From Arcobacter sp. (GTDB lineage: Bacteria > Campylobacterota > Campylobacteria > Campylobacterales > Arcobacteraceae), in the NCBI GenBank assembly GCA_020048055.1, contig JAIFNA010000009.1, positions 186,001-250,000 of the forward strand: a stretch of DNA of 64,000 nucleotides. The letters run 5' to 3'. The position numbers and the translations under genes are program-made. Below are positions 1 to 64,000 of the stretch, in pieces. Under the pieces are notes generated by a model. That model was not told the origin of the DNA. It searched no databases and saw only the letters and a list, made by a program, of their open reading frames with translations. How positions within the stretch are numbered: the first letter of the stretch is position 1; every line of letters begins with the position of its first letter.

Positions 1-203
1 TAATAATTTTTATTATCTAAATATTTTAATCAATTAAGATATAATTTCTCCTATTTATAAATAACCAAAGAAAATAAATGTACAGCAACATAAAATAGGT
101 GTCTTTGTGATTAATAGATTTGTATTAATTGAGAATATAAAACAATTTAAATTATTTGTAAAATGATAATGTTATTTTTGTAAGTTTGAATAAAACTATT
201 ATG

Positions 204-212
204 TGATATAAA
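204..212 (+). promoter_or_regulatory. Candidate promoter of tRNA-Val
   Basis: An extended -10 motif (TG-A-TATAAA) ends 21 bases before the tRNA 5' end, a suitable distance for a short 5' leader. There is no recognisable -35 box, which is normal for Campylobacterota sigma-70 promoters. The rest of 1-233 is AT-rich with no coding signal; another TATAAT at about 41-46 has no clear target. Confidence 0.4.
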
Positions 213-233
213 TCCATTCAAAAAAATTTAAAT

Positions 234-309
234 GGTCTAATAGCTCAGTTGGTAGAGCACTACCTCGACAAGGTAGGGGTCACAGGTTCGAGTCCTGTTT
301 GGACCACCA
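234..309 (+). tRNA. tRNA-Val, anticodon GAC (encoded CCA)
   Basis: A complete cloverleaf can be folded by eye: a 7-bp acceptor stem (GGTCTAA with TTGGACC, one T-G pair), D stem GCTC/GAGC, anticodon stem CTACC/GGTAG, T arm ACAGG-TTCGAGT-CCTGT, discriminator A and an encoded CCA end. The seven-base anticodon loop is TCGACAA, which puts GAC at positions 34-36 and so assigns valine. Position 33, almost always U in elongator tRNAs, reads C. The gene ends three bases before the convergent ispG stop codon. Confidence 0.93.
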
Positions 310-312
310 TCT

Positions 313-1383
313 TTAATTAAATTTTTCTTGAAGTGAAGCTTCTTTTTCAACTTCTTCTAAAAATCTTCCAAGCAATTTGTCAGTGGGTAATTTTTCTATA
401 ACTTCACCTTTTTTAATTATTAATCCACTTCCATTTCCATAAGCAATAGCAACATCAGCGCTTTTAGCTTCACCAAGAGCATTTACTACACACCCCATAA
501 CTGAAATATTTAGTGGTGTTTTTATATGTGCAGTTGCTTTTTCAACTTCTGCAACAGCACTAACTAGGTCAGCTTCAATTCTTCCACAAGTTGGACAAGA
601 GATTATATTTACACCATTTTTCACTACACCAGCATCTTTTAAAATAGCTTTTCCTACCTCTATCTCTTTTTCTAACTCCCCAGTGATTGAAACTCTAAGT
701 GTATCCCCTATTCCATCTAAGATTAAACTTCCAAGTGCCATTGAAGATTTTATAGTGCTATGAAAAAGTGTACCAGCTTCAGTAACACCTAAGTGGAAAG
801 GGTAATTATTAAGTGGTCTTAGCATACGATAAGCCTCAACTGTTCTTTGCACATCGCTAGCTTTAAGACTTATTTTTATGTCAGTAAAATCGAGGTCTTC
901 TAAAAATTTAATATTATAAATAGCACTTTCAACCATACCTTTTGGTGTTTGTCCATATTTATCTTCAAATTTTTCCTCTAAACTTCCACAATTAACCCCT
1001 ATTCTAACTGGAAGATTTCTCTCTTTACACGCTTTTACTATCTCTTTTATTCGATTTTGTTCCCCAATGTTACCTGGATTAAATCTGATACAATCAACCC
1101 ATTTTGCAGCTTCAATTGCTAATTTATAGTTAAAATGGATATCAGCAACCAAAGGAAGTGAAGTTTGCTTTTTAATCTCTTCTAGTGCAAGTGCAGCTTT
1201 CATATCGGGTACAGCAACACGAACAATATCAGCACCAGCAAAATGTAACATTTTTATTTGCTCAACTGTTTCATTTATATTTTCAGTTTTTGAAAAAGTC
1301 ATAGATTGCACACTAATAGGCGCATCTCCACCAATAGCAACATTGCCAACATATATTTTTTTAGTTTTGTATCTTGTTATCAT
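313..1383 (-). CDS. ispG: 4-hydroxy-3-methylbut-2-en-1-yl diphosphate synthase (IspG/GcpE)
   Basis: Penultimate enzyme of the methylerythritol phosphate route to isoprenoids: it reductively opens 2-C-methyl-D-erythritol 2,4-cyclodiphosphate to HMBPP with a 4Fe-4S cluster. The 356-residue length is normal for the bacterial form. The TIM-barrel N-terminal half carries [11 protein letters not shown] and IRFNPGNIG; the cluster-binding C-terminal half carries ISCPTCGR and [12 protein letters not shown], giving the three expected Cys ligands and the following Glu. No Shine-Dalgarno sequence precedes the ATG, and a TAAAAT -10-like box lies only 6 bases upstream, so the transcript may have almost no leader. 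It is divergent from cvpA and stops next to the tRNA. Confidence 0.96.
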
Positions 1384-1389
1384 AAGGGG

Positions 1390-1395
1390 ATTTTA
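1390..1395 (-). promoter_or_regulatory. Candidate ispG -10 box (TAAAAT)
   Basis: On the minus strand the context is AAGA-TAAAAT-CCCC followed closely by the ispG ATG. The normal -10 to +1 spacing would place the transcription start on or within a few bases of the start codon. It shares the short divergent region with the cvpA promoter. Confidence 0.35.
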
Positions 1396-1407
1396 TCTTA
1401 AAAAAGA

Positions 1408-1413
1408 TATAAT
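1408..1413 (+). promoter_or_regulatory. Candidate -10 box (TATAAT) for the cvpA-fur operon
   Basis: The context AAGA-TATAAT-CC recurs upstream of other genes here (for example the MFS gene near 22593) and matches the usual Campylobacterota -10 form. Start of transcription would be near 1420, giving a leader of about 20-25 bases to cvpA. fur has no separate promoter in its 9-base upstream gap, so this site probably also serves fur and lysS. Confidence 0.55.
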
Positions 1414-1445
1414 CCTCCACAAAAAAATTAACAAATGGTGTGTAT

Positions 1446-2045
1446 ATGGAAAACTTTGGATTCTTTGATATTATTATTTTAATACTTATAGGTTTACTCG
1501 GATTAAAAGGACTTTTAAGGGGATTAGTAAAAGAATTATTTGCTATATTTGGAATTATTGGTGGTATTTTTATAGCTTCAAGAGTAGCTTCAAGCACTGG
1601 CGGTTTGATTGATGTGGTTGTAGGTTTTCAAAATGAAAACACTCTGCTTTTGGTTGGATTTATAATCTCACTATCAATAATCTGGACAGCTGCATATTTC
1701 GCAGGGATATTTTTAAGTACTATGTTTACTTTGACTGGACTTGGTATTTTTGACAGAATTTTAGGATTTTTATTTGGTGCAGGAAAAGTTTTTTTACTTT
1801 TTTCAGTTATTTTTTATGCACTTTCAAGTGTTGAAACACTTAAAAATAAGATGTCAAAACTTGAACAAACAAGCTTTTTCTATCCTATGTTAGTCTCAAG
1901 CGGAGCTGTAATTATAAAATTAAACAATGAAAGTTTAAAAAATAACATTACAACAAAAATGGATAATGTATCAAATGCAACAAAATCATCAATCAATGAT
2001 ATTTCAAATCAAGTTGTAAATGAAAAATTAAAAAATCCAAATTAG
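1446..2045 (+). CDS. cvpA: CvpA family inner-membrane protein
   Basis: A 199-residue membrane protein of the CvpA (colicin V production) family. Four hydrophobic segments are visible, at about 6-26, 31-49, 65-88 and 102-124, followed by a polar Lys/Asn/Ser-rich tail. The family signature is the N-terminal FDIIILILIGLLGLKG followed by a G-rich second helix. Its biochemical role is not settled; homologues are linked to envelope stress tolerance. Start: ATG 1446 is preferred, with GTG 1440 two codons upstream as alternative; neither has a clear ribosome binding site. It lies 9 bases before fur and heads the operon, as I recall for the homologous locus in Campylobacter. Confidence 0.85.
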   Translation: MENFGFFDIIILILIGLLGLKGLLRGLVKELFAIFGIIGGIFIASRVASSTGGLIDVVVGFQNENTLLLVGFIISLSIIWTAAYFAGIFLSTMFTLTGLGIFDRILGFLFGAGKVFLLFSVIFYALSSVETLKNKMSKLEQTSFFYPMLVSSGAVIIKLNNESLKNNITTKMDNVSNATKSSINDISNQVVNEKLKNPN

Positions 2046-2054
2046 GAATTTAAT

Positions 2055-2495
2055 ATGGGTAATGAGAAAATTTTAGAGCAATTAAAGGATATTATCAAGT
2101 CAAAAGGTATGAAATATACCGAACAAAGAGCAATCATACTTCAGATTTTAACTGATTTAAATAACCATCTAAATGCTGAAGAGGTACATGATATTGTAAA
2201 AAAAGATTATCCCGAACACAATATTGGTATAGCTACAATTTATAGAGCCTTGAATTTTTTAGAAGAGGTAAATCTAATATCTTCAATCTCGTTTGGGAAA
2301 GATGGCAAAAAATATGAGGGTAAAAATAAAGAACATCATGACCATCTTATCTGTACAGCTTGTGGTTCAATTGAGGAATTTTACGATAAAGATATTGAGG
2401 ATAGACAAGATATGATTGCAAAAAATAATAATTTTGAAACAACTTATCATAGTTTACAAATTTTTGGTATTTGTCAGTTATGTCAAAATAAATAA
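2055..2495 (+). CDS. fur: Ferric uptake regulator, Fur
   Basis: Fe(II)-dependent repressor of iron-uptake genes. The 146-residue protein has the Fur winged helix ([12 protein letters not shown]; recognition region [15 protein letters not shown]), the metal-binding hinge motif [16 protein letters not shown] and a C-terminal CQLC, which together give two CxxC pairs for structural zinc. PerR is the alternative, but the position directly before lysS-glyA is that of Campylobacter fur. The start ATG has an AGGA ribosome binding site. No obvious 19-bp Fur box was found upstream of the operon, so autoregulation is not evident. Confidence 0.88.
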
Positions 2496-2506
2496 AGGAA
2501 AATATA

Positions 2507-4024
2507 TTGTTTACAAACAAATTTATACAACAACGAATAGAAAAATCACACAAATTAAAAGAATTAGGGATTAATCCTTATTCAAATATATCAAAAAGAA
2601 ATACAACAATTGAGAAATTTTTAAATATCAATAGTGATGTAGAAAAGCTTGAAAATAAAAGAAGTGAAACAAGAATTTATACGGTAGCTGGGAGAATAAA
2701 ACTATATAGACTAATGGGAAAAGCTAGTTTTATTAAAATAGAAGATGAGAGTGGAATGCTTCAAATTTATATTGCAAGAGATAATCTTGAAGGTGAATTT
2801 TACAATGAAGTTTTCAAAAAAAATATTGAAGTTGGGGATATCATAGAGGTTGAAGGGTATCCATTTGTAACTGGACATGGTGAGTTGTCACTTCATGCTA
2901 ATTCAATTACTATGTTAACGAAAGCAATTAGCCCATTACCAGAGAAGTATCATGGTATCACAGATAAAGAGCTTAGATATAGACAAAGATATCTTGATCT
3001 TATTATGAATAGTGAAGTGAGAAAAACTTTCCAAACTAGAAGTAAAGTTATAAGTTTAACTAGAAGATTTTTTGAAGAAAAAGGGTTTTTGGAAGTTGAA
3101 ACACCTATGATGCATCCAATTGCAGGTGGAGCAAATGCAAAACCATTTGTTACTCACCATAATGCATTAGGAATTGATAGATACTTAAGAATTGCACCTG
3201 AACTTTATCTTAAGAGGTTAATTGTTGGTGGTTTTGAAGCTGTTTTTGAAATAAATAGAAACTTTAGAAACGAAGGTATGGATGCAACACATAATCCAGA
3301 ATTTACAAGCATTGAATTTTATTGGGCTTATAAAACTTACAAAGACTTAATTGTGATAACAAAAGAGTATTTTGAGTATCTATTTGAACACCTAAATCTT
3401 CCAACTGTATTGCCATACGGTGAGCTTAATATTGATTTTGCTAAATTTAGTGAAATTCCACTTATTGAGTCGTTGACTACTATTGGTGGTGTACCTGCTG
3501 AAATAACAACCGACATTGAAAAAATATATGCTTTTCTTAAAAGTGAAAAAATTAATGTAAAACCAAACTTAAATCTAGGACAACTTCAAGGTGAATTGTT
3601 TGATGAGTTTGTTGAATCAAAACTTATCAATCCAACATTTATCACTGAATATCCAGTTGAAATCTCCCCATTAGCTAGAAGAAACGATAACAATACCCAC
3701 CTAACTGATAGGTTTGAATTATTTATTGCTGGGCGTGAGATTGCAAATGCATTTAGTGAGTTAAATGACCCAATTGATCAACTTGAAAGATTTAATGGTC
3801 AGATGAAAGCAAAAGAACATGGTGATGATGAAGCACATGAGATGGATGAGGATTTTATTAATGCACTATCTTATGGGATGGCTCCAACTGCTGGTCAAGG
3901 TATAGGAATTGATAGACTTGTGATGATGCTTACAAATAATCATAGCATTAGGGATGTATTGCTTTTCCCTGCAATGAAACCTGTCTTGAAAGAGATAGAT
4001 TTACACGCAGAAACTGAAGAATAA
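2507..4024 (+). CDS. lysS: Lysyl-tRNA synthetase, class II
   Basis: Charges tRNA-Lys with lysine. The 505-residue protein has an N-terminal OB-fold anticodon-binding domain (about 55-160) followed by the class II catalytic core: motif 1 around FLEVETPMM, motif 2 around [16 protein letters not shown], and motif 3 [12 protein letters not shown] near the C-terminus. The start is TTG at 2507, supported by AAAGGA seven bases upstream and by the conserved N-terminal pattern [17 protein letters not shown]; no ATG lies nearby. It is spaced 11 bases from fur and 34 bases from glyA in the same operon. Confidence 0.97.
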
Positions 4025-4058
4025 ATTAAAATTAAATTAAATAAAAAAAGGAATAAAT

Positions 4059-5333
4059 ATGAGTAATAATGGACAATTTGTTAAGAATAATAATTTAGCA
4101 ACTGCTGATGCAGAAGTTTTTGGAATGATTGAAAATGAACTACACAGACAAACAACTCACCTAGAGATGATTGCTAGTGAAAACTTTACTAGTCCTGCTG
4201 TTATGGAAGCAATGGGGAGTGTGTTTACAAATAAATACGCAGAAGGCTACCCTTATAAAAGATATTATGGAGGATGTGAGTTTGCAGATCAAGTTGAGCA
4301 ATTAGCAATTGATAGACTTTGTGAAATTTTTGGTTGTAAATTTGCAAATGTTCAGCCACATAGTGGAAGTCAAGCAAATGGTGCTGTTTATGCAGCACTA
4401 TTAAGCGCTGGTGATAAAATCTTAGGTATGGATTTATCTCACGGTGGACATCTTACTCACGGAAGTAAACCATCATTTTCAGGTAAAAACTACCAAGCAT
4501 TTTATTATGGTGTAGAGCTTGATGGAAGAATTAATTACGATAGAGTTGCTGATATTGCAAAAATGACTATGCCAAAAATTATTGTTTGTGGAGCTTCTGC
4601 TTACGCTAGAGAGATTGACTTTAAAAGATTTAGAGAGATAGCTGATAGTGTTGGTGCTATATTATTTGCAGATATTGCACATGTTGCAGGTCTTGTAGCA
4701 GCTGGGGAGCATATGAGTCCATTTCCTTATGCAGATGTAGTAACTTCAACTACACATAAAACACTAAGAGGTCCAAGAGGTGGTGTTATTATGACAAATG
4801 ATGAAGATATTGCAAAAAAAATTAATAGTGCAATTTTCCCTGGTCTTCAAGGTGGTCCACTTGTTCATGTTATAGCTGCTAAAGCTGTTGCTTTTAAAGA
4901 GATACTTGATCCATCATGGAAAACTTATGCAGCTCAAGTTAAAGCAAATGCAAAAGTTTTAGGTGAAGTTTTAGTGAGTAGAGGATATGAGCTTGTAAGT
5001 GGTGGGACTGACAACCATCTTGTTCTTGTAAGTTTTTTAAATAAACCATTTAGTGGAAAAGATGCTGATGCTGCACTTGGAAATGCTGGAATTACTGTAA
5101 ATAAAAATACAGTTCCAGGGGAGACAAGAAGCCCATTTGTAACAAGTGGTGTTAGAATTGGAAGCCCTGCACTTACAAGTAGAGGTATGAAAGAAGTTGA
5201 ATTTAGTTTTATAGCAAATAAAATCGCAGATATTTTAGATGATATTGAAAATACTGAACTCCAAGCAAAAATCAAAAGTGAATTAGAAAATTTAGCAAAT
5301 AAATTTGTAATCTATACAAAAAGTACATATTAA
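4059..5333 (+). CDS. glyA: Serine hydroxymethyltransferase
   Basis: PLP enzyme interconverting serine plus tetrahydrofolate with glycine plus 5,10-methylene-tetrahydrofolate, the main source of one-carbon units. Its 424 residues are the usual length. Conserved segments include [12 protein letters not shown], the [15 protein letters not shown] substrate loop, [10 protein letters not shown], and the PLP-lysine motif [16 protein letters not shown]. An AAGGA ribosome binding site precedes the ATG. It is co-directional with lysS and the SPOR gene, as in related genomes. Confidence 0.97.
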
Positions 5334-5352
5334 AACTTAAAAGGGCTATTTT

Positions 5353-6486
5353 ATGCAAATTGACGGCGATAAATTTTTACGAAATCTTGAAATTGAAAGG
5401 GAAAGGGCTGCTCTTGAAAAACAAAAAGAGGAGCTTATGTTTCAAAGAGCTCAGGCTTATAGTAAACTAGAAGATACTTACAGGGAGAATTCCCAATCAG
5501 ATAATCTCAATTACCAAGAGCTTGATGATATAAGAATTGATAAAGAAACATCAAATAAGCAAAAATATATCCTTTTGGGATTTATCCTTGTGCTTCTTTT
5601 TTTAATAACACTTGTAGCAATTAAATTAATATCAGAACCTGTAAAAGAGAATGATTTTTCACAAAATGAGATAGTTGATGAGAAAAAAGTAGAAACACCA
5701 ACACAAACTGTAAATCCTGAAGAAAATCAATCACTTGATATAGATAAAATAATTCAATCTGAGGGTAATGCTAATGTACAAACACAAACACCTCCACCAC
5801 CTCCAGCTGAGCCTGCTCAAAGTGATATTTTTGGAATTGAAAAAAAAGATAAAGTTGTACCTATTATTGAAGAAACACCAACCGTTAAACCATTAAAACA
5901 AACTTCAACTGAAGTTACCAAAGAAAATGACAATAAACAACAAGCTGTAAAACCAGTAGCTAAAGAGATAATCAAAGAGAAAAAAATAGAGGCAAAACCT
6001 AAAACGGATGAAATCAAAAAAGATAATATCAAACAAGAACAACAAAAACAAGAGAAAATAAAAAAAGATATTATTAAAGAAGCTCCAATAAAAAGTGAAC
6101 ATAAGGTAACTGAGGCAAAAAAAACTCAAAAAGAGATGAAGCAAATTAAAGATGAATTGTGGAAACAAACTCCTACTACAATTGATTCAACTAAAATTGA
6201 AAATAAAACTGAAGCCAAAGATAAACCTTCAAAAGAGAAACAAGCAGTATCTGATGGTGATATCTATATCCAAGCTGGTGCATTTACTGCTGTGCCTGAT
6301 CAAAAACTAATTGAAACTTTGAAAAAAAATAATTTTAAATATACATTCAAACAAGTTGAAGTTGATGGAAAACCATTTTCTAAACTATTTATTGGTGGGT
6401 ATCAAACAAAAGATAAAGCGTTATCGGATTTAGCAAAAGTTAGAAGCGAAATTAATCCAAAAGCTTTTATCCCAAAAGGTCAATAG
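5353..6486 (+). CDS. SPOR-domain single-pass membrane protein
   Basis: A 377-residue protein predicted to be anchored in the inner membrane and to bind denuded septal peptidoglycan. The order is a charged cytoplasmic N-terminus (1-72), one transmembrane helix (about 74-95, YILLGFILVLLFLITLVAIK), a long low-complexity Lys/Glu/Pro/Gln linker (about 96-305, with a PPPPPAEP stretch) and a C-terminal SPOR domain (about 308-375) starting at GDIYIQAGAF and containing LFIGGYQTKDKAL. The architecture resembles FtsN/DedD-like division proteins. The stop codon directly abuts the next ATG. Confidence 0.82.
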   Translation: MQIDGDKFLRNLEIERERAALEKQKEELMFQRAQAYSKLEDTYRENSQSDNLNYQELDDIRIDKETSNKQKYILLGFILVLLFLITLVAIKLISEPVKENDFSQNEIVDEKKVETPTQTVNPEENQSLDIDKIIQSEGNANVQTQTPPPPPAEPAQSDIFGIEKKDKVVPIIEETPTVKPLKQTSTEVTKENDNKQQAVKPVAKEIIKEKKIEAKPKTDEIKKDNIKQEQQKQEKIKKDIIKEAPIKSEHKVTEAKKTQKEMKQIKDELWKQTPTTIDSTKIENKTEAKDKPSKEKQAVSDGDIYIQAGAFTAVPDQKLIETLKKNNFKYTFKQVEVDGKPFSKLFIGGYQTKDKALSDLAKVRSEINPKAFIPKGQ

Positions 6487-7902
6487 ATGCAATTTTGCTC
6501 AAAACAACTTTTTCTAGATCAATTCACACCTGTGTCGATTTATCAAAAAATTGAAACACTTTTTTCAGATGAGATAAAATTTCTTTTTGAATCATCCGTA
6601 AATAATAGTGATGGAAATTTTAGCTATATAATCATTGGAGCAAGAGAGCGAGTTATCCATAAAAATGGAAAAAGCTACTATATAAACGAAGATGGAATAA
6701 CCAAAGAGATAGATAGCAATCCATTTATATTTTTAAAAGAATATTACAAATCTATCGACAGACAATATTATCAAGATATGACAAATGAATTAAATATTGG
6801 GCTAATTGACGGGTTTATTGGTAATGTAGGTTATGATATGGTTAAAGAATTTGAGCCAACATTAAAAAAATATATGGATAAACTTGAAGACAAAATCGAC
6901 ATAAATGACCTTGACTTAATAAGACCAAAGATGGTTTTGGCATATTCTCATAAAACATCAAAACTTTCAATAATCACATCTTATGAACCATTTTTTAAAT
7001 TCATTGAAATTATTGAAAATAGTATAAAAGATGGCTCATCTTATCTACCGCTTAAAAAAGCTGTTTTACTAGATAATGGACATTTTGCTCACACAAAAGA
7101 GCGTTTTTTTAAGATGGTTGATAAGTCAAAAGAGATGATAAGAAGTGGTGATGTGTTTCAAATACTTATGACAAATAGGTATTCCCAAAAAGTAAAAATT
7201 GACAATCTTAGTTTTTATAGAGCTTTGCGAAGCAAAAATCCATCACCGTATCTCTTTTTGCTTGAATATGAAGATTTTGCAATAGCTGGAAGTAGTCCTG
7301 AAGTTATGGTAAGACTAAAGGGTAACAAAATTCTTCTAAGACCAATCGCGGGGACAAGAAAAAGAGGAAACACGATTATAAAAGACCTTGAAATGGAGAA
7401 GGAACTCTTAAGTGATCCAAAAGAGTTAGCAGAACATGTTATGTTGATAGATTTGGGGAGAAATGACGTAGGGAGAGTCTCTAAAGTTGGAACCGTTAAG
7501 GTTACGGATAAAATGAGAGTTGAGAGATATTCACATGTTATGCATCTTGTAAGTGATGTTGAATCGGAACTTGATAGTAAGTACGATATGTTTGATCTAT
7601 TTGCTTCTGTTTTTACAGCTGGAACGATGACCGGGGCTCCAAAAATTAGAGCAATGGAATTAATTGCAGAGTTTGAGGGGATAAAGAGAAGTTTTTATAG
7701 TGGAAGTATTGCTTATTTTGGATTTGATGGAAATATGGATAGTGCGATTACTATTAGAACTTCACTTATCAAGGATGAAACTATAATTTTTCAAGCAGGT
7801 GCAGGTATCGTTGCTGATAGCATCAGTGAATTAGAATTTTTAGAAGTCACAAATAAATTAGCTGCAAATATAGCAACCTTGAAGGACTTAAGTAACTTAT
7901 AA
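6487..7902 (+). CDS. trpE: Anthranilate synthase component I-type chorismate-binding enzyme (TrpE-like)
   Basis: Predicted to convert chorismate to anthranilate together with a glutamine amidotransferase subunit. The 471-residue protein has the chorismate-binding signatures PIAGTRKRG, LIDLGRNDVGRV, the segment TAGTMTGAPKIRAMELI, and IRTSLI near the C-terminus. The N-terminal FLFESS aligns with the LLES tryptophan-binding motif of TrpE, which favours TrpE over PabB, though PabB cannot be excluded. No trpG/pabA or other trp gene is near. It sits in the glyA-SPOR run with no intergenic base and ends one base before the next gene. Confidence 0.78.
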   Translation: MQFCSKQLFLDQFTPVSIYQKIETLFSDEIKFLFESSVNNSDGNFSYIIIGARERVIHKNGKSYYINEDGITKEIDSNPFIFLKEYYKSIDRQYYQDMTNELNIGLIDGFIGNVGYDMVKEFEPTLKKYMDKLEDKIDINDLDLIRPKMVLAYSHKTSKLSIITSYEPFFKFIEIIENSIKDGSSYLPLKKAVLLDNGHFAHTKERFFKMVDKSKEMIRSGDVFQILMTNRYSQKVKIDNLSFYRALRSKNPSPYLFLLEYEDFAIAGSSPEVMVRLKGNKILLRPIAGTRKRGNTIIKDLEMEKELLSDPKELAEHVMLIDLGRNDVGRVSKVGTVKVTDKMRVERYSHVMHLVSDVESELDSKYDMFDLFASVFTAGTMTGAPKIRAMELIAEFEGIKRSFYSGSIAYFGFDGNMDSAITIRTSLIKDETIIFQAGAGIVADSISELEFLEVTNKLAANIATLKDLSNL

Positions 7903-7903
7903 A

Positions 7904-10900
7904 ATGAAAAAAAATTTACTATTAATTTTTTTTACAATTTTCTTTTCCGCTTGTGGTGGTGGGGGAACTGCTACTACATCAAGCACAACAAAAACAGCTT
8001 ATCTTTATGACTCACCAATAAACGGGATAACCTATAAATGTGGAGATAAAATTAATGGTCTCACAGGTGATAGTGGAACAGCTGGAAGTTTTCGCTATCA
8101 AGATGATTGTTTGGTGCAGTTTTTAATTGGCTCCAAAGTGTATCTTGGGGATATTGATGGTAGTAAAATTGCAGAATTTTCTAAAATATTTCCAACAAAT
8201 ATCTTAGGACTTGGCACTGATTTGGTTGATGAACGAACAGAACATATGTTAGTTTTTTTACAAACACTTGATAGTGATAAAAATATATCAAATAACATTG
8301 AAATAAATAGTTCAACGAGATCAACACTTACAAATTCAACACAGATAAATAATATTGATTTTGAAAAATCTTTAAATATTTCACTTGCGTATTTAGAGCA
8401 AGTTGTATCAATCATTGAGCCTAACCTAAAGCTAGTAGATACAGAAGAAGCACTCCTTCATTTTCAACAAACATTAAATAAATATGTAGATAAAACAATA
8501 AACTTAGTTAATCCAACTCCATATTTAGTTGATGATAATGGCAATAAAATTATTTTAAACAGTATTAAAACAAGAGGCACTAAAGAAAAAGAGATAATAA
8601 TTAAAGGTAAAAGTGGCTCTAAAATTTACCTTGATTCAAATAATTCATTAGGATTTATAGATACAAACAAAACAATAGATGATGACAGAAAAGGGTATTT
8701 GATACTAGATGTTAATGACGAAAATAAAACAAATTTTTACTATTCAATCAAACTTGTTGATGAAACAAATAATTCTTATTCAAACACAAATTCTTCAAGT
8801 ATACTAGATTTAAATATTTCAAGGGATTTTATCCCTCCCCACATTGAAAGTATAAGCATTACGGAGACTATACCAGAAGAGCAACGATTTTTTAGAAATA
8901 TTAATTCAACAGATAGTGGGTTGATTAGAATTCATCAAATTGTTGACTTTGACGAAGACAATAGAAGCAAAGATTATTCATTGTTTCAGATTGATGAAAA
9001 TGGAACAGTTACATTTAGGGTTGCTCCAAATTATGATTTAAATATGGATGCAGTTTTTAGTGTCATAGCAAGAGCGATTGATCTTATTGGAAATATGACA
9101 GATGTATTGCTAAATATTCAAATTTTAAATATTTTAGATAATCCACCAGCAGTAAAAAGTAAAGTTTATAGTGTAAATATCATGGAAAACTCAATAAATG
9201 GTACTTTAGTGTTTGATTTAAATAGTTCACTTGAAAATAACTTAACAAAAGCACCAGATAATAACAATCTTTTGTCACCAAAATATTTTAATCTTTATAA
9301 CTATACTAATATTTTTCAAATAAACAGAGATACGGGAATTATTACAATAAAAGATAGTAATAATAGTTTTTTTGACTATGAGACTCTGCCAAATACAATT
9401 GATTTGAATGTTAGTATCGAAAATAACAATACAAAAATAACACCAAATGGGGAACTCAATATTACTTATCTAAAAGTTACTGTAAATATTTTAAACAAAA
9501 TAGATACAGCTCCAAAACTTATTGCTCCGTCAATAATTTCAATAGATGAAGAGAGTAGTTCATACAGCACAAACTATAAATTTACTACGATTTTAAAAGA
9601 TACAAATAGAAGCGATAAAGACCTGTCGATGACATTTAGTATTATTGGCGGAAACGACGATTATTTAAACAATTTTGACATCAATCCTACAACTGGTGAA
9701 TTATTTGTATTAACAACAAATACACTTGATTTTGAAACTACCAAACAGTATATTCTTCAAATAAGAGCAACAAATATTTTTACTGATGACAATAGCACAC
9801 ATTTTGATGAGATAAATCAGACAATAAATATAATTGATAAAATTGATAATGCCCCTATGATTATTTTAAAAGATTTTAATAGTACAATCAAAGAAAATAC
9901 ACCACAAGGTACAAGAGTAGCTGGTATAGAAGTAAATGGAACAATCGCAGATGAGAATGTTACAACCTCATATAAAATAATATCAACATTAAAGAATGGC
10001 GTTGTAATAAGTGATACACCTTTTATAGTAAGTTCAACTGGAGTTGTGACGACACTTAGAGGATTACTATCAGATTATGTAGAAAATTTATCAAACTTTG
10101 TAGATACAGTTTTTAAAGTTACACTAAAAGCAACAAACAGATGGTGGAATGGAAGTTTTAATGAAAGTTATAATGAAAGTAATGAAGTATCATTTGATAT
10201 AAATATTAGTAATTCAATTGATAATGTCCCACTTTTAAATCAAACAGTAAGTTCTGAAGTTTTTGAAGACTTAGCCTTAAATAGCTTGATATATGATGCT
10301 GACACAAACGGTACGAATTTTGATGAAAATAATGTAACTTCTTTTAGTATATCTTCTGGAAATTCAGCTGGAAAATTTGACATCAATACTACAACCGGTG
10401 AGATAAAACTTGTCGGAGTATTAGATTGGGAAGCTTTGCCACAAAATCAAAAAAAATATACACTAGGGATTAAAGCAACTAATTCTTTTGGGACAAGTAG
10501 TGAGCAAAGCTTAATAATTGATGTAAAAAATGTTATTGAAAAAATACCAAGTTTTATTGCGCCAACAATGTTAAATTTGCATGAAAATACTGATATCGGT
10601 CAAGTTGTTGGCTTAATTGAGATAAATAGCACACAACTTGATGAGCAAACTATCAATACATTAAACATATCTCCTTTAACAAATGGTGGTAAATTTGATT
10701 TGAATGAGAAAATAGCGTCAAATGGACTTAAATTTTGGGAAATTAAAGTTGCATCAAATTTAGATTTTGAAACAAATGCGACTTACAATTTGGAGATAAA
10801 TGGAACAAATGATAAAGGTGTTAAAACACATAATATCGCCGTAAATGTACTTGATGACATTGAAAAAGAACTTCCGCTTTTGGTTGTTGCTATTGAATAT

Positions 10901-12001
10901 AATGATATAAATCTCACTTCAACATTAACCAATATTGAAAATCTAATATTTACAGATGGTACTGCAAATAGTAAAAATCTTAAAAACTACTTTGCAAGAG
11001 TTTCAAAAGATAAATTTTATTTTTCACCTGCATTTGAAACTTATGATCTAAATACAAATGGGATTATAAAAGTAAAATTAAATAAAGATCACCCACTTGA
11101 TGGTGCAACAGCTTTGGAAAATGATATAAAATCAGCCATCACAATTGCTTCCAATGATATCGATTTTGCTTTATACGACACGAAAAAAATAGATGGAAAT
11201 ATTTCCTCAGATGAGCTTCAAATTCTTTTTGTAGTTGCTGGTGGTGAAAGAACATATAATGATGAAAACAAAAGTATTTTGGCAAAAAGTTCATCATTTA
11301 GCTCTCCTGTACAAGAAGATGGTGTGAAAATTGCTTATACAGCTGGCGGAGGAAATTACTCTGTTGTTGGTGAATTACACAATGGACAACTCCAGACTAT
11401 TGGACTTTTATCAAAAATACTATCTCAAAGTGCATTGAAATTTAAAAAAGAAAATGATAGTTTCGTATTTGGAGATTTTGACATTATGGGTAGTGGATAT
11501 AACGGTATTGACGGGAATGAAACAGCTGGAGCGACACCAGTTCAACCATCTGTTTATAATAAAATTATTCAAGGGTGGACAACCCCGATTACTCTCAAGA
11601 AAGATACAGCTTATAGTGATTTAGTTTTTAATTATGCGAATAGTTTTATCTCATACAATACATACAAAATAGAAGATTCGATTGATCCAAATATATATTA
11701 TTTACTTGAATACAGAGATAGTTCACCAATAAGTACAACAACAAATTACTATGATAATGGACTTTATAAAATAAATAGTTCTATCTTTAATGGTGGTTTA
11801 ATGGTTTGGAAAGTTGACAACAACATCAATGCAACAAAAACTTTGGAAGCATTAAGTATAGATAACAATGATAAAATTTTTAGACCATCAAATGATTCAG
11901 GGGATTTATTTGTTAATAATGGCTTTGAATTTATAAATACAAGTACAGATGAGATAAATGCAAATAGTCACACTTATACCATAGGGATAAAAACAAAATG
12001 A
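7904..12001 (+). CDS. Large cadherin-repeat lipoprotein with a catalytically degenerate M6-peptidase-like domain
   Basis: A 1365-residue predicted surface or periplasmic lipoprotein. Residues 1-17 form a signal peptide ending in the lipobox FFSAC, followed by GGGG. Residues about 27-90 form the Cys-containing N-terminal module common in such lipoproteins (NGITYKCGDKINGLTG, SFRYQDDC). About five cadherin-like repeats follow (about 415-985), with Asp/Asn linkers such as DKIDNAP and cores such as LDFETT. From about 987 the sequence matches the M6 (immune inhibitor A-like) peptidase pattern: NYFARVSKDKFYF, FGDFDIMGSGYNG, KIIQGWTTPITL, LLEYRD and GLMVWKVD. The expected HExxH helix is occupied by KILSQ (residues 1171-1175), so proteolytic activity is unlikely. 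It overlaps the next gene by four bases (ATGA). Confidence 0.8.
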   Translation: MKKNLLLIFFTIFFSACGGGGTATTSSTTKTAYLYDSPINGITYKCGDKINGLTGDSGTAGSFRYQDDCLVQFLIGSKVYLGDIDGSKIAEFSKIFPTNILGLGTDLVDERTEHMLVFLQTLDSDKNISNNIEINSSTRSTLTNSTQINNIDFEKSLNISLAYLEQVVSIIEPNLKLVDTEEALLHFQQTLNKYVDKTINLVNPTPYLVDDNGNKIILNSIKTRGTKEKEIIIKGKSGSKIYLDSNNSLGFIDTNKTIDDDRKGYLILDVNDENKTNFYYSIKLVDETNNSYSNTNSSSILDLNISRDFIPPHIESISITETIPEEQRFFRNINSTDSGLIRIHQIVDFDEDNRSKDYSLFQIDENGTVTFRVAPNYDLNMDAVFSVIARAIDLIGNMTDVLLNIQILNILDNPPAVKSKVYSVNIMENSINGTLVFDLNSSLENNLTKAPDNNNLLSPKYFNLYNYTNIFQINRDTGIITIKDSNNSFFDYETLPNTIDLNVSIENNNTKITPNGELNITYLKVTVNILNKIDTAPKLIAPSIISIDEESSSYSTNYKFTTILKDTNRSDKDLSMTFSIIGGNDDYLNNFDINPTTGELFVLTTNTLDFETTKQYILQIRATNIFTDDNSTHFDEINQTINIIDKIDNAPMIILKDFNSTIKENTPQGTRVAGIEVNGTIADENVTTSYKIISTLKNGVVISDTPFIVSSTGVVTTLRGLLSDYVENLSNFVDTVFKVTLKATNRWWNGSFNESYNESNEVSFDINISNSIDNVPLLNQTVSSEVFEDLALNSLIYDADTNGTNFDENNVTSFSISSGNSAGKFDINTTTGEIKLVGVLDWEALPQNQKKYTLGIKATNSFGTSSEQSLIIDVKNVIEKIPSFIAPTMLNLHENTDIGQVVGLIEINSTQLDEQTINTLNISPLTNGGKFDLNEKIASNGLKFWEIKVASNLDFETNATYNLEINGTNDKGVKTHNIAVNVLDDIEKELPLLVVAIEYNDINLTSTLTNIENLIFTDGTANSKNLKNYFARVSKDKFYFSPAFETYDLNTNGIIKVKLNKDHPLDGATALENDIKSAITIASNDIDFALYDTKKIDGNISSDELQILFVVAGGERTYNDENKSILAKSSSFSSPVQEDGVKIAYTAGGGNYSVVGELHNGQLQTIGLLSKILSQSALKFKKENDSFVFGDFDIMGSGYNGIDGNETAGATPVQPSVYNKIIQGWTTPITLKKDTAYSDLVFNYANSFISYNTYKIEDSIDPNIYYLLEYRDSSPISTTTNYYDNGLYKINSSIFNGGLMVWKVDNNINATKTLEALSIDNNDKIFRPSNDSGDLFVNNGFEFINTSTDEINANSHTYTIGIKTK

Positions 12002-13131
12002 AGCACAAGAATTTAATTTTTTTATCAATATACCTTTTTTTACAATCTTTTTTATTTGGATTTGGTGAAGTGGTTGTTGATGGCAGTACCAAAACAGGAT
12101 ATCTGCTTGGAGGGAAAACTTCTGGTGTTGATTATAGCTGTAATAATGAAAGCCTAAACAAAACAGATATAAATGGAACGTTTTATTATAAAAATGATTG
12201 CAATATTACATTTTCTCTAAACAATCAAGTAATTTTAGGCTCAATAAAAGCAAATAAAATTCCAGCTGATTACAAACTTTATCTAACAGATTTTGTAGGT
12301 GATAATAGACTCGATACAGCCAACCAGTATGTAACAAATCTTGCAAGCGTTTTGCAATCACTTGATAGAGACAGGGATGATTTAAACAGAAGCACAAAAC
12401 TAAATGGCATAGAGATAAATAGCTCAGATATAAATTATGGAACGATTAATATTGGTGATTTTACATCATCGGATACACTTGAAAATGATATTTTAAAACA
12501 ACAATATCCAAATAGAAGTTTAATATCAGATGATTGTGCAATGGAGTATGTTGAAGAAATTTTAAGAGAAGATGGTTTTTATGTTGATAACTTCCCACCT
12601 TGTAAGCCAATTTTGGTTTATCCAGATGAAATTAACGCCACTTCAAATAATATTACATATATCGATTTAATTGGAGAAAAAAATAGCAAAATCTTTTTAA
12701 ATGGGATTGATACAAATAAAACCATAAATAGATATGGCAAATACTATGAATTTCCACTTCAAGCGACACTAAGACGAAATACTTTCAATACATACAATAT
12801 TACATTAGTTGATAACACTGGAAAATCATCTGAGCCTTTAGTGTTAAGAATTTTTAACGATACAGATCAGCCTTTTATTGTAGATGAAAATATTACAATG
12901 TCTAAAGCTTCAAGTTTTTCTTTTACAACAATTGACGATTCATTGCAAAATGGATTATCTGTAAAATATGAAATTTTTGGCGGGATTGATAGTGATAAAT
13001 TTAAAATAAATAACCAAAACAAATTAGAGTTTATTGGCAATTTTATTGGTGCTTTTAATATTACAATAAAAGTGATAGACAAAGCAAACCACTATGATAC
13101 TAAAAATATCATAGTTAATGTTGTAAATTAA
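11998..13131 (+). CDS. Exported paralogue of the cadherin lipoprotein's N-terminal region
   Basis: A 377-residue protein with a hydrophobic signal peptide (about 1-24) but no lipobox. Residues about 30-150 resemble the N-terminal module of the preceding gene (KTGYLLGGKTSGVDYSCNN, GTFYYKNDCNITFSL, then a NYVTNLASVLQSLDRD-like region with the same LQ-LD pattern). The C-terminal 90 residues form one Ig/cadherin-like domain (SDKFKINNQNKLEFIG). It has neither the repeat array nor the M6-like domain. The ATGA overlap suggests translational coupling, so the two products may act together. No function is recognised. Confidence 0.68.
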   Translation: MKHKNLIFLSIYLFLQSFLFGFGEVVVDGSTKTGYLLGGKTSGVDYSCNNESLNKTDINGTFYYKNDCNITFSLNNQVILGSIKANKIPADYKLYLTDFVGDNRLDTANQYVTNLASVLQSLDRDRDDLNRSTKLNGIEINSSDINYGTINIGDFTSSDTLENDILKQQYPNRSLISDDCAMEYVEEILREDGFYVDNFPPCKPILVYPDEINATSNNITYIDLIGEKNSKIFLNGIDTNKTINRYGKYYEFPLQATLRRNTFNTYNITLVDNTGKSSEPLVLRIFNDTDQPFIVDENITMSKASSFSFTTIDDSLQNGLSVKYEIFGGIDSDKFKINNQNKLEFIGNFIGAFNITIKVIDKANHYDTKNIIVNVVN

Positions 13132-13134
13132 AGG

Positions 13135-13917
13135 CTATTTTGTTGAGCTATAAATCTCAGCTAATGCTGTATAAACAGCGTCTAGTGTAATATTTGGAAT
13201 TGTTTCAAGAACTTTCATCATAACAACATTATCCTCTTCTTTTATCCCATCAAATTGCCAAACTTTTTTATAAGTTCCCTCTTTGTATCCATTGTCTTGT
13301 CTAAATTTATTAAGACAATTTTTTCCAATATAAACTTTTTGTAGAGCTGAAAATGATAATCCAGCAATTTTACAAGTTCTAAAAAACTGGTCTATAAAAA
13401 TCTCAATCGCTCCATTTGTTGTCGTATTCCCCGTTTGTATAGCAAGTGAGATATATGATAGTTTTTCAGCCTCTTTTACCAATAATTTAATATCAACATT
13501 TTCGGTTTTAATAGCTTCATAAATACAATGCGTATTAACAAGCGCAACAGCTTTTGGTATATTTGTCTCTTGTAATATATAGCTCATTAAAAAATGCCAA
13601 ATATCAACTAGTTCAATATGTATATTTTCTAAATCTGGATTTGAAGCAATATTTTTCCAATGTTTCCAAGGGGTTGACTCAATAAGCTCCCCTACTTCCA
13701 TATGGATACATCTAAGCCAATTTATCTCTTTTCCAAATTTATTAATACCAAGTTCCCAATTGGCTCCATTTGTTTCATCATTTAGCTTTTTTTGTAACAA
13801 AAACATCTCTTCCAATTTTGATGGAAAACTTGATGATTCTTCAAGTAATTTTGCTAGTGGTAAACAATTTTCAACCATATTATCCAACACTTTATCTTCT
13901 TTTGGTATATACTGCAT
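13135..13917 (-). CDS. dut: Dimeric-type dUTP diphosphatase
   Basis: Hydrolyses dUTP to dUMP and pyrophosphate, preventing uracil incorporation into DNA. The 260-residue all-alpha protein belongs to the dimeric dUTPase group (MazG-related NTP pyrophosphohydrolases), the type found in Campylobacter, not the trimeric beta form. The metal-binding ExxE motif is visible in IHMEVGELIES, with a second acidic helix in IHIELVDIWHFL; the Trp-rich segment STPWKHWKN lies between them. It converges with the exported-protein gene with 3 bases between the stop codons. Confidence 0.88.
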   Translation of the reverse strand: MQYIPKEDKVLDNMVENCLPLAKLLEESSSFPSKLEEMFLLQKKLNDETNGANWELGINKFGKEINWLRCIHMEVGELIESTPWKHWKNIASNPDLENIHIELVDIWHFLMSYILQETNIPKAVALVNTHCIYEAIKTENVDIKLLVKEAEKLSYISLAIQTGNTTTNGAIEIFIDQFFRTCKIAGLSFSALQKVYIGKNCLNKFRQDNGYKEGTYKKVWQFDGIKEEDNVVMMKVLETIPNITLDAVYTALAEIYSSTK

Positions 13918-13980
13918 CTCTCTCTTCTTTTTTGATTTATTTTTTATTTTTAAAAGAATTAATATTAGCTAATTTTTACT

Positions 13981-14568
13981 TTAAATATCTACACTGCATT
14001 TGATAGCTTTTGATAGTGATAAAATATCGACATTTTCTAAGCTAACCCCAGTTGGAACCCCCTGAGCTATTTTGGTAAATTTGATATTAAACTCTTTTAA
14101 TCTATCTTCGATATACAAAATAAAAGCATCATTTGCCAAACTTGGTGTTATTGCAAACAATATATTTATTGTTTTGTTGCTTTTTATAATTAGTTTTAAT
14201 CTATCAAGATTCTCCTCATCAAGATGCTCTAGTACAAAATATAATCCATTGTATTGTTTTGAATCTTCAATATTAAAAATATCTTTCGCTGATTGAACAA
14301 TGCATAGTTTATCTTTAGCTCTATCTTCATCAAGACAAATATCACAAATTTCATGTTCACTCATTGAGTTACAAACAGTACATTTTTGTATTGAGGTGAT
14401 TGCATTTTCAATACTATGAGCCAATTTTAAGCCACTATATGAGTTTTCATAAACTATGTGATATGCAAGGCGAAGAGCAGATTTTTTCCCAATCGATGGG
14501 AGATTTTCAAAACTTTCTACTAGATTATAAAACTTATCAAGACCTTTTTTAGACAAACTATGCTCCAT
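13981..14568 (-). CDS. recR: Recombination mediator RecR
   Basis: Works with RecO (and RecF) to load RecA on SSB-coated gaps. The 195-residue length is usual. An N-terminal helix-hairpin-helix (LPSIGKKSALRLAYHIV), a four-Cys zinc finger (CTVCNSMSEHEICDIC) and a Toprim domain (LCIVQSAKDIFNIE onwards, with GVPTGVSLE near the end) are present in the standard order. A TATAAT box lies at about 14581-14586 on the minus strand, 12 bases from the ATG and divergent from the dnaJ promoter. Confidence 0.94.
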   Translation of the reverse strand: MEHSLSKKGLDKFYNLVESFENLPSIGKKSALRLAYHIVYENSYSGLKLAHSIENAITSIQKCTVCNSMSEHEICDICLDEDRAKDKLCIVQSAKDIFNIEDSKQYNGLYFVLEHLDEENLDRLKLIIKSNKTINILFAITPSLANDAFILYIEDRLKEFNIKFTKIAQGVPTGVSLENVDILSLSKAIKCSVDI

Positions 14569-14610
14569 ATTATTTTAAAAATTATAAGCGTGACTATAAC
14601 AAAAAGTAGA

Positions 14611-14616
14611 TAAAAT
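14611..14616 (+). promoter_or_regulatory. Candidate dnaJ -10 box (TAAAAT)
   Basis: The context is GTAGA-TAAAAT-CGCG, about 40 bases before the dnaJ start. There is no CIRCE or HspR-type (HAIR) inverted repeat around it, so dnaJ is probably not under direct HrcA or HspR control here, in contrast to htpG further on. Confidence 0.4.
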
Positions 14617-14655
14617 CGCGACTTATTAAAAAATACAATCAAGGAGTAAACAAAT

Positions 14656-15768
14656 ATGATAAATATGTGTTATTACGAAATATTACAAGTATCAAAAAAT
14701 TCAGATAAAAGTGAAATAAAAAAAGCATATAGACAAATGGCTATGAAATACCATCCAGATAAGAATCCAGGAGATAAAGAGGCTGAGGAGAATTTTAAAG
14801 CTGTAAATGAAGCTTATCAAGTTCTAAGCGATGATGAAAAAAAAGCAATTTATGATAGATATGGTAAGGCTGGACTGGAAGGTAATAGTGGAGGAAGAAA
14901 CTCTGGATTTGGCGGTTTTGAAGATTTAAGCTCAATTTTTGAAGGTATGTTTGGCGGAAGTGGCGGACGAAGAAGAGCTCAAAAACAATATAAATTCAAT
15001 ATTGATACGGAGATTAAAATTGTTTTAGATTTTAATGAAGCGGTATTCGGGGTTAAAAAAGATATTAAATATAAATACAAAAAAAGTTGTGATTCATGTA
15101 AGGCAACTGGCGCTAAAGATGGGAAATTAAATACATGTAAAACATGTAATGGTCAAGGTCAAGTCCATATGAGACAAGGATTCATGACATTTGCACAAAC
15201 TTGCCCAACTTGTAGTGGAAGTGGACAATCAGTATCAGCGCATTGTTCAAAATGTAGTGGCAAAGGATATGATGAGATAAGTGATAGTTTTGAAGTTACA
15301 ATTCCTGAGGGGATAAATACAGGCAACAGAATGAGAATTAGTGGAAGGGGAAATATCTATCCAGATGGCACAAGAGGTGATTTATATATAAATATTCAAG
15401 TAAAAGAAGATGGAAATTTTATAAGACATGATGATGATATTTATATAGAAATGCCAATATTCTTTACGCAAATTGCACTTGGGACAACAATGCAAATACC
15501 AGGAATTAGAGGTGAGCTTGAACTAGTTGTTCCAAAAGGGACAAAAGATAAAGACCAAATTAAATTTAGAGGAAAAGGTTGTAAAAATGTAAATGGGAGG
15601 GGTTATGGAGATTTTATTGTTCAAATAAAAATACAATACCCAACTGAACTTAATAGTGAACAAATTGAACTTTTAACAAAATTACAAAGTAGTTTTGGCG
15701 TTGAAAGCACACCACATGAAGATATGTTTACAAGTATGTTTGGCAAAGTTAAGAAATGGTTTGAATAG
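14656..15768 (+). CDS. dnaJ: Chaperone DnaJ (Hsp40)
   Basis: Co-chaperone that delivers unfolded clients to DnaK and stimulates its ATPase. The 370-residue type I DnaJ has a J domain (about 5-72) with HPD at 33-35, a G/F-rich linker, four CxxCxGxG-type zinc repeats ([32 protein letters not shown]; the first has A for the first G) and the two-barrel C-terminal substrate domain. AAGGAG precedes ATG 14656 at nine bases; an in-frame ATG at 14665 is an alternative. Its stop shares one base with the next gene's GTG. Confidence 0.95.
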
Positions 15769-16370
15769 TGGGAAATTTAACTATAAAATCAAAACCAATG
15801 GGCGATTATGGGACTAACTGTTACATTGTTGATATTAATGGCAAGCAAATAATCATAGATCCAGGTGTTGGCGCATTTGATTGGATTGTTACAAATGCAA
15901 AATCTCCAATTGCAATTTTAAATACACATGGACACTTTGATCATATATGGAGTAACGATAAAGTCTCAAAACATTTTAAAATTCCAATTTATTGCCCAAA
16001 AGATGATGTTTTTATGTTAAAAAATGATCCATTTGGTAAAAATGTACCAAAAAGTACAGCTGATTTTGAAATTAAACCAGATGGTATGATTGAATTGTTG
16101 GGAAAAAAAATAATTTTTCACCATTTTGCTGGACATACGCCAGGGTGTAGCGCTATTGAAATTGATGAACATCTATTTAGTGGTGATTTTATTTTTCAAG
16201 GTTCAATAGGAAGAGTTGACTTTCCTTTTTCAGATAAAGATAAGATGAAAAAAAGTTTACAAAAAGTCTTGAATATTAAAAAAAATTATATTATCTATCC
16301 AGGTCATGGAGCCAAAACAACCCTTGAAAATGAAAGGAATTCGCTAAAAGCTTGGCTTAACTATTTATAA
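15768..16370 (+). CDS. Metallo-beta-lactamase-fold hydrolase, glyoxalase II-like
   Basis: A 200-residue cytoplasmic MBL-fold protein. Metal ligands are visible in THGHFDHIW (HxHxDH), the His of AGHTPGCS, the Asp of FSGDFIFQG and the His of YPGHGAKTT, so the dinuclear site is complete. The length and N-terminal pattern (YGTNCYIV) are those of the YcbL/GloB-like group, which acts on thioesters such as S-lactoylglutathione; the actual substrate is unknown. The GTG start overlaps the dnaJ stop (TAGTG), implying coupled translation. In-frame ATG codons about 10 residues further in are less likely. Confidence 0.82.
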   Translation: MGNLTIKSKPMGDYGTNCYIVDINGKQIIIDPGVGAFDWIVTNAKSPIAILNTHGHFDHIWSNDKVSKHFKIPIYCPKDDVFMLKNDPFGKNVPKSTADFEIKPDGMIELLGKKIIFHHFAGHTPGCSAIEIDEHLFSGDFIFQGSIGRVDFPFSDKDKMKKSLQKVLNIKKNYIIYPGHGAKTTLENERNSLKAWLNYL

Positions 16371-16407
16371 GTTAAAATAAATTTTAAAAAAAATATTAGG
16401 TATAAAT

Positions 16408-18261
16408 ATGAAAAATAAAATTGCAACAAGGTTGATTTTACTTATGTTTGTTTTTGGATTCGCCCTTATAGGTTTTCTAACATACAATACAAGAATTGAT
16501 GCAATAAATAGTGGACTTAAAAAAGCTGATGCTATAGCCGAAGTTGTCAAAAGCGGACTTACTGCGCACATGATTAACGGCAATATGAACCAACAAGGTG
16601 TATTTCTAACATCTATTGAAAAAACCAAGAATATAGATACTATTAGAATTATTAGAGGTGAAAATGTTGTTAAACAATATGGAAAATCATTTGATTTGGT
16701 TGCACCAAGGGATCAAATTGATGACCGTGTAATTAAAACAGGAAAATCTGAATATACACTTGATGAGACAATGTCAACAGCAACACTGAGGGTTACAATC
16801 CCTTACAAAGCAACTGACGGTTCTGATATTAATTGTTTATCCTGTCATGATGTAAAATACAATGATACTTTAGGTGCAGTAACTATTGTTCTTGATGTTA
16901 CAGACTTTAAGGATAATGGTGTAAAACACTCATTAATAGTTATTTTACTAACTATCTTAGCAACAATTAGTGTTGTAATATTTATAAATATTTTGATAAA
17001 TCCGTATATTGAAACACTTGAAATAATAAAGCACAGAATTAATTCAGCTTCAAATGGTGTTTTTAAGAATATAGAATTAAGAAATGGAAAAAGATACCCT
17101 AGTGAAACAAAAGAGTTAATTGAAAAGTATAATATATTAACAGATAGCTTAATGAATACTTTTTTAGATATTGACAATAAACTCAAGATATTTGTTGGTC
17201 AATCAGGCGATTCAACAATTATACAAAATCCTCTTCAAGAAGCAAATAACATCATAAATAATCTTTCATATATTTATCAATTTAAAAAACAAATTCAATT
17301 AGATAAAACAAAAATTGAAACTTATCGAAGGTTGTGTGAAATTTTTGAAAATAAATTTAAAATTACTAATTTAAATATTGTTGAAATTACAAATAATACA
17401 ATCGCAGAAAAAGTATATAAAATAGGAAATTTGGATTTTTGTACCAAAACAATTTTAAATGATCCAAGTGAATGTAGAGTATCAAGACATGCAAATAGTG
17501 TTTCATCAGTTGATTTTCAAAAAGCTTGCCCATGTTTTGAGAGTGATGAATATTTTTATTTTTGTATAGATGTTGAGATAGGACAAAGTTCTAAAATTAT
17601 TTTTAATTTTATTTTCCACTCAAAAGATGAATTAACTGAATTTAAGAAGAATCAACTATTTATAGAAAGTTACATCAAAGAAGTAGCACCAGAAATTGAA
17701 ACAAAAAGACTTTTAAAAGCACTAGAGGATTCGGCACTAAAAGATGGCTTAACTGGGCTTTACAACAGAAGATTTTTAGATGAACATCTTAAAAAATTGC
17801 TTCCTCAGGTTAAAAGAGAGGAGATCAATATTGGTGTTTTAATGCTTGATATGGATCACTTTAAAGCTGTTAATGATGAGTATGGACACGACATAGGGGA
17901 TAAAGTTTTAGTTGAATTTGCAAAAACAATTCAAGAGAACATTAGAGATTCTGATATTGCCGTTAGATTTGGTGGTGAAGAGTTTATTGTATTGCTAGTT
18001 GGTGTTAAAAATGAACAAGATGCAATGGATGTAGCAAATAAATTAAGGGAAAAAGTTTCACAAAACGAAATTGATGTATACGCAGGAAGCACAATGAAAA
18101 AAACAATTAGTGTCGGCGTATCAATGTTCCCTCAAGATTCTAATTCATTTACAAAGATTATGAAATTTGCAGATTTGGCACTTTATGAAGCTAAAACATC
18201 TGGAAGAAATCAAGTAAGAAGATATCAAGAAAATCCTATTGATTCGTTAGAGTTATTTTAA
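16408..18261 (+). CDS. Membrane diguanylate cyclase with a periplasmic c-type haem sensor domain
   Basis: A 617-residue GGDEF protein predicted to make cyclic di-GMP. The order is TM1 (about 7-25), a periplasmic domain of the DUF3365/Tll0287 type with a single haem c motif C143-L-S-C146-H147, TM2 (about 176-198), a HAMP-like segment, a Cys-containing cytoplasmic region (about 285-440, including ACPCF), and a C-terminal GGDEF domain (about 450-610) with the active-site variant GGEEF at 522-526. The intact GGEEF and the DxDxFK-like LDMDHFKAVND support activity. The haem suggests redox, NO or gas sensing. The chemoreceptor at 55335-57533 has the same type of N-terminal sensor. Confidence 0.84.
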   Translation: MKNKIATRLILLMFVFGFALIGFLTYNTRIDAINSGLKKADAIAEVVKSGLTAHMINGNMNQQGVFLTSIEKTKNIDTIRIIRGENVVKQYGKSFDLVAPRDQIDDRVIKTGKSEYTLDETMSTATLRVTIPYKATDGSDINCLSCHDVKYNDTLGAVTIVLDVTDFKDNGVKHSLIVILLTILATISVVIFINILINPYIETLEIIKHRINSASNGVFKNIELRNGKRYPSETKELIEKYNILTDSLMNTFLDIDNKLKIFVGQSGDSTIIQNPLQEANNIINNLSYIYQFKKQIQLDKTKIETYRRLCEIFENKFKITNLNIVEITNNTIAEKVYKIGNLDFCTKTILNDPSECRVSRHANSVSSVDFQKACPCFESDEYFYFCIDVEIGQSSKIIFNFIFHSKDELTEFKKNQLFIESYIKEVAPEIETKRLLKALEDSALKDGLTGLYNRRFLDEHLKKLLPQVKREEINIGVLMLDMDHFKAVNDEYGHDIGDKVLVEFAKTIQENIRDSDIAVRFGGEEFIVLLVGVKNEQDAMDVANKLREKVSQNEIDVYAGSTMKKTISVGVSMFPQDSNSFTKIMKFADLALYEAKTSGRNQVRRYQENPIDSLELF

Positions 18262-18265
18262 AAAA

Positions 18266-18910
18266 TTAAATAAAGAGTTTTTTTAACTCTTTTTCGATTT
18301 TAGTTTTTGTGATGTCATCTAAATTCATTTTATGTAGTATTTTTTTGGATTTTTCTTCAATTGTAAAGCCAAATTTTGCCAGCAACCTCACTGCTCTTAA
18401 AAATCTAAAATTATCTTCACTAAAACTTTCATAATTGACAATTCTAAGTACTTTATCCTCTATATCACTAAAACCGTTACAATAGTCGTAAAGCTTATTA
18501 TCAAAAATATTATACATCAGTGCATTACAAGTAAAATCCCTCCTTTTAACAGCTTCTTGTGGATTGTTTGTATATTCCATTTTAAATCCGTGGTAACCTT
18601 TTCCAGATTTTGATTCAAGCCTTGGAAGAGAGATATCAATCTCATCAAAATTGTAAACAAAAAAATCTTTTGATAAAGTTGTTGCACCTAATTTTTCCAT
18701 TAATTCTTCAAATAGAGCTACTTCAATATCATAAACTTCCAAATCAATATCACCACTTTGAAGTGATAAAATTTGATTCCGCAAAAATCCGCCAACAATA
18801 AATATATTTTGTGTATATTGTGAAAAAAAGGTTTTTAGGTAGTCGATTTTTAGTTGTTCTGATGTGTTGAGGAAAAGTGAAAATGGAACTATAAAATTCT
18901 CATTTTTCAC
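18266..18910 (-). CDS. Short CCA-adding/poly(A) polymerase head-domain nucleotidyltransferase
   Basis: A 214-residue protein with the class II tRNA nucleotidyltransferase head: IVGGFLRNQIL, the metal-binding GDIDLEVYD, and the neck motif AVKRRDFTCNALMYN followed by the RNA-binding-type helix NFRFLRAVRLLAKFGF. It stops soon after the neck, about half the length of typical CCA enzymes, so it lacks most of the body and tail. Since the tRNA in this window encodes its own CCA, a repair role is more likely than obligatory CCA synthesis. It ends 4 bases from the convergent diguanylate cyclase gene. Confidence 0.75.
   Translation of the reverse strand: MKNENFIVPFSLFLNTSEQLKIDYLKTFFSQYTQNIFIVGGFLRNQILSLQSGDIDLEVYDIEVALFEELMEKLGATTLSKDFFVYNFDEIDISLPRLESKSGKGYHGFKMEYTNNPQEAVKRRDFTCNALMYNIFDNKLYDYCNGFSDIEDKVLRIVNYESFSEDNFRFLRAVRLLAKFGFTIEEKSKKILHKMNLDDITKTKIEKELKKLFI
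18272..18294. terminator. Possible terminator between convergent genes
   Basis: AAAGAGTT and AACTCTTT form an 8-bp AT-rich stem around a five-T loop, followed by two further Ts. It lies just after the diguanylate cyclase stop and inside the 3' end of the convergent nucleotidyltransferase gene. The low GC content makes it a weak candidate. Confidence 0.3.
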
Positions 18911-18923
18911 TTTTTTATTTCTA

Positions 18924-19985
18924 TTAAATGTTTGAAGCGATAATGTCGCCCATTTTTGATGTGTTTACAACTTCAACTGCACCAAATGCGGCTAAATCTT
19001 TTGTTCTAAATCCATCTTTCATAGCTTTTTTAATAGCATTATCGATTGCATCTGCTGCTTTAATTTCATTTAAAGAGTATCTAAGCATCATGCTAGCACT
19101 TGAAATAGTAGCTATTGGATTTGCAATTCCCATCCCTGCGATATCAGGAGCTGAACCATGAATTGGCTCATAAACAGCTGTTTTTTCTCCAGTTGAAGCA
19201 GATGGTAAAAGACCAATACTTCCACTAAGCATAGAGGCTTCGTCACTTAAAATATCACCAAAAATATTTCCAGTAAGCATAACATCAAATTGTCTTGGAT
19301 TTGCAATAAGTTGCATAGCAGCGTTATCAACATACATATGTGTGAGTTCAACATCAGGGTACTGGGCTCCAATTCTAATTACAGTATCTCTCCAAAGTTG
19401 ACTAACATCAAGAACATTTGCTTTATCTATGCTACAAACTTTTTTTCCTCTTTTAAGGGCAAGTTTAAAAGCAACATGAGCAATTCTTTCAATCTCAGGA
19501 ACAGTATAAACCATGGTATTCCACCCTTTGAATTCATCTTTCCCTTTAGGTTCACCAAAATAAATACCACCAATAAGTTCCCTTACAACCATAATATCAA
19601 CACCTTGTATTACTGATGGTTTTAAACTGCTAGCATCTACTAGTTCATCATACACCATTGCTGGTCTAAGATTTGCAAAAACTCCCATCTCTTTTCTAAA
19701 TCTTAAAAGTCCAGATTCAGGTCTAAGTTCACGAGGCAGATTGTCCCATTTTGCTCCACCAATGGCTCCAAATAAACAAGCATCGCTAGCCAAAACACCA
19801 TCAATAGTCTCTTGAGGAAGTGGATTTCCGCATGCATCAATAGCACAACCACCCATTAAATATTCATTGTATGAAAAATTTATATCAAACTTTTTCCCAA
19901 CAACATTTAACACTTTTATCGCCTCATCAACAATTTCAGGACCAATTCCATCACCTTTGATTATTGAGATGTTATAGTTTGCCAT
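18924..19985 (-). CDS. leuB: 3-isopropylmalate dehydrogenase
   Basis: NAD-dependent oxidative decarboxylation of 3-isopropylmalate in leucine synthesis. The 353-residue protein shows IIKGDGIGPEIVDEA, the substrate-arginine region ELRPESGLLRFRKEMGVFAN, VRELIGGIYFGEPKG, and the NAD loop EPIHGSAPDIAGMGIANP. The start at 19985 (MANYNISII) is chosen because AAGGA lies six bases upstream; a start 6 codons earlier lacks this. The chosen start overlaps the end of leuD by 14 bases, indicating a coupled leuD-leuB operon. leuC and leuA are not in the window. Confidence 0.96.
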   Translation of the reverse strand: MANYNISIIKGDGIGPEIVDEAIKVLNVVGKKFDINFSYNEYLMGGCAIDACGNPLPQETIDGVLASDACLFGAIGGAKWDNLPRELRPESGLLRFRKEMGVFANLRPAMVYDELVDASSLKPSVIQGVDIMVVRELIGGIYFGEPKGKDEFKGWNTMVYTVPEIERIAHVAFKLALKRGKKVCSIDKANVLDVSQLWRDTVIRIGAQYPDVELTHMYVDNAAMQLIANPRQFDVMLTGNIFGDILSDEASMLSGSIGLLPSASTGEKTAVYEPIHGSAPDIAGMGIANPIATISSASMMLRYSLNEIKAADAIDNAIKKAMKDGFRTKDLAAFGAVEVVNTSKMGDIIASNI

Positions 19986-20472
19986 GTGCTTCCTTTTTCG
20001 CATAATTCATCAAGCCACCATCAGCCAAAAGCTCTTGCATAAATGGTGGAATTGGTGTGAAATTGTATGTTTTTTGTGTATCTATATTTTCTATTGTTCC
20101 ATTATTTAAATCGATAGAGATAAGTTCACCCTCTTTTATTTCTAAACTCATCGGTAATTCAAAGATTGGAAGCCCCATATTAAAAGCATTTCTATAAAAA
20201 ATTCTTGCAAATGATGGCGCAACAATAGCAGCAATTCCAGCAGCTTTAAGTGCGATTGGAGCATGTTCTCTACTACTTCCGCAACCAAAATTTTCCCCTG
20301 CAACTATAATATCCCCTGCTCGCACCTTTGAAGCAAATGAGGGATCTGCATCTTCCATTACAAATTTTGCTAAGTGGTGCGGATCACTGCTATTTAAATA
20401 TCTTGCAGCAATTATTAAATCTGTATCAATATTGCTACCAAAATTCCAAACTTTTCCTGTAATTTTATTCAT
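19972..20472 (-). CDS. leuD: 3-isopropylmalate dehydratase small subunit
   Basis: Small subunit of isopropylmalate isomerase; with LeuC it converts 2- to 3-isopropylmalate. The 166-residue protein begins MNKITGKVW and carries GSNIDTDLIIAARYLN, GENFGCGSSREHAPIAL and FARIFYRNAFNMGLP, all typical of the archaeal/Campylobacterota-length LeuD. The start at 20472 has AAGGA upstream; a further 15 in-frame codons up to 20517 are probably untranslated. It is transcribed ahead of leuB. Confidence 0.93.
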   Translation of the reverse strand: MNKITGKVWNFGSNIDTDLIIAARYLNSSDPHHLAKFVMEDADPSFASKVRAGDIIVAGENFGCGSSREHAPIALKAAGIAAIVAPSFARIFYRNAFNMGLPIFELPMSLEIKEGELISIDLNNGTIENIDTQKTYNFTPIPPFMQELLADGGLMNYAKKEAHGKL

Positions 20473-20567
20473 CGTTTTATTATCCTTAAAAACTAAATTT
20501 TCGGGGATTATAACCAATAGTTGATAAAAAAATAATATTTATATGTAAAACTGTAAGTAAGTTTGGG

Positions 20568-20573
20568 TATAAT
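20568..20573 (+). promoter_or_regulatory. Candidate rpoD -10 box (TATAAT)
   Basis: The context GTTTGGG-TATAAT-CC is the standard Campylobacterota form, with the TTTGG just upstream. Transcription would begin near 20581, leaving a leader of about 28 bases with AAAGG before the rpoD ATG. Confidence 0.6.
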
Positions 20574-20608
20574 CCACGACTTATTTTAAAGCACATAAAG
20601 GTTACAAA

Positions 20609-22495
20609 ATGGCAGTAAAAGATATCAATAAATCTATTGAAAAAATCATAAAAGAGAACAAAGACGACATATTAACCTATGAAAGTTTAATAAAAATATT
20701 TCCAAAAGCACCGACAGCTATTTTGGTAAAAAAAATATTAGCACAAGCTCAACTATTTAATACAACTTTAATTAGCTCAAAAGAGTTAGCAAAAAGATTG
20801 AATAAAAAAGAAGCTAAAAGAAAAATTGATGCAAGAGAGAAGTTAAAAAATGCAGCCGATGGGGAGCATTTTGACCTTCAAAAAGACAAAGAACAACTAG
20901 AGTGGAGTAGAAGTGACTCACCTGTTAGGATGTATCTAAGGGAGATGGGGAAAGTAAATCTTTTAACAAAAGAGGAAGAAGTTGATATTAGTAAAAGTAT
21001 GGAGCAAGGGGAAGACGCGATTTTAGATGCGATTTGTTCTGTCCCTTACTTGATCGATTTTATTTTAGAGTACAAAGAGCCACTTGTAAATCGTGAAAGA
21101 AAAGTAAAAGAGTTATTTAAAAGCTTTGATGACGAGGAAGAAGAAGGTGGCGAAGATGATTTAGATGAAGATTTGGATTTAATCGACGAAGAGGTAGTTG
21201 AAGAGATTGAAGATACCGATGAAGAGAAAAAAGAGAAAAAAAACAAAAAACTAGATAAAAGAGCTGAAAAAATTGTTGAAGCTTTTAAAGAGTTGGAAAA
21301 AGCTAAAAAAGAGTGGATGAAATTTATCTCTAAAGAGGAAGCTAAAGGTGATGACGAGATTGAGATGATGGTTTTTGATTTGGCTATTGCATTCAAAAAA
21401 CGAACTTTAAAAGATGCGTTAGTTGACCTTGGACCTACAAGTAAACTTATTACTGAAATTGTAAAAGCTATGGAAACTACACTTCAAAGTGATGTTGGTT
21501 TTGATAGTGAACTTAAAAGACTAGAATACAAACTTCCACTATTCAATGAAACTTTACAAGAGAATCACCAAAAATTATTATCAAATATTTTAAATCTTAC
21601 AAAAGTTGATATTATAAATCTAGTACCAGAAGCTACAATGGTTGGTACATATATGGAGATAAAAAAACTTTTCCAAACAAGAGAAGCTAGTAAAGGTGGA
21701 TTTGATCTTGAAGAGGAAGAGCTTAAAGATATCTTGGAGCAAATTAAACTAGGTAAAAAGATAACTGATGAAGCTAAAACAAGAATGGCAAAATCAAATC
21801 TTAGACTTGTTGTTTCAATTGCAAAAAGATATACAAATAGAGGTCTACCATTCCTTGACCTTATTCAAGAGGGAAATATTGGGCTAATGAAAGCTGTTGA
21901 TAAATTTGAATACAAAAAAGGGTATAAATTCTCAACTTATGCCACCTGGTGGATCAGACAAGCTATTTCAAGAGCTATTGCAGATCAAGCAAGAACAATT
22001 AGAATCCCAATCCATATGATTGAAACAATCAATAGAATAAATAAAATCATAAGAAATGGTATCCAAGAAAATGGTAAAGAGCCTTCAGTTGAAAAAATCG
22101 CTAAAGAGGTTGGACTTACAGTTGATAAAGTTAAACAAGTTATAAAAATCACAAAAGAGCCAGTTTCACTTGATGCTCCTATTGGAACTGAAGATGATGG
22201 GAAATTTGGTGATTTTGTAGCTGATGTTAATGCTCCAACACCTATGGATGATATTATGAAAGATGATTTAAAAGCTCAAATTGATCAAATTTTAGGACAA
22301 CTAAACGAAAGAGAACAAGCTGTAATTAGAATGAGGTTTGGACTACTTGAAGATGAGAGTGATAGGACTTTAGAGGAGATTGGAAATGAACTTAGTGTTA
22401 CAAGGGAAAGAGTAAGACAAATTGAAAGTTCAGCTATCAAAAAACTAAAACATCCAAATGTTGGAAGAAATCTTAAAAACTATGTAGAGAGCTAA
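20609..22495 (+). CDS. rpoD: Primary sigma factor RpoD (sigma-70)
   Basis: Housekeeping sigma factor. The 628-residue protein has a region 1.1-like N-terminus, region 1.2 ([21 protein letters not shown]), a non-conserved segment with a strongly acidic run (about 173-215) and Lys-rich neighbours, then regions 2-4: [27 protein letters not shown], the -10 recognition helix in [15 protein letters not shown], and the region 4 helix-turn-helix ending [17 protein letters not shown]. It is a single-gene transcription unit with its own promoter. Confidence 0.97.
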
Positions 22496-22592
22496 TTTTA
22501 GCCTCTTTGCATAACTGCTAAAATATATATTAAATCAAAATACTATTTTTTATACTACCTTTTCAAACAAACTTTCATAACATTTTTTAAGA

Positions 22593-22598
22593 TATAAT
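22593..22598 (+). promoter_or_regulatory. Candidate -10 box (TATAAT) for the MFS/RND/rmuC run
   Basis: AAGA-TATAAT-CC has the same context as the cvpA promoter and lies about 41 bases before the MFS start. The genes that follow are closely spaced on the same strand (21 and 0 bases apart), so one transcript may cover 22639-28281. Confidence 0.55.
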
Positions 22599-22638
22599 CC
22601 ACCCTTAAAAAAATACAAAAACAAAATTAAGGATTTTT

Positions 22639-23970
22639 ATGTTCAAACAAGTTTTACCACTTAGTCTTATCGTTTCACTCCGTTTTTTCGGACTTTTTAT
22701 CGTTTTACCAGTAATTTCTGTTTACACACTTAGTCTCCCTGGAGCAACTCCACAAATTGTTGGGATTGTTGTTGGTGGGTACGCTATTACACAAATGATT
22801 TTTCAAGTTCCATTTGGCGCTATGAGTGATATTTTAGGGAGAAAAGGGACAATTATCACTGGTCTTTTGATTTTCGCTATTGGTTCAGTTTTGTGTGCTA
22901 TTGCTACTGATCTACTTACACTTCTTATGGGTAGATTTTTGCAAGGTGCTGGTGCAATTGGAGCTGTTGTTACTGCAATGATTAGTGACCTTGTAAAAGA
23001 GGAACAAAGACCAAAAGCTATGGCTATTATGGGCGGTATGATTGGGATGAGTTTTGCTCTTGCTATGGGTTTTGGTCCATTGATAGCTGGATATTCAAGT
23101 GTTCAAACTTTATTTTGGATAACTGCAATTTTACCACTTATCTCAATCTATATCATTGTTAAAATGGTTCCAGATGCTCCAAAAGTAACCCACACTTACC
23201 ACGGGGAAAGCAAATTTAAGTTTTTATTGAAAAATGAACTAATCTTGATGAATATCACAAACTTTTTGCAAAAAGGATTGATGACATTTGCTTTTATGAT
23301 TATTCCGATAATTTTAGTAAAAAGTTTTGGTTGGGACTTATCTGATTTATGGAAAATATATGTTCCTGCTCTATTTGCTGGTATTTTTTCTATGGCACCA
23401 GCTGCTATTTTGGCAGAAAAGAAAGGTAAATTTAAAGAGGTTTTATTAGTTGGGATTTTATTTTTTATACTCTCATATTACCTAATTGGAACAGCTACAA
23501 GTGAATTAAGTTTTATCTTTGGTGTTATTGTATTTTTTATAGGATTTAATATGCACGAACCAATTATGCAATCTTTAACAACAAAATATGCAAAAGTACA
23601 TGAAAAAGGGAAAGTTCTTGGTGTATTTAATACTTTTGGTTATGCTGGAACATTTATTGGTGGAATCGTAGGTGGATTTTATCTTTATGAAGTTGATGGA
23701 AGTTTTATGACAAGTCTTTATGATATCTCTATGATTATTGTTGGTGTAAGTATTATTTGGTTTTTACTAATTTTAACACTACCGAATCCAACAAAAACAA
23801 GTAATTCGTATATTGAAATATCAAATCTTGATGAGCAAAGATATACTCCACTTGATAGTGTTGTTGGGATTGACGAGTGGTATATCAACAATACGGAAAA
23901 ATTATTGATCGTAAAATACAACAACACTTTAACAAACGAAGAAGCAATTAAAGAGCTAATTAATAGATAA
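22639..23970 (+). CDS. Major facilitator superfamily transporter (YajR-like)
   Basis: A 443-residue proton-coupled transporter of the drug:H+ antiporter type with 12 predicted helices. MFS motif A is visible in the loop between helices 2 and 3 (PFGAMSDILGRKG), and helix 4 has the R-rich motif B region (LLMGRFLQGAGAIGAV). About 65 cytoplasmic residues follow helix 12, ending LLIVKYNNTLTNEEAIKEL, which resembles the small C-terminal ferredoxin-like domain of E. coli YajR. The substrate is unknown. It lies just upstream of an RND permease. Confidence 0.82.
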   Translation: MFKQVLPLSLIVSLRFFGLFIVLPVISVYTLSLPGATPQIVGIVVGGYAITQMIFQVPFGAMSDILGRKGTIITGLLIFAIGSVLCAIATDLLTLLMGRFLQGAGAIGAVVTAMISDLVKEEQRPKAMAIMGGMIGMSFALAMGFGPLIAGYSSVQTLFWITAILPLISIYIIVKMVPDAPKVTHTYHGESKFKFLLKNELILMNITNFLQKGLMTFAFMIIPIILVKSFGWDLSDLWKIYVPALFAGIFSMAPAAILAEKKGKFKEVLLVGILFFILSYYLIGTATSELSFIFGVIVFFIGFNMHEPIMQSLTTKYAKVHEKGKVLGVFNTFGYAGTFIGGIVGGFYLYEVDGSFMTSLYDISMIIVGVSIIWFLLILTLPNPTKTSNSYIEISNLDEQRYTPLDSVVGIDEWYINNTEKLLIVKYNNTLTNEEAIKELINR

Positions 23971-23991
23971 TTGCTTACAAAAGGTACAAAT

Positions 23992-26900
23992 ATGTTTGAG
24001 AGATTTTTAAGATTTTTCATCGAAAATTCAAGGATGAACTATCTACTTTTTGTACTTGTTTTTTTAGCAGGTATTTGGTCTTATACTAAAATGCCAAAAG
24101 AGGTTTTTCCATCGTTTGAGCTTGATATGATCTCAATTAGTGGAAATTATGCGGGTGCTAGTGTTGATATTTTGGACAAAATGGCAGTTGAAGAGATTGA
24201 AGACAATGTGAAATCAATCAGTGGCATTGTCTCAACTTCAACTGTTGTGAGCCCTGGAAAATTTCTTATTATTTTGGAGTTTCAAAAAGGGTTGGATAGG
24301 TATGAAATGTTAAACAAAGTTAAAGATGGTGTCTCTTTAACTTTGGGAAATCTACCAAAAGATATGGATGAGCCAATTGTTAAATTACTTGATAGAAGTA
24401 AAGAATTAATAAATATAGCTCTAACTTCAAACAATAAATCAGTTGATGAGATGAAACTATTTGCACAAAAACTTTCAAGTAAAATCTATGGAGTTGATGG
24501 GGTTAGTGAAGTTACAATATTTGGTGATAGCGATAAATTTTATGAAGTTATCTTGGATGAAGGGAAACTTCAAGCTTACAACATCAACCAAACAGAGTTA
24601 TTAGACAAACTATCAACACTCTCATATATTTTTCCCCTTGGTCAAATTGAAGATAAAACAAAAAAATACTACATCTCAACAAAAAATGGTGCTAAAAATG
24701 AAGATGAGTTAAAAAATACACTAATTAAACTACAAAATACAACTGTTTATCTAAGAGATATTGCAACTGTTAAGAAAAAATATGAAGACGCTACAACACT
24801 TTACTCACTAAATGGGAAATCATCACTTTCACTTTCTGTAAAACAAAGTGATACAGCAGATGCAATGACTATTTCAAAAAAAATAAACGAACTTGTGGAT
24901 AAAACAACTTTTCAAGATGTTGAGATAAGTATCACAGATGACAATTCAAAAAAAGTTTTAGATAGGCTAAATGTAGTTTCATCAAATATTTTACTTGGGA
25001 TTATCCTAATTTCACTTCTTGTTGTATTGCTTATAAATTCTAGAATGACTTTGATTATAATAATAGGGATTCCAACTTCATTTGTGATTGGTGCAATTTA
25101 TATGTATTTTTTTGGATACACAATCAATATTATCTCACTTATTGGTGTATTGATTGCGATTGGGATTGTTGTTGATGATGCTATTATAGTTAGTGAAAAT
25201 ATCCAACAACATATAGAAGCTGGAATGGAGCCAAAAGAGGCTTCAATAATTGGGGCTAAAGAGATGGGAATGCCTGTATTTATTGCTTCAATTACAACAA
25301 TTTTCTCATTTTTACCACTCCTTATGATTAGTGGCTCTATGGGTGAAGTAATGAGACAAATCCCAATTGCACTATCGATTTTACTTGTAGCTTCGCTGAT
25401 TGAAACTTTTGTTTTTTTACCAATTCACACTTCCCATCTTTTAAAATCAAATAGTCGCGTTACTTCATGGGATAAGGCAAATGAGATTTACAGTAAAGTT
25501 ATCCACTTTTTTATCAAATGGAAAAAAAGCTTTATTGTTATTTTTATTTTATTTATACCGATTTCCACTTTTTTAATGTTACAAAATAGTAAGTTTCAGA
25601 TGTTTCCACAATTTGATGCAAGCAACTTAAAAATCTCAATCAAAGCAAATGAAAACTCAACATTAGAGGAGAGTTTTAGAACTCTACAAAAAATTGAAAA
25701 TGAGTTTTTAGCAAAAAAAGGGGAATTTTATATCAAACATATAGATTCAATAGCTGGTTTTAGAAAAGATAGTGCAGGAGATAGTGAACGAAATTCTTAT
25801 GTTATGAGTATGACTCTTGAATTAAATGACCTAAAACCAACTAGCTTTGTTGAAACATATATAAACCCAGCTTTAAGTTTTTTCAAACGGGAAACAACTC
25901 CAACAAGGGAGAAAACATCGATTGAATTAACAAGAATTCTTACAAAATTTATAGAAGATGAAAAATTTAAAGAGAGATACAAATTAAGTGAAATATCTGT
26001 TTTGGAGCAAAAAGTTGGACCAGTTAAATCAGATATTCAAATTGGACTTGTTTCAAATAATACGGTATTGGTTGAGCAAAGTGTAGAAAAACTTACAAAC
26101 GAACTCGCTAAAATAAAAGGTGTGCTAACTGTTTTAAATCCTATAAAATATGGAAATGATGAGATTAAAATTGAGATAAATAATTATGGAAAAAACTTAG
26201 GATTGAGTGAAAGTGGAGTTGGCTTATATTTAGCTAACTACTATGGAAAAAGGGCTAAAGCTACAACTTTTGATAGTGATGAGATGGTTGATATTAAAGT
26301 TGAGAGTTTAAAAAAAGATAGTATTGAGCATTTAAAAAACTTACAAATTCCACTAAATGATGGGAAAAATGTCTCACTTGGTGATGTTTGTATATTTAAA
26401 ATAAATAAATCGTTAGAGCAAATAATCAAAGATAATGGTGAGCAAAATTTTTATGTCTCAGCAAATGTTGATCCAAAATTTATAACAGCTTCAGAAGTGC
26501 TGGAGAAACTAAAACCAACACTTGAACAAATTGAAAAAAGTGGAGTAAGAGTTATTAAAAAAGGGGAAGCAGAAAAAAATAAAGACCTTAAAAATGATAT
26601 GTTAGCAGCATCAGCGTTGGCGCTAATCCTTATAATGTTATCTTTGCTTTATCTTTTTAACTCATTTAGAGAAACATTTATTGTGATGAGTGTGATACCT
26701 TTTTCATTTTTAGGGGTATTTATGGGGCATCAAATTATGGGATTAAACCTATCGATGCCATCACTTATTGGCGGGCTTGGACTTGCTGGGGTTGTTATAA
26801 ATGATGGGATTATTATGATGGAGTATCTTAAAAAAGCAAAAAATATAGAAGATGTGTTTAAAGGTGCAATTAGAAGATTTAGACCTATTATTCTAACAAC

Positions 26901-27066
26901 GGTTACAACTTTTGTTGGGATGTTGACTTTGATTTTGTATCCATCTGGTGAATCTGCCATTTTCCAACCAATTGCAATATCGCTAGGTTTTGGACTTGTT
27001 TGGGGAACAGTTTTAAATCTTATCTATTTGCCAGTTTTATATAGTTTAGCAAAAAGGTTGAAATAG
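23992..27066 (+). CDS. RND superfamily efflux permease (AcrB-like, HAE1-type)
   Basis: A 1024-residue inner-membrane proton-driven pump. Two repeats each have a leading helix (FIENSRMNYLLFVLVFLAG), a large periplasmic porter domain, and a six-helix block; helix 4 carries the proton-relay DD motif (GIVVDDAIIVSENIQ), while the second repeat has GVVINDGIIMMEYL. The ATG at 23992 with AAAGG upstream is chosen over an in-frame TTG at 23971. No membrane-fusion protein or outer-membrane channel gene is adjacent, unusual for this family. The substrate is unknown. Confidence 0.85.
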   Translation: MFERFLRFFIENSRMNYLLFVLVFLAGIWSYTKMPKEVFPSFELDMISISGNYAGASVDILDKMAVEEIEDNVKSISGIVSTSTVVSPGKFLIILEFQKGLDRYEMLNKVKDGVSLTLGNLPKDMDEPIVKLLDRSKELINIALTSNNKSVDEMKLFAQKLSSKIYGVDGVSEVTIFGDSDKFYEVILDEGKLQAYNINQTELLDKLSTLSYIFPLGQIEDKTKKYYISTKNGAKNEDELKNTLIKLQNTTVYLRDIATVKKKYEDATTLYSLNGKSSLSLSVKQSDTADAMTISKKINELVDKTTFQDVEISITDDNSKKVLDRLNVVSSNILLGIILISLLVVLLINSRMTLIIIIGIPTSFVIGAIYMYFFGYTINIISLIGVLIAIGIVVDDAIIVSENIQQHIEAGMEPKEASIIGAKEMGMPVFIASITTIFSFLPLLMISGSMGEVMRQIPIALSILLVASLIETFVFLPIHTSHLLKSNSRVTSWDKANEIYSKVIHFFIKWKKSFIVIFILFIPISTFLMLQNSKFQMFPQFDASNLKISIKANENSTLEESFRTLQKIENEFLAKKGEFYIKHIDSIAGFRKDSAGDSERNSYVMSMTLELNDLKPTSFVETYINPALSFFKRETTPTREKTSIELTRILTKFIEDEKFKERYKLSEISVLEQKVGPVKSDIQIGLVSNNTVLVEQSVEKLTNELAKIKGVLTVLNPIKYGNDEIKIEINNYGKNLGLSESGVGLYLANYYGKRAKATTFDSDEMVDIKVESLKKDSIEHLKNLQIPLNDGKNVSLGDVCIFKINKSLEQIIKDNGEQNFYVSANVDPKFITASEVLEKLKPTLEQIEKSGVRVIKKGEAEKNKDLKNDMLAASALALILIMLSLLYLFNSFRETFIVMSVIPFSFLGVFMGHQIMGLNLSMPSLIGGLGLAGVVINDGIIMMEYLKKAKNIEDVFKGAIRRFRPIILTTVTTFVGMLTLILYPSGESAIFQPIAISLGFGLVWGTVLNLIYLPVLYSLAKRLK

Positions 27067-28281
27067 ATGATAATTGAGATATTTTTCGGGGTTGTTTTGT
27101 TGGTTTTAGTGGTTATAGTGGCTTATCAATTTAATCAAAAAAATATTTTAAAAGAAAAAATAAAAGATTATGAGATAAAAATCGCAACCCTAAACACAAC
27201 GCTAGAGTTAAATGATAGAGCTACAAATGAGAAAATTTCACTTTTAAAAGATAATGAAGATAGAGTTAAAAACCAATTTAAAAATCTAGCAACAGAGATA
27301 TTTGAGCAAAATAGTAAAAGATTTAGCGAACAAAACAATGAAACTTTAGGGCTAATTTTAACACCAATGAAACAGCAAATTGATGACTTTAAGAAAAAAG
27401 TTGAAGATATTTACGATAAAGAATCAAAAGATAGAGGAGTTTTACAAGCGGAATTAAAAATCCTAAAAGAGCTAAATATGAAAATTAGCAGTGATGCAAT
27501 AAACCTCACAAATGCACTAAAAGGGAACAATAAACAACAAGGAATTTGGGGCGAAATGGTTTTGGAAAAAGTTCTTGAGAGTTCAGGTTTAAGGGCTGAT
27601 ATTGAATTTAAAAGAGAAGTTAGCCTAAAAGATGAGAACGATAAAAGCTTCCGTCCTGATGTTATTGTTTACCTTCCACAAGATAGACACATTATAATTG
27701 ATGCTAAAACCTCACTTGTTGCATATAATGACTTTATTGGATGTGTTGATGATGAGATGAAAAAGATTTATCTTAAAAATCATATCGCTTCAATTAAAGA
27801 GCATATAAAATCTTTATCAAATAAAAAATACGAAAATCTAAAAGAGATAAATAGTTTGGATTTTATTTTTATGTTTATCCCAATTGAAGGTGCATTATTA
27901 CTAGCTCTTGGAAATGATGGGAATCTTTACGATGAAGCATTTAAACAAAAGATAATTTTAGTTAGCCCAACTACACTTTTAGTAGCACTTAGAGCGGTTG
28001 AAAATACTTGGAGATACGAAAGACAAGCCCAAAATATTGCTGAAGTTGGGAAAAGAGCTGAGCTTTTATATGGAAAATTTGTACTGTTTACAGAAGATTT
28101 ACAAAAAGTTGGCGATGGACTTAAAAAGGCAACCGAGTCATACCAAAATGCTTATGGAAAGTTAACTTCAGGTAGTGGAAATCTTATAGCTCAAGCTACT
28201 GAATTGAAAAGGGTTTCAAATATAAAACCCAAAAAAGAGTTAAATAAAGAGCTAAGTGGAGAAACCATCTTAACTCTTTAA
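27067..28281 (+). CDS. rmuC: DNA recombination protein RmuC
   Basis: A 404-residue RmuC family protein, membrane-anchored by an N-terminal helix (about 3-21) and followed by a coiled coil (about 25-150). The PD-(D/E)xK-like nuclease core contains KGNNKQQGIWGEMVLEKVLE, FRPDVIVYLP and HIIIDAKTSLVAYNDF. Family members limit inversions at short inverted repeats. Its ATG follows the RND stop codon directly, suggesting co-transcription, though no functional link is known. Confidence 0.92.
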   Translation: MIIEIFFGVVLLVLVVIVAYQFNQKNILKEKIKDYEIKIATLNTTLELNDRATNEKISLLKDNEDRVKNQFKNLATEIFEQNSKRFSEQNNETLGLILTPMKQQIDDFKKKVEDIYDKESKDRGVLQAELKILKELNMKISSDAINLTNALKGNNKQQGIWGEMVLEKVLESSGLRADIEFKREVSLKDENDKSFRPDVIVYLPQDRHIIIDAKTSLVAYNDFIGCVDDEMKKIYLKNHIASIKEHIKSLSNKKYENLKEINSLDFIFMFIPIEGALLLALGNDGNLYDEAFKQKIILVSPTTLLVALRAVENTWRYERQAQNIAEVGKRAELLYGKFVLFTEDLQKVGDGLKKATESYQNAYGKLTSGSGNLIAQATELKRVSNIKPKKELNKELSGETILTL

Positions 28282-28314
28282 TATAATTAAACAAATCATT
28301 TTATAGAAAATAAA

Positions 28315-29829
28315 CTAAAACGCCCAATGATCTCTTTTGTTTCTCCAAGGAATATACGGTTTTTCCCAATAGCTTGGTAGATTTCCATCAACTAAAGTTG
28401 GATAGTATTTCTCCTCGTAAGCTTTTATCTCTTCTCTGATTTTACTTACAAAGTGTTTTTGTTTTTCCAAATCTATATTAGTTTGTGGAATCTCTTTTTC
28501 AATCAACTCCTCTTCAAATTTAGCTAAATCAAAATTTTTATTTAAAAATGTTGTTATTGCTACCATATCTCGTTTAGCATTTGCAAGGCAACTAGTTGCG
28601 CCAGGGGAAGGTGTCATATTAAAAGTTATCCCATCGCCTGTACTAATAGAAACTTCACCAAGGAGAAGTTTTTTCTCTTTTTTATCCAAAACTTGAGGTC
28701 GCACACCTCCAAAAAATTTAGCATATTCAATTTGCGAAACTTGCAAAGATGGGACAATTTTTCTCACATCTTTGATAAATAATATTTTGTTGATATATGG
28801 TATTTCAAACAAAAAATTTCTAAAAATATAGTTTCTAATATCACTATCTTTAAGTAGATTAAAAAGTATCCCAATGATTGTAAAGTCGAGTCTTAAAGTT
28901 GTCCAAAAATCACCATAATTACCACCTTTATATCTTTCAAGTTTTGGCAAAACAAGTGCCGTTGGTCCAAATCTAGTTAAACCATTTTGAGCCACATCAG
29001 GGTCGCCATGAAGTGCTGCAAATGGTAATTTTGGATTTTGTACCATATAAACTTTACCATTTAATAATGTTTGTTTTGTCATATAAAAACTACCTGCGAT
29101 TGGTAAACAACTATATTGGTGTCCGTAACCCATTTTGTGAGCTAAAAACAGTGAATGTGCTCCAGCATTAACAACCACATAATCACAAGTAATACTCATA
29201 TCTTTTGTGGAAACTGTATAAACCCCATCATTTTTTGAAATATCTAAAACCTCTTCATTAAAGAAAATATCAACTATTTTACCCTCTTCTTTTTTTGCAT
29301 TTTCAATTAAACTAATAGCCATCTTTTTATAATTTACTGTTGTCCATTCACCGATAGAACCAACCCCAACTATTGGCTCTTTTCTCTCATTTCCACTTTC
29401 ATCAAAAACAAGTTTAGGCTCAATACTTTTAAGATTTTCTCTATCCCAAACTTGAAGATTTGGGAATAATTCTTTAAACTCTTCATATCTTTCAAGCATA
29501 AATTCAACTTCATTTTCACCTATCCCTAGAGCCATTTTTTGATGTGAAAACATAGCTTCATTTTGAAGATTGTGTTGTAGGCAATATTTTTCAACCATTT
29601 TTGCGGCTTGTTTTGTGATTTTTGCTTTTGTAAGTGTATAGTTTGTTTCAATATCCCCAAAATGTATCGTTTGAGAATTTGCTTTTTCTGAACTATTTAG
29701 GGTTGCAATTTCTTCATATTTTTCCAAAATGCAAATTGATTTTACATCTGTATATCTTGCCAATTCATACGCTAAAGCAGCACCTGAAATCCCAGCACCA
29801 ACTATTACAACTTCATATTTTTTTTCCAT
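28315..29829 (-). CDS. mqo: Malate:quinone oxidoreductase, Helicobacter type
   Basis: FAD-dependent membrane-associated enzyme oxidising malate to oxaloacetate with electron transfer to quinone, replacing NAD malate dehydrogenase in the citric acid cycle. The 504-residue protein starts with the FAD dinucleotide fold (VVIVGAGISGAALAYELARY) and carries ANSQTIHFGDIETNYT, NPKLPFAALHGDPD, RFGPTAL and FNMTPSPGATSCLANA, the pattern remembered for the H. pylori-type Mqo. Assignment to Mqo over other FAD oxidoreductases is by this resemblance. With acnB it is one of two citric acid cycle genes in the window. Confidence 0.85.
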   Translation of the reverse strand: MEKKYEVVIVGAGISGAALAYELARYTDVKSICILEKYEEIATLNSSEKANSQTIHFGDIETNYTLTKAKITKQAAKMVEKYCLQHNLQNEAMFSHQKMALGIGENEVEFMLERYEEFKELFPNLQVWDRENLKSIEPKLVFDESGNERKEPIVGVGSIGEWTTVNYKKMAISLIENAKKEEGKIVDIFFNEEVLDISKNDGVYTVSTKDMSITCDYVVVNAGAHSLFLAHKMGYGHQYSCLPIAGSFYMTKQTLLNGKVYMVQNPKLPFAALHGDPDVAQNGLTRFGPTALVLPKLERYKGGNYGDFWTTLRLDFTIIGILFNLLKDSDIRNYIFRNFLFEIPYINKILFIKDVRKIVPSLQVSQIEYAKFFGGVRPQVLDKKEKKLLLGEVSISTGDGITFNMTPSPGATSCLANAKRDMVAITTFLNKNFDLAKFEEELIEKEIPQTNIDLEKQKHFVSKIREEIKAYEEKYYPTLVDGNLPSYWEKPYIPWRNKRDHWAF

Positions 29830-29876
29830 ATTTACACCTTATGAGTAGTTTTTTAAATTCAATGTTACTTTACATT

Positions 29877-32800
29877 TTAGATTTGTTCTATTGGTAACTC
29901 AATTATAAATCTAGCTCCAAATTGTTGATTTTTAACATAAATTTTCCCACCTAGACTTTCTGTGACTATTTTATGGCAAATATAAAGTCCTAGTCCAGTC
30001 CCTTGGCTTTTGTGTTTGGTTGTAAAATATGGTTCAAAAATCTTATCAATTATATTGTCACTAATTCCGCCACCGTTATCTCCAACTGAAATAATAACCT
30101 TTTCATTTTCACTATAAACTCTTACTTTTATCTCTTTATTTTCAACATCTTTTTCAATAACAACATCTTTTGCATTATTGATAAGATTTGTCAGTACTTG
30201 TGATAGTTCACCTTTTGCCATATTTTTCATATGATTTTTGCCATCTGATTCATATTTTAGATTTATAAAATGATTTTTAAGACTAGCTTCCATAATGGCT
30301 ATTGTTGATTCAATTGTTTCAGGTATTGAGCATAGTTTGTTATCTTTTTCACCACTCTCTTTTATGAAATCTCTAAATGTATCGATTGTTTCTGAAAGAT
30401 GTTTTGTGTGTTTTACTATCATATCGGTCATCTTCTCAATATCACCATCTTTTAAGATTCCATTTTCATGTTTCATTGATATTCCACTTGCACAAGTTGA
30501 AATTATTGATAGTGGTTGTCTCCATTGATGTGCAATATTCCCTATCATAGTCCCAAGGGATGCCATTTTTTCAGAGTAAAAAAGTTGATTTTCAATATTT
30601 TTTAATCTCGTAATATCAATAAAAGTAAAAATATTATTTCCATCTTGTAGATTATTGTGGAAATTTATCTCAATATAAAATATATGCTCATCGTTATTTA
30701 AATCAAATATTTTAACCTGCCTCTCTTGATTAGCTGGATTTTTTAGGTATTCAAACCAATTATATTCACCCATCTCTTTAGTAATATATTTTTTTCCATC
30801 TTCATAAGCAAAAAAGTCACAAATACATTTATGCTGTTTTTTAAATTCCTCTAGTGTTTTGTACCCAAAAAAATCTAGAAATGTCTGGTTTACCCTTTTA
30901 ACTTCAACTCCATCTGTAATAATAATAAAGGAGTTTTGTGAGTCAATAATTTTTTGATTATTTTCTAATTCTATTTGCGCTTTCTTTTTTGACAAAAATT
31001 CACGATATACAAAAAACATAATAAATGCTAACACAATAAAAATAACAGTTATGAGCTGATCAAACTCCTCTGTTCTTTGGTTTATAAATTTATCATCTTT
31101 AGATATATTTATAGATGCTACCACTTCACCTGATAATTTATTTATAATTGGTACTACGATTACAATCTCTTGTAGGCTTTTAAAATAAGTACTAAATGGA
31201 ATACCCAACTCTATTTTTTTACCCATCTCATCAAATATATCTTGATCAATTTTGTAAGTTAGATGTGACCAGCTTTTTGATTCATCTGTTTCCAATACGG
31301 AACCATCAAATAAAAAGTTGTTTAATGGACTCTCTTTGTAGTCTAGTTCCCTCTTTTTAAATAGATCTTTTTTAAAAACATTTTTACTGATTAAAAAGTT
31401 TGCATTTCTTGAGTCAAATAATTTTTTATATGACTCAATAAATGATTTGACATCAAAAGATACCTCGGCACTGCCAATATGATTGCGTTTTTCATCAAAC
31501 ATTGGAAAAACATATCTAAATCCATTAAAGACACGCCCCTCCTCAAAACCATAAAAATTCTTTTTTGTTCTGTTTACATATGGGACGCTATCTCTGACAC
31601 CGATTAAACTATCACCAAAAAAATCTTTACTATGTAATCTCAAAAAACTTGTTGAATTTGGTAAGTGAAAGTGAAGTTGTTTTACATTGTATTTTAAAGA
31701 TAGTAATTTATAGTTTTGTTCCAAATCTTTGTATAATTGATCTCTATTTCGAGCCTTAAATGACTTTATAATATTTGGTTTTGTTAAGATTTCTGCATAT
31801 ATAAATTCAGCAACATCTTTATTTTTTTCACTGATTGAATTATATTCAAGTATTGTTTGATTAGTAAGTGTTTGACGATAGTTTTCAGTATCGCTCCTGT
31901 ATTTAACCTCTATTAGCTTATAAATACCAAATGCTAATATTATATATATCATACAAATAAAAACAAAAATTTCAATAAGATATGATTTGCCATCTAAGTT
32001 TTTAACTTCAATTGTTGTTGAAAAATATATCACTAATACTAAAACAATAATAGCAAATAAAAAATATATGTTGTAAAGATAGTTTATATAATCAATTTGT
32101 CCACTATCTATTTGATTTAATTTTTGAAATAATAATATGTGACCCAATAAATTTTCACGATTTTCGTTAATAATCTTATGGTAACTTACAACACTTTGAA
32201 GCTCGTTGTCAACAAAATAATCTTCACCTTGAATTGTTTGTAGATATTTGTAAAAATCAATATTTTGAAGATACTTTACTATGCTTGATTTTGCATTATC
32301 ATTTACAACATAATAGTCGTCAATAAAAATATTCATCAAAGGCTCTGTTAACTGTTTTTTGTAAATTTTATCAGCAACTATAATAGTATCAATTTTTTTA
32401 TCACTGAGATTCCTTGCGATTGAGTGAAAATGCGTAATAACTTCAACTAATCCAATAAACTCTTTTGTTTTTTTATCAAAAATAGGAACGATAGTCTTAA
32501 ATGTTAAATCAAATTTTCCAACACTTATAGAACTAGAAATTTCGTGCTTTTTAAGTGCTACTTTTAAATCAATTCTACTTTTAGCGATATTGTCATTTTT
32601 TAAATCGGACCAACTTCGTTGGATTGAGATACCATTTTTATCTACAAGCTGAAACCAAACATTTTTTAAGTCTGTATTTTGAGCTAATTTTGTTGAATAC
32701 TCCAAAAGTACATTTCTGTTAGTTTTTCCAGATTTTAACGCATTAATAATAGTTGAATTGTCTACTAGACCAAGCCCAATTGTTGCAGTTGCATTTTGTT

Positions 32801-33017
32801 TCTCTTTGATTAAAGTTGTGAGATAGACTTTAGCTTCTAGTACATGTTCACGATATACAGTTTTTTCATATGTATCAATTTCTTTATTTTTTAAATAACT
32901 AATAACACCATAAATTAATCCACTAAACAGGAGAAAAATAACTAAAAAAAGATATTTTTTTGTTAGTATGATATTTAGTCTTGAGTTATTTTTGAAAAAA
33001 TTATTCATTTGTCTCAT
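29877..33017 (-). CDS. Large membrane histidine kinase with two sensor domains and PAS
   Basis: A 1046-residue sensor kinase. TM1 at about 24-44 is followed by a large extracytoplasmic domain (about 45-305), two further helices (about 308-333 and 345-370), a second extracytoplasmic domain (about 371-655), TM4 (about 660-680), a PAS domain (about 695-810), the dimerisation/phosphoacceptor segment NIAHQWRQPLSIIST (His near 830) and a HATPase domain (NLINNAKDVV, VGDNGGGI, GTGLGLYICHKI). No receiver gene is adjacent, so it is an orphan kinase. The start overlaps the end of mtgA by 17 bases; an ATG three codons later is an alternative. Confidence 0.85.
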   Translation of the reverse strand: MRQMNNFFKNNSRLNIILTKKYLFLVIFLLFSGLIYGVISYLKNKEIDTYEKTVYREHVLEAKVYLTTLIKEKQNATATIGLGLVDNSTIINALKSGKTNRNVLLEYSTKLAQNTDLKNVWFQLVDKNGISIQRSWSDLKNDNIAKSRIDLKVALKKHEISSSISVGKFDLTFKTIVPIFDKKTKEFIGLVEVITHFHSIARNLSDKKIDTIIVADKIYKKQLTEPLMNIFIDDYYVVNDNAKSSIVKYLQNIDFYKYLQTIQGEDYFVDNELQSVVSYHKIINENRENLLGHILLFQKLNQIDSGQIDYINYLYNIYFLFAIIVLVLVIYFSTTIEVKNLDGKSYLIEIFVFICMIYIILAFGIYKLIEVKYRSDTENYRQTLTNQTILEYNSISEKNKDVAEFIYAEILTKPNIIKSFKARNRDQLYKDLEQNYKLLSLKYNVKQLHFHLPNSTSFLRLHSKDFFGDSLIGVRDSVPYVNRTKKNFYGFEEGRVFNGFRYVFPMFDEKRNHIGSAEVSFDVKSFIESYKKLFDSRNANFLISKNVFKKDLFKKRELDYKESPLNNFLFDGSVLETDESKSWSHLTYKIDQDIFDEMGKKIELGIPFSTYFKSLQEIVIVVPIINKLSGEVVASINISKDDKFINQRTEEFDQLITVIFIVLAFIMFFVYREFLSKKKAQIELENNQKIIDSQNSFIIITDGVEVKRVNQTFLDFFGYKTLEEFKKQHKCICDFFAYEDGKKYITKEMGEYNWFEYLKNPANQERQVKIFDLNNDEHIFYIEINFHNNLQDGNNIFTFIDITRLKNIENQLFYSEKMASLGTMIGNIAHQWRQPLSIISTCASGISMKHENGILKDGDIEKMTDMIVKHTKHLSETIDTFRDFIKESGEKDNKLCSIPETIESTIAIMEASLKNHFINLKYESDGKNHMKNMAKGELSQVLTNLINNAKDVVIEKDVENKEIKVRVYSENEKVIISVGDNGGGISDNIIDKIFEPYFTTKHKSQGTGLGLYICHKIVTESLGGKIYVKNQQFGARFIIELPIEQI

Positions 33018-33879
33018 TTTGCTCTACTTGTTCACTTGATTGCTGCTCTTTATTATTTGTTGCTTCCTTAGTAATATGTTGCGTTTGTGATAAATTAACA
33101 TCACCAAGTTCAATATTGCTACTTTCATCATTTTCAACTTCACCATTCGAAGCACTATCAACCTTCATAACCTCTACAAATTCAGGTATTACAATTCCTC
33201 TTTGTAGCATTATTTTATAAATCCTATTTGATTTTTTAACAACAAATTTTTGATTTCCTTTTGGATTATAGATGATAGGATTTGGCAAAACTGAAGCTAA
33301 TTTTGAAGCTTCCATGGCTGTTAAATTTTTTGCACTTTTGTTAAAATAGTGTCTTGATGCCGCTTCAATTCCAAATATTCCATCACCCCATTCTGCAATA
33401 TTTAGATATATCTCAATAATCCTTTTTTTTGATATATTTTTTTCTATTTTATAAGTAATTATCGCTTCTTTAATTTTTCTAATCGGATTTTTACTAGGAC
33501 TTAAATACAAATTTTTAGAAAGTTGCTGGGAAACTGTACTTCCACCAAAGCCAAATTTTCCTGATTTTAGATTTTTCTCAAACGCACTTTCCAAAGCATC
33601 TGTATCAAAGCCATCATGTTTCCAAAACTTATCATCTTCACTGATTAAAACAGCTTTAATAAGATATGGTGAGATATTTTTTAACTTAACCCATTTTTGT
33701 TTTATTTTTGTATCTCTTTTTTCATCTTTCCATTCATCAATACGGTATTGCATAAAAGCAGTTGGAATTGGATTTGTTTTTTTTAATTCATTTATATCTG
33801 GATAAAACAAATATCTGCCAATATCTATAATCAAAAAAATAGCAACAATAATTAACATGTACTTAAAAACTTTCTTCAC
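33001..33879 (-). CDS. mtgA: Monofunctional peptidoglycan glycosyltransferase MtgA
   Basis: Polymerises glycan strands from lipid II at the inner membrane. A single N-terminal helix is followed by a GT51 domain with the catalytic Glu in AVLISEDDKFWKHDGFD, the GGSTVSQQLSKNLYLS motif and EIYLNIAEWGDGIFGIEAA. The GTG start at 33879 is chosen: AAAGG lies just upstream, while an in-frame ATG at 33990 would leave 2 bases to the divergent plsY and would cover its promoter. A 50-residue Glu/Gln/Asn/Ser-rich C-terminal tail is extra to the usual domain. It overlaps the kinase gene. Confidence 0.87.
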   Translation of the reverse strand: MKKVFKYMLIIVAIFLIIDIGRYLFYPDINELKKTNPIPTAFMQYRIDEWKDEKRDTKIKQKWVKLKNISPYLIKAVLISEDDKFWKHDGFDTDALESAFEKNLKSGKFGFGGSTVSQQLSKNLYLSPSKNPIRKIKEAIITYKIEKNISKKRIIEIYLNIAEWGDGIFGIEAASRHYFNKSAKNLTAMEASKLASVLPNPIIYNPKGNQKFVVKKSNRIYKIMLQRGIVIPEFVEVMKVDSASNGEVENDESSNIELGDVNLSQTQHITKEATNNKEQQSSEQVEQNETNE

Positions 33880-33949
33880 CAATTTACCTTTTTTATATAT
33901 ATATGATAGTATCAAAATATGGATAAAGTTAACATCAATAACTTTATAG

Positions 33950-33955
33950 TACAAT
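33950..33955 (+). promoter_or_regulatory. Candidate plsY -10 box (TACAAT)
   Basis: The context TATAG-TACAAT-TCC lies 38 bases before the plsY ATG in the divergent mtgA/plsY intergenic region. AGGA lies just before the ATG. Confidence 0.45.
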
Positions 33956-33992
33956 TCCGTAAACAAAAAAATCAATCTACACAGGAACATAA

Positions 33993-34616
33993 ATGGAATT
34001 TTTCACAAACATAAACATCATATTTTACATACTTGCGTATCTTGTTGGCTCAATTCCTTTTGGTTTGATATTGGCAAAAAAATTTGCTGGGGTTAATGTA
34101 CAAGAGTCTGGAAGTAAAAGTATTGGTGCAACAAATGTCCTTCGTGTTGTAAAAGAAACAGATCCAGTTTTGGCTAAAAAATTAGGTATTGCAACTGTAT
34201 TGCTCGATGCAATAAAAGGTACTGTGGTTATTGTAATTGGAATGAATTATGGCTTAAGTACTGAAACTCTTTGGGGCATTGCTGTGTTAGCTGTTCTTGG
34301 TCATTGTTATAGTATCTACCTTGGCTTTGAAGGTGGGAAAGGTGTTGCTACTGGACTTGGTGTTTTCATTGTACTTATCCCAATTCCAACTATTATTGGC
34401 GCTATTATTTGGGGATTTTGTGCAAAGGTATTAAAAATTTCATCATTGTCATCTTTGCTTGGACTTGCTGGAGTTGTACTAGCAACAATTATTTTAGAAA
34501 ATGGTGTTGGTGTAAATTCTAATGCACCTGTGTACTTTATTACTTTTATAATTTTTTATAAGCACATTCCAAATATAGTAAGACTATTTAATGGAAATGA
34601 AAAAAAAGTTGCTTAG
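33993..34616 (+). CDS. plsY: Acyl-phosphate:glycerol-3-phosphate acyltransferase PlsY
   Basis: First acylation step of phospholipid synthesis, using acyl-phosphate from PlsX. The 207-residue integral membrane protein shows the conserved cytoplasmic motifs GSIPFGLILAKK, SGSKSIGATNVLRV, GHCYSIYLGFEGGKGVATGLG, and a late segment RFKHIPNI-like (IFYKHIPNIVRLFNG). About five hydrophobic helices are visible. It is followed 14 bases later by folB, a common pairing. Confidence 0.95.
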   Translation: MEFFTNINIIFYILAYLVGSIPFGLILAKKFAGVNVQESGSKSIGATNVLRVVKETDPVLAKKLGIATVLLDAIKGTVVIVIGMNYGLSTETLWGIAVLAVLGHCYSIYLGFEGGKGVATGLGVFIVLIPIPTIIGAIIWGFCAKVLKISSLSSLLGLAGVVLATIILENGVGVNSNAPVYFITFIIFYKHIPNIVRLFNGNEKKVA

Positions 34617-34630
34617 CTCTTTTTTATTTT

Positions 34631-34951
34631 ATGTTAAAAATTAATATAGAAAATCTTAATTTCAGTTGCATTATTGGAATTTTAGATTTTGAAAGATTAA
34701 ATGAACAAAAAGTTATTGTCAATTTATCATTTAAATACGATTTTGAAGGAGAAAAAGATATTTTTATCGATTATTCTGAAGTCGCTTTATTTGTTGAAAA
34801 TAGTATGATAAAAGAGCAATTCAAACTGATAGAAGATGCTATTTTGTATTTAAAAAATCATCTAAAAAGCAAATACAAAATTAAAAAACTAAAAATCAAA
34901 ATCTCAAAACCAGATATTATGAAAAACTGTATAGTTAGCGTTGGAAACTAA
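34631..34951 (+). CDS. folB: Dihydroneopterin aldolase family protein (FolB-like)
   Basis: A 106-residue tunnelling-fold protein. The N-terminal LNFSCIIGILDFERLNEQ matches the FolB start pattern (xGxxxxExxxxQ), and the C-terminal KKLKIKISKPDIM matches the KP motif with Lys/Pro. FolB removes glycolaldehyde from dihydroneopterin in folate synthesis. The protein is slightly shorter and more divergent than E. coli FolB. The ribosome binding site is weak. It is co-directional with plsY. Confidence 0.75.
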   Translation: MLKINIENLNFSCIIGILDFERLNEQKVIVNLSFKYDFEGEKDIFIDYSEVALFVENSMIKEQFKLIEDAILYLKNHLKSKYKIKKLKIKISKPDIMKNCIVSVGN

Positions 34952-34957
34952 AGAAAA

Positions 34958-35731
34958 CTATATCCGAAAAAGAGTTTTGGCATTTGATGTACTAAGCTCC
35001 TCGATTTTCTCCACATCCATATCCAAAACTTCACCCATTTTTAAAGCTACATATTTTGTATAAATCGGCTCATTTCTTTTCCCCCTAAAAGGCTCAGGTG
35101 TAAGATATGGGGCATCTGTTTCTATAAGCAATTTATCTTTTGGAATTTTTACTAAAACATTTATAAGTTTTTTGGCATTTTTAAAGGTTAAAACTCCGCC
35201 AATTCCAAAATAAAATCCGTGATCTGATAAGGATAAAAGCTGATCATCAGCATTAAAACAATGTAAGACACCACCAACTTCACCTGCATTTTGTTTTAAT
35301 AAAATCTCTTTACTATCACTTGAAGCATCTCTAATATGGATAATAAGTGGTTTTTTGTATTTTTTTGCTAAATTTATTTGGGCCACAAATATCTCTTTTT
35401 GTAGCTTTATGTTTTCTTTTTTTTCAACTTCATCTTCTGGAAGCCTATAATAATCCAAGCCACATTCACCAACAGCAACACATTTTGGATGATTTATATA
35501 CTGAACCAAAATATCCTCATTGTACCCGTCAAGATTATAAGGATGAATACCAACACTAAAATAAATTTGTGGATATTTTTCAGATATTAAAATAGCTTTT
35601 TGAAGGTCATTGATGTCAGCAGCTGGGATAATAATTGCACCTATCCCAGATTCTAAAGAGGAGTTTATAACTTTATCTAAGTCATCATCAAACGCTAAAG
35701 CATCGAGATGACAGTGTGTATCTATAATAAT
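34958..35731 (-). CDS. tatD: TatD family deoxyribonuclease, apparent ATT start
   Basis: A metal-dependent amidohydrolase-fold nuclease of about 257 residues. The reading frame runs unbroken from just after the upstream gene's stop and encodes the full TatD set: the HxH motif in IDTHCHLDAL, SVGIHPYN, AVGECGLDYYR, KPLIIHIRDA, HCFN and ETDAPYLTP. The frame has no ATG, GTG or TTG before these N-terminal motifs. The family start MIIDTHCHL aligns exactly with ATT-ATT-ATA-GAT, and AGGA lies seven bases before the first ATT. I therefore place the start at ATT 35731, a rare initiation codon. The first in-frame ATG would remove 74 residues and two metal-ligand motifs. Confidence 0.8.
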   Translation of the reverse strand: MIIDTHCHLDALAFDDDLDKVINSSLESGIGAIIIPAADINDLQKAILISEKYPQIYFSVGIHPYNLDGYNEDILVQYINHPKCVAVGECGLDYYRLPEDEVEKKENIKLQKEIFVAQINLAKKYKKPLIIHIRDASSDSKEILLKQNAGEVGGVLHCFNADDQLLSLSDHGFYFGIGGVLTFKNAKKLINVLVKIPKDKLLIETDAPYLTPEPFRGKRNEPIYTKYVALKMGEVLDMDVEKIEELSTSNAKTLFRI

Positions 35732-35740
35732 AGTAAATTC

Positions 35741-36043
35741 CTAAAGTGACATTCTTGTTTGGATAGTTTTTAAAAGTTCTGGTAGCTCCATAAGACTTTC
35801 CCTAACTATCCAAGCTGTAATTCCAAAATTTTTAAAAGCATCAAAGTCACTAGGGTCATCAATTATTGCAACTGAAGTATAGTTTTCTTTGCAAATTAGG
35901 AGTTTTTTCTCTTCATAATCAAAAATTGAATTAATATCTATGATTACAACATCAACATCATCACCACAATTATTTTCAACAAAACAGACATTAAAACCTT
36001 GTGTGTATTTTTCATTCAATTCTTCAAAACTAACTATCTTCAT
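35741..36043 (-). CDS. Hypothetical protein, 100 residues, possibly receiver-like
   Basis: Not recognised. The sequence alternates beta-like hydrophobic strands and acidic loops (DVVIIDINSIFDYEE, SVAIIDDPSDFDAFKNFGITAWIV) in a way that loosely suggests a degenerate response-regulator or Rossmann-like fold, but no phosphoacceptor pattern is convincing. It lies between the DHH phosphoesterase and tatD on the same strand, and its stop is followed nine bases later by the tatD ATT. Confidence 0.6.
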   Translation of the reverse strand: MKIVSFEELNEKYTQGFNVCFVENNCGDDVDVVIIDINSIFDYEEKKLLICKENYTSVAIIDDPSDFDAFKNFGITAWIVRESLMELPELLKTIQTRMSL

Positions 36044-36102
36044 ATTTCTTCCTTTTTGTTATCTTATAAAATATTTTTTATTATACATTTTTTAGTTTAA
36101 AC

Positions 36103-37161
36103 TTATTCAATTTGAGCTAATTTATTAGAGATATATCTTTTAACTGTTTGATAATCGGAAGTCTCTTTGAAATCATCAAAATAAGCACCACTTGCATTTG
36201 GATGTCCTCCACCATTTGCTAGTTTTTGTGCCATCAACGAAACATCCACTTTCCCTGATGCCCTAAAACCTGCATTACCTTTTTTGTTGATATTTATAAA
36301 AAAATCAAAATCTGGATTCTCTTTTAAAAATGTATTTGCTGGAATTGAAATACTGAAAAGATTAAATGTCAATAAACCCTTGTGACCTTTATAGTAAACA
36401 CACAAATCATCTTTTTTATGCTTCATAAGATATACAAGATATTGAGCTGATAGATTATCTATTGTGTTGTTTTCATCATCTAACATTAGATACTCTTTTT
36501 TTAATTTATGTATAGCATCATCAAGTTCAATATGTCCATTTTGTTTATTTATGTATTGCATAGACTTTTCAAGTAAGTATAGTCTAAAATCACGATTTTC
36601 ATCAGGAAACATAGTTGAATTTATCTCACTTGCATTTGATACAAGTCTCATAGTGACTTTTCCAAATTCAAAATATTGATCAAACTCCTCCCAAATATCA
36701 ACATCATTGATAGCCTCTATTAAAAGTTTAAAGTCATCACTGCAAAGCGCATCAAATTCTGGATAATTTTCCATAAAATAATCAAATACAATCTTGGTTG
36801 CACATCGCTTGACATCCAAAAAATACCAATCATACTTTAAAGCACTAGGTTCACCAGTTGCATGATGGTCAAGTAATTGGAGTTTAATTTTTACTCCATC
36901 ATCTTGCAACTCTTTTATTGATTTTGTAAGGCTTTTCGATTCATCAAGTGTAAGGTTTAAATCGCTTATTATAAAAAATATCTCTTCATACTTATTTAAA
37001 AATATAATCTCTTTTATATTTTGAAGTATTGTTGCTATTGTGCTTTTTACTTCTGAACCATAGTTTGCATTGTAAAATTTTCCATTCGGGTAGATTTTTT
37101 TAGAAACTAATTGGCAACCATAACCATCTAAGTCTGTGTGAGACATATGAAAAAATCTCAT
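36103..37161 (-). CDS. DHH/DHHA1 family phosphoesterase
   Basis: A 352-residue manganese-type phosphoesterase. The N-terminal DHH domain has SHTDLDGYG and LLDHHATG; the C-terminal DHHA1 domain has the GGGHPNASG motif. The spacing resembles oligoribonuclease/nano-RNase (NrnA/NrnB-like) and pAp-phosphatase enzymes, so hydrolysis of short oligonucleotides or cyclic-dinucleotide products is likely, but the substrate cannot be read from the sequence. It overlaps the rrf2 gene upstream by four bases. Confidence 0.83.
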   Translation of the reverse strand: MRFFHMSHTDLDGYGCQLVSKKIYPNGKFYNANYGSEVKSTIATILQNIKEIIFLNKYEEIFFIISDLNLTLDESKSLTKSIKELQDDGVKIKLQLLDHHATGEPSALKYDWYFLDVKRCATKIVFDYFMENYPEFDALCSDDFKLLIEAINDVDIWEEFDQYFEFGKVTMRLVSNASEINSTMFPDENRDFRLYLLEKSMQYINKQNGHIELDDAIHKLKKEYLMLDDENNTIDNLSAQYLVYLMKHKKDDLCVYYKGHKGLLTFNLFSISIPANTFLKENPDFDFFININKKGNAGFRASGKVDVSLMAQKLANGGGHPNASGAYFDDFKETSDYQTVKRYISNKLAQIE

Positions 37162-37559
37162 TGCATAATATCCTTTAATGTAATATTGTCTAAAAAATTA
37201 TCAATTTTTTGTTGAAGCGCATTAAGTGTTGACCACAAGTGACAACTATTGGCCCTATTTCCTGGGCAACTATCAAGCGATGGACTGCATTCAAAAACAG
37301 TTGGTATTTTATCTTCTGAAATTGTTGTAATTTGTAATAATGTCAGATTTTCAGGAAGAACATTTAATAAAAAGCCACCGTTAACACCCTTGTAAGATAT
37401 TAAAATGTCACTTTTGGAAAAAGTTTGCAAGATTTTTGCTAGATAAGGTTTTGGAATGTTAAGCTCTTTTGAGAGAACATCAACATTTTTTGCCGTAGTA
37501 CTTTTTGCGATTGCAACAAGCGATAAAATCGCGTATTCGGTTTTTTTGGTTAATAACAT
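37158..37559 (-). CDS. Rrf2 family transcriptional regulator
   Basis: A 133-residue winged-helix protein with the Rrf2 start (KKTEYAILSLVAIAK), the recognition region IPKPYLAKILQTFSKSDIL, and the wing SYKGVNGGFLL. Three cysteines in the C-terminal part (ECSPSLDSCPGNRANSCHL) have spacing C-x6-C-x7-C, close to Fe-S-binding IscR/NsrR/RsrR types, so a cluster sensing redox or NO is plausible. It is divergent from modE and precedes the DHH gene. Its target is unknown. Confidence 0.85.
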   Translation of the reverse strand: MLLTKKTEYAILSLVAIAKSTTAKNVDVLSKELNIPKPYLAKILQTFSKSDILISYKGVNGGFLLNVLPENLTLLQITTISEDKIPTVFECSPSLDSCPGNRANSCHLWSTLNALQQKIDNFLDNITLKDIMQ

Positions 37560-37671
37560 AAGTAGGAGTGTATCTAAATTTTTTTAATCATCACTAAAAT
37601 TGAATGAGTAGTAAAAAATAAATTCTTTCTCATTATATATTAAGATACATAGCGGTACAGTTCTTGAATAT

Positions 37672-37695
37672 CGTTATATAGATAAATTTATAAGG
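37672..37695. promoter_or_regulatory. Candidate ModE operator upstream of modE
   Basis: An imperfect palindrome CGTTATATA-N6-TTTATAAGG lies 8 bases before the modE GTG and overlaps its ribosome binding site. It resembles the E. coli ModE half-site pattern (CGxTATATA with an inverted partner after six bases). Autoregulation and/or repression of the mod genes by molybdate-bound ModE would follow. This is a match by eye only. Confidence 0.45.
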
Positions 37696-37702
37696 AGATT
37701 TT

Positions 37703-38482
37703 GTGAAATTTGTATCGGCACTCACCCTCATCGATGGGGAAAATTCATTTCTTTTGGAAAAAAGAATAGCACTCTTAAAAGCAATAGAGGAAGCAGGAAG
37801 TATCAATAAAGCTGCATCATTGGTTCCTATGAGTTACAAAACTGCTTGGGATGCGATAGATACTATGAATAATCTTTGTCCATTTCCTGTTGTAAGTAAA
37901 GAGACTGGGGGGAAAAATGGTGGCGGGACACTTCTGACCTCATATGGGAAAAATTTAATTCAAACATATGAAGTGATACAAAAAGAGCATCAGAAATTTT
38001 TAGAAAATTTGTCTCAAATTACCGATTTTAATGACGGTAGTTTGAAATTATTCAGGAGGTTTGCAATGCAAATAAGTGCGAGAAATCAGCTTTTTGGGAA
38101 GATAGAATTAATTGAGTGCGGAAAAGTAAATGCAAGTATTTACCTAAAACTTAAAAGTGGCTACACAATGGTAAGTGTCATCACAAATGGAGCAGTGGAA
38201 AACCTAAACTTGAAAATTGGCGATGATGTGGTTGCTATATTCAAATCAAGTGCAGTACTCCTTACAACTGATATGAGTTTAAATATCAGTGCTAGAAATA
38301 AACTAGGTGGTGTGATAGAAACTATCAATTTTGGGGAAGTCAATAGTGAAGTAGTTGTGAATATTGGTGGGGATTTGATAGCTTCAGTGATAACCAAAAA
38401 TGCAACTGGAAATCTTGATTTGAAAATCGGTGACAGGGTAACTGCTATAATAAAATCAAGTGATGTGATGATTGGGAAATAA
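37703..38482 (+). CDS. modE: Molybdate-responsive regulator ModE
   Basis: A 259-residue regulator with an N-terminal LysR-like winged helix (LLKAIEEAGSINKAASLVPMSYKTAWDAIDTMN) and two C-terminal TOBE/Mop molybdate-binding domains (starting ISARNQLFGKIELIE and ISARNKLGGVIETIN), which is the full-length ModE architecture. The GTG start at 37703 is preceded by AAGGAG at five bases. It heads the molybdate uptake operon and is divergent from rrf2. Confidence 0.93.
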   Translation: MKFVSALTLIDGENSFLLEKRIALLKAIEEAGSINKAASLVPMSYKTAWDAIDTMNNLCPFPVVSKETGGKNGGGTLLTSYGKNLIQTYEVIQKEHQKFLENLSQITDFNDGSLKLFRRFAMQISARNQLFGKIELIECGKVNASIYLKLKSGYTMVSVITNGAVENLNLKIGDDVVAIFKSSAVLLTTDMSLNISARNKLGGVIETINFGEVNSEVVVNIGGDLIASVITKNATGNLDLKIGDRVTAIIKSSDVMIGK

Positions 38483-38521
38483 ATTGAGAATTAAAAGTTA
38501 AGAATTAAAAAAGGATAAAAA

Positions 38522-39265
38522 ATGAGAAAATTATTAAGTACAACACTTTTGGTGTTAGGTTTGATTGTGAATTTATGGGCAGAGAAGATAGATGTTTTTG
38601 TGGCAGCAAGTGCAAAATTAGCGATGAGTGAAGTAGCAAAAGAGTTTAAAAAAGCAAATCCAAATGATGAAGTAGTGCTCTCTTTTGGAGCAAGTGGAAA
38701 AGCATATGCACAGTTTTCAAATGGATTTAAATATGATATTTTTATGTCAGCTGATAGTACATATCCAGCTAAAATATTTAGTGATGGTGGAGCGATTAGT
38801 AAGCCTGAAATATATGCACTTGGTTTGGTTGCACTTTATAGTAACAACAAAGAACTTATCAAACTAGGAATGAATGCACTTAAAAGCGATAAAGTAAAGC
38901 ATATCTCAATAGCAAATCCAAAAGTTGCTCCTTATGGTGTTGCAGCAATGGAAATTTTAACAAACTATGGACTAAAAGATACAGTAGCTTCTAAAATAGT
39001 TATGGGTGATAATATAGCTCAAAGTGTACAATTTGTGGATTCAGGAGCTGCTGATATTGGACTCGTTGCTTATTCGCTTTTAAAAGAAACCGAGCCAAAA
39101 GGGGAATATTTAGTAATTGATAAATCAAAATATACTCCACTTGCACAGGCGTTTGTTTTAACGAAATATGCAAAAGATAAACCATCGGCTTCAAAATTTG
39201 CCTCTTTTATCGTTTCAAAACAAGCTAAAGCTATATTTAAAGAATATGGATTTGAGACAAAATGA
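38522..39265 (+). CDS. modA: Molybdate ABC transporter substrate-binding protein
   Basis: A 247-residue periplasmic protein with a Sec signal peptide (cleavage likely near 20, LIVNLWA-E). Mature-chain ModA motifs are FVAASAKLAMSEVAKEF, FSFGASGKAYAQ-like SFGASGKAYAQFSNG, and the C-terminal GAADIGLVAYSLL. It binds molybdate or tungstate and delivers it to ModB/ModC. It overlaps the next gene by four bases (ATGA). Confidence 0.94.
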   Translation: MRKLLSTTLLVLGLIVNLWAEKIDVFVAASAKLAMSEVAKEFKKANPNDEVVLSFGASGKAYAQFSNGFKYDIFMSADSTYPAKIFSDGGAISKPEIYALGLVALYSNNKELIKLGMNALKSDKVKHISIANPKVAPYGVAAMEILTNYGLKDTVASKIVMGDNIAQSVQFVDSGAADIGLVAYSLLKETEPKGEYLVIDKSKYTPLAQAFVLTKYAKDKPSASKFASFIVSKQAKAIFKEYGFETK

Positions 39266-39651
39266 ATCAACTTAGAGGAACTATCAAAAATATCAAAAGT
39301 ATTGATGGAATTACCCATATTTATGTAGAGGTTGGGGATAAAATCTTAAGTTCCCTTATTTTAAGTAGGGAAGCAGAGTATCAAAAAGAGGAGTCTGTAA
39401 ATCTCCTCTTCAAAGAAACTGAGGTGATGATAGCCTCAAAGGAGTCGGTTGTAAGTGCAAGAAACTCTTTTATCTCCCCTATCACCTTTATAAATATGGG
39501 AGAGATTTTGGCTGAAGTGCAGTTTAATTTTGATGGTATTCCAATAACTTCAATCGTAACAAAGGGTGCACTTGATGATTTAAAGTGTGAAGTTGGTAAA
39601 GAGTTTAGATGGTTTATAAAATCAAATGAAGTTGTGTTGCAAAAGATATAA
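39262..39651 (+). CDS. Two-domain TOBE (molbindin-like) molybdate-binding protein
   Basis: A 129-residue soluble protein consisting only of two TOBE/Mop-like domains: residues about 4-60 (LRGTIKNIKSIDGITHIYVEV) and about 66-128 (SARNSFISPITFINMGEILAEV, SIVTKGALDDLKCEVG). This resembles the ModE C-terminal half without the DNA-binding domain, so it may store molybdate or serve as a regulatory module. It lies between modA and modC, overlapping modA, which suggests a role in uptake or homeostasis. Confidence 0.8.
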   Translation: MNQLRGTIKNIKSIDGITHIYVEVGDKILSSLILSREAEYQKEESVNLLFKETEVMIASKESVVSARNSFISPITFINMGEILAEVQFNFDGIPITSIVTKGALDDLKCEVGKEFRWFIKSNEVVLQKI

Positions 39652-39655
39652 ATAA

Positions 39656-40528
39656 ATGATACAAATAAACATAAAAAAAACACTACATACAAGTGACGGA
39701 AAGATAGATTTGATAGTGGATAAAACTATAAAAAATGGCGATTTTTTAACCCTTTTTGGCAAAAGCGGAAGTGGGAAAACGACTCTGCTTCGTATATTAG
39801 CTGGACTAGAAACACCACAAAGTGGAAAAATTGTAGTTGATGATGAGGTTTGGTTTAATAGCAATAAAAACATAAATATTGCGCCACAAAAAAGAGGAAT
39901 TGGATTTGTATTTCAAGATTATGCCCTATTTCCAAATATGAGCGTTTGGCAAAATTTAGAATTTGCACTTGAAAATAAAATAGAAAAAGGGAGAATTGAT
40001 GAGATTTTAGAGGTTATGGAGCTAAAAAATCTTGCCAATATGAAACCAGAACAATTAAGTGGTGGACAAAAGCAAAGAGTTGCTGTTAGTAGAGCATTGA
40101 TGAAGAAGCCAAAAATTCTTCTTCTTGATGAGCCACTTTCTGCGCTTGATAAAGAGATGAGGATTAAACTTCAAGATGAACTTTTACTTATCCATAAAAA
40201 GTTTCAACTTACCTCTATTTTAGTAAGCCACGACATTAGTGAGGTTTTCAAGCTTTCAAACAGAGTTTTTAAAATTTCACAAGGGGAAATATTTGAAGAT
40301 GGCACACCAAATAAAGTATTTGCAAATCTAAATCTAAGTGGTAAATTTAAAGTAGTTGGTGAGATTGTCTCTATAAATAAAGCTGATATATTATTTGTTG
40401 TAAATATTTTAGTAAATAATGAAATTGTAAAAATAACCGCTTTAAAAAGTGAGATTGAAAATCTAAAAATAGGCGATAGCGTACTTGTGTCAAGTAAAGC
40501 TTTTAATCCACTTTTAACAAAAATATAG
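39656..40528 (+). CDS. modC: Molybdate ABC transporter ATP-binding protein
   Basis: A 290-residue ATPase with Walker A GKSGSGKTT, Q-loop FQDYALFPNM, signature LSGGQKQRVAVSRAL, Walker B ILLLDEPLSALD and switch His in VSHDISE. The C-terminal 70 residues (VVGEIVSINKADILFVV) form a short TOBE-like domain. It energises molybdate import with ModB. It starts 4 bases after the molbindin-like gene and ends 8 bases before modB. Confidence 0.93.
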   Translation: MIQINIKKTLHTSDGKIDLIVDKTIKNGDFLTLFGKSGSGKTTLLRILAGLETPQSGKIVVDDEVWFNSNKNINIAPQKRGIGFVFQDYALFPNMSVWQNLEFALENKIEKGRIDEILEVMELKNLANMKPEQLSGGQKQRVAVSRALMKKPKILLLDEPLSALDKEMRIKLQDELLLIHKKFQLTSILVSHDISEVFKLSNRVFKISQGEIFEDGTPNKVFANLNLSGKFKVVGEIVSINKADILFVVNILVNNEIVKITALKSEIENLKIGDSVLVSSKAFNPLLTKI

Positions 40529-40536
40529 GAATTTTG

Positions 40537-41217
40537 ATGGAAGAAACATTTTTTCAAACAATGGGTTTAACTTTTAAATTAGCTGGTATTACTACTCTAA
40601 TTCTTCTACCAATTGGTATAGCTTTGGGGTATTATCTATCACAAACAACTTCAAAATTAAAGCCAATAATTGAAGCTTTGGTTTCTATGCCTTTGGTTTT
40701 ACCACCTTCTGTTTTAGGGTTTTATTTACTTTTGGCATTTAGTCCTAAAAATATTTTTGGAGAATGGTTGGAAAGCACTTTTGATGTACGACTAGTTTTT
40801 AGTTTTGAAGGGCTTATTATTGCTTCAGTTATTTTTAGTTTGCCATTTATGGTACATCCAATTCAAAGTGGTTTTAATGGACTTAGTAAATCTTTAAAGG
40901 AAGCCTCTTATACTTTAGGAAAAAGCAAACTTCAAACAATCTGGTATGTGTTGCTACCAAATATCAAATCATCCATCCTAACCGCTTCTGTTATAACATT
41001 TGCCCACACTATTGGGGAGTTTGGTGTAGTTTTGATGATAGGGGGAAATATCGCTGGGGAGACAAAAGTCGCAAGTATTGCAATATACGATGAAGTGGAA
41101 TCTTTAAATTATTCACTTGCAAATCAGTATGCTTTTACACTTTTTATCATCTCATTTGCTATTTTGCTTTTTGTTTATGTTGTCAATAAAAAGATGGTTA
41201 GTAGTGAGCTTAGATGA
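40537..41217 (+). CDS. modB: Molybdate ABC transporter permease
   Basis: A 226-residue permease with five to six predicted helices and the EAA loop KEASYTLGKSKLQTIWYVLL that contacts ModC. N-terminal helix: FKLAGITTLILLPIGIALG. The ATG at 40537 with AGGA seven bases upstream is chosen over the preceding TTG. It is the last gene of the modE-modA-molbindin-modC-modB operon. Confidence 0.93.
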   Translation: MEETFFQTMGLTFKLAGITTLILLPIGIALGYYLSQTTSKLKPIIEALVSMPLVLPPSVLGFYLLLAFSPKNIFGEWLESTFDVRLVFSFEGLIIASVIFSLPFMVHPIQSGFNGLSKSLKEASYTLGKSKLQTIWYVLLPNIKSSILTASVITFAHTIGEFGVVLMIGGNIAGETKVASIAIYDEVESLNYSLANQYAFTLFIISFAILLFVYVVNKKMVSSELR

Positions 41218-41262
41218 TATTTGTTAACTATGTCCAAAAATCTATTTTTTAAAATTCTGTGA

Positions 41263-41268
41263 TACAAT
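41263..41268 (+). promoter_or_regulatory. Candidate toxin-antitoxin -10 box (TACAAT)
   Basis: TGTGA-TACAAT lies 25 bases before the antitoxin ATG. A loose dyad (TGA....TCA) spans the box and could bind the ribbon-helix-helix antitoxin for autoregulation, but its symmetry is poor. Confidence 0.4.
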
Positions 41269-41293
41269 ATGTCATACAAAATAGGAGGCAAAT

Positions 41294-41551
41294 ATGGTTT
41301 CAGTACGACTAGATAATACACTTGAAAATCAGTTAAATTTCATCTCAACACAATCAAACAAACAAAAAAGCCAAATTATAAAAGAAGCTCTTACTTACTA
41401 TTTTGATATGTTAAAACAACAATCAAAAGAGAAAACATCCTATGAGCTTGGAGTTGATTTGTTTGGAAAATATGAAAGCTTAGATGGTTCACTTTCAACT
41501 ACTTACAAACAAAAAATAAAAGAGAAACTTCATGAAAAATACACTCATTGA
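41294..41551 (+). CDS. Ribbon-helix-helix antitoxin (VapB-like)
   Basis: An 85-residue protein. Residues 1-45 match a CopG/Arc-type ribbon-helix-helix DNA-binding domain (VSVRLDNTLENQLNFIS, then KSQIIKEALTYYFDML). The remaining polar tail (about 50-85) is expected to wrap the toxin. AGGAGG gives a strong ribosome binding site. It overlaps the PIN gene by 20 bases, the usual toxin-antitoxin arrangement. Confidence 0.85.
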   Translation: MVSVRLDNTLENQLNFISTQSNKQKSQIIKEALTYYFDMLKQQSKEKTSYELGVDLFGKYESLDGSLSTTYKQKIKEKLHEKYTH

Positions 41552-41942
41552 TAGTGGTGTAATCATCGCACTTTTTGATAGAAGTGATAAGTTTCATCAA
41601 AAATCTTTAGAATTTTTAAAAAATTTCAAAGGTGAACTTATCACCTCTTGGGCAGTTCTTACTGAAGTTTCCCATATGCTCGATTTTAATCTACAAGTAC
41701 AAATTGATTTTTTAAAATGGGTAGAAATCGGGGGAGTAAAAGTGTATGAAATATCTCAAAATGAGATAGCAAATATAAGAGTGATGATTGAAAAATATCT
41801 TGATATTCCTATGGATTTGGTAGATGCCTCACTGATGTATATCGCAAATAAAGAGGGGATAAAAAATATTGTAAGTATCAATAGTGACTTTGATATTTAT
41901 ATGACTATCAAAAAACAAAGTTTGAAGAATCTACTAAAATAA
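41532..41942 (+). CDS. PIN-domain ribonuclease toxin (VapC-like)
   Basis: A 136-residue PIN-fold protein. The acidic catalytic set is visible: D in LIDSGVIIALFD, E in VLTEVSHML, D in MDLVDASLMY, and D in SINSDFDIY. VapC toxins cleave initiator tRNA or rRNA; the target here is unknown. The catalytic residues look intact, so it is probably functional. After its TAA the same frame stays open for another 20 codons (41943-42005) without a similar domain. Confidence 0.85.
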   Translation: MKNTLIDSGVIIALFDRSDKFHQKSLEFLKNFKGELITSWAVLTEVSHMLDFNLQVQIDFLKWVEIGGVKVYEISQNEIANIRVMIEKYLDIPMDLVDASLMYIANKEGIKNIVSINSDFDIYMTIKKQSLKNLLK

Positions 41943-42052
41943 TACAAAAAAATAAAAACAGGATTACTTGGCATTAAAGAGGCACAAGAAATAGCATCAA
42001 TATAAAGATAAAAAAATCAAACAATAGTTACTTTTTACCTACTTATTTCCGA

Positions 42053-42058
42053 TACAAT
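42053..42058 (+). promoter_or_regulatory. Candidate -10 box (TACAAT) for the YwqK-repeat gene
   Basis: The context CCGA-TACAAT lies about 28 bases before the GTG start, with AAGGAG in between. The stretch 41943-42052 otherwise contains only the short in-frame extension after the toxin stop. Confidence 0.4.
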
Positions 42059-42085
42059 TTTAAAAAAAATAAATAAGGAGTTTTT

Positions 42086-42952
42086 GTGAAAAAGATTATT
42101 TTAGGAGTGTTGTTTGCTTTTGCTTTTGCAAATGCAACACCAAATAATATTTATGAAGTTGGACAGTATGATGTTAGAGATGATGTGCTTTACACAATCG
42201 ATACAAATCAAACATTAACAGGTTTAGTGAAGCTTTATTTCCCTTCTGGTGCTTTACAATTTGAGGAGCTTTACATAGATGGAAAAGCAAATGGTGTGGC
42301 AAAAGAGTATAGAGAAAGTGGTTCTGTGATTTATGAAAGATTTTTTGTTGACAATCTTCAAAACGGGATAACAAAAGAGTACTATGAAGGTGGTTCACTT
42401 AAAGGTGAATGGAATTTTGTCAAAGGGAAACTTCAAGGGATAAGTAAAGATTATTTTGAACTTGGAAGTTTAAAAAATGAGTGGAACTACTTAAATAGTG
42501 AACTAAATGGAATATCAAATGGTTATGATGAAGCTGGTGCATTAGTTTTTGTTTCAACTTACAAAAACAATAAACTAGAAGGGATTTCAAAAGAATTTTT
42601 TGATACAGGAGAGCTCAAAACTGAGTGGATTTACAAAGATGATAAACTAAGTGGTGTCTCAAAAGAGTATTATCAAAGTGGAGCTTTAAGTGCTGAATGG
42701 ACTTACAAGGATGATATTTTAAATGGTATCTCAAAAGGCTATTACGAAAACGGAGCTACTTTGTTTGAGTATATAAACAAAAACGGAAAACCTTTTGGTA
42801 CATACAAAGGATACTTTGATTCTGGCGTTTTAAAAGATGAGATTTTATTTAAAGATGGAAAAGCAGTATCTGGAACTGTTTATAAAGAAAATGGGAAAAA
42901 ATTAAGAAATGCAACAAATGCAGATTTTACACGATATGGATTTGAATACTAA
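42086..42952 (+). CDS. Exported YwqK/MORN-like repeat protein
   Basis: A 288-residue protein with a signal peptide (about 1-18, ending FAFANA). From about 45 to 270 it is a run of 23-24-residue repeats of the form G-x-SKEYYxxGxLxxEWxYKxxxLxG (for example GVSKEYYQSGALSAEWTYK), the MORN-variant repeats seen in YwqK-family proteins. That family name refers to a Bacillus antitoxin, but an exported repeat protein need not be one. Such beta-hairpin arrays are usually scaffolds or surface-binding modules. The GTG start has AAGGAG upstream. Function unknown. Confidence 0.75.
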   Translation: MKKIILGVLFAFAFANATPNNIYEVGQYDVRDDVLYTIDTNQTLTGLVKLYFPSGALQFEELYIDGKANGVAKEYRESGSVIYERFFVDNLQNGITKEYYEGGSLKGEWNFVKGKLQGISKDYFELGSLKNEWNYLNSELNGISNGYDEAGALVFVSTYKNNKLEGISKEFFDTGELKTEWIYKDDKLSGVSKEYYQSGALSAEWTYKDDILNGISKGYYENGATLFEYINKNGKPFGTYKGYFDSGVLKDEILFKDGKAVSGTVYKENGKKLRNATNADFTRYGFEY

Positions 42953-43038
42953 AATCCATATCCATATATCAAATTAATTATTTTGTATCTAGTGTATGAC
43001 TTCTCCAAAAAGAGCCTTTAATTGGAATACAAGATAAG

Positions 43039-43437
43039 CTATATCGTCTCTTCGCTAAAATTAGCAAAAGCACTTTCAATACTTGGGAGTGTTTTGTACC
43101 CAGTTCTTGTGTGACTTACATTTTTTGTTTTAAGGTCACATATTGCAATTTTAAAACTAGCGCCCATAAATGGCTCGACCACACAAATGATTTTATCTCC
43201 AATTTGTCTTGTTGCATGGATAATCCCTTGTAGTCCACTAAAAAAATATTTTGGATAACTAAGCGGTGTTATCTCCACAACTACAACACCCTCGCTATTT
43301 TCTAAAGTTTGAAGTATATCCATAGCATCTTCATGGCTTTCGAATTGGATACACCAGTCATCAAATTTTTTATTGAAGTGTTGCAAATCCTCATCTAAAA
43401 ATCCACCAGCTAATGATTGTAAAGCAAATATTGGCAC
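43039..43437 (-). CDS. Hypothetical protein, 132 residues
   Basis: Not recognised. It starts at GTG (MPIFALQSLAGG) with no clear ribosome binding site; no better start is visible. The composition is soluble alpha/beta with two Cys and no export signal. It lies alone between two plus-strand genes. Confidence 0.55.
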   Translation of the reverse strand: MPIFALQSLAGGFLDEDLQHFNKKFDDWCIQFESHEDAMDILQTLENSEGVVVVEITPLSYPKYFFSGLQGIIHATRQIGDKIICVVEPFMGASFKIAICDLKTKNVSHTRTGYKTLPSIESAFANFSEETI

Positions 43438-43580
43438 ACGAAAAACCTTAAATTGATATATTTGCTATTCTAAACTAAAACTACAAAAAACTGGCTTTTT
43501 GTCATTATTTTTCTCTTTGTTTATATTCCAAAATAGCAATATTTAAGGCTTGTAATAAACTTTATGCTAACATTTCGCCA

Positions 43581-43952
43581 ATGAGAGAAACAACACCACC
43601 AAATGAAAAAACACTACGATTAAGATACATAAGGGTCTTAGAAAAATTTCTTACAAGAACTGTATCGCTCCTAAAAAATGAAGATTTTAATCCACAAATT
43701 TTTAAAAAAAATGTAGATAAATACTATCAAGAGATATTAAAAGTAAAAGCAGTAAGACTAGACAGTGAATATTTAGCAATGCTTCAAGATTTCGTAAATA
43801 GCACACTAGCTAAAACTAACTCATTTGAAGATGATTTTAGTGAACAAAGAAATGCACTTCTAAAAGAGATAAATCTTCTTGCTAAAGAGAAAAATAAATC
43901 AAATTACAAAAAAGATAAACACAAAGATAGAGAATTTTATGACGGATATTGA
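43581..43952 (+). CDS. Hypothetical protein upstream of recD2
   Basis: A 123-residue, highly charged, mostly helical protein (LRLRYIRVLEKFLTRTV, FKKNVDKYYQEILKVK) with a Lys-rich C-terminus. No domain is recognised. The last 14 bases overlap the recD2 start, suggesting translational coupling and perhaps a DNA-repair connection, but this is inferred from position only. Confidence 0.6.
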   Translation: MRETTPPNEKTLRLRYIRVLEKFLTRTVSLLKNEDFNPQIFKKNVDKYYQEILKVKAVRLDSEYLAMLQDFVNSTLAKTNSFEDDFSEQRNALLKEINLLAKEKNKSNYKKDKHKDREFYDGY

Positions 43953-46233
43953 GCATATCAATATAAGTGGAACACTAAAAAAGGTCCTCTATCACAACAG
44001 TGAAAACAACTACTACATAGCCGTTTTGGAAAATAATCAAAAAATTTGTGGTCAATACTTTGATACTGACCTTAAAAAACTAGAAGGGGAAGATTTAATC
44101 CTAAGTGGAAACTGGGAAACACACAATAAATACGGTGTGCAATTTGCTTTTATCTCACTTGAGATTAAACAAAATGAGGTTTTTTTCTTCCTTACAAAAA
44201 TAGTAAAAGGTTTTACAAAAAAATTAGCAACAGAGATAACAAAAAAATATTCCCAAGATGAACTTTATGAAATACTTGACAACCGCCCATCTGTTTTGCT
44301 TGAATTTAAAGGAGTAAAAGAGAAAAAACTCACTCAAATAGTTACAAGCTGGAACCAATTTAAGCACCTAAGGGAACTAGCTTCATTTTTGGGTGAATAT
44401 GGTGTTACGAAAAATCTTATAAATAAAATATTTCAAGAGCTCGGGCATCTTGAAAATCTAATAGAAAAAATAAAAACAAATCCATATTCACTTATTGCTA
44501 TAAAAGGTATTGGCTTTAAAAAAGCAGATGAGATTGCTTTAGCTTTTGGTATTGATATGAGGAGTAATTTTAGGATTAAGGCTTGTTTGGACTATGCTTT
44601 GCGTGAATATTGTGAAGCAAATGGAAATAGCTCAATCTCAAAAGCCACCCTATTTTCAGCACTTGATAGCAGTTTAAACTTTGTAGATGAAGATTTACTT
44701 TATGAAAATGTGATTATTGAGATGATTGGGGAAAAAAGTTTAGTTGAGACGACAAAAGATAGATATACAACAAATATGCTCTATTTTTGTGAAAAAAGTA
44801 TTTTAGAGTTTTTCCAAAAAAGAAAAAATCGCCAAATGCCAAATAAAATAGTCAAAGATTTTGATACATATTTGGCTAAAAAAGAGGAAAATATAGGCTT
44901 TAAATTAAGCGAGGAGCAACAAAAAGCGGTACGACTTATAAATGAAGGTGAAACTACAATCTTACTCATTGGTTATGCTGGGACTGGAAAATCAACCTCA
45001 AGTCGTGCTATTTTGGAACTTTTAGAGGAAGTTGTAAATTATAAAGAGATTCATTGTATGGCACTTAGTGGGATAGCATCTCAAAGAATAAGTGAAACAA
45101 CAGGATATAGCTCAAGCACTATACAGTCAATGCTTATGGCTCATAAAGAGAAAGATTATTTTCCATACAAAGTTCTTTTGCTTGATGAAGCAAGTATGGT
45201 AAATAGTATCACTTTTTATCAAATCATCTCAAAAATAAGCGACGATACAGTTTTTATAATCGTTGGTGACGATGGACAACTTCCCGCTATTGGAGCTGGT
45301 GACATTTTAGCAGATGCTATAAAATTCAATCTTGCCCCGTTATCAAAACTAACAAAAATTTATAGACAAAATGAACTTCAAGCGATCGCAGTAATCGCAA
45401 ATGACATAAGAGAGGGAAATATACCATCATACAAAAGTGAATTTGCCGATTTTAAATTTGTAGATAACTCGATTGAAAATTATTATGCTTTAAAAAATTC
45501 GATTTCAAATTATGAGATGAATGGAGTTAGAAATGAAAATAATTACAAAATTTTAAACTCTATCTTAAACATCTCAGCCACATATATTTGGCATATCGAA
45601 CAACACATAAAAGATAAAAAAATCTCAAAAGCACTCACAACTTTTCAAGTTATCACCCCTATGAAAAATGGAATTTTAGGGGTGGAAAACTTAAATATCA
45701 ATCTTCAAAAACTACTAAACAACAACAATTCAAAAGGTTTTCAAAGTAGAACTTATCAGTACAAACTCAAAGATAAAGTGATTCATACAAAAAATGAAAA
45801 TATGAAATCACTTAGTATGACTGATTATAAAAATGGAAGCAGTGAATTTGTTGAAAAACGGATTTTCAATGGGATGCTTGGTATGATAATAAAGCTTGAT
45901 TTTGACAATGAACAATGTGTTGTTTTGTACCCAAATGATGATAGTGTTGTGTTTTATAATTTCGCTCAAATTGAGCCACTTTTGTCACTGGCTTATTGCC
46001 TCACTATCCATAAAACTCAAGGGATGGAGTATGAAACAGCTCTTATTCCTATGACTTTTACACATTTTATAATGCACAATACAAAGCTACTTTATACAGC
46101 CATCACACGAGCTAAAAATATGTGCTACATAGTTGGGGAAAAAGAAGCTTTTGAGAGTGCTTGCAAAAAACTAGAAATCACCCAAAGAGAGACTGTTATA
46201 AATGATATTTTGGGTGATGGTGGCTTGTCTTAA
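43939..46233 (+). CDS. recD2: RecD2-type superfamily 1B DNA helicase
   Basis: A 764-residue 5'-3' helicase of the RecD2 group, which acts without RecB/RecC in repair and replication-fork processing. The N-terminal OB-like domain (GTLKKVLYHNSENNYYIAVL) is followed by a helix-hairpin-helix (NPYSLIAIKGIGFKKADEIA), then Walker A GYAGTGKST, Walker B LLLDEASMV, VGDDGQLPAIGAG, and motif VI TAITRAKN near the C-terminus. The start at 43939 (MTDIEHINI) is chosen; a longer frame begins 20 codons upstream inside the previous gene. Confidence 0.88.
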   Translation: MTDIEHINISGTLKKVLYHNSENNYYIAVLENNQKICGQYFDTDLKKLEGEDLILSGNWETHNKYGVQFAFISLEIKQNEVFFFLTKIVKGFTKKLATEITKKYSQDELYEILDNRPSVLLEFKGVKEKKLTQIVTSWNQFKHLRELASFLGEYGVTKNLINKIFQELGHLENLIEKIKTNPYSLIAIKGIGFKKADEIALAFGIDMRSNFRIKACLDYALREYCEANGNSSISKATLFSALDSSLNFVDEDLLYENVIIEMIGEKSLVETTKDRYTTNMLYFCEKSILEFFQKRKNRQMPNKIVKDFDTYLAKKEENIGFKLSEEQQKAVRLINEGETTILLIGYAGTGKSTSSRAILELLEEVVNYKEIHCMALSGIASQRISETTGYSSSTIQSMLMAHKEKDYFPYKVLLLDEASMVNSITFYQIISKISDDTVFIIVGDDGQLPAIGAGDILADAIKFNLAPLSKLTKIYRQNELQAIAVIANDIREGNIPSYKSEFADFKFVDNSIENYYALKNSISNYEMNGVRNENNYKILNSILNISATYIWHIEQHIKDKKISKALTTFQVITPMKNGILGVENLNINLQKLLNNNNSKGFQSRTYQYKLKDKVIHTKNENMKSLSMTDYKNGSSEFVEKRIFNGMLGMIIKLDFDNEQCVVLYPNDDSVVFYNFAQIEPLLSLAYCLTIHKTQGMEYETALIPMTFTHFIMHNTKLLYTAITRAKNMCYIVGEKEAFESACKKLEITQRETVINDILGDGGLS

Positions 46234-46405
46234 AAGAAAGAGTTAAATCAGTTCCATCGTAGTTTGCTATAAAGTTTATGGCATCATCTGAAGTTAGGGA
46301 TTGTAGTTGTTGTGTTACTTGATGGTTGACTCTACTTGCATCTAAGAAATCTGTACCACTTCCACTGTATGTATAATCTGCACCTTGTCCAGTGTTATTT
46401 AATTG
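46196..46405 (-). pseudogene. Gene fragment, C-terminal piece of an unidentified protein
   Basis: A minus-strand frame without a start codon encodes about 69 residues with normal coding character (DYTYSGSGTDFLDASRVNH, TSDDAINFIANYDGTDL). It opens just after a TGA at 46406-46408 and runs into the antisense 3' end of recD2. The Gly/Asp/Asn-rich text resembles the C-terminus of a large repeat-type surface or secreted protein, but no family is identified. It abuts an unrelated plus-strand fragment, indicating a rearrangement junction. Confidence 0.5.
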
Positions 46406-46511
46406 TCAAAAAAATATCGATGACAAATTTACACTTTTTGAAAGTAAACAACTTAAATATGATGAGTTGAGTGATATGTTTGAGAAAAAACTAGAAGATT
46501 TAGCGATTTAA
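46404..46511 (+). pseudogene. Gene fragment, C-terminal 35 residues of an unidentified protein
   Basis: The plus-strand frame reads CQKNIDDKFTLFESK, then LKYDELSDMFEKKLEDLAI, then TAA, a sequence with strong coding character but no N-terminal part, start or ribosome binding site. It meets the opposite-strand fragment within a few bases at about 46404. A short AGAGGT/ACCTCT dyad at 46516-46534 follows the stop. From 46512 to 46581 nothing else is seen. Confidence 0.45.
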
Positions 46512-46581
46512 AGAAAGAGGTATCCAAAACCTCTCTATCTAATTCTGACACAATAGAGTAGCAATAGAAAAATGAGAGATG

Positions 46582-47022
46582 TTATACTCGTTGGAAAATT
46601 ACTAATAATATATACATGATAAAACCTAGTATAAAACCAATAAAAATGGTTAATAAAGCTATCAAAAAGATTTTAAATTTGTTTGAAGTTTTCAAAATTT
46701 TCTTTTCTTCTAAATATGGACTACTCATAACAAGTGAAAATATAATTCCAGGTAAAACAAAGAATGCATGCAATAAACCTATCAAGCTATCATTTACAAT
46801 ATTAAACCAATTTAGAGATAAAAAAAATACAAAACTTAAACTTATGCCAGTTGATAGTCCTATATAAAATGGCATTTCAAAGTTAAACATAAATTTGTGT
46901 AAAAAAATAATTACAAATGGAACCAAAAGGTAATACCATAAACCAACATATAATGAATCTCCAAATGTCGTTACTAATAATGGCACAACTGATGATATTA
47001 TAATCAAAAAAATTAAATTCAT
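46582..47022 (-). CDS. Hypothetical four-helix membrane protein
   Basis: A 146-residue hydrophobic protein with four to five predicted transmembrane helices (about 3-20, 27-45, 52-72, 80-100 and 115-142) and few charged residues outside the loop LEEKKILKTSNKFK. No family is recognised. A ribosome binding site (AAAGGAG) precedes the ATG. It is the last gene of the minus-strand accessory cluster. The 104 bases before it hold no gene. Confidence 0.6.
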   Translation of the reverse strand: MNLIFLIIISSVVPLLVTTFGDSLYVGLWYYLLVPFVIIFLHKFMFNFEMPFYIGLSTGISLSFVFFLSLNWFNIVNDSLIGLLHAFFVLPGIIFSLVMSSPYLEEKKILKTSNKFKIFLIALLTIFIGFILGFIMYILLVIFQRV

Positions 47023-47126
47023 ATTTTTCTCCTTTTACTTTTTATTATGGCTACAAAAACTTTATATACATTTTTATATTCAATATAAGATTTTAAAGCT
47101 ATTTTCAAACCTTATATTCTTTGTTT

Positions 47127-47576
47127 TTACTTATACGGTTTTTCATTCATATTGAGTTTTTTAAGAAAAATTGGTATTGGTCTACCAGTTACAAATGTAA
47201 CTAAAGCATAAAATTGTGAGTTTGTATTCTTTTTTGGGAATTTACAAAATGCATTTACTTTATTTTGAATACATGCTATTTCGAATTTATTTTTACTATC
47301 ATCAAGTATATAATTCAAATATATATCCAACTCCTCTTTAGTCGAATCTCTATAATCACATCCTGCATCACAACTAATATTCCTCCAATTGCTAGCATTA
47401 GTGTCTTTGCCATACACAACCCAAGTGTTATTATTTTTTCCAAGATGCATAAGCATTTGTGACGATTGCATTTTTGCATCTAACAGGCTATAAGTACCAA
47501 TATCAGCATTTGTTATATTTTCTATTGCAAAAGACAATGAATTAAACATAAATACAATTAGTAATTTTTTTATCAT
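47127..47576 (-). CDS. Small exported hypothetical protein
   Basis: A 149-residue protein with a signal peptide (about 1-17, MIKKLLIVFMFNSLSFA). The mature part has four cysteines (SCDAGCDYR, IACIQNKVNAFCKF), suggesting periplasmic disulphides. No family is recognised. The size and export are compatible with a periplasmic immunity or binding protein, but nothing specific supports that. It overlaps the preceding 28-codon ORF by four bases (ATGA). Confidence 0.6.
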   Translation of the reverse strand: MIKKLLIVFMFNSLSFAIENITNADIGTYSLLDAKMQSSQMLMHLGKNNNTWVVYGKDTNASNWRNISCDAGCDYRDSTKEELDIYLNYILDDSKNKFEIACIQNKVNAFCKFPKKNTNSQFYALVTFVTGRPIPIFLKKLNMNEKPYK

Positions 47577-47659
47577 TTTGTAACTCCTTGATTTTTATCT
47601 GCCTTATAAACTGTTCCTACTGATTCTATATTTACTTTCACATAATATGTTGTTGCCAT
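47573..47659 (-). CDS. Short ORF (28 residues) coupled to the exported protein
   Basis: It starts with ATG preceded by AAAGGA and reads MATTYYVKVNIESVGTVY and ten further residues, ending in an ATGA overlap with the next gene. It may be a real small protein, the N-terminal remnant of a larger gene cut down by deletion, or a leader whose translation opens the downstream start. Confidence 0.4.
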   Translation of the reverse strand: MATTYYVKVNIESVGTVYKADKNQGVTK

Positions 47660-47681
47660 TGTTTTATCCTTTATTTTATTT

Positions 47682-48266
47682 TTATACTTTTCTGCTATGT
47701 TTTCTGATTCTAAATGCAGTTTTGACTCCAATTGGAAGCTCTACATTTTCCAAACTCTCTATTTGGATATGATAGTTTCGCAGCCTTTGTAGGTCAGCTA
47801 TCATAATGTTTTTACCTCCATCATAATCTCCACCATAAAGAGGTACTATTGCCACAAACTCTATTTTTTCTCCTTGATACTCTTTCTTGGTCATTTCTGG
47901 AAACCAACTAGCACCACTCCAAATAGTTACATCATTACTAGCCCAACCAAGTGGAGTTAGTGTAACTTTTAGCTTAAAGGATTGTTGCTCTTCTTTTGGT
48001 ATTGGTATATTATTTTTCATGCCTTTGTCAATTGCATATTCTGTTAATCCTTGCTCTTCTGTTAATTTTGTATAGCCAAGAAAATAGCCTATAGCCAGTT
48101 CAAATCTCACTTCCGACCCCAAAATATTCCACGGTGCCTGAAAATCAGTCTCATAGACTGTACCTTTTTTGGAGAAATCCACAGGTATACTAAACGGCAC
48201 TTTCATCTCTTTTGCATAGAGTCCAAAGGGTAATAACCCCATCAATACAATCCACAATCTTTTCAT
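47682..48266 (-). CDS. Exported hypothetical protein, DUF5625-like
   Basis: A 194-residue protein with a signal peptide (about 1-19, LMGLLPFGLYA). The mature start VPFSIPVDFSKKGTVYETDF resembles the pattern I associate with DUF5625 proteins, but this is from memory and weak. It may be periplasmic, without a lipobox. An AAGGAG precedes the ATG; directly upstream lies one copy of the island's direct repeat. Confidence 0.55.
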   Translation of the reverse strand: MKRLWIVLMGLLPFGLYAKEMKVPFSIPVDFSKKGTVYETDFQAPWNILGSEVRFELAIGYFLGYTKLTEEQGLTEYAIDKGMKNNIPIPKEEQQSFKLKVTLTPLGWASNDVTIWSGASWFPEMTKKEYQGEKIEFVAIVPLYGGDYDGGKNIMIADLQRLRNYHIQIESLENVELPIGVKTAFRIRKHSRKV

Positions 48267-48274
48267 CTTTTTGT

Positions 48275-48387
48275 TCTCCTTTTTTGTTTTACTTTTTCTC
48301 TCTGTTAAAAAAAGACATTATTTGCCATATTAACCTGCTACTTTTGTTTTAGTTTTTTATTGCCTCTTTTAGTGAACAACTGACACT
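48275..48387. repeat. Imperfect direct repeat, copy A
   Basis: About 113 bases, from TCTCCTTTTT to TGACACTTAG, similar over nearly the whole length to copy B at 49984-50097. The shared core includes GACATTATTTGCCAT and TAGTTTTTTAT. In the minus-strand sense it ends a short frame MANNVFF (seven codons, then TAA because of a 7-T run) and immediately precedes the ribosome binding site of the 194-residue gene. Confidence 0.75.
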
Positions 48388-48473
48388 TAGTGTCCTAGCC
48401 AAACAAGTTTGATTTTTCTTTTTGTCTTGGTTTGTTTAGCTTTTTAAAACCATAACGATATGATTTTAAAAAA

Positions 48474-48641
48474 CTAAGCAACAAGTTGAGTTTCAAATAA
48501 ACTTTCCATCACCTCATGTTCATTTGCATTTCGTGGATTGTTTCCTAAGTTTGACAATACCAATTTCTCACCTGCTTGGATGGTGTATTTATCATTACTA
48601 ATTTGCACTTGAGGTTTACCTATACCAAATAACGGAGCCAA
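48474..48641 (-). CDS. Short ORF, 55 residues
   Basis: A frame with a TTG start about 13 bases after an AGGAG and coding-like sequence (GIGKPQVQISNDKYTIQAGE, ESLFETQLVA at the end). It follows the disrupted gene at 48646-49128, with only four bases between. It is either a small protein or the tail of a larger one. The remaining stretch 48388-48473 shows nothing further. Confidence 0.4.
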   Translation of the reverse strand: MAPLFGIGKPQVQISNDKYTIQAGEKLVLSNLGNNPRNANEHEVMESLFETQLVA

Positions 48642-48645
48642 GAAC

Positions 48646-49128
48646 TCATTGCTTTTCTCCTAATATAATGATTTTTCTATGGTTTTGTTCTGCCATATAG
48701 AAATATCCTTTTTCGCTCTGCACACATCCTTGCATACTAAAATTACTCACAACAGTATTTGTTGCATCAAAGTAGTCCAATATTTTGTTATCAAAATTAA
48801 AAACTTATATTGAGCCATTTTTATATTGTACGACCAGACCCCATGAGCCTTCATCAAAAACATAATGATTTGTTTTTAAAAAGTTATTTATCTGTTCTGA
48901 ATTTATATTTTCAGAAGGAATAGAGTCGCCATAAGATGGTACGACACAAGCTGTTAATAATGTTGAGGATAATAATTTATCTATTGATAAATAAGAGTTT
49001 TTTTTCCAATTATCCAAAATTGTGTTTTGTAATTCACTACCTGATGATTTATTTACTTTTAGCACAATCAATACCAGTATGACACCAAATAAACCTAATA
49101 TTGGTACTATTTTATTTTTAATATTCAA
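48646..49128 (-). pseudogene. Single-helix membrane protein gene with an in-frame nonsense codon
   Basis: From TTG 49128 (AAGGAG six bases upstream) the frame encodes a short polar start, a transmembrane helix (IVPILGLFGVILVLIVL), and an extracytoplasmic part up to WGLVVQYKNGSI, then TAA at 48805-48807. The same frame stays open for 52 more codons of coding-like sequence (VFNFDNKILDYFDATNTVV, FSMQGCVQSEKGYFYMAEQ) to TGA at 48646. The simplest reading is one 160-residue protein interrupted by a point mutation. A 107-residue truncated product may still be made. Cys residues lie on both sides of the stop. The family is unknown. Confidence 0.6.
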
Positions 49129-49222
49129 TTTCTTCTCCTTGGATATTAAGTTGATTGGCATCTGCTGGAGATTTCAGAATATTTGCTATTGTGTCAATTG
49201 TTTGTGTATTGACTGTGTTCAT
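49118..49222 (-). CDS. Short ORF (34 residues) coupled to its neighbours
   Basis: It begins with ATG in an ATGA overlap with the 252-residue gene, has AAGGA upstream, and reads MNTVNTQTIDTIANILKSPA and 14 more residues. It ends inside the start of the following gene. The arrangement suggests translational coupling along the operon. No family is recognised; it could be a remnant. Confidence 0.4.
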   Translation of the reverse strand: MNTVNTQTIDTIANILKSPADANQLNIQGEEIEY

Positions 49223-49977
49223 TTTTCATCCTTTAAGTTGTATTTTTTATATCGTTTCATTCTATTTAGCCTATGTATAGGCAACTCTTTGCGATTGAAC
49301 CACCAAAGCCAAGCCCAGCCAGGCAAGGAATATATAAGCCACCAGAGAAGGTTTGGGAGTTTTGAATTGTAAAATTCAACTTTATATTCATAATCATATT
49401 CTGCAATATAATTGCCACTTTGAAGTTTGACAAATTCATTTTCAACTTTTAACTCTCTTAATAGATTGTAAGTTTCCCATAAGTATCTTTGGTCTTCATA
49501 CCAAATATCAACCCTTGTTTTGGTATCTTGAATCTTTTTTTTGAATTCTTCTGCTTCCTCATCATAATAGAAGCAACAAAGTCTATACTCATCTTCATTT
49601 CCATTTTCATCTCTAAGCCTGATGTAATCTTTTTTTCCTTTATATCCTACTTTTGTCACGACTCCTGATACTTTGTGCATCTCTTCTAGCTTCAATGGAT
49701 GCCCTTGTGTCAATCCTATGGAATAAAAAAACACCATAAATGCCGCAGGAGCCAAAAATACCACCCAAGCAAAAGTAGCAGAGATTGGTCTATACCACGC
49801 TCTTACGAAAAAAACTTGCCATAAATAACTTTGTTTCCATCCAGAAGCTTTTGGGACTACTTCATAAGTTCCTTCTTTTTTTCTTTTTTTCCAAGCTAGA
49901 ATATCCCAAAAACTCGCTATCAATAGGCATATTAACCCAACCCAACTAGCTATTTCACCAAATGTTAAATCTTCCAA
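49219..49977 (-). CDS. Hypothetical membrane protein with an extracytoplasmic or loop domain
   Basis: A 252-residue protein. Helices are predicted at about 9-28, 67-88 and 207-224; the approximately 110-residue domain between the last two (SGVVTKVGYKGKKDYIRLRD, with a CC pair) looks like a small beta-rich module. Trp content is high near the C-terminal helix. No family is recognised. The TTG start at 49977 is preceded by AAGGAG at eight bases and there is no ATG alternative. It heads the minus-strand cluster just downstream of repeat copy B. Confidence 0.6.
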   Translation of the reverse strand: MEDLTFGEIASWVGLICLLIASFWDILAWKKRKKEGTYEVVPKASGWKQSYLWQVFFVRAWYRPISATFAWVVFLAPAAFMVFFYSIGLTQGHPLKLEEMHKVSGVVTKVGYKGKKDYIRLRDENGNEDEYRLCCFYYDEEAEEFKKKIQDTKTRVDIWYEDQRYLWETYNLLRELKVENEFVKLQSGNYIAEYDYEYKVEFYNSKLPNLLWWLIYSLPGWAWLWWFNRKELPIHRLNRMKRYKKYNLKDEK

Positions 49978-49983
49978 GTTATT

Positions 49984-50097
49984 TCTCCTTTGTTGTTTTA
50001 CTTTTTCTCTCAGTTAAAAAAAAGACATTATTTGCCATCTTCACCTCTTGCTTTTGATTTAGTTTTTTATCGCCTCTTCTAGCGAACCACTGACTCA
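49984..50097. repeat. Imperfect direct repeat, copy B
   Basis: It matches copy A at 48275-48387 over about 114 bases. On the minus strand this copy carries an open 39-codon frame (49979-50098, starting MSQWFARRGDKKLNQKQEVK) that includes the same MANNVFF segment but continues because the T run is 8 long here. The frame stops one base before the TTG of the 252-residue gene. Copy A has a stop in the equivalent frame. Confidence 0.75.
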
Positions 50098-50098
50098 T

Positions 50099-50397
50099 TA
50101 GTTAGTAGTTCTTGAAGAATACATAAAAAATGTAACTATTTTGTATCTTCAGTTACTAAATCGACACTTTTTGAATAAGAAATATAAAATAATACAATTT
50201 TACACAAATATAGCTCTATGATTTTAAAATATTAAGTGCCATATATTAGGTTATTTATTGATAAGTTTTTTGATTTTATAGCTGTTTTGATAGATTGGAT
50301 TTTATTGTTGTGATTTATCTGTAAAATAAAGTGTCAAGTGTGCTTTAATAACCAACAAAGATAATAATTCGATGTTGGCTATGGTTAACTTGAGTTT
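50099..50397. other. AT-rich intergenic region
   Basis: Roughly 300 bases between the accessory cluster and the nitroreductase gene. No ORF with coding character is seen on either strand. It must contain the promoter of the minus-strand cluster; AT-rich -10-like boxes exist around 50180-50215 but none stands out. No tRNA-like, att-like or inverted-repeat structure was recognised. Confidence 0.5.
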
Positions 50398-51027
50398 TTA
50401 TAGGTATTGAACTACATCACAGATGCTAAGTCGTAATTTCTCACTTTGAGGGTTTACTCTATATCCAAAAGGGACAATAACACAAAGACGATATTCTTTT
50501 GTATCAAGATTTAAAAGATTTTCTATATTTTCCCTCTCAAACCCTTCAATAGGGCAACTATCAATCCCGATACTAGCAGCCCCTGTCATCATATTTCCAA
50601 GTGCAATATAGCATTGTCTAGCGCTCCATTCTAAAATCTTTTCATCACTACTCATAGTTTCACTTAGATGATTTTTGTAAAGTTCCAAATATTTTTCAAG
50701 ATTTTCTTGTGATAAGTTTCGTCTGTTAAACATATTTTTAACATAGTCATTTGTAGGTTTCACATCCTCGATTTTTGCTAGTACAATAACCAAATCACTA
50801 CAAGTTGTAATTTGTGGCTGATTCCAACAAAATGGTCTTATTTTCTCTTTTAATTCTTGATTTTGAACAACTAAAAATTTCCAATGCTCCATCCCAAATG
50901 ACGACGGTGAAAGTCTTGCTGTTTCTAAAATAAATTCCAAATCCTCTTTTGGTATCTTTTTTGTTTCATCAAAAATCTTACATGCGTGTCTAAAATTCAT
51001 AGCTTCTAAAAATTGTTCTTTTTTCAT
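50398..51027 (-). CDS. Nitroreductase family FMN-dependent oxidoreductase
   Basis: A 209-residue NfsB-type flavoprotein. The FMN-binding N-terminal region has FRHACKIFDETKKIP and ARLSPSSFGMEHWKFLVV; the second region has ECSARQCYIALGNMM-like WSARQCYIALGNMMTGAASIGIDSCPIEGF, and the end has PFGYR. Likely NAD(P)H-dependent reduction of quinones or nitro compounds; the physiological substrate is unknown. ATG 51027 is chosen because GGAG lies just upstream; an in-frame ATG four codons earlier overlaps that site. Confidence 0.85.
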   Translation of the reverse strand: MKKEQFLEAMNFRHACKIFDETKKIPKEDLEFILETARLSPSSFGMEHWKFLVVQNQELKEKIRPFCWNQPQITTCSDLVIVLAKIEDVKPTNDYVKNMFNRRNLSQENLEKYLELYKNHLSETMSSDEKILEWSARQCYIALGNMMTGAASIGIDSCPIEGFERENIENLLNLDTKEYRLCVIVPFGYRVNPQSEKLRLSICDVVQYL

Positions 51028-51072
51028 AAATATCTCCATTTAATTTTTTCATATTGTACAAAAATGGAATAA

Positions 51073-51104
51073 AAAAAGGGTGGAGTTTTACCTCCACCCT
51101 TTTT
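51073..51104 (-). terminator. Rho-independent terminator of acnB
   Basis: A 13-base arm (AAAAAGGGTGGAG) and its complement (CTCCACCCTTTTT) enclose a six-base loop. The stem has a GC-rich centre, with A/T runs on both sides, so it can stop transcription in either direction. It lies 18 bases after the acnB stop codon and before the nitroreductase gene. Confidence 0.85.
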
Positions 51105-51121
51105 ATTGTTTTGAGATAAAA

Positions 51122-53664
51122 CTATTTTACCATCGCTTGAAGTTCATCTTTTGATACTTTGTTGAAATTTAAGTATTTGTAAACACTATCACTCATCTCA
51201 GGTTTAATTTTATTTGGAACGATACTCAAATACTCCTCTTTAGTAGGAATTCTCCCTTTAAGAGCTGTAACTGCTGCAAGTTCAGCACTTCCAAGATAAA
51301 CTTGACTCCCTTTTCCTAGACGATTGTCAAAGTTTCTTGTAGAAGTTGAGAAAACATAAGCATTTTGTGCAACCGCTGCTTGATTCCCCATACAAAGACT
51401 ACATCCTGGAATTTCTGTTCTAGCTCCTGCTGTTCCAAATACAGAGTAGTAACCCTCTTCTTGAAGTGTTTTTTCATCCATTTTAGTTGGTGGACAAACC
51501 CATAGTTTTGTAGGAACTTGACCTTCTCCTCGTAAAACTTCCCCTAAAGCTCTAAATAATCCAATATTTGTCATACAACTTCCAACAAAAACTTCATCAA
51601 TTTTCGTTTGAAGTCCAGCTGAATGAATCTCGCTTAAAGTTTTAACATCATCTGGATCGTTTGGACAAGCCAAAATTGGTTCAGTTATCTCATTTAAATC
51701 TATCTCGATAACAGCACTATATTCAGCGTCCGCATCTGCTTCAAGTAAAACAGGATTTGCTAACCACTCCTTCATTTTATCAGCTCTTCTTTGCAGTGTA
51801 ACACTATCAGCATAACCTTGAGCAATCATCTCTTCGATAAGTACAATATTTGAAGCTAAATATTCAGCAACTGGCTCTTTGTTTAGTTTAACAGTACAAG
51901 CAGCCGCACTTCTTTCAGCTGATGCATCAGAAAGTTCAAATGCTTGTTCACATTTTAGATTTTCTAAACCCTCAATCTCAAGAATTTTTCCATCAAAAAT
52001 ATTTTTCTTACCTTTTTTCTCAACTGTTAAAAGTCCAGCTTTGATTGCATAATAAGGGATTGCATTTACTAAATCTCTTAAAGTTATACCATCTTGCATC
52101 TCACCAGAAAATCTAACAAGTACAGATTCAGGCATAGTTAAAGGCATCATTCCAGTAACTCCTGCAAATGCTACAAGTCCACTTCCAGCTGGAAAACTGA
52201 TACCAATTGGGAATCTTGTATGGCTATCTCCACCAGTTCCAACAGTATCTGGAAGACAAAGTCTATTTAGCCATGAGTGGATTACTCCATCACCTGGTCT
52301 TAAAATAACACCTTTTCTGCTTGTCCAGAATGCTGGAAGAGTATGTTGAAGTTTAATATCTGCTGGTTTTGGATAAGCAGCTGTATGACAAAATGATTGC
52401 ATAACCATATCTGCACCAAAATCAAGTGCAGCTAATTCTTTTACTTCATCTCTTGTCATAGGTCCAGTTGTATCTTGACTTCCAACTGTTGTAGCGATTG
52501 GCTCACAGTAAACATTTGGTTTAATTCCAGTTGTTCCACAAGCCTTACCAACCATTTTTTGAGCTAGCGTGTAGCCTTTTCCATTATCTGCTGGATTTTC
52601 AGGGATTAAAAATAAATCACTTGCACCAAGTCCTAAAGCATCTCTTGCTTTTGCAGTCAATCCTTTTCCAATAATAAGTGGGATTCTCCCCCCTGCTCTC
52701 ATCTCATCTGTTATAGTGTTTGGTTGAAGAGCAAATTTACTCACAACTACACCATCTTTTTCTATAACACCATCGTATGGTTTTACAACGATTACATCGC
52801 CAGTTTCAAGATTTTCAACTGGAGCTTTAAGTGGTAAACATCCACTATCTTCTGCTGTGTTAAAGAAAATTGGAGCAATAATACTTCCAATAACAACACC
52901 ACCAGTTCTTTTATTTGGAATACCTTCAATATCTGTTCCCATATGCCACTGTACTGAGTTTATTCCTGATTTTCTTGAGCTTCCAGTACCAACAACATCA
53001 CCAACATAAGCTAAAGGATTACCTTTTTCTTTTAATTCGTTCATAGTTTGAAGTGGATTTGGCATCCTTGCACCAAGCATAGAATTTGCATGAAGCGGGA
53101 TATCTGCTCTTGTAAATGCTTCACTTGCAGGACTTAAATCATCAGTATTAGTTTCCCCTGGAATTTTGTAAACTGTAAGTTTTATCTCATTTGCCAAAGC
53201 TGGTTGATTTGTAAACCACTCCCCATTTGCCCAAGATAGAATAACCTCTTTTGCTTTAGCATTTCCATTATTTGCAAGTTGATTTACATCATCAAAGCTA
53301 CCATAAACTAAAATTGTATTTTTAAGCTGAGTTGCCGCTGCATTAGCAACATCACCATCAATTTTTAAAGCCTCAACAAGTGGAGAAACATTAAACCCAC
53401 CACCCATTTTTCCAAGAATTTCAACAGCTTTTACTTTATCAATAGCACATCATTTAAAAAAGCAGCCTTTACATAAGCACTATCATCAACTCCACCATTG
53501 ATTTTATTCTCGAACAAATCAAGTAGATAATCTTGCTCAATTATTGTATCAGCTTTTAAAAGCTCAACAAGTTCTGCAGTTTGCTCCGCACTTAATGCTA
53601 AAGGTGGAACCCCAAGCTCTTCTCTCTCTTTTGTATGTAATTTATAGTTTGTTACTAAACTCAT
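51122..53664 (-). pseudogene. acnB: Aconitate hydratase B, interrupted by a one-base frameshift
   Basis: AcnB isomerises citrate and isocitrate in the citric acid cycle. The N-terminal 70 residues (MSLVTNYKLHTKEREELG up to AAFLNDV) are in one frame and the other 770 ([17 protein letters not shown] to the end) in the next. Restoring one base at about 53447-53448, between the codons for D-V and A-I, gives a continuous product of about 847 residues, the normal AcnB length. The Fe-S ligands are present in VGSCMTNIG and [11 protein letters not shown]. The site is not in a homopolymer. As this is usually the only aconitase in the group, a sequencing or assembly error is as likely as a real mutation. 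Confidence 0.88.
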
Positions 53665-53798
53665 AATTCAATTCCTTTGTTGTGATTTTTAAAATATGAG
53701 TTTATCAAAAAAAAATTATTTTTAGTCTTTTGGTGTGTAGATTTTACCCTTACAGGAAGTGAGTGTTTAGAAAAGTTACATCAAGTAGATTTTTTATT

Positions 53799-54953
53799 TT
53801 AAATAGTTTCCATTGGAAACACAACTTCAAACACTGCTCCACCATTTTCATTGTATGCTTTGATTGTTCCATCATTTTCATGCACAATTTTTTGCGCGAT
53901 ATTTAATCCGACTCCCATGCCTGAAGATACTTTTGTACTCTTAAAAGGATCAAAAATATGTTCAATAATACTATTATTTATACCGCCAGCATTATCTCTA
54001 AACTTAACAATAATTTGATTTTCTTGTGAAGATATAAAAATCTCAAGCTTTCTGTCATTAAAAGTTTTATATTTCATAAGTTCATCTAGTGCATTATTTA
54101 TTATTACAATCCAAACTTGCTCAATTCTTTGTTTTTGAACATTTGCTATATAGTCAATATTATCATGCTCCATCAGTGTGGTATATAATTGATTATTTAA
54201 ATAAACATTTGAAATATGTTTACACTTATTATGTGTCATAGTTATGGCAACCATAATTGTTCGGTAAAGATTTACAGATTCTTTTTCTAGATTTGTTTCA
54301 GAAGCTATCTCTTTCATTGATGAAATAATATTTTCAATACGATTAATTCCATCAAAAATCGTTTTTGCATCCTCACTTAATCTATCACGCAATTCAAGAT
54401 TTTCAATATCTAGAATATCTTCAGCCATCATCTCAAAGGTAGCTTTTATATATGTAAGTGGTGTATTTATTTCGTGAGTTATTCCTGCTGTTAATTGCCC
54501 AATAGCTAAAAATTTAGCATTTAATATCTCTTTTTCCTGATGTGAAATTATCTCATTTTCTAATATTTTCTTCTCAACAATTGGAAGAACATTTTTTTTA
54601 ATAACATCTAGTAATTTACGAACATCAATAGGTTTTTTAATATAACCAGTTACTCCAATATCAATCGCACGATGTAGAAAATTAGCATCATTATGTGCGG
54701 TAGTTATAAGCATCGGAATAAAAGGTGATATTTCTTTAATTTTATCAAGCATATCAAGACCATTCATTTTTGGCATATTAATGTCTGTTATAATTACATC
54801 AATCTTCTCATGATTTTCTTGAAATGTTTTTAGACCATCAAGACCATTTTCACAAATTATAAATCCTTTGAAAAATGTTCTTAATAAACCTCCAATTGAA
54901 TCACGAATATTTTTTTCATCCTCAACATAAAGTGCCGTAATACCTTTAAACAC
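53799..54953 (-). CDS. Receiver-histidine kinase hybrid (receiver first)
   Basis: A 384-residue soluble protein. An N-terminal receiver domain (about 1-125) has the acidic pair in YVEDE, the phosphoacceptor in VIITDINMPKMNG and Lys in GYIKKPID. It is followed by a HisKA-like segment (LTAGITHEINTPLTYIK) and a HATPase domain (NNALDEL, FRDNAGGI, GMGVGLNIAQ). This order, receiver before kinase with no membrane segment, means the kinase may be switched by a phosphorylated receiver. It shares one base with the upstream receiver gene and belongs to the 53.8-57.5 kb sensory cluster. Confidence 0.88.
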   Translation of the reverse strand: MFKGITALYVEDEKNIRDSIGGLLRTFFKGFIICENGLDGLKTFQENHEKIDVIITDINMPKMNGLDMLDKIKEISPFIPMLITTAHNDANFLHRAIDIGVTGYIKKPIDVRKLLDVIKKNVLPIVEKKILENEIISHQEKEILNAKFLAIGQLTAGITHEINTPLTYIKATFEMMAEDILDIENLELRDRLSEDAKTIFDGINRIENIISSMKEIASETNLEKESVNLYRTIMVAITMTHNKCKHISNVYLNNQLYTTLMEHDNIDYIANVQKQRIEQVWIVIINNALDELMKYKTFNDRKLEIFISSQENQIIVKFRDNAGGINNSIIEHIFDPFKSTKVSSGMGVGLNIAQKIVHENDGTIKAYNENGGAVFEVVFPMETI

Positions 54954-55330
54954 TACATTATTCCTAGATGATCCAAAATCTTACTCTCTACATCTTTTAA
55001 ACTGATAAATGGTTTTGTTACATAATCAGTTGCACCAATTTTTTCACATTCCAAAATTTTATCAATTGTTGAATATGCTGTCATCATTATAACTTTAACA
55101 TCAGGACGAGATTCCATAACTTTTCGTAAAACCTCTACTCCATTCATCTCTGGCATCATAATATCAGTTAAAAGCATTTTAAAATCACCATATTTTATTA
55201 AATCCAAAGCCTCTAATGGATTTGTAGTTGTAAAAACATCTACAAGTTTTCTGCGATTAATAAATCTTTCTATAACATTTAAAATATCTCTCTCATCGTC
55301 AAGTATAAGTATCTTTGTTTTTTGAGCCAT
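54953..55330 (-). CDS. Single-domain response regulator (CheY-like)
   Basis: A 125-residue stand-alone receiver: acidic pair LILDDERD, phosphoacceptor MLLTDIMMPEMNG, the switch segment VIMMTAYSTIDK and Lys in YVTKPFIS. There is no output domain, so it acts by protein contact or phosphotransfer. It lies between the chemoreceptor and the hybrid kinase, with 4 bases and a one-base overlap to its neighbours. Its sequence is not close to flagellar CheY. Confidence 0.9.
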   Translation of the reverse strand: MAQKTKILILDDERDILNVIERFINRRKLVDVFTTTNPLEALDLIKYGDFKMLLTDIMMPEMNGVEVLRKVMESRPDVKVIMMTAYSTIDKILECEKIGATDYVTKPFISLKDVESKILDHLGIM

Positions 55331-55334
55331 TTAT

Positions 55335-57533
55335 TTATCCTTTATTTTTACAATTTTCAATTTTAATTTTATTTAATGTGCCAAATACATTATCAATAGA
55401 TTCTTCAAGCGAAACGGCTTTAGGAATTAACACTAAACTATCTCTATGATCAACATTGTTTGATATAAAATCCTCTACACCTGCATGCACTTTTCTATGA
55501 TGCTCTTTCATAAAGCTCCAATTTGTACCTTTTGTAAAACTTTGATTTTCTTTTTCCATCTGAACAATCCACTGTCCAAGTGCACATTCTGTTTCATTTG
55601 TAACTCTGAATTTTGTTCTCTCATTCAATCTTCCAAAGTTGCTATCTTTAAATTTAACATGACCTAGTTGTAGTCTGTTGATTCTATATGTCATCTCGAT
55701 ATCACAAACTTGATGTTTTGTCTCTTCTCTATATGTTACATGTTTTGAAACAGACAATAACCTTTCTGATAATATTTTGACTTCACTTGTAAGTGAATCA
55801 ATTCCAGAAGCTTCTGCTGCTGTTTCTTGAGTATTTTTGTCAATTATTGATATTGCATCATTGATTTGACTAATCCCTCTTGATTGCTCTTGACTTGATA
55901 CTGAAACCAAATCAATCATCTCTTTTGTTTGTAAAATTTTATTACTTAAAACTTCATACCCTTCAATCATTGCTGTCGATATTTTTTTACCCTCATTTGC
56001 TTTGCTTTCAGCATTCTCAACAAGAATTTTTATTTCATTTGCTGCAGCTGCACTTCTATTTGCTAGATTTCTAACTTCACCAGCAACAACTGCAAATCCT
56101 TTTCCTGCTTCTCCAGCAGTTGCTGCTTCTACTGCTGCATTTAAAGAAAGTATATTTGTTTGGAAAGCAATTTGATCAATAATCGCAATAGCTTGATTAA
56201 TCGCATTTACTTGCTGATTTATATCATCCATAGATTTTGCAGTTTGATTTGCTAGCTCTTTACCATCCATTGCTGATTTACTTACATCATCTGCTAATTT
56301 AGACATTGTATTCACATTTGAAAAACTTGAATTTATATTTCCTGAGATTTCTTCAATAGCAGCTGCTGTTTCTTCTAATGAAGCTGCTTGTCTATTTGCA
56401 TTTGCTGAAAGCAATGAAGATGCACGAGAAAGTGTTTCGATTGTTTGATCTAGTTTTTCACCAGAGATAAAGATAATAGACAGAAGTTCAGATGAGTTAT
56501 TTCCAATAGCATCAGCGGATTGCATAATTGATCCTATCGTTCCAGAAGAGTTATTATCAATTAATTTTTCATTAAAGTTACCACTACCAAATTCAATTAG
56601 AGCATTGTTTATTTTTGTCATTTTTTCACTAAGTTCATCAATCATACCATTAATTGTATTTTTTAAATCATTAGTAATTCTATTTGTACTTTTAGCTTCA
56701 ATTTTATAATTAAAGAAACCTGTTTTTGCCATCTGGATTGCCTCTTCAGCCTCCTCAACAACCATTTGGTCTTGTCTCATGGTTTCTCTAACATGATTTA
56801 AATAGATATTGAATGACCTTGCAACATCACCTATTTCATCATTTGAATCAACAACAATTTGTTGTTCAGCGCTTGAGAATTTCATAAGAGCATGAATTGA
56901 ATGTTGTAAAATTTCAATAGGTTTACTAATATATCTCACAAGGAAAAAAATAACTAAAATTGTTGTCCAACTTAAAATTGTATTAATAAGTATGTTTCCA
57001 AAAAGAAGTTCATTTAGACTCTCATCGGATGCTTCCATTGAAAATGATAAATCTAATACACCTACTACATCACCTTTTGATTGATTTGTATGACATGACA
57101 TACACTCATCTGTTGCAATTATTGGCTTAATCATTCTTAAAGTATGACCACCATCATAATTTTCTAAAGTAAGTGTTTCCTTTGTTTCCATTACTTTTAT
57201 CACATCAGGATCTCTTGTGTATGGTGTCTTTGAGCCATAAAGTTCGATTAATTTTTTACTTTTTTCTACCGAAAGTTTTTCAATTCCCTCAATCTCGTTG
57301 GCATGTTTTTCTGCATTTGCAATTATTATTGGATCTCCAGTATTCATTGCATTTCTAAGACTTTGAAATATAGACTCATTTAGCATAGTAAGACTTTTTT
57401 GTGTGGCTTCATAGCTACTTGATGAGACATTGTGGTATATTAAAAACATAACAGCAATAGAGCTTATAGTCATCAAAACAAACATTAAAGCCATAATTTT
57501 GTATCTAATTTTAGACGTGATAAATTTAATCAT
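55335..57533 (-). CDS. Methyl-accepting chemoreceptor with haem sensor and C-terminal zinc-binding CZB domain
   Basis: A 732-residue receptor. TM1 (about 11-31), a DUF3365/Tll0287-type periplasmic domain with haem c motif C144-M-S-C147-H148, TM2 (about 177-199), HAMP, a long coiled-coil signalling domain whose hairpin tip reads [20 protein letters not shown], and a C-terminal CZB domain (about 625-725) with the zinc ligands in LGHVKF, ECALGQW, and HHRKVH. It would couple haem-based redox or gas sensing, and zinc, to a chemotaxis-like output. It is co-transcribed with a receiver and a hybrid kinase. The same periplasmic type is found in the diguanylate cyclase at 16408. Confidence 0.88.
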
Positions 57534-57610
57534 CTTTAAACCTCTTTGTAAATTTTATCCCTATTTGCACATGCAAATTGGTCAATCTGAACATTATAAT
57601 GGAGCAGAGC

Positions 57611-58141
57611 TTAAGAGCGTTTAAATATTAGAAAAATAATCAATAAAAGTACTCCCAAAAGAACAAAGCCGTAATTTTTATACTCTTCTAAAGAATCCAA
57701 CAATAGTTGACCCAAATAATAAGCACTTACGCCAACAACTACACCCCAAACCATTGAAGCTAAGGCATTGATTATAATAAATTTTTTTGCATCATACTTT
57801 GTTAAACCAATTACAAGAGGAATAATAGTTTTGACGCCATAAATATATTTTTTAACAAAAATTACCCATACGCCATATTTTCTTATTAAAATATGAGAAA
57901 GTGCTATCTTTCTACCCATATTTGACATCATATTTTTTGCATAAGCCTTGTTATTCCGAGCAAGATAAAACAAAAACTGATCACCTATAAAATTTGAAAC
58001 AACAGCCACACCAACAACATAAAGTATATTTAACTCGCCACTTGCACTAAAAATTCCAGCAATAATAAGGGCAACCATACCACCACCAAAACTATAAAGT
58101 GCTAGGGCTAAATAGCCCCAGTCAGATATAAAAGCCTCCAT
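57611..58141 (-). CDS. DedA family (VTT domain) membrane protein
   Basis: A 176-residue polytopic protein with the DedA/SNARE-associated domain: a G-rich N-terminal region (YSFGGGMVALIIAGI), VVSNFIGDQFLFYLARNN, the re-entrant loop region KYIYGVKTIIPLVIGL, and a late helix pair. DedA proteins act in membrane lipid or undecaprenyl-phosphate transport; which is not evident here. It sits 3 bases downstream of htpG. Confidence 0.85.
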   Translation of the reverse strand: MEAFISDWGYLALALYSFGGGMVALIIAGIFSASGELNILYVVGVAVVSNFIGDQFLFYLARNNKAYAKNMMSNMGRKIALSHILIRKYGVWVIFVKKYIYGVKTIIPLVIGLTKYDAKKFIIINALASMVWGVVVGVSAYYLGQLLLDSLEEYKNYGFVLLGVLLLIIFLIFKRS

Positions 58142-58144
58142 TAA

Positions 58145-60016
58145 CTATAAAGCTTTTGACATTACTGTGCTCAATCTTTTTGTAAAAATAATTGGGTCTT
58201 TTATATCCATACCTTCACTAATCTTAGCAAGATCAAGAAGAAGATGAGAAATATTTTCAATCATATTTTCATCACTTGACTGATTCAGTTTTTGAACGAT
58301 TTCATGGTCTGGATTAATTTCCAATATTGGTGCTGATTCTGGCATCTCTTGTCCCATCATTCTAAACATATGTGCCATTGATGCCATAGGGTCGCTACTA
58401 TCTTTTACAACGCAAGATGGACTATCACTTAATCTATCAGTTGTTCTTACATCTTTAACTAAATCTCCCAAAGTTGTTTTTATTTTTTCAACAATTGAGG
58501 CGAATTTCTCCTCAACCTCTTTTTTAGCTTCTTCACTTTGTTCTGTTTTTGGTGGCTCACACACTGTAATATCTTTTAGTTCCCAATCTTGGAATTTTCC
58601 AATACTTGGTGTTACTATCTCATCAATCTCTTTATCGTCAAGTATAAGAACTTCGATGTTGTTTTTTTTGTAACTTTCAAGAAGTGGTGAATTTCGTACA
58701 ACTTTCTCATCACTTCCTATAATGTAAAAAATTGCATTTTGTGAACTTTCAGCTCTCTCTTTGTACTCATTAAATGATGTCATTTTTTCAGAGTCATTTG
58801 TAGATTTATATCTCAAAAGCTCCATAATTGCATCTTTGTTTACATAATCTTGATACACACCCTCTTTTAAAGCTCTGTTGTACTCTTTAATAAAATCTTT
58901 GTATTTCTCTTCATCTTTACTTAGTTTTTTGATTTCACTTAATATTTTTTTGATTGAAGATTGTTTGATATTTGCCATTACTTTATTTTCTTGAAGCAAC
59001 TCTCTACTTACATTAAGTGGTAAATCTTCACTATCAATAATACCCCTTACAAATCTTAAATATGTTGGAAGTAGCTCTTTTTCACTATCAGTTATAAAAA
59101 CCCTTTTTACATAAAGCTTCACTCCAGGTGTAAAATCAGCTCTATACATATCCATAGGTGCCTTACTTGGGATATAAAAAAGTGTTGTATATTCACTTAC
59201 ACCTTCTGCTTTTGTGTGGATATAAAGCATTGGATTTTCACTATCATGTCCTATTGTTTTATAAAACTGATTATAATCTTCCTCTTTTAAACTTGATTTT
59301 GAATTTGTCCAAAGTGCTGTTGCTTCATTGATTTGCTCTTTTTTTGATTCTAGTGTTTTCTCTTTTGTCTCTTCATTTTCAACTTCCTCTTGGAAATTCA
59401 AAAAAATAGGATATGCAATATGATTTGAGTATTTTTTTACTATCTCTTTGATTTTATATTTTGAAGTGTAGTCGCCAATCTCATCATCTTTTAGTTTAAT
59501 GTAGATAATAGTTCCATTCTCCTCTTTAACACAAGGTGCTAATTCATAGCTTCCCTCGCCATCACTTGACCATTTGTAAGCTTGTGTTTCACCAGCTTTT
59601 TTACTAATAACATCAACTTTATCTGCAACCATAAATACAGAATAAAAACCAACACCAAATTGACCAATCAATTTACTATCTTTTTTAGCATCACCACTCA
59701 TATTTTCTAAAAATGATTTTGTTCCAGATTTTGCAATTGTTCCAAGAGAAGATATTAAATCAGCCTCACTCATCCCAATTCCATTATCCATAATTGTTAA
59801 AGATTTATCTTGTTCATCAAGTTTTATATTAACTTGTGGAGTTGTCACAAAATCTTTTAATTTTTCATCTGTTAATTTTAAATATTCTAATTTATCGATA
59901 GCATCGCTTGCATTTGAAACCAATTCCCTTATAAAAATCTCTTTATTTGAATACAAAGAGTGGGTCATCAGTTTTAAAAGTTGTCCAACTTCTGTTTGAA
60001 ATTCGTGTTTTGCCAT
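58145..60016 (-). CDS. htpG: Chaperone HtpG (bacterial Hsp90)
   Basis: ATP-dependent chaperone, 623 residues. The GHKL ATPase domain has ELVSNASDAIDKLEYL, MDNGIGMSEADL, LGTIAKSGTKSF and GQFGVGFYSVFM; the middle domain has the catalytic-Arg segment LNVSRELLQ; the C-terminal dimerisation domain is complete. A CIRCE operator and a -10 box lie upstream, so heat-shock control by HrcA is likely. The DedA gene follows closely and may be co-transcribed. Confidence 0.96.
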   Translation of the reverse strand: MAKHEFQTEVGQLLKLMTHSLYSNKEIFIRELVSNASDAIDKLEYLKLTDEKLKDFVTTPQVNIKLDEQDKSLTIMDNGIGMSEADLISSLGTIAKSGTKSFLENMSGDAKKDSKLIGQFGVGFYSVFMVADKVDVISKKAGETQAYKWSSDGEGSYELAPCVKEENGTIIYIKLKDDEIGDYTSKYKIKEIVKKYSNHIAYPIFLNFQEEVENEETKEKTLESKKEQINEATALWTNSKSSLKEEDYNQFYKTIGHDSENPMLYIHTKAEGVSEYTTLFYIPSKAPMDMYRADFTPGVKLYVKRVFITDSEKELLPTYLRFVRGIIDSEDLPLNVSRELLQENKVMANIKQSSIKKILSEIKKLSKDEEKYKDFIKEYNRALKEGVYQDYVNKDAIMELLRYKSTNDSEKMTSFNEYKERAESSQNAIFYIIGSDEKVVRNSPLLESYKKNNIEVLILDDKEIDEIVTPSIGKFQDWELKDITVCEPPKTEQSEEAKKEVEEKFASIVEKIKTTLGDLVKDVRTTDRLSDSPSCVVKDSSDPMASMAHMFRMMGQEMPESAPILEINPDHEIVQKLNQSSDENMIENISHLLLDLAKISEGMDIKDPIIFTKRLSTVMSKAL

Positions 60017-60116
60017 TTTTTCGCTCCTAGTTATAATAATTTTTGTGATTTTATTTGTTTAAAATCAATATTTCATATGTAAATATGATATGAACTTACT
60101 GATTTTCAAGGGGAAT

Positions 60117-60122
60117 AGTATA
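60117..60122 (-). promoter_or_regulatory. Candidate htpG -10 box (TATACT)
   Basis: On the minus strand the sequence reads TTTT-TATACT-ATTCC. It lies 15 bases from the CIRCE element, which therefore covers the -35 region and would block polymerase when bound. The predicted leader to the htpG ATG is about 95 bases. Confidence 0.5.
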
Positions 60123-60136
60123 AAAAGATTTATAAA

Positions 60137-60163
60137 TTAGCACTTAAAGTTTTAGAGTGCTAA
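60137..60163. promoter_or_regulatory. CIRCE element (HrcA operator) upstream of htpG
   Basis: TTAGCACTT-N9-GAGTGCTAA differs from the CIRCE consensus (TTAGCACTC-N9-GAGTGCTAA) at one base. The arms can pair over eight bases. It lies about 120 bases before the htpG start and overlaps the stop codon of the glycosyltransferase gene. CIRCE is known from groESL and hrcA-grpE-dnaK operons; here it faces htpG. Confidence 0.88.
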
Positions 60164-61006
60164 TTTTTGCAATATTGAGTCTAATTTACTGTATTGTGTT
60201 TCATAGTTAAGTTCAGAGGCAATTTCATAATTCTCTTTTTTTATCTTCTTAAATTCACTTTTTACTCTGAGTAACATATCGATTTTATAAGACAAATTTG
60301 GATCATCCGGACCATCCATAATTGAAAAAACATCTAAAATCTCAATTGCATTATTATTTGTTGTTGTAAAAACTACACATTTATTTGCCATAGCTTTTAA
60401 TACAGAATATGCAAAATTCTCAATCGATGTAGGAAGGACTAAAATATCAGCTATATTAAAAATCTCTTTATCTAAAATAATCACATGATCAATCAGCTTT
60501 TTATGTGTTAACAACTCCTGGGCATAAACAGTTTCCTTATCACTATCAGCAGTAACAAAACCTCTCCAATTTGTCATCTCTAAATTTTCTAAAATATTGC
60601 AAAACTTAACAAAACCATTTTTTGAAAAATCTTTTGCTGTAAAATAAATAATTTTTTCCTCTTTGGCTATGCCATATTGTTCTTTAAAAACTTTTTGAGC
60701 CTCTTTTTTTTTAAAGTCCACAACTTCAACAGCTGGTAAAATAACTTCAATTTTATCGCCATCAAGCCCTAAAAGTTTAATAATTTTATTTTTCAAAATC
60801 GTTGAATTTACAATAGTTACTTTACTGTTTTTCATAAGTTTTTTTGAAAACTCATTTAATGAACCGCTGTGAAAATATATATCAGGATATTGTGTTTTTT
60901 TTAAACCGAAAGCTTGTAGTAAACCTCCATTTTTATATAGCTTCACATCTCTTATTGACTTTAAATATCTAACTAAATTTGTTTCTGTTTTATAATAAAT
61001 AATCAT
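60152..61006 (-). CDS. Glycosyltransferase (GT4-like), short form
   Basis: A 284-residue protein resembling group 1 (GT-B) glycosyltransferases: an N-terminal-domain portion with YFHSGSLNEFSKKL, a linker VILPAVEVVDF, and the C-terminal nucleotide-sugar domain with KIIYFTAKDFSKNG, IADILVLPTSIENFAYSVLKAMANKCVVFTT (the ExxG-like region is changed to ENFAYS). It is shorter than usual, lacking about 80 N-terminal residues, though the start codon is clear. Donor and acceptor are unknown. It is 10 bases downstream of the PPK2 pair. Confidence 0.7.
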   Translation of the reverse strand: MIIYYKTETNLVRYLKSIRDVKLYKNGGLLQAFGLKKTQYPDIYFHSGSLNEFSKKLMKNSKVTIVNSTILKNKIIKLLGLDGDKIEVILPAVEVVDFKKKEAQKVFKEQYGIAKEEKIIYFTAKDFSKNGFVKFCNILENLEMTNWRGFVTADSDKETVYAQELLTHKKLIDHVIILDKEIFNIADILVLPTSIENFAYSVLKAMANKCVVFTTTNNNAIEILDVFSIMDGPDDPNLSYKIDMLLRVKSEFKKIKKENYEIASELNYETQYSKLDSILQKLAL

Positions 61007-61016
61007 GAAATTCCAA

Positions 61017-62174
61017 CTAGTAATCGTTATTTTTTCTCATTCTTGAGAGCTCTTGTGATACACTGATATTAAATTCCTCATCAGGTTCAAAATTTAATCC
61101 ATAATTTTTTTGTTCATAATCGATGCTATTTAATATGATTTTAACAGCTTCAATTCTAGCTTTATGCTTATTATCACTTCTAACTATATGCCAAGGTGCA
61201 GATTTTGAATTTGTTCGTCTAAGCATCTCATATTTTTTGTCACTAAATTCATCCCACAAATCTTGCGCTTGAAGATCAACTTCGCTAAGTTTCCAATGTT
61301 TTAATTCACAAGATTGTCTACTTTCAAATCTTGCTAATTGCTCTGCTTTTGAAACACTAAAATAAAGTTTAATCAAAATCATATCTTGACGAACTAAATC
61401 ATGTTCAAAATTAACGACATCTTCCATAAAAATCTCATATTGTTCATTTGTACAAAATCCAAATATAGGTTCAACCATTGCCCTGTTATACCAGCTTCTA
61501 TCAAATAAAACTATCTCACCGCCTGTTGGAAAATGTTCAATGTACTTTTGAAAAAACCATTGATGTCTTTGTGTATCTGTTGGTTTACCAAGTGCTACAA
61601 CACGGTAATGTCTTGAATTCATATATCTTGTAATTCTCCTAATTGCTCCACCTTTACCACTTGCATCTCTCCCTTCAAAAAGAATTATCATCTTTTTTTT
61701 AGTCTTTTCAAGGTGTTTTTGAAGTTTAATAAGTTCAACTTGATAACCTTTCATCTCCTCGTAATCATAAATCTTTTGAATCCCTTTGGTTAAGGCCAAT
61801 GGATCAAGTGCTTTATAATTACCTAATAAATTTTTAATTGTTTTACATTCATCAAATTCCGATTTTGAAATTGAAACTTGTGGTTCAGTTTTTTTTACAG
61901 GTTGCGTTATTTTTTTCTTTGTAACCACTTTGGAAATAAGTTTATCTTTTAATAAAACCACGCTTTCATTTTCCATTGTTGCTTTATAGTCATTGAGAAG
62001 TTTAAATGCTTTTTTATCATCCAATTTATCTAATTTAGTAAATCCTAGAACTTTTACATACCGTTTTGTCCCAATTTGAAATCTTGCAATATATTTTTTT
62101 CCATAAGTTGAATGCTCCTCTTTACCTATATAAAGTCCTGCAAAGTCAGTTTTTTCAAAATCTTTTAAATTCAT
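61017..62174 (-). CDS. Polyphosphate kinase 2 family protein, N-terminally extended
   Basis: PPK2 enzymes transfer phosphate between polyphosphate and nucleotides. The 385-residue protein has an N-terminal extension of about 125 residues, then the catalytic domain with Walker A FEGRDASGKGGAIRRI, Walker B VLFDRSWYNRAMVEP, and the lid region SVSKAEQLARFESR. The active-site residues look intact. It overlaps its paralogue by four bases; the two genes form one operon. Confidence 0.88.
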   Translation of the reverse strand: MNLKDFEKTDFAGLYIGKEEHSTYGKKYIARFQIGTKRYVKVLGFTKLDKLDDKKAFKLLNDYKATMENESVVLLKDKLISKVVTKKKITQPVKKTEPQVSISKSEFDECKTIKNLLGNYKALDPLALTKGIQKIYDYEEMKGYQVELIKLQKHLEKTKKKMIILFEGRDASGKGGAIRRITRYMNSRHYRVVALGKPTDTQRHQWFFQKYIEHFPTGGEIVLFDRSWYNRAMVEPIFGFCTNEQYEIFMEDVVNFEHDLVRQDMILIKLYFSVSKAEQLARFESRQSCELKHWKLSEVDLQAQDLWDEFSDKKYEMLRRTNSKSAPWHIVRSDNKHKARIEAVKIILNSIDYEQKNYGLNFEPDEEFNISVSQELSRMRKNNDY

Positions 62175-63118
62175 CTATGTTCCTCTTTTTTAAATGTATT
62201 CTCTTGCTCCATAATTACAATCTCATCAGTTCCACTGATTATTATTTTCTTATTTCTTCTCAAATCTAAATCTTTATTTTTTTTCTCATAATCTAGTTTT
62301 CTAAGGATAAATTTCATAGTTTCCATCCTTGCTATTTTTTTATCGTCACTTCTTACTATTGTCCATGGAGCAACATCTGTGTGTGAAGCCATAAGCATTG
62401 AAAATTTAGCCACTGTATATTTATCCCATAAATCTTGAGCCAACTCATCAACTGGGCTAAGTTTAAATTGTTTTAAAGGATCTAGCTTTCTCTCTTTAAA
62501 TCTTTTCTCTTGCTCTTTTTTTGAAACACTAAAATAAAATTTAAAAAGCTTGATGCCTGATTTTACAAGCATTTTTTCAAACTCAGGAACTTCTCTTAAA
62601 AATTCATGATGCTCCTCAGATGTACAAAATCCCATAACAGGCTCAACACCACCACGGTTATACCAACTTCTATCAAATATAACAATCTCTCCAGCACTTG
62701 GAAGATGAGCTGTGTATCTTTGAAAATACCATTGAGTTTTTTCTGTGTCACTTGGTTTTTCCAGGGCAACTATTCTAGCCCCTCTTGGATTTAGATGCTC
62801 TGTAATTCTTTTAATTGTTCCACCTTTTCCAGCAGCATCTCGCCCTTCAAATATCATTAAAATTTTTTCACCAGTTTCTTTGATGTGATTTTGAAGCTTT
62901 AAAAGCTCGATTTGAAAAAGTGTGAGTTGTTTTTCATATTCTAAAGTCTCTTTTTTTACCCATATTTGAACTTTTCCATTTTTCTCTTTCATCTCTTTTC
63001 GTTTTCTATCTTTTGATTGAGAGTCATGTTTTATATCTTCATTTGTATCTATCTCTTCACCATCTTTAAATTCATCTTTAATGATATTTCCGTTTATCGT
63101 ACCAGTATTATTACCCAT
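62171..63118 (-). CDS. ppk2: Polyphosphate kinase 2 family protein
   Basis: A 315-residue PPK2 with Walker A FEGRDAAGKGGTIKRI, Walker B VIFDRSWYNRGGVEP and lid segment SVSKKEQEKRFKER. A charged, Glu/Lys-rich 70-residue N-terminus precedes the domain. It is about the length of canonical class I PPK2 enzymes such as those making GTP from GDP and polyphosphate; specificity cannot be read. It follows nspC by 12 bases and overlaps the longer PPK2 gene. Confidence 0.9.
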   Translation of the reverse strand: MGNNTGTINGNIIKDEFKDGEEIDTNEDIKHDSQSKDRKRKEMKEKNGKVQIWVKKETLEYEKQLTLFQIELLKLQNHIKETGEKILMIFEGRDAAGKGGTIKRITEHLNPRGARIVALEKPSDTEKTQWYFQRYTAHLPSAGEIVIFDRSWYNRGGVEPVMGFCTSEEHHEFLREVPEFEKMLVKSGIKLFKFYFSVSKKEQEKRFKERKLDPLKQFKLSPVDELAQDLWDKYTVAKFSMLMASHTDVAPWTIVRSDDKKIARMETMKFILRKLDYEKKNKDLDLRRNKKIIISGTDEIVIMEQENTFKKEEHR

Positions 63119-63130
63119 AATAACCCCTTT

Positions 63131-64000
63131 TTAAATTCTACTCTTGAAATCATTGTATCCAAAATTACTAACAACTAAAAAAGAATTATCACTTTTTTTG
63201 ATCACAATTGATGGAAGGTTTACTCCATTAAAAGTAGTTGTCTTAACCATTGTATAGTGAATCATATCTTCAAAAATGATTTTATCACCAACATTAAGGG
63301 GTTTATCAAAACTATAATCCCCGATAATGTCTCCAGCTAAACATGTATTTCCACCGAGTCTATATTTGTATTGTTTTTCATTTGCATCAGATGAAGCACC
63401 TCTTATGTCAGCTTTATATGGCATAGCTAAAGTATCAGGCATATGACACTCAGCACTTGCATCAAGAATTGCGATATCAATTCCATTGTGGACAACATCT
63501 AACACTGTCGATTCAAGATAACCAGTTTTCCAACCAACAGCTTCACCAGGTTCGAGATAAATTTTAAGATGTGGGTATTTTGCTCGTATTTTTTTTAAAA
63601 AATTTATAAGCCCTTCAACATCATAATCAATCCTTGTAATATGATGTCCACCTCCAAAATTTAGCCATTTTAGCCTAGAAAAGTATTCACTAAATTCAGC
63701 TTCAAATTTGTTAAACACTTCTTCAAGAACATCAAAATTTTGCTCACAAAGTGCATGAAAATGAAATCCACTAATGAGTTCTAAATTATTTGGATAAGTA
63801 TTAATTCCCTTTAAAAACTCACATTTTGTAATACCTAAACGACTATAAATACCGCACGGATTGTATAAGTCAATTTCAACACTACTATACTCAGGATTAA
63901 TACGAAGCCCAATAGAATTGTGATTTTTTAAACTATTTTTGTATAACTCTAATTGAGCAAATGAATTAAAAACTATATGATTGGAAATCTCTGTAATTTT
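63131..64000 (-). CDS. nspC: Carboxynorspermidine decarboxylase, partial (N-terminus outside the window)
   Basis: Makes spermidine or norspermidine from the carboxy precursor in the Campylobacterota polyamine route. The open frame runs from the stop at 63131 to the window edge, about 289 codons. It contains INPEYSSVEIDLYNPCG, SGFHFHALCEQN, LNFGGGHHIT, YLEPGEAVGW, and CLAGD; these are the conserved PLP alanine-racemase-fold decarboxylase motifs. The GTG at 63718 is internal. The PLP lysine and N-terminus are in the missing part. Confidence 0.93.
   Translation of the reverse strand, partial: KITEISNHIVFNSFAQLELYKNSLKNHNSIGLRINPEYSSVEIDLYNPCGIYSRLGITKCEFLKGINTYPNNLELISGFHFHALCEQNFDVLEEVFNKFEAEFSEYFSRLKWLNFGGGHHITRIDYDVEGLINFLKKIRAKYPHLKIYLEPGEAVGWKTGYLESTVLDVVHNGIDIAILDASAECHMPDTLAMPYKADIRGASSDANEKQYKYRLGGNTCLAGDIIGDYSFDKPLNVGDKIIFEDMIHYTMVKTTTFNGVNLPSIVIKKSDNSFLVVSNFGYNDFKSRI

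Follow-up and report, generated by a model that had tools for sequence, protein, structure and literature searches.

CIRCE upstream of htpG in Arcobacteraceae and a predicted HrcA-only chaperone regulon in a genus without hspR

A near-perfect CIRCE operator lies upstream of htpG (Hsp90) in a 64,000-nt stretch of an Arcobacter sp. genome, the whole of which we call the window. We consider it very probable that HrcA represses htpG through this palindrome and that the chaperone regulon of this genus is under HrcA alone. The operators, their conservation and the presence or absence of the genes were read from sequence; binding, repression and heat release at these operators we infer by analogy with HrcA of other bacteria. 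In unstressed cells, HrcA on the palindrome would shut off htpG transcription, and heat or misfolded protein would inactivate HrcA and release htpG. The predicted HrcA set in this genome comprises hrcA-grpE-dnaK, groESL, clpB, cbpA and htpG. Relatives divide this set between two repressors, HrcA acting at CIRCE and HspR at HAIR. In this genus hspR is gone, the HAIR sites have decayed and cbpA has gained a CIRCE that encloses the -35 box. Because the partner repressor HspR has been lost, HrcA appears to be the only known chaperone switch in this genus; judged from sequence, neither htpG nor the other main chaperone operons have any recognised heat-shock control here besides HrcA on CIRCE.

The htpG operator and its candidate promoters

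The features of the htpG region are the following.

58145..60016, minus strand: htpG (Hsp90), 623 aa; matches NCBIfam NF003555 (molecular chaperone HtpG) with 719 bits, cut-off 371
60024..60028, minus strand: Shine-Dalgarno-like AGGAG before htpG, read from the sequence
60082..60109, minus strand: TTGAAA-16-CATATT, a promoter-like alternative lying farther from CIRCE on its downstream side; consensus scan, 9/12
60117..60122, minus strand: candidate -10 box TATACT, 14 bases past CIRCE; from sequence and alignment
60137..60163, minus strand (htpG strand): predicted CIRCE operator, TTAGCACTC-TAAAACTTT-AAGTGCTAA, 17/18 consensus; site kept 5′ of htpG in relatives
60152..61006, minus strand: glycosyltransferase ORF, whose 3′ end, stop codon included, overlaps the left CIRCE arm

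As CIRCE consensus we used TTAGCACTC-N9-GAGTGCTAA, with few mismatches permitted. On the plus strand the site reads TTAGCACTT-AAAGTTTTA-GAGTGCTAA (60137-60163) and agrees with CIRCE at 17 of the 18 fixed positions; its distance from the htpG ATG is 120 bp. The near-perfect CIRCE claimed at htpG by an earlier, sequence-only reading was borne out: with one mismatch, the site was the sole match in the 64-kb window (≤3 mismatches), and 100 dinucleotide-preserving shuffles gave none. The scan also agreed with that reading on dnaJ (about 14671, plus strand), the only other window chaperone checked, which is without CIRCE. Unlike it, cbpA, the second DnaJ-type gene of the genome, does carry the operator.

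CIRCE overlaps the stop codon (60152-60154) of the glycosyltransferase gene upstream of htpG, a point that the earlier reading did not mention. This neighbour is the same in the other genus members checked and differs in other genera. Immediately upstream of the glycosyltransferase and htpG are two tandem PPK2-type polyphosphate kinase genes (61017-63118, minus strand).

The same reading had placed a -10 box 15 bases downstream of the operator on the htpG strand, and the operator over the -35 region. TATACT is indeed present at 60117-60122, but the distance is 14 bases. A spacer of 17 bp would put the -35 position at 60140-60145, inside the right CIRCE arm, as claimed; however, the hexamer found there, AAGTGC, is no -35 box, and the promoter scan omits it. 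Aligned genus members have TATTAT or TATCAT at 60115-60120, two bases beyond the TATACT position, and a TAnTAT near that position is common to five of them. The promoter pair at 60082-60109 is weak, since the match count of the scan equals that in shuffles. In most Arcobacteraceae the alignment shows a conserved -10 box about 40 bp past the htpG CIRCE; the operator would therefore sit upstream of the promoter, which is unusual for HrcA. In Campylobacter jejuni, HrcA footprints cover the transcription start (PMC7464140). An operator covering the -35 region is only one of two promoter readings, the near one (TATACT) and the far one (about 40 bp past CIRCE), and the near promoter, 14 bases past the operator, is a plausible candidate for htpG here. 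From the near promoter HrcA would block the polymerase directly, whereas with the far promoter it would act from just upstream.

The predicted HrcA regulon and the family-wide htpG site

The assembly (2.0 Mb in 18 contigs, 99.99% complete) contains six CIRCE sites with at most three mismatches, namely two at hrcA-grpE-dnaK and one each at groESL, clpB, cbpA and htpG; the reversed CIRCE pattern gave no match in the same genome. The groESL site is at C1:69248 and the hrcA-grpE-dnaK pair at C15:21544/21619, this operon being read as far as grpE. HrcA is a short form of 261 aa, which matched NF003033 (PRK03911, HrcA family) with 231 bits (E 1.5e-68), just under the cut-off of 248; a TIGR00331 match covers residues 4-80. 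Its gene lies before grpE and was found in 58 of 61 Arcobacteraceae genomes. The checks proposed earlier thus found hrcA present and CIRCE at both groESL and hrcA-grpE-dnaK. As for sigma-32 (RpoH) heat-shock control, it was rejected: no rpoH scored over the cut-off in this genome or in 30 relatives, the sole match in this genome being a 640-aa RpoD-like frame below the cut-off.

Conservation was surveyed in 61 Arcobacteraceae genomes of 20 genera, 59 of which had enough DNA upstream of htpG. CIRCE (≤4 mismatches) was found 5′ of htpG in 54 of these 59, mostly about 107 bp before the ATG, with a chance expectation at this threshold of about 0.0009 matches per 300 bp; the palindrome is therefore conserved in relatives, as the sequence-only reading had asked to be checked. 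The five exceptions are G028, in which the htpG reading frame is broken, and four genomes of the divergent genus g7; these four are small, none has hspR, and hrcA too is missing from two of them. Two g7 genomes, G025 and G048 (L304, L313, L301, L314; 94-97% complete), yielded no hrcA, no hspR and no CIRCE; there is no recognisable heat-shock repressor for their chaperone genes. The genes upstream of htpG vary by genus, one of them being divergent, yet CIRCE persists, and hence the operator belongs to htpG.

The proposal that Hsp90 had been brought into the HrcA regulon in this lineage held as far as htpG belonging to the predicted regulon, but the site is family-wide in Arcobacteraceae rather than special to the lineage. 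Given the distribution in 54 of 59 genomes, htpG came under HrcA either before the family arose or early in its history. Outside Arcobacteraceae most Campylobacterales are without an htpG CIRCE; three families (f14, f17 and f5) have degenerate sites. Precisely, degenerate CIRCE-like palindromes were seen 45-135 bp before htpG at L151, L155 and L156 (f14), L153 and L158 (f17), L162 (f5) and L025. The degenerate sites in other families suggest that HrcA control of htpG may be older than Arcobacteraceae or of multiple origin. A perfect CIRCE also lies upstream of htpG in Clostridium tyrobutyricum (L064), and CIRCE at hsp90 is published for Clostridium cellulovorans and C. acetobutylicum (PMC8336468). 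In principle, control of Hsp90 by HrcA is already known, and it is not confined to this lineage. Two records titled Desulfosporosinus (L010, DYPS01000019.1) and Helicobacter pylori PMSS1 (L022, CAMCYD010000090.1) hold Arcobacteraceae htpG loci 86-87% identical to that of the window, and look like mislabelled metagenome assemblies.

Loss of hspR and exchange of operators

The HAIR operator is CTTGAGT-N7-ACTCAAG, and in Campylobacter and Helicobacter HspR shares chaperone genes with HrcA (PMC7464140, PMC6843607); clpB and cbpA are HspR-only in C. jejuni (PMC7464140). In most Arcobacteraceae cbpA and hspR are adjacent. No hspR was found in seven of seven clean genomes of this genus (this genome and six congeners). 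The hspR match in an eighth genus genome, G116, was rejected as lying on a contaminant contig and was set aside because the adjacent cbpA is only 55.8% identical to that of this genome and G116 is listed with 7% contamination; cbpA identities among congeners are mostly 82-89%, with 69% in G055. The gene was also missing from G013 and G041 (genus g13), and from all four g7 genomes. In G013 and G041 it is gone exactly between cbpA and ftsZ (the latter named by eye), which is its place in relatives; in this genome prmC follows cbpA, with no hspR there. We observed cbpA between secA and prmC in this genus (L103, G000:C18), and adjoining hspR and ftsZ in related genera (L176-L178), with prmC just upstream in G011. 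As the neighbours of cbpA differ, the locus was rearranged around the loss of hspR.

In a four-protein tree the sampled genus members form one group (100%) and G013 and G041 another (99%), with a poorly supported backbone between them, and a single hspR loss for the genus and G013/G041 was not rejected (AU p = 0.43). The loss in g7 is a separate event.

The operators at cbpA follow the presence of hspR. HAIR was found upstream of cbpA in 46/46 hspR-bearing vs 0/13 hspR-less genomes (G030 being counted as positive after a rescan from the corrected cbpA start), whereas CIRCE (≤2 mismatches) was found there in 8/13 hspR-less genomes (six of this genus, G013 and G041) vs 0/46 hspR-bearing ones. 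In the genus member G047 no CIRCE was found in the 325 bp before cbpA. Since g7 lost hspR without gaining CIRCE at cbpA, the loss does not force the operator swap, and takeover by HrcA is one outcome and no rule. The cbpA CIRCEs include a TTGACA that stands, normally spaced, before a TATAAT-like box; the repressor would therefore sit on the cbpA promoter, as HAIR does in relatives, where it also contains TTGACT. The sequence-only reading, right about HrcA at htpG, was incomplete in that it missed both the loss of hspR in the genus and the HAIR-to-CIRCE exchange at cbpA. A CIRCE with embedded TTGACA was also seen upstream of an hsp20-family gene in hspR-bearing genera (L078 in G049; L385 in G014); the design matches that of the cbpA CIRCE of this genus, and in G014 there are two such sites, separated by 32 bp.

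HAIR is retained at groESL, hrcA, clpB and cbpA in the family members that have hspR. Upstream of clpB, HAIR (≤3 mismatches) was found in 42 of 43 hspR-bearing genomes and at chance level in hspR-less ones. In this genome the HAIR scan at cbpA, clpB, hrcA and groESL gave chance-level matches, except for a 3-mismatch match at clpB that overlaps a CIRCE arm. The clpB CIRCE itself was present in 53 of 55 genomes. In this genus and neighbouring genera its distance from the ATG is about 53 bp; in hspR-bearing genera it is mostly near the start codon, where the right arm and the AAGGAG ribosome-binding site overlap. In most of the latter (e.g. L243-L248, L346, L352) the right arm (AAGGAGTGCTAA) coincides with the Shine-Dalgarno sequence, so the operator may affect translation too.

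At htpG, a HAIR-like repeat lies 12-13 bp past CIRCE in 45 of 45 hspR-bearing relatives. It reads CTTTAGC-N7-TATAAAG and is followed by an extended -10 box (TGnTAAAAT); the distance between the centres of CIRCE and repeat is 36 bp in 44 genomes and 37 bp in one, and the 12-bp linker shows no conservation over its first nine bases. Like HAIR, the repeat has a 7-7-7 layout, and its left half comes close to CTTTAGT, the half-site in the groESL HAIR of the same genomes. In hspR-less genomes it is decayed or absent, eroded remnants being retained at the same place in G060 and G055. The score of the repeat is circular, because the motif was read from the genomes that it scores; the points independent of it are that the repeat is absent from hspR-less genomes, keeps a constant spacing, has the 7-7-7 layout and shares a half-site with the groESL HAIR. 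HAIR and CIRCE are spaced by 36-38 bp at clpB and hrcA and by 57-58 bp at groESL in most genomes scanned, and with these spacings all may occupy the same helix face. HspR would bind the htpG repeat and may contact HrcA, by analogy with C. jejuni, where the two proteins contact each other (PMC7464140). We hold it about evenly balanced that htpG in hspR-bearing Arcobacteraceae is under a pair of fixed geometry, HrcA on CIRCE upstream and HspR on a degenerate HAIR over the promoter, 36 bp centre to centre and reversed in order with respect to clpB and hrcA (36-38 bp), and that in this genus, with hspR lost, HrcA took the whole chaperone regulon, the HAIR-to-CIRCE exchange at cbpA keeping the -35 box inside the operator.

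Alternative readings and known systems

The palindrome could belong to the upstream glycosyltransferase gene, as its terminator or a 3′ hairpin, with an incidental or secondary likeness to CIRCE. The stop codon of that gene lies within it, and its predicted RNA fold is stable (-11.8 kcal/mol, z -5.2). However, a terminator scan found none and no clean T-run directly follows the stem; the 18 conserved positions fit CIRCE and not a generic stem, and in other genera the site is kept at htpG beside quite different or divergent upstream genes. We consider this very unlikely, and the negative scan and the persistence of the site despite changed upstream genes led us to reject a terminator as the main function, though the palindrome could serve in both roles. 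The strong predicted hairpin would also suit a CIRCE working mainly in the htpG leader RNA, on mRNA stability or translation, with transcription starting upstream of the site; CIRCE of Bacillus subtilis also influences mRNA half-life. In all hspR-bearing relatives, though, conservation is seen downstream of CIRCE, in a promoter-like block, and not in the upstream flanks, which makes this account just as improbable.

It is hardly credible, lastly, that the HrcA site is real but a relic, with another regulator chiefly controlling htpG in this genus. The HAIR-like block and its promoter were lost here, so that the promoter was rebuilt, but CIRCE is held at 17/18 in all seven genus members examined, with its right arm in non-coding DNA, whereas the leader diverges elsewhere. 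Repression of htpG by HrcA at CIRCE is the reading that we prefer.

C. jejuni HrcA is a direct CIRCE-binding heat repressor (PMC7464140). C. jejuni and H. pylori resemble this genome in having HrcA-CIRCE at groESL and hrcA-grpE-dnaK, no rpoH and repressor-based heat-shock control, but their HrcA targets are nested in the HspR regulon, whereas here HspR is absent and HrcA would add clpB, cbpA and htpG (PMC7464140, PMC6843607). C. cellulovorans and C. acetobutylicum also have an exact or near-exact CIRCE upstream of htpG; they belong to a distant phylum, and a HAIR/HspR exchange is not described there (PMC8336468). Delta-proteobacteria share a predicted CIRCE regulon with groESL as constant member, but there htpG is predicted under a sigma-32-like promoter (PMC545781), Arcobacteraceae being without rpoH.

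HrcA and HspR have been studied jointly mainly in Campylobacter and Helicobacter, with the HrcA regulon inside that of HspR. The Arcobacteraceae form a natural series, from dual-repressor genera to a genus without HspR and with a wider HrcA regulon, and to small-genome members without both. This series makes the collapse of a two-repressor circuit to one directly testable, and predicts which promoters change hands.
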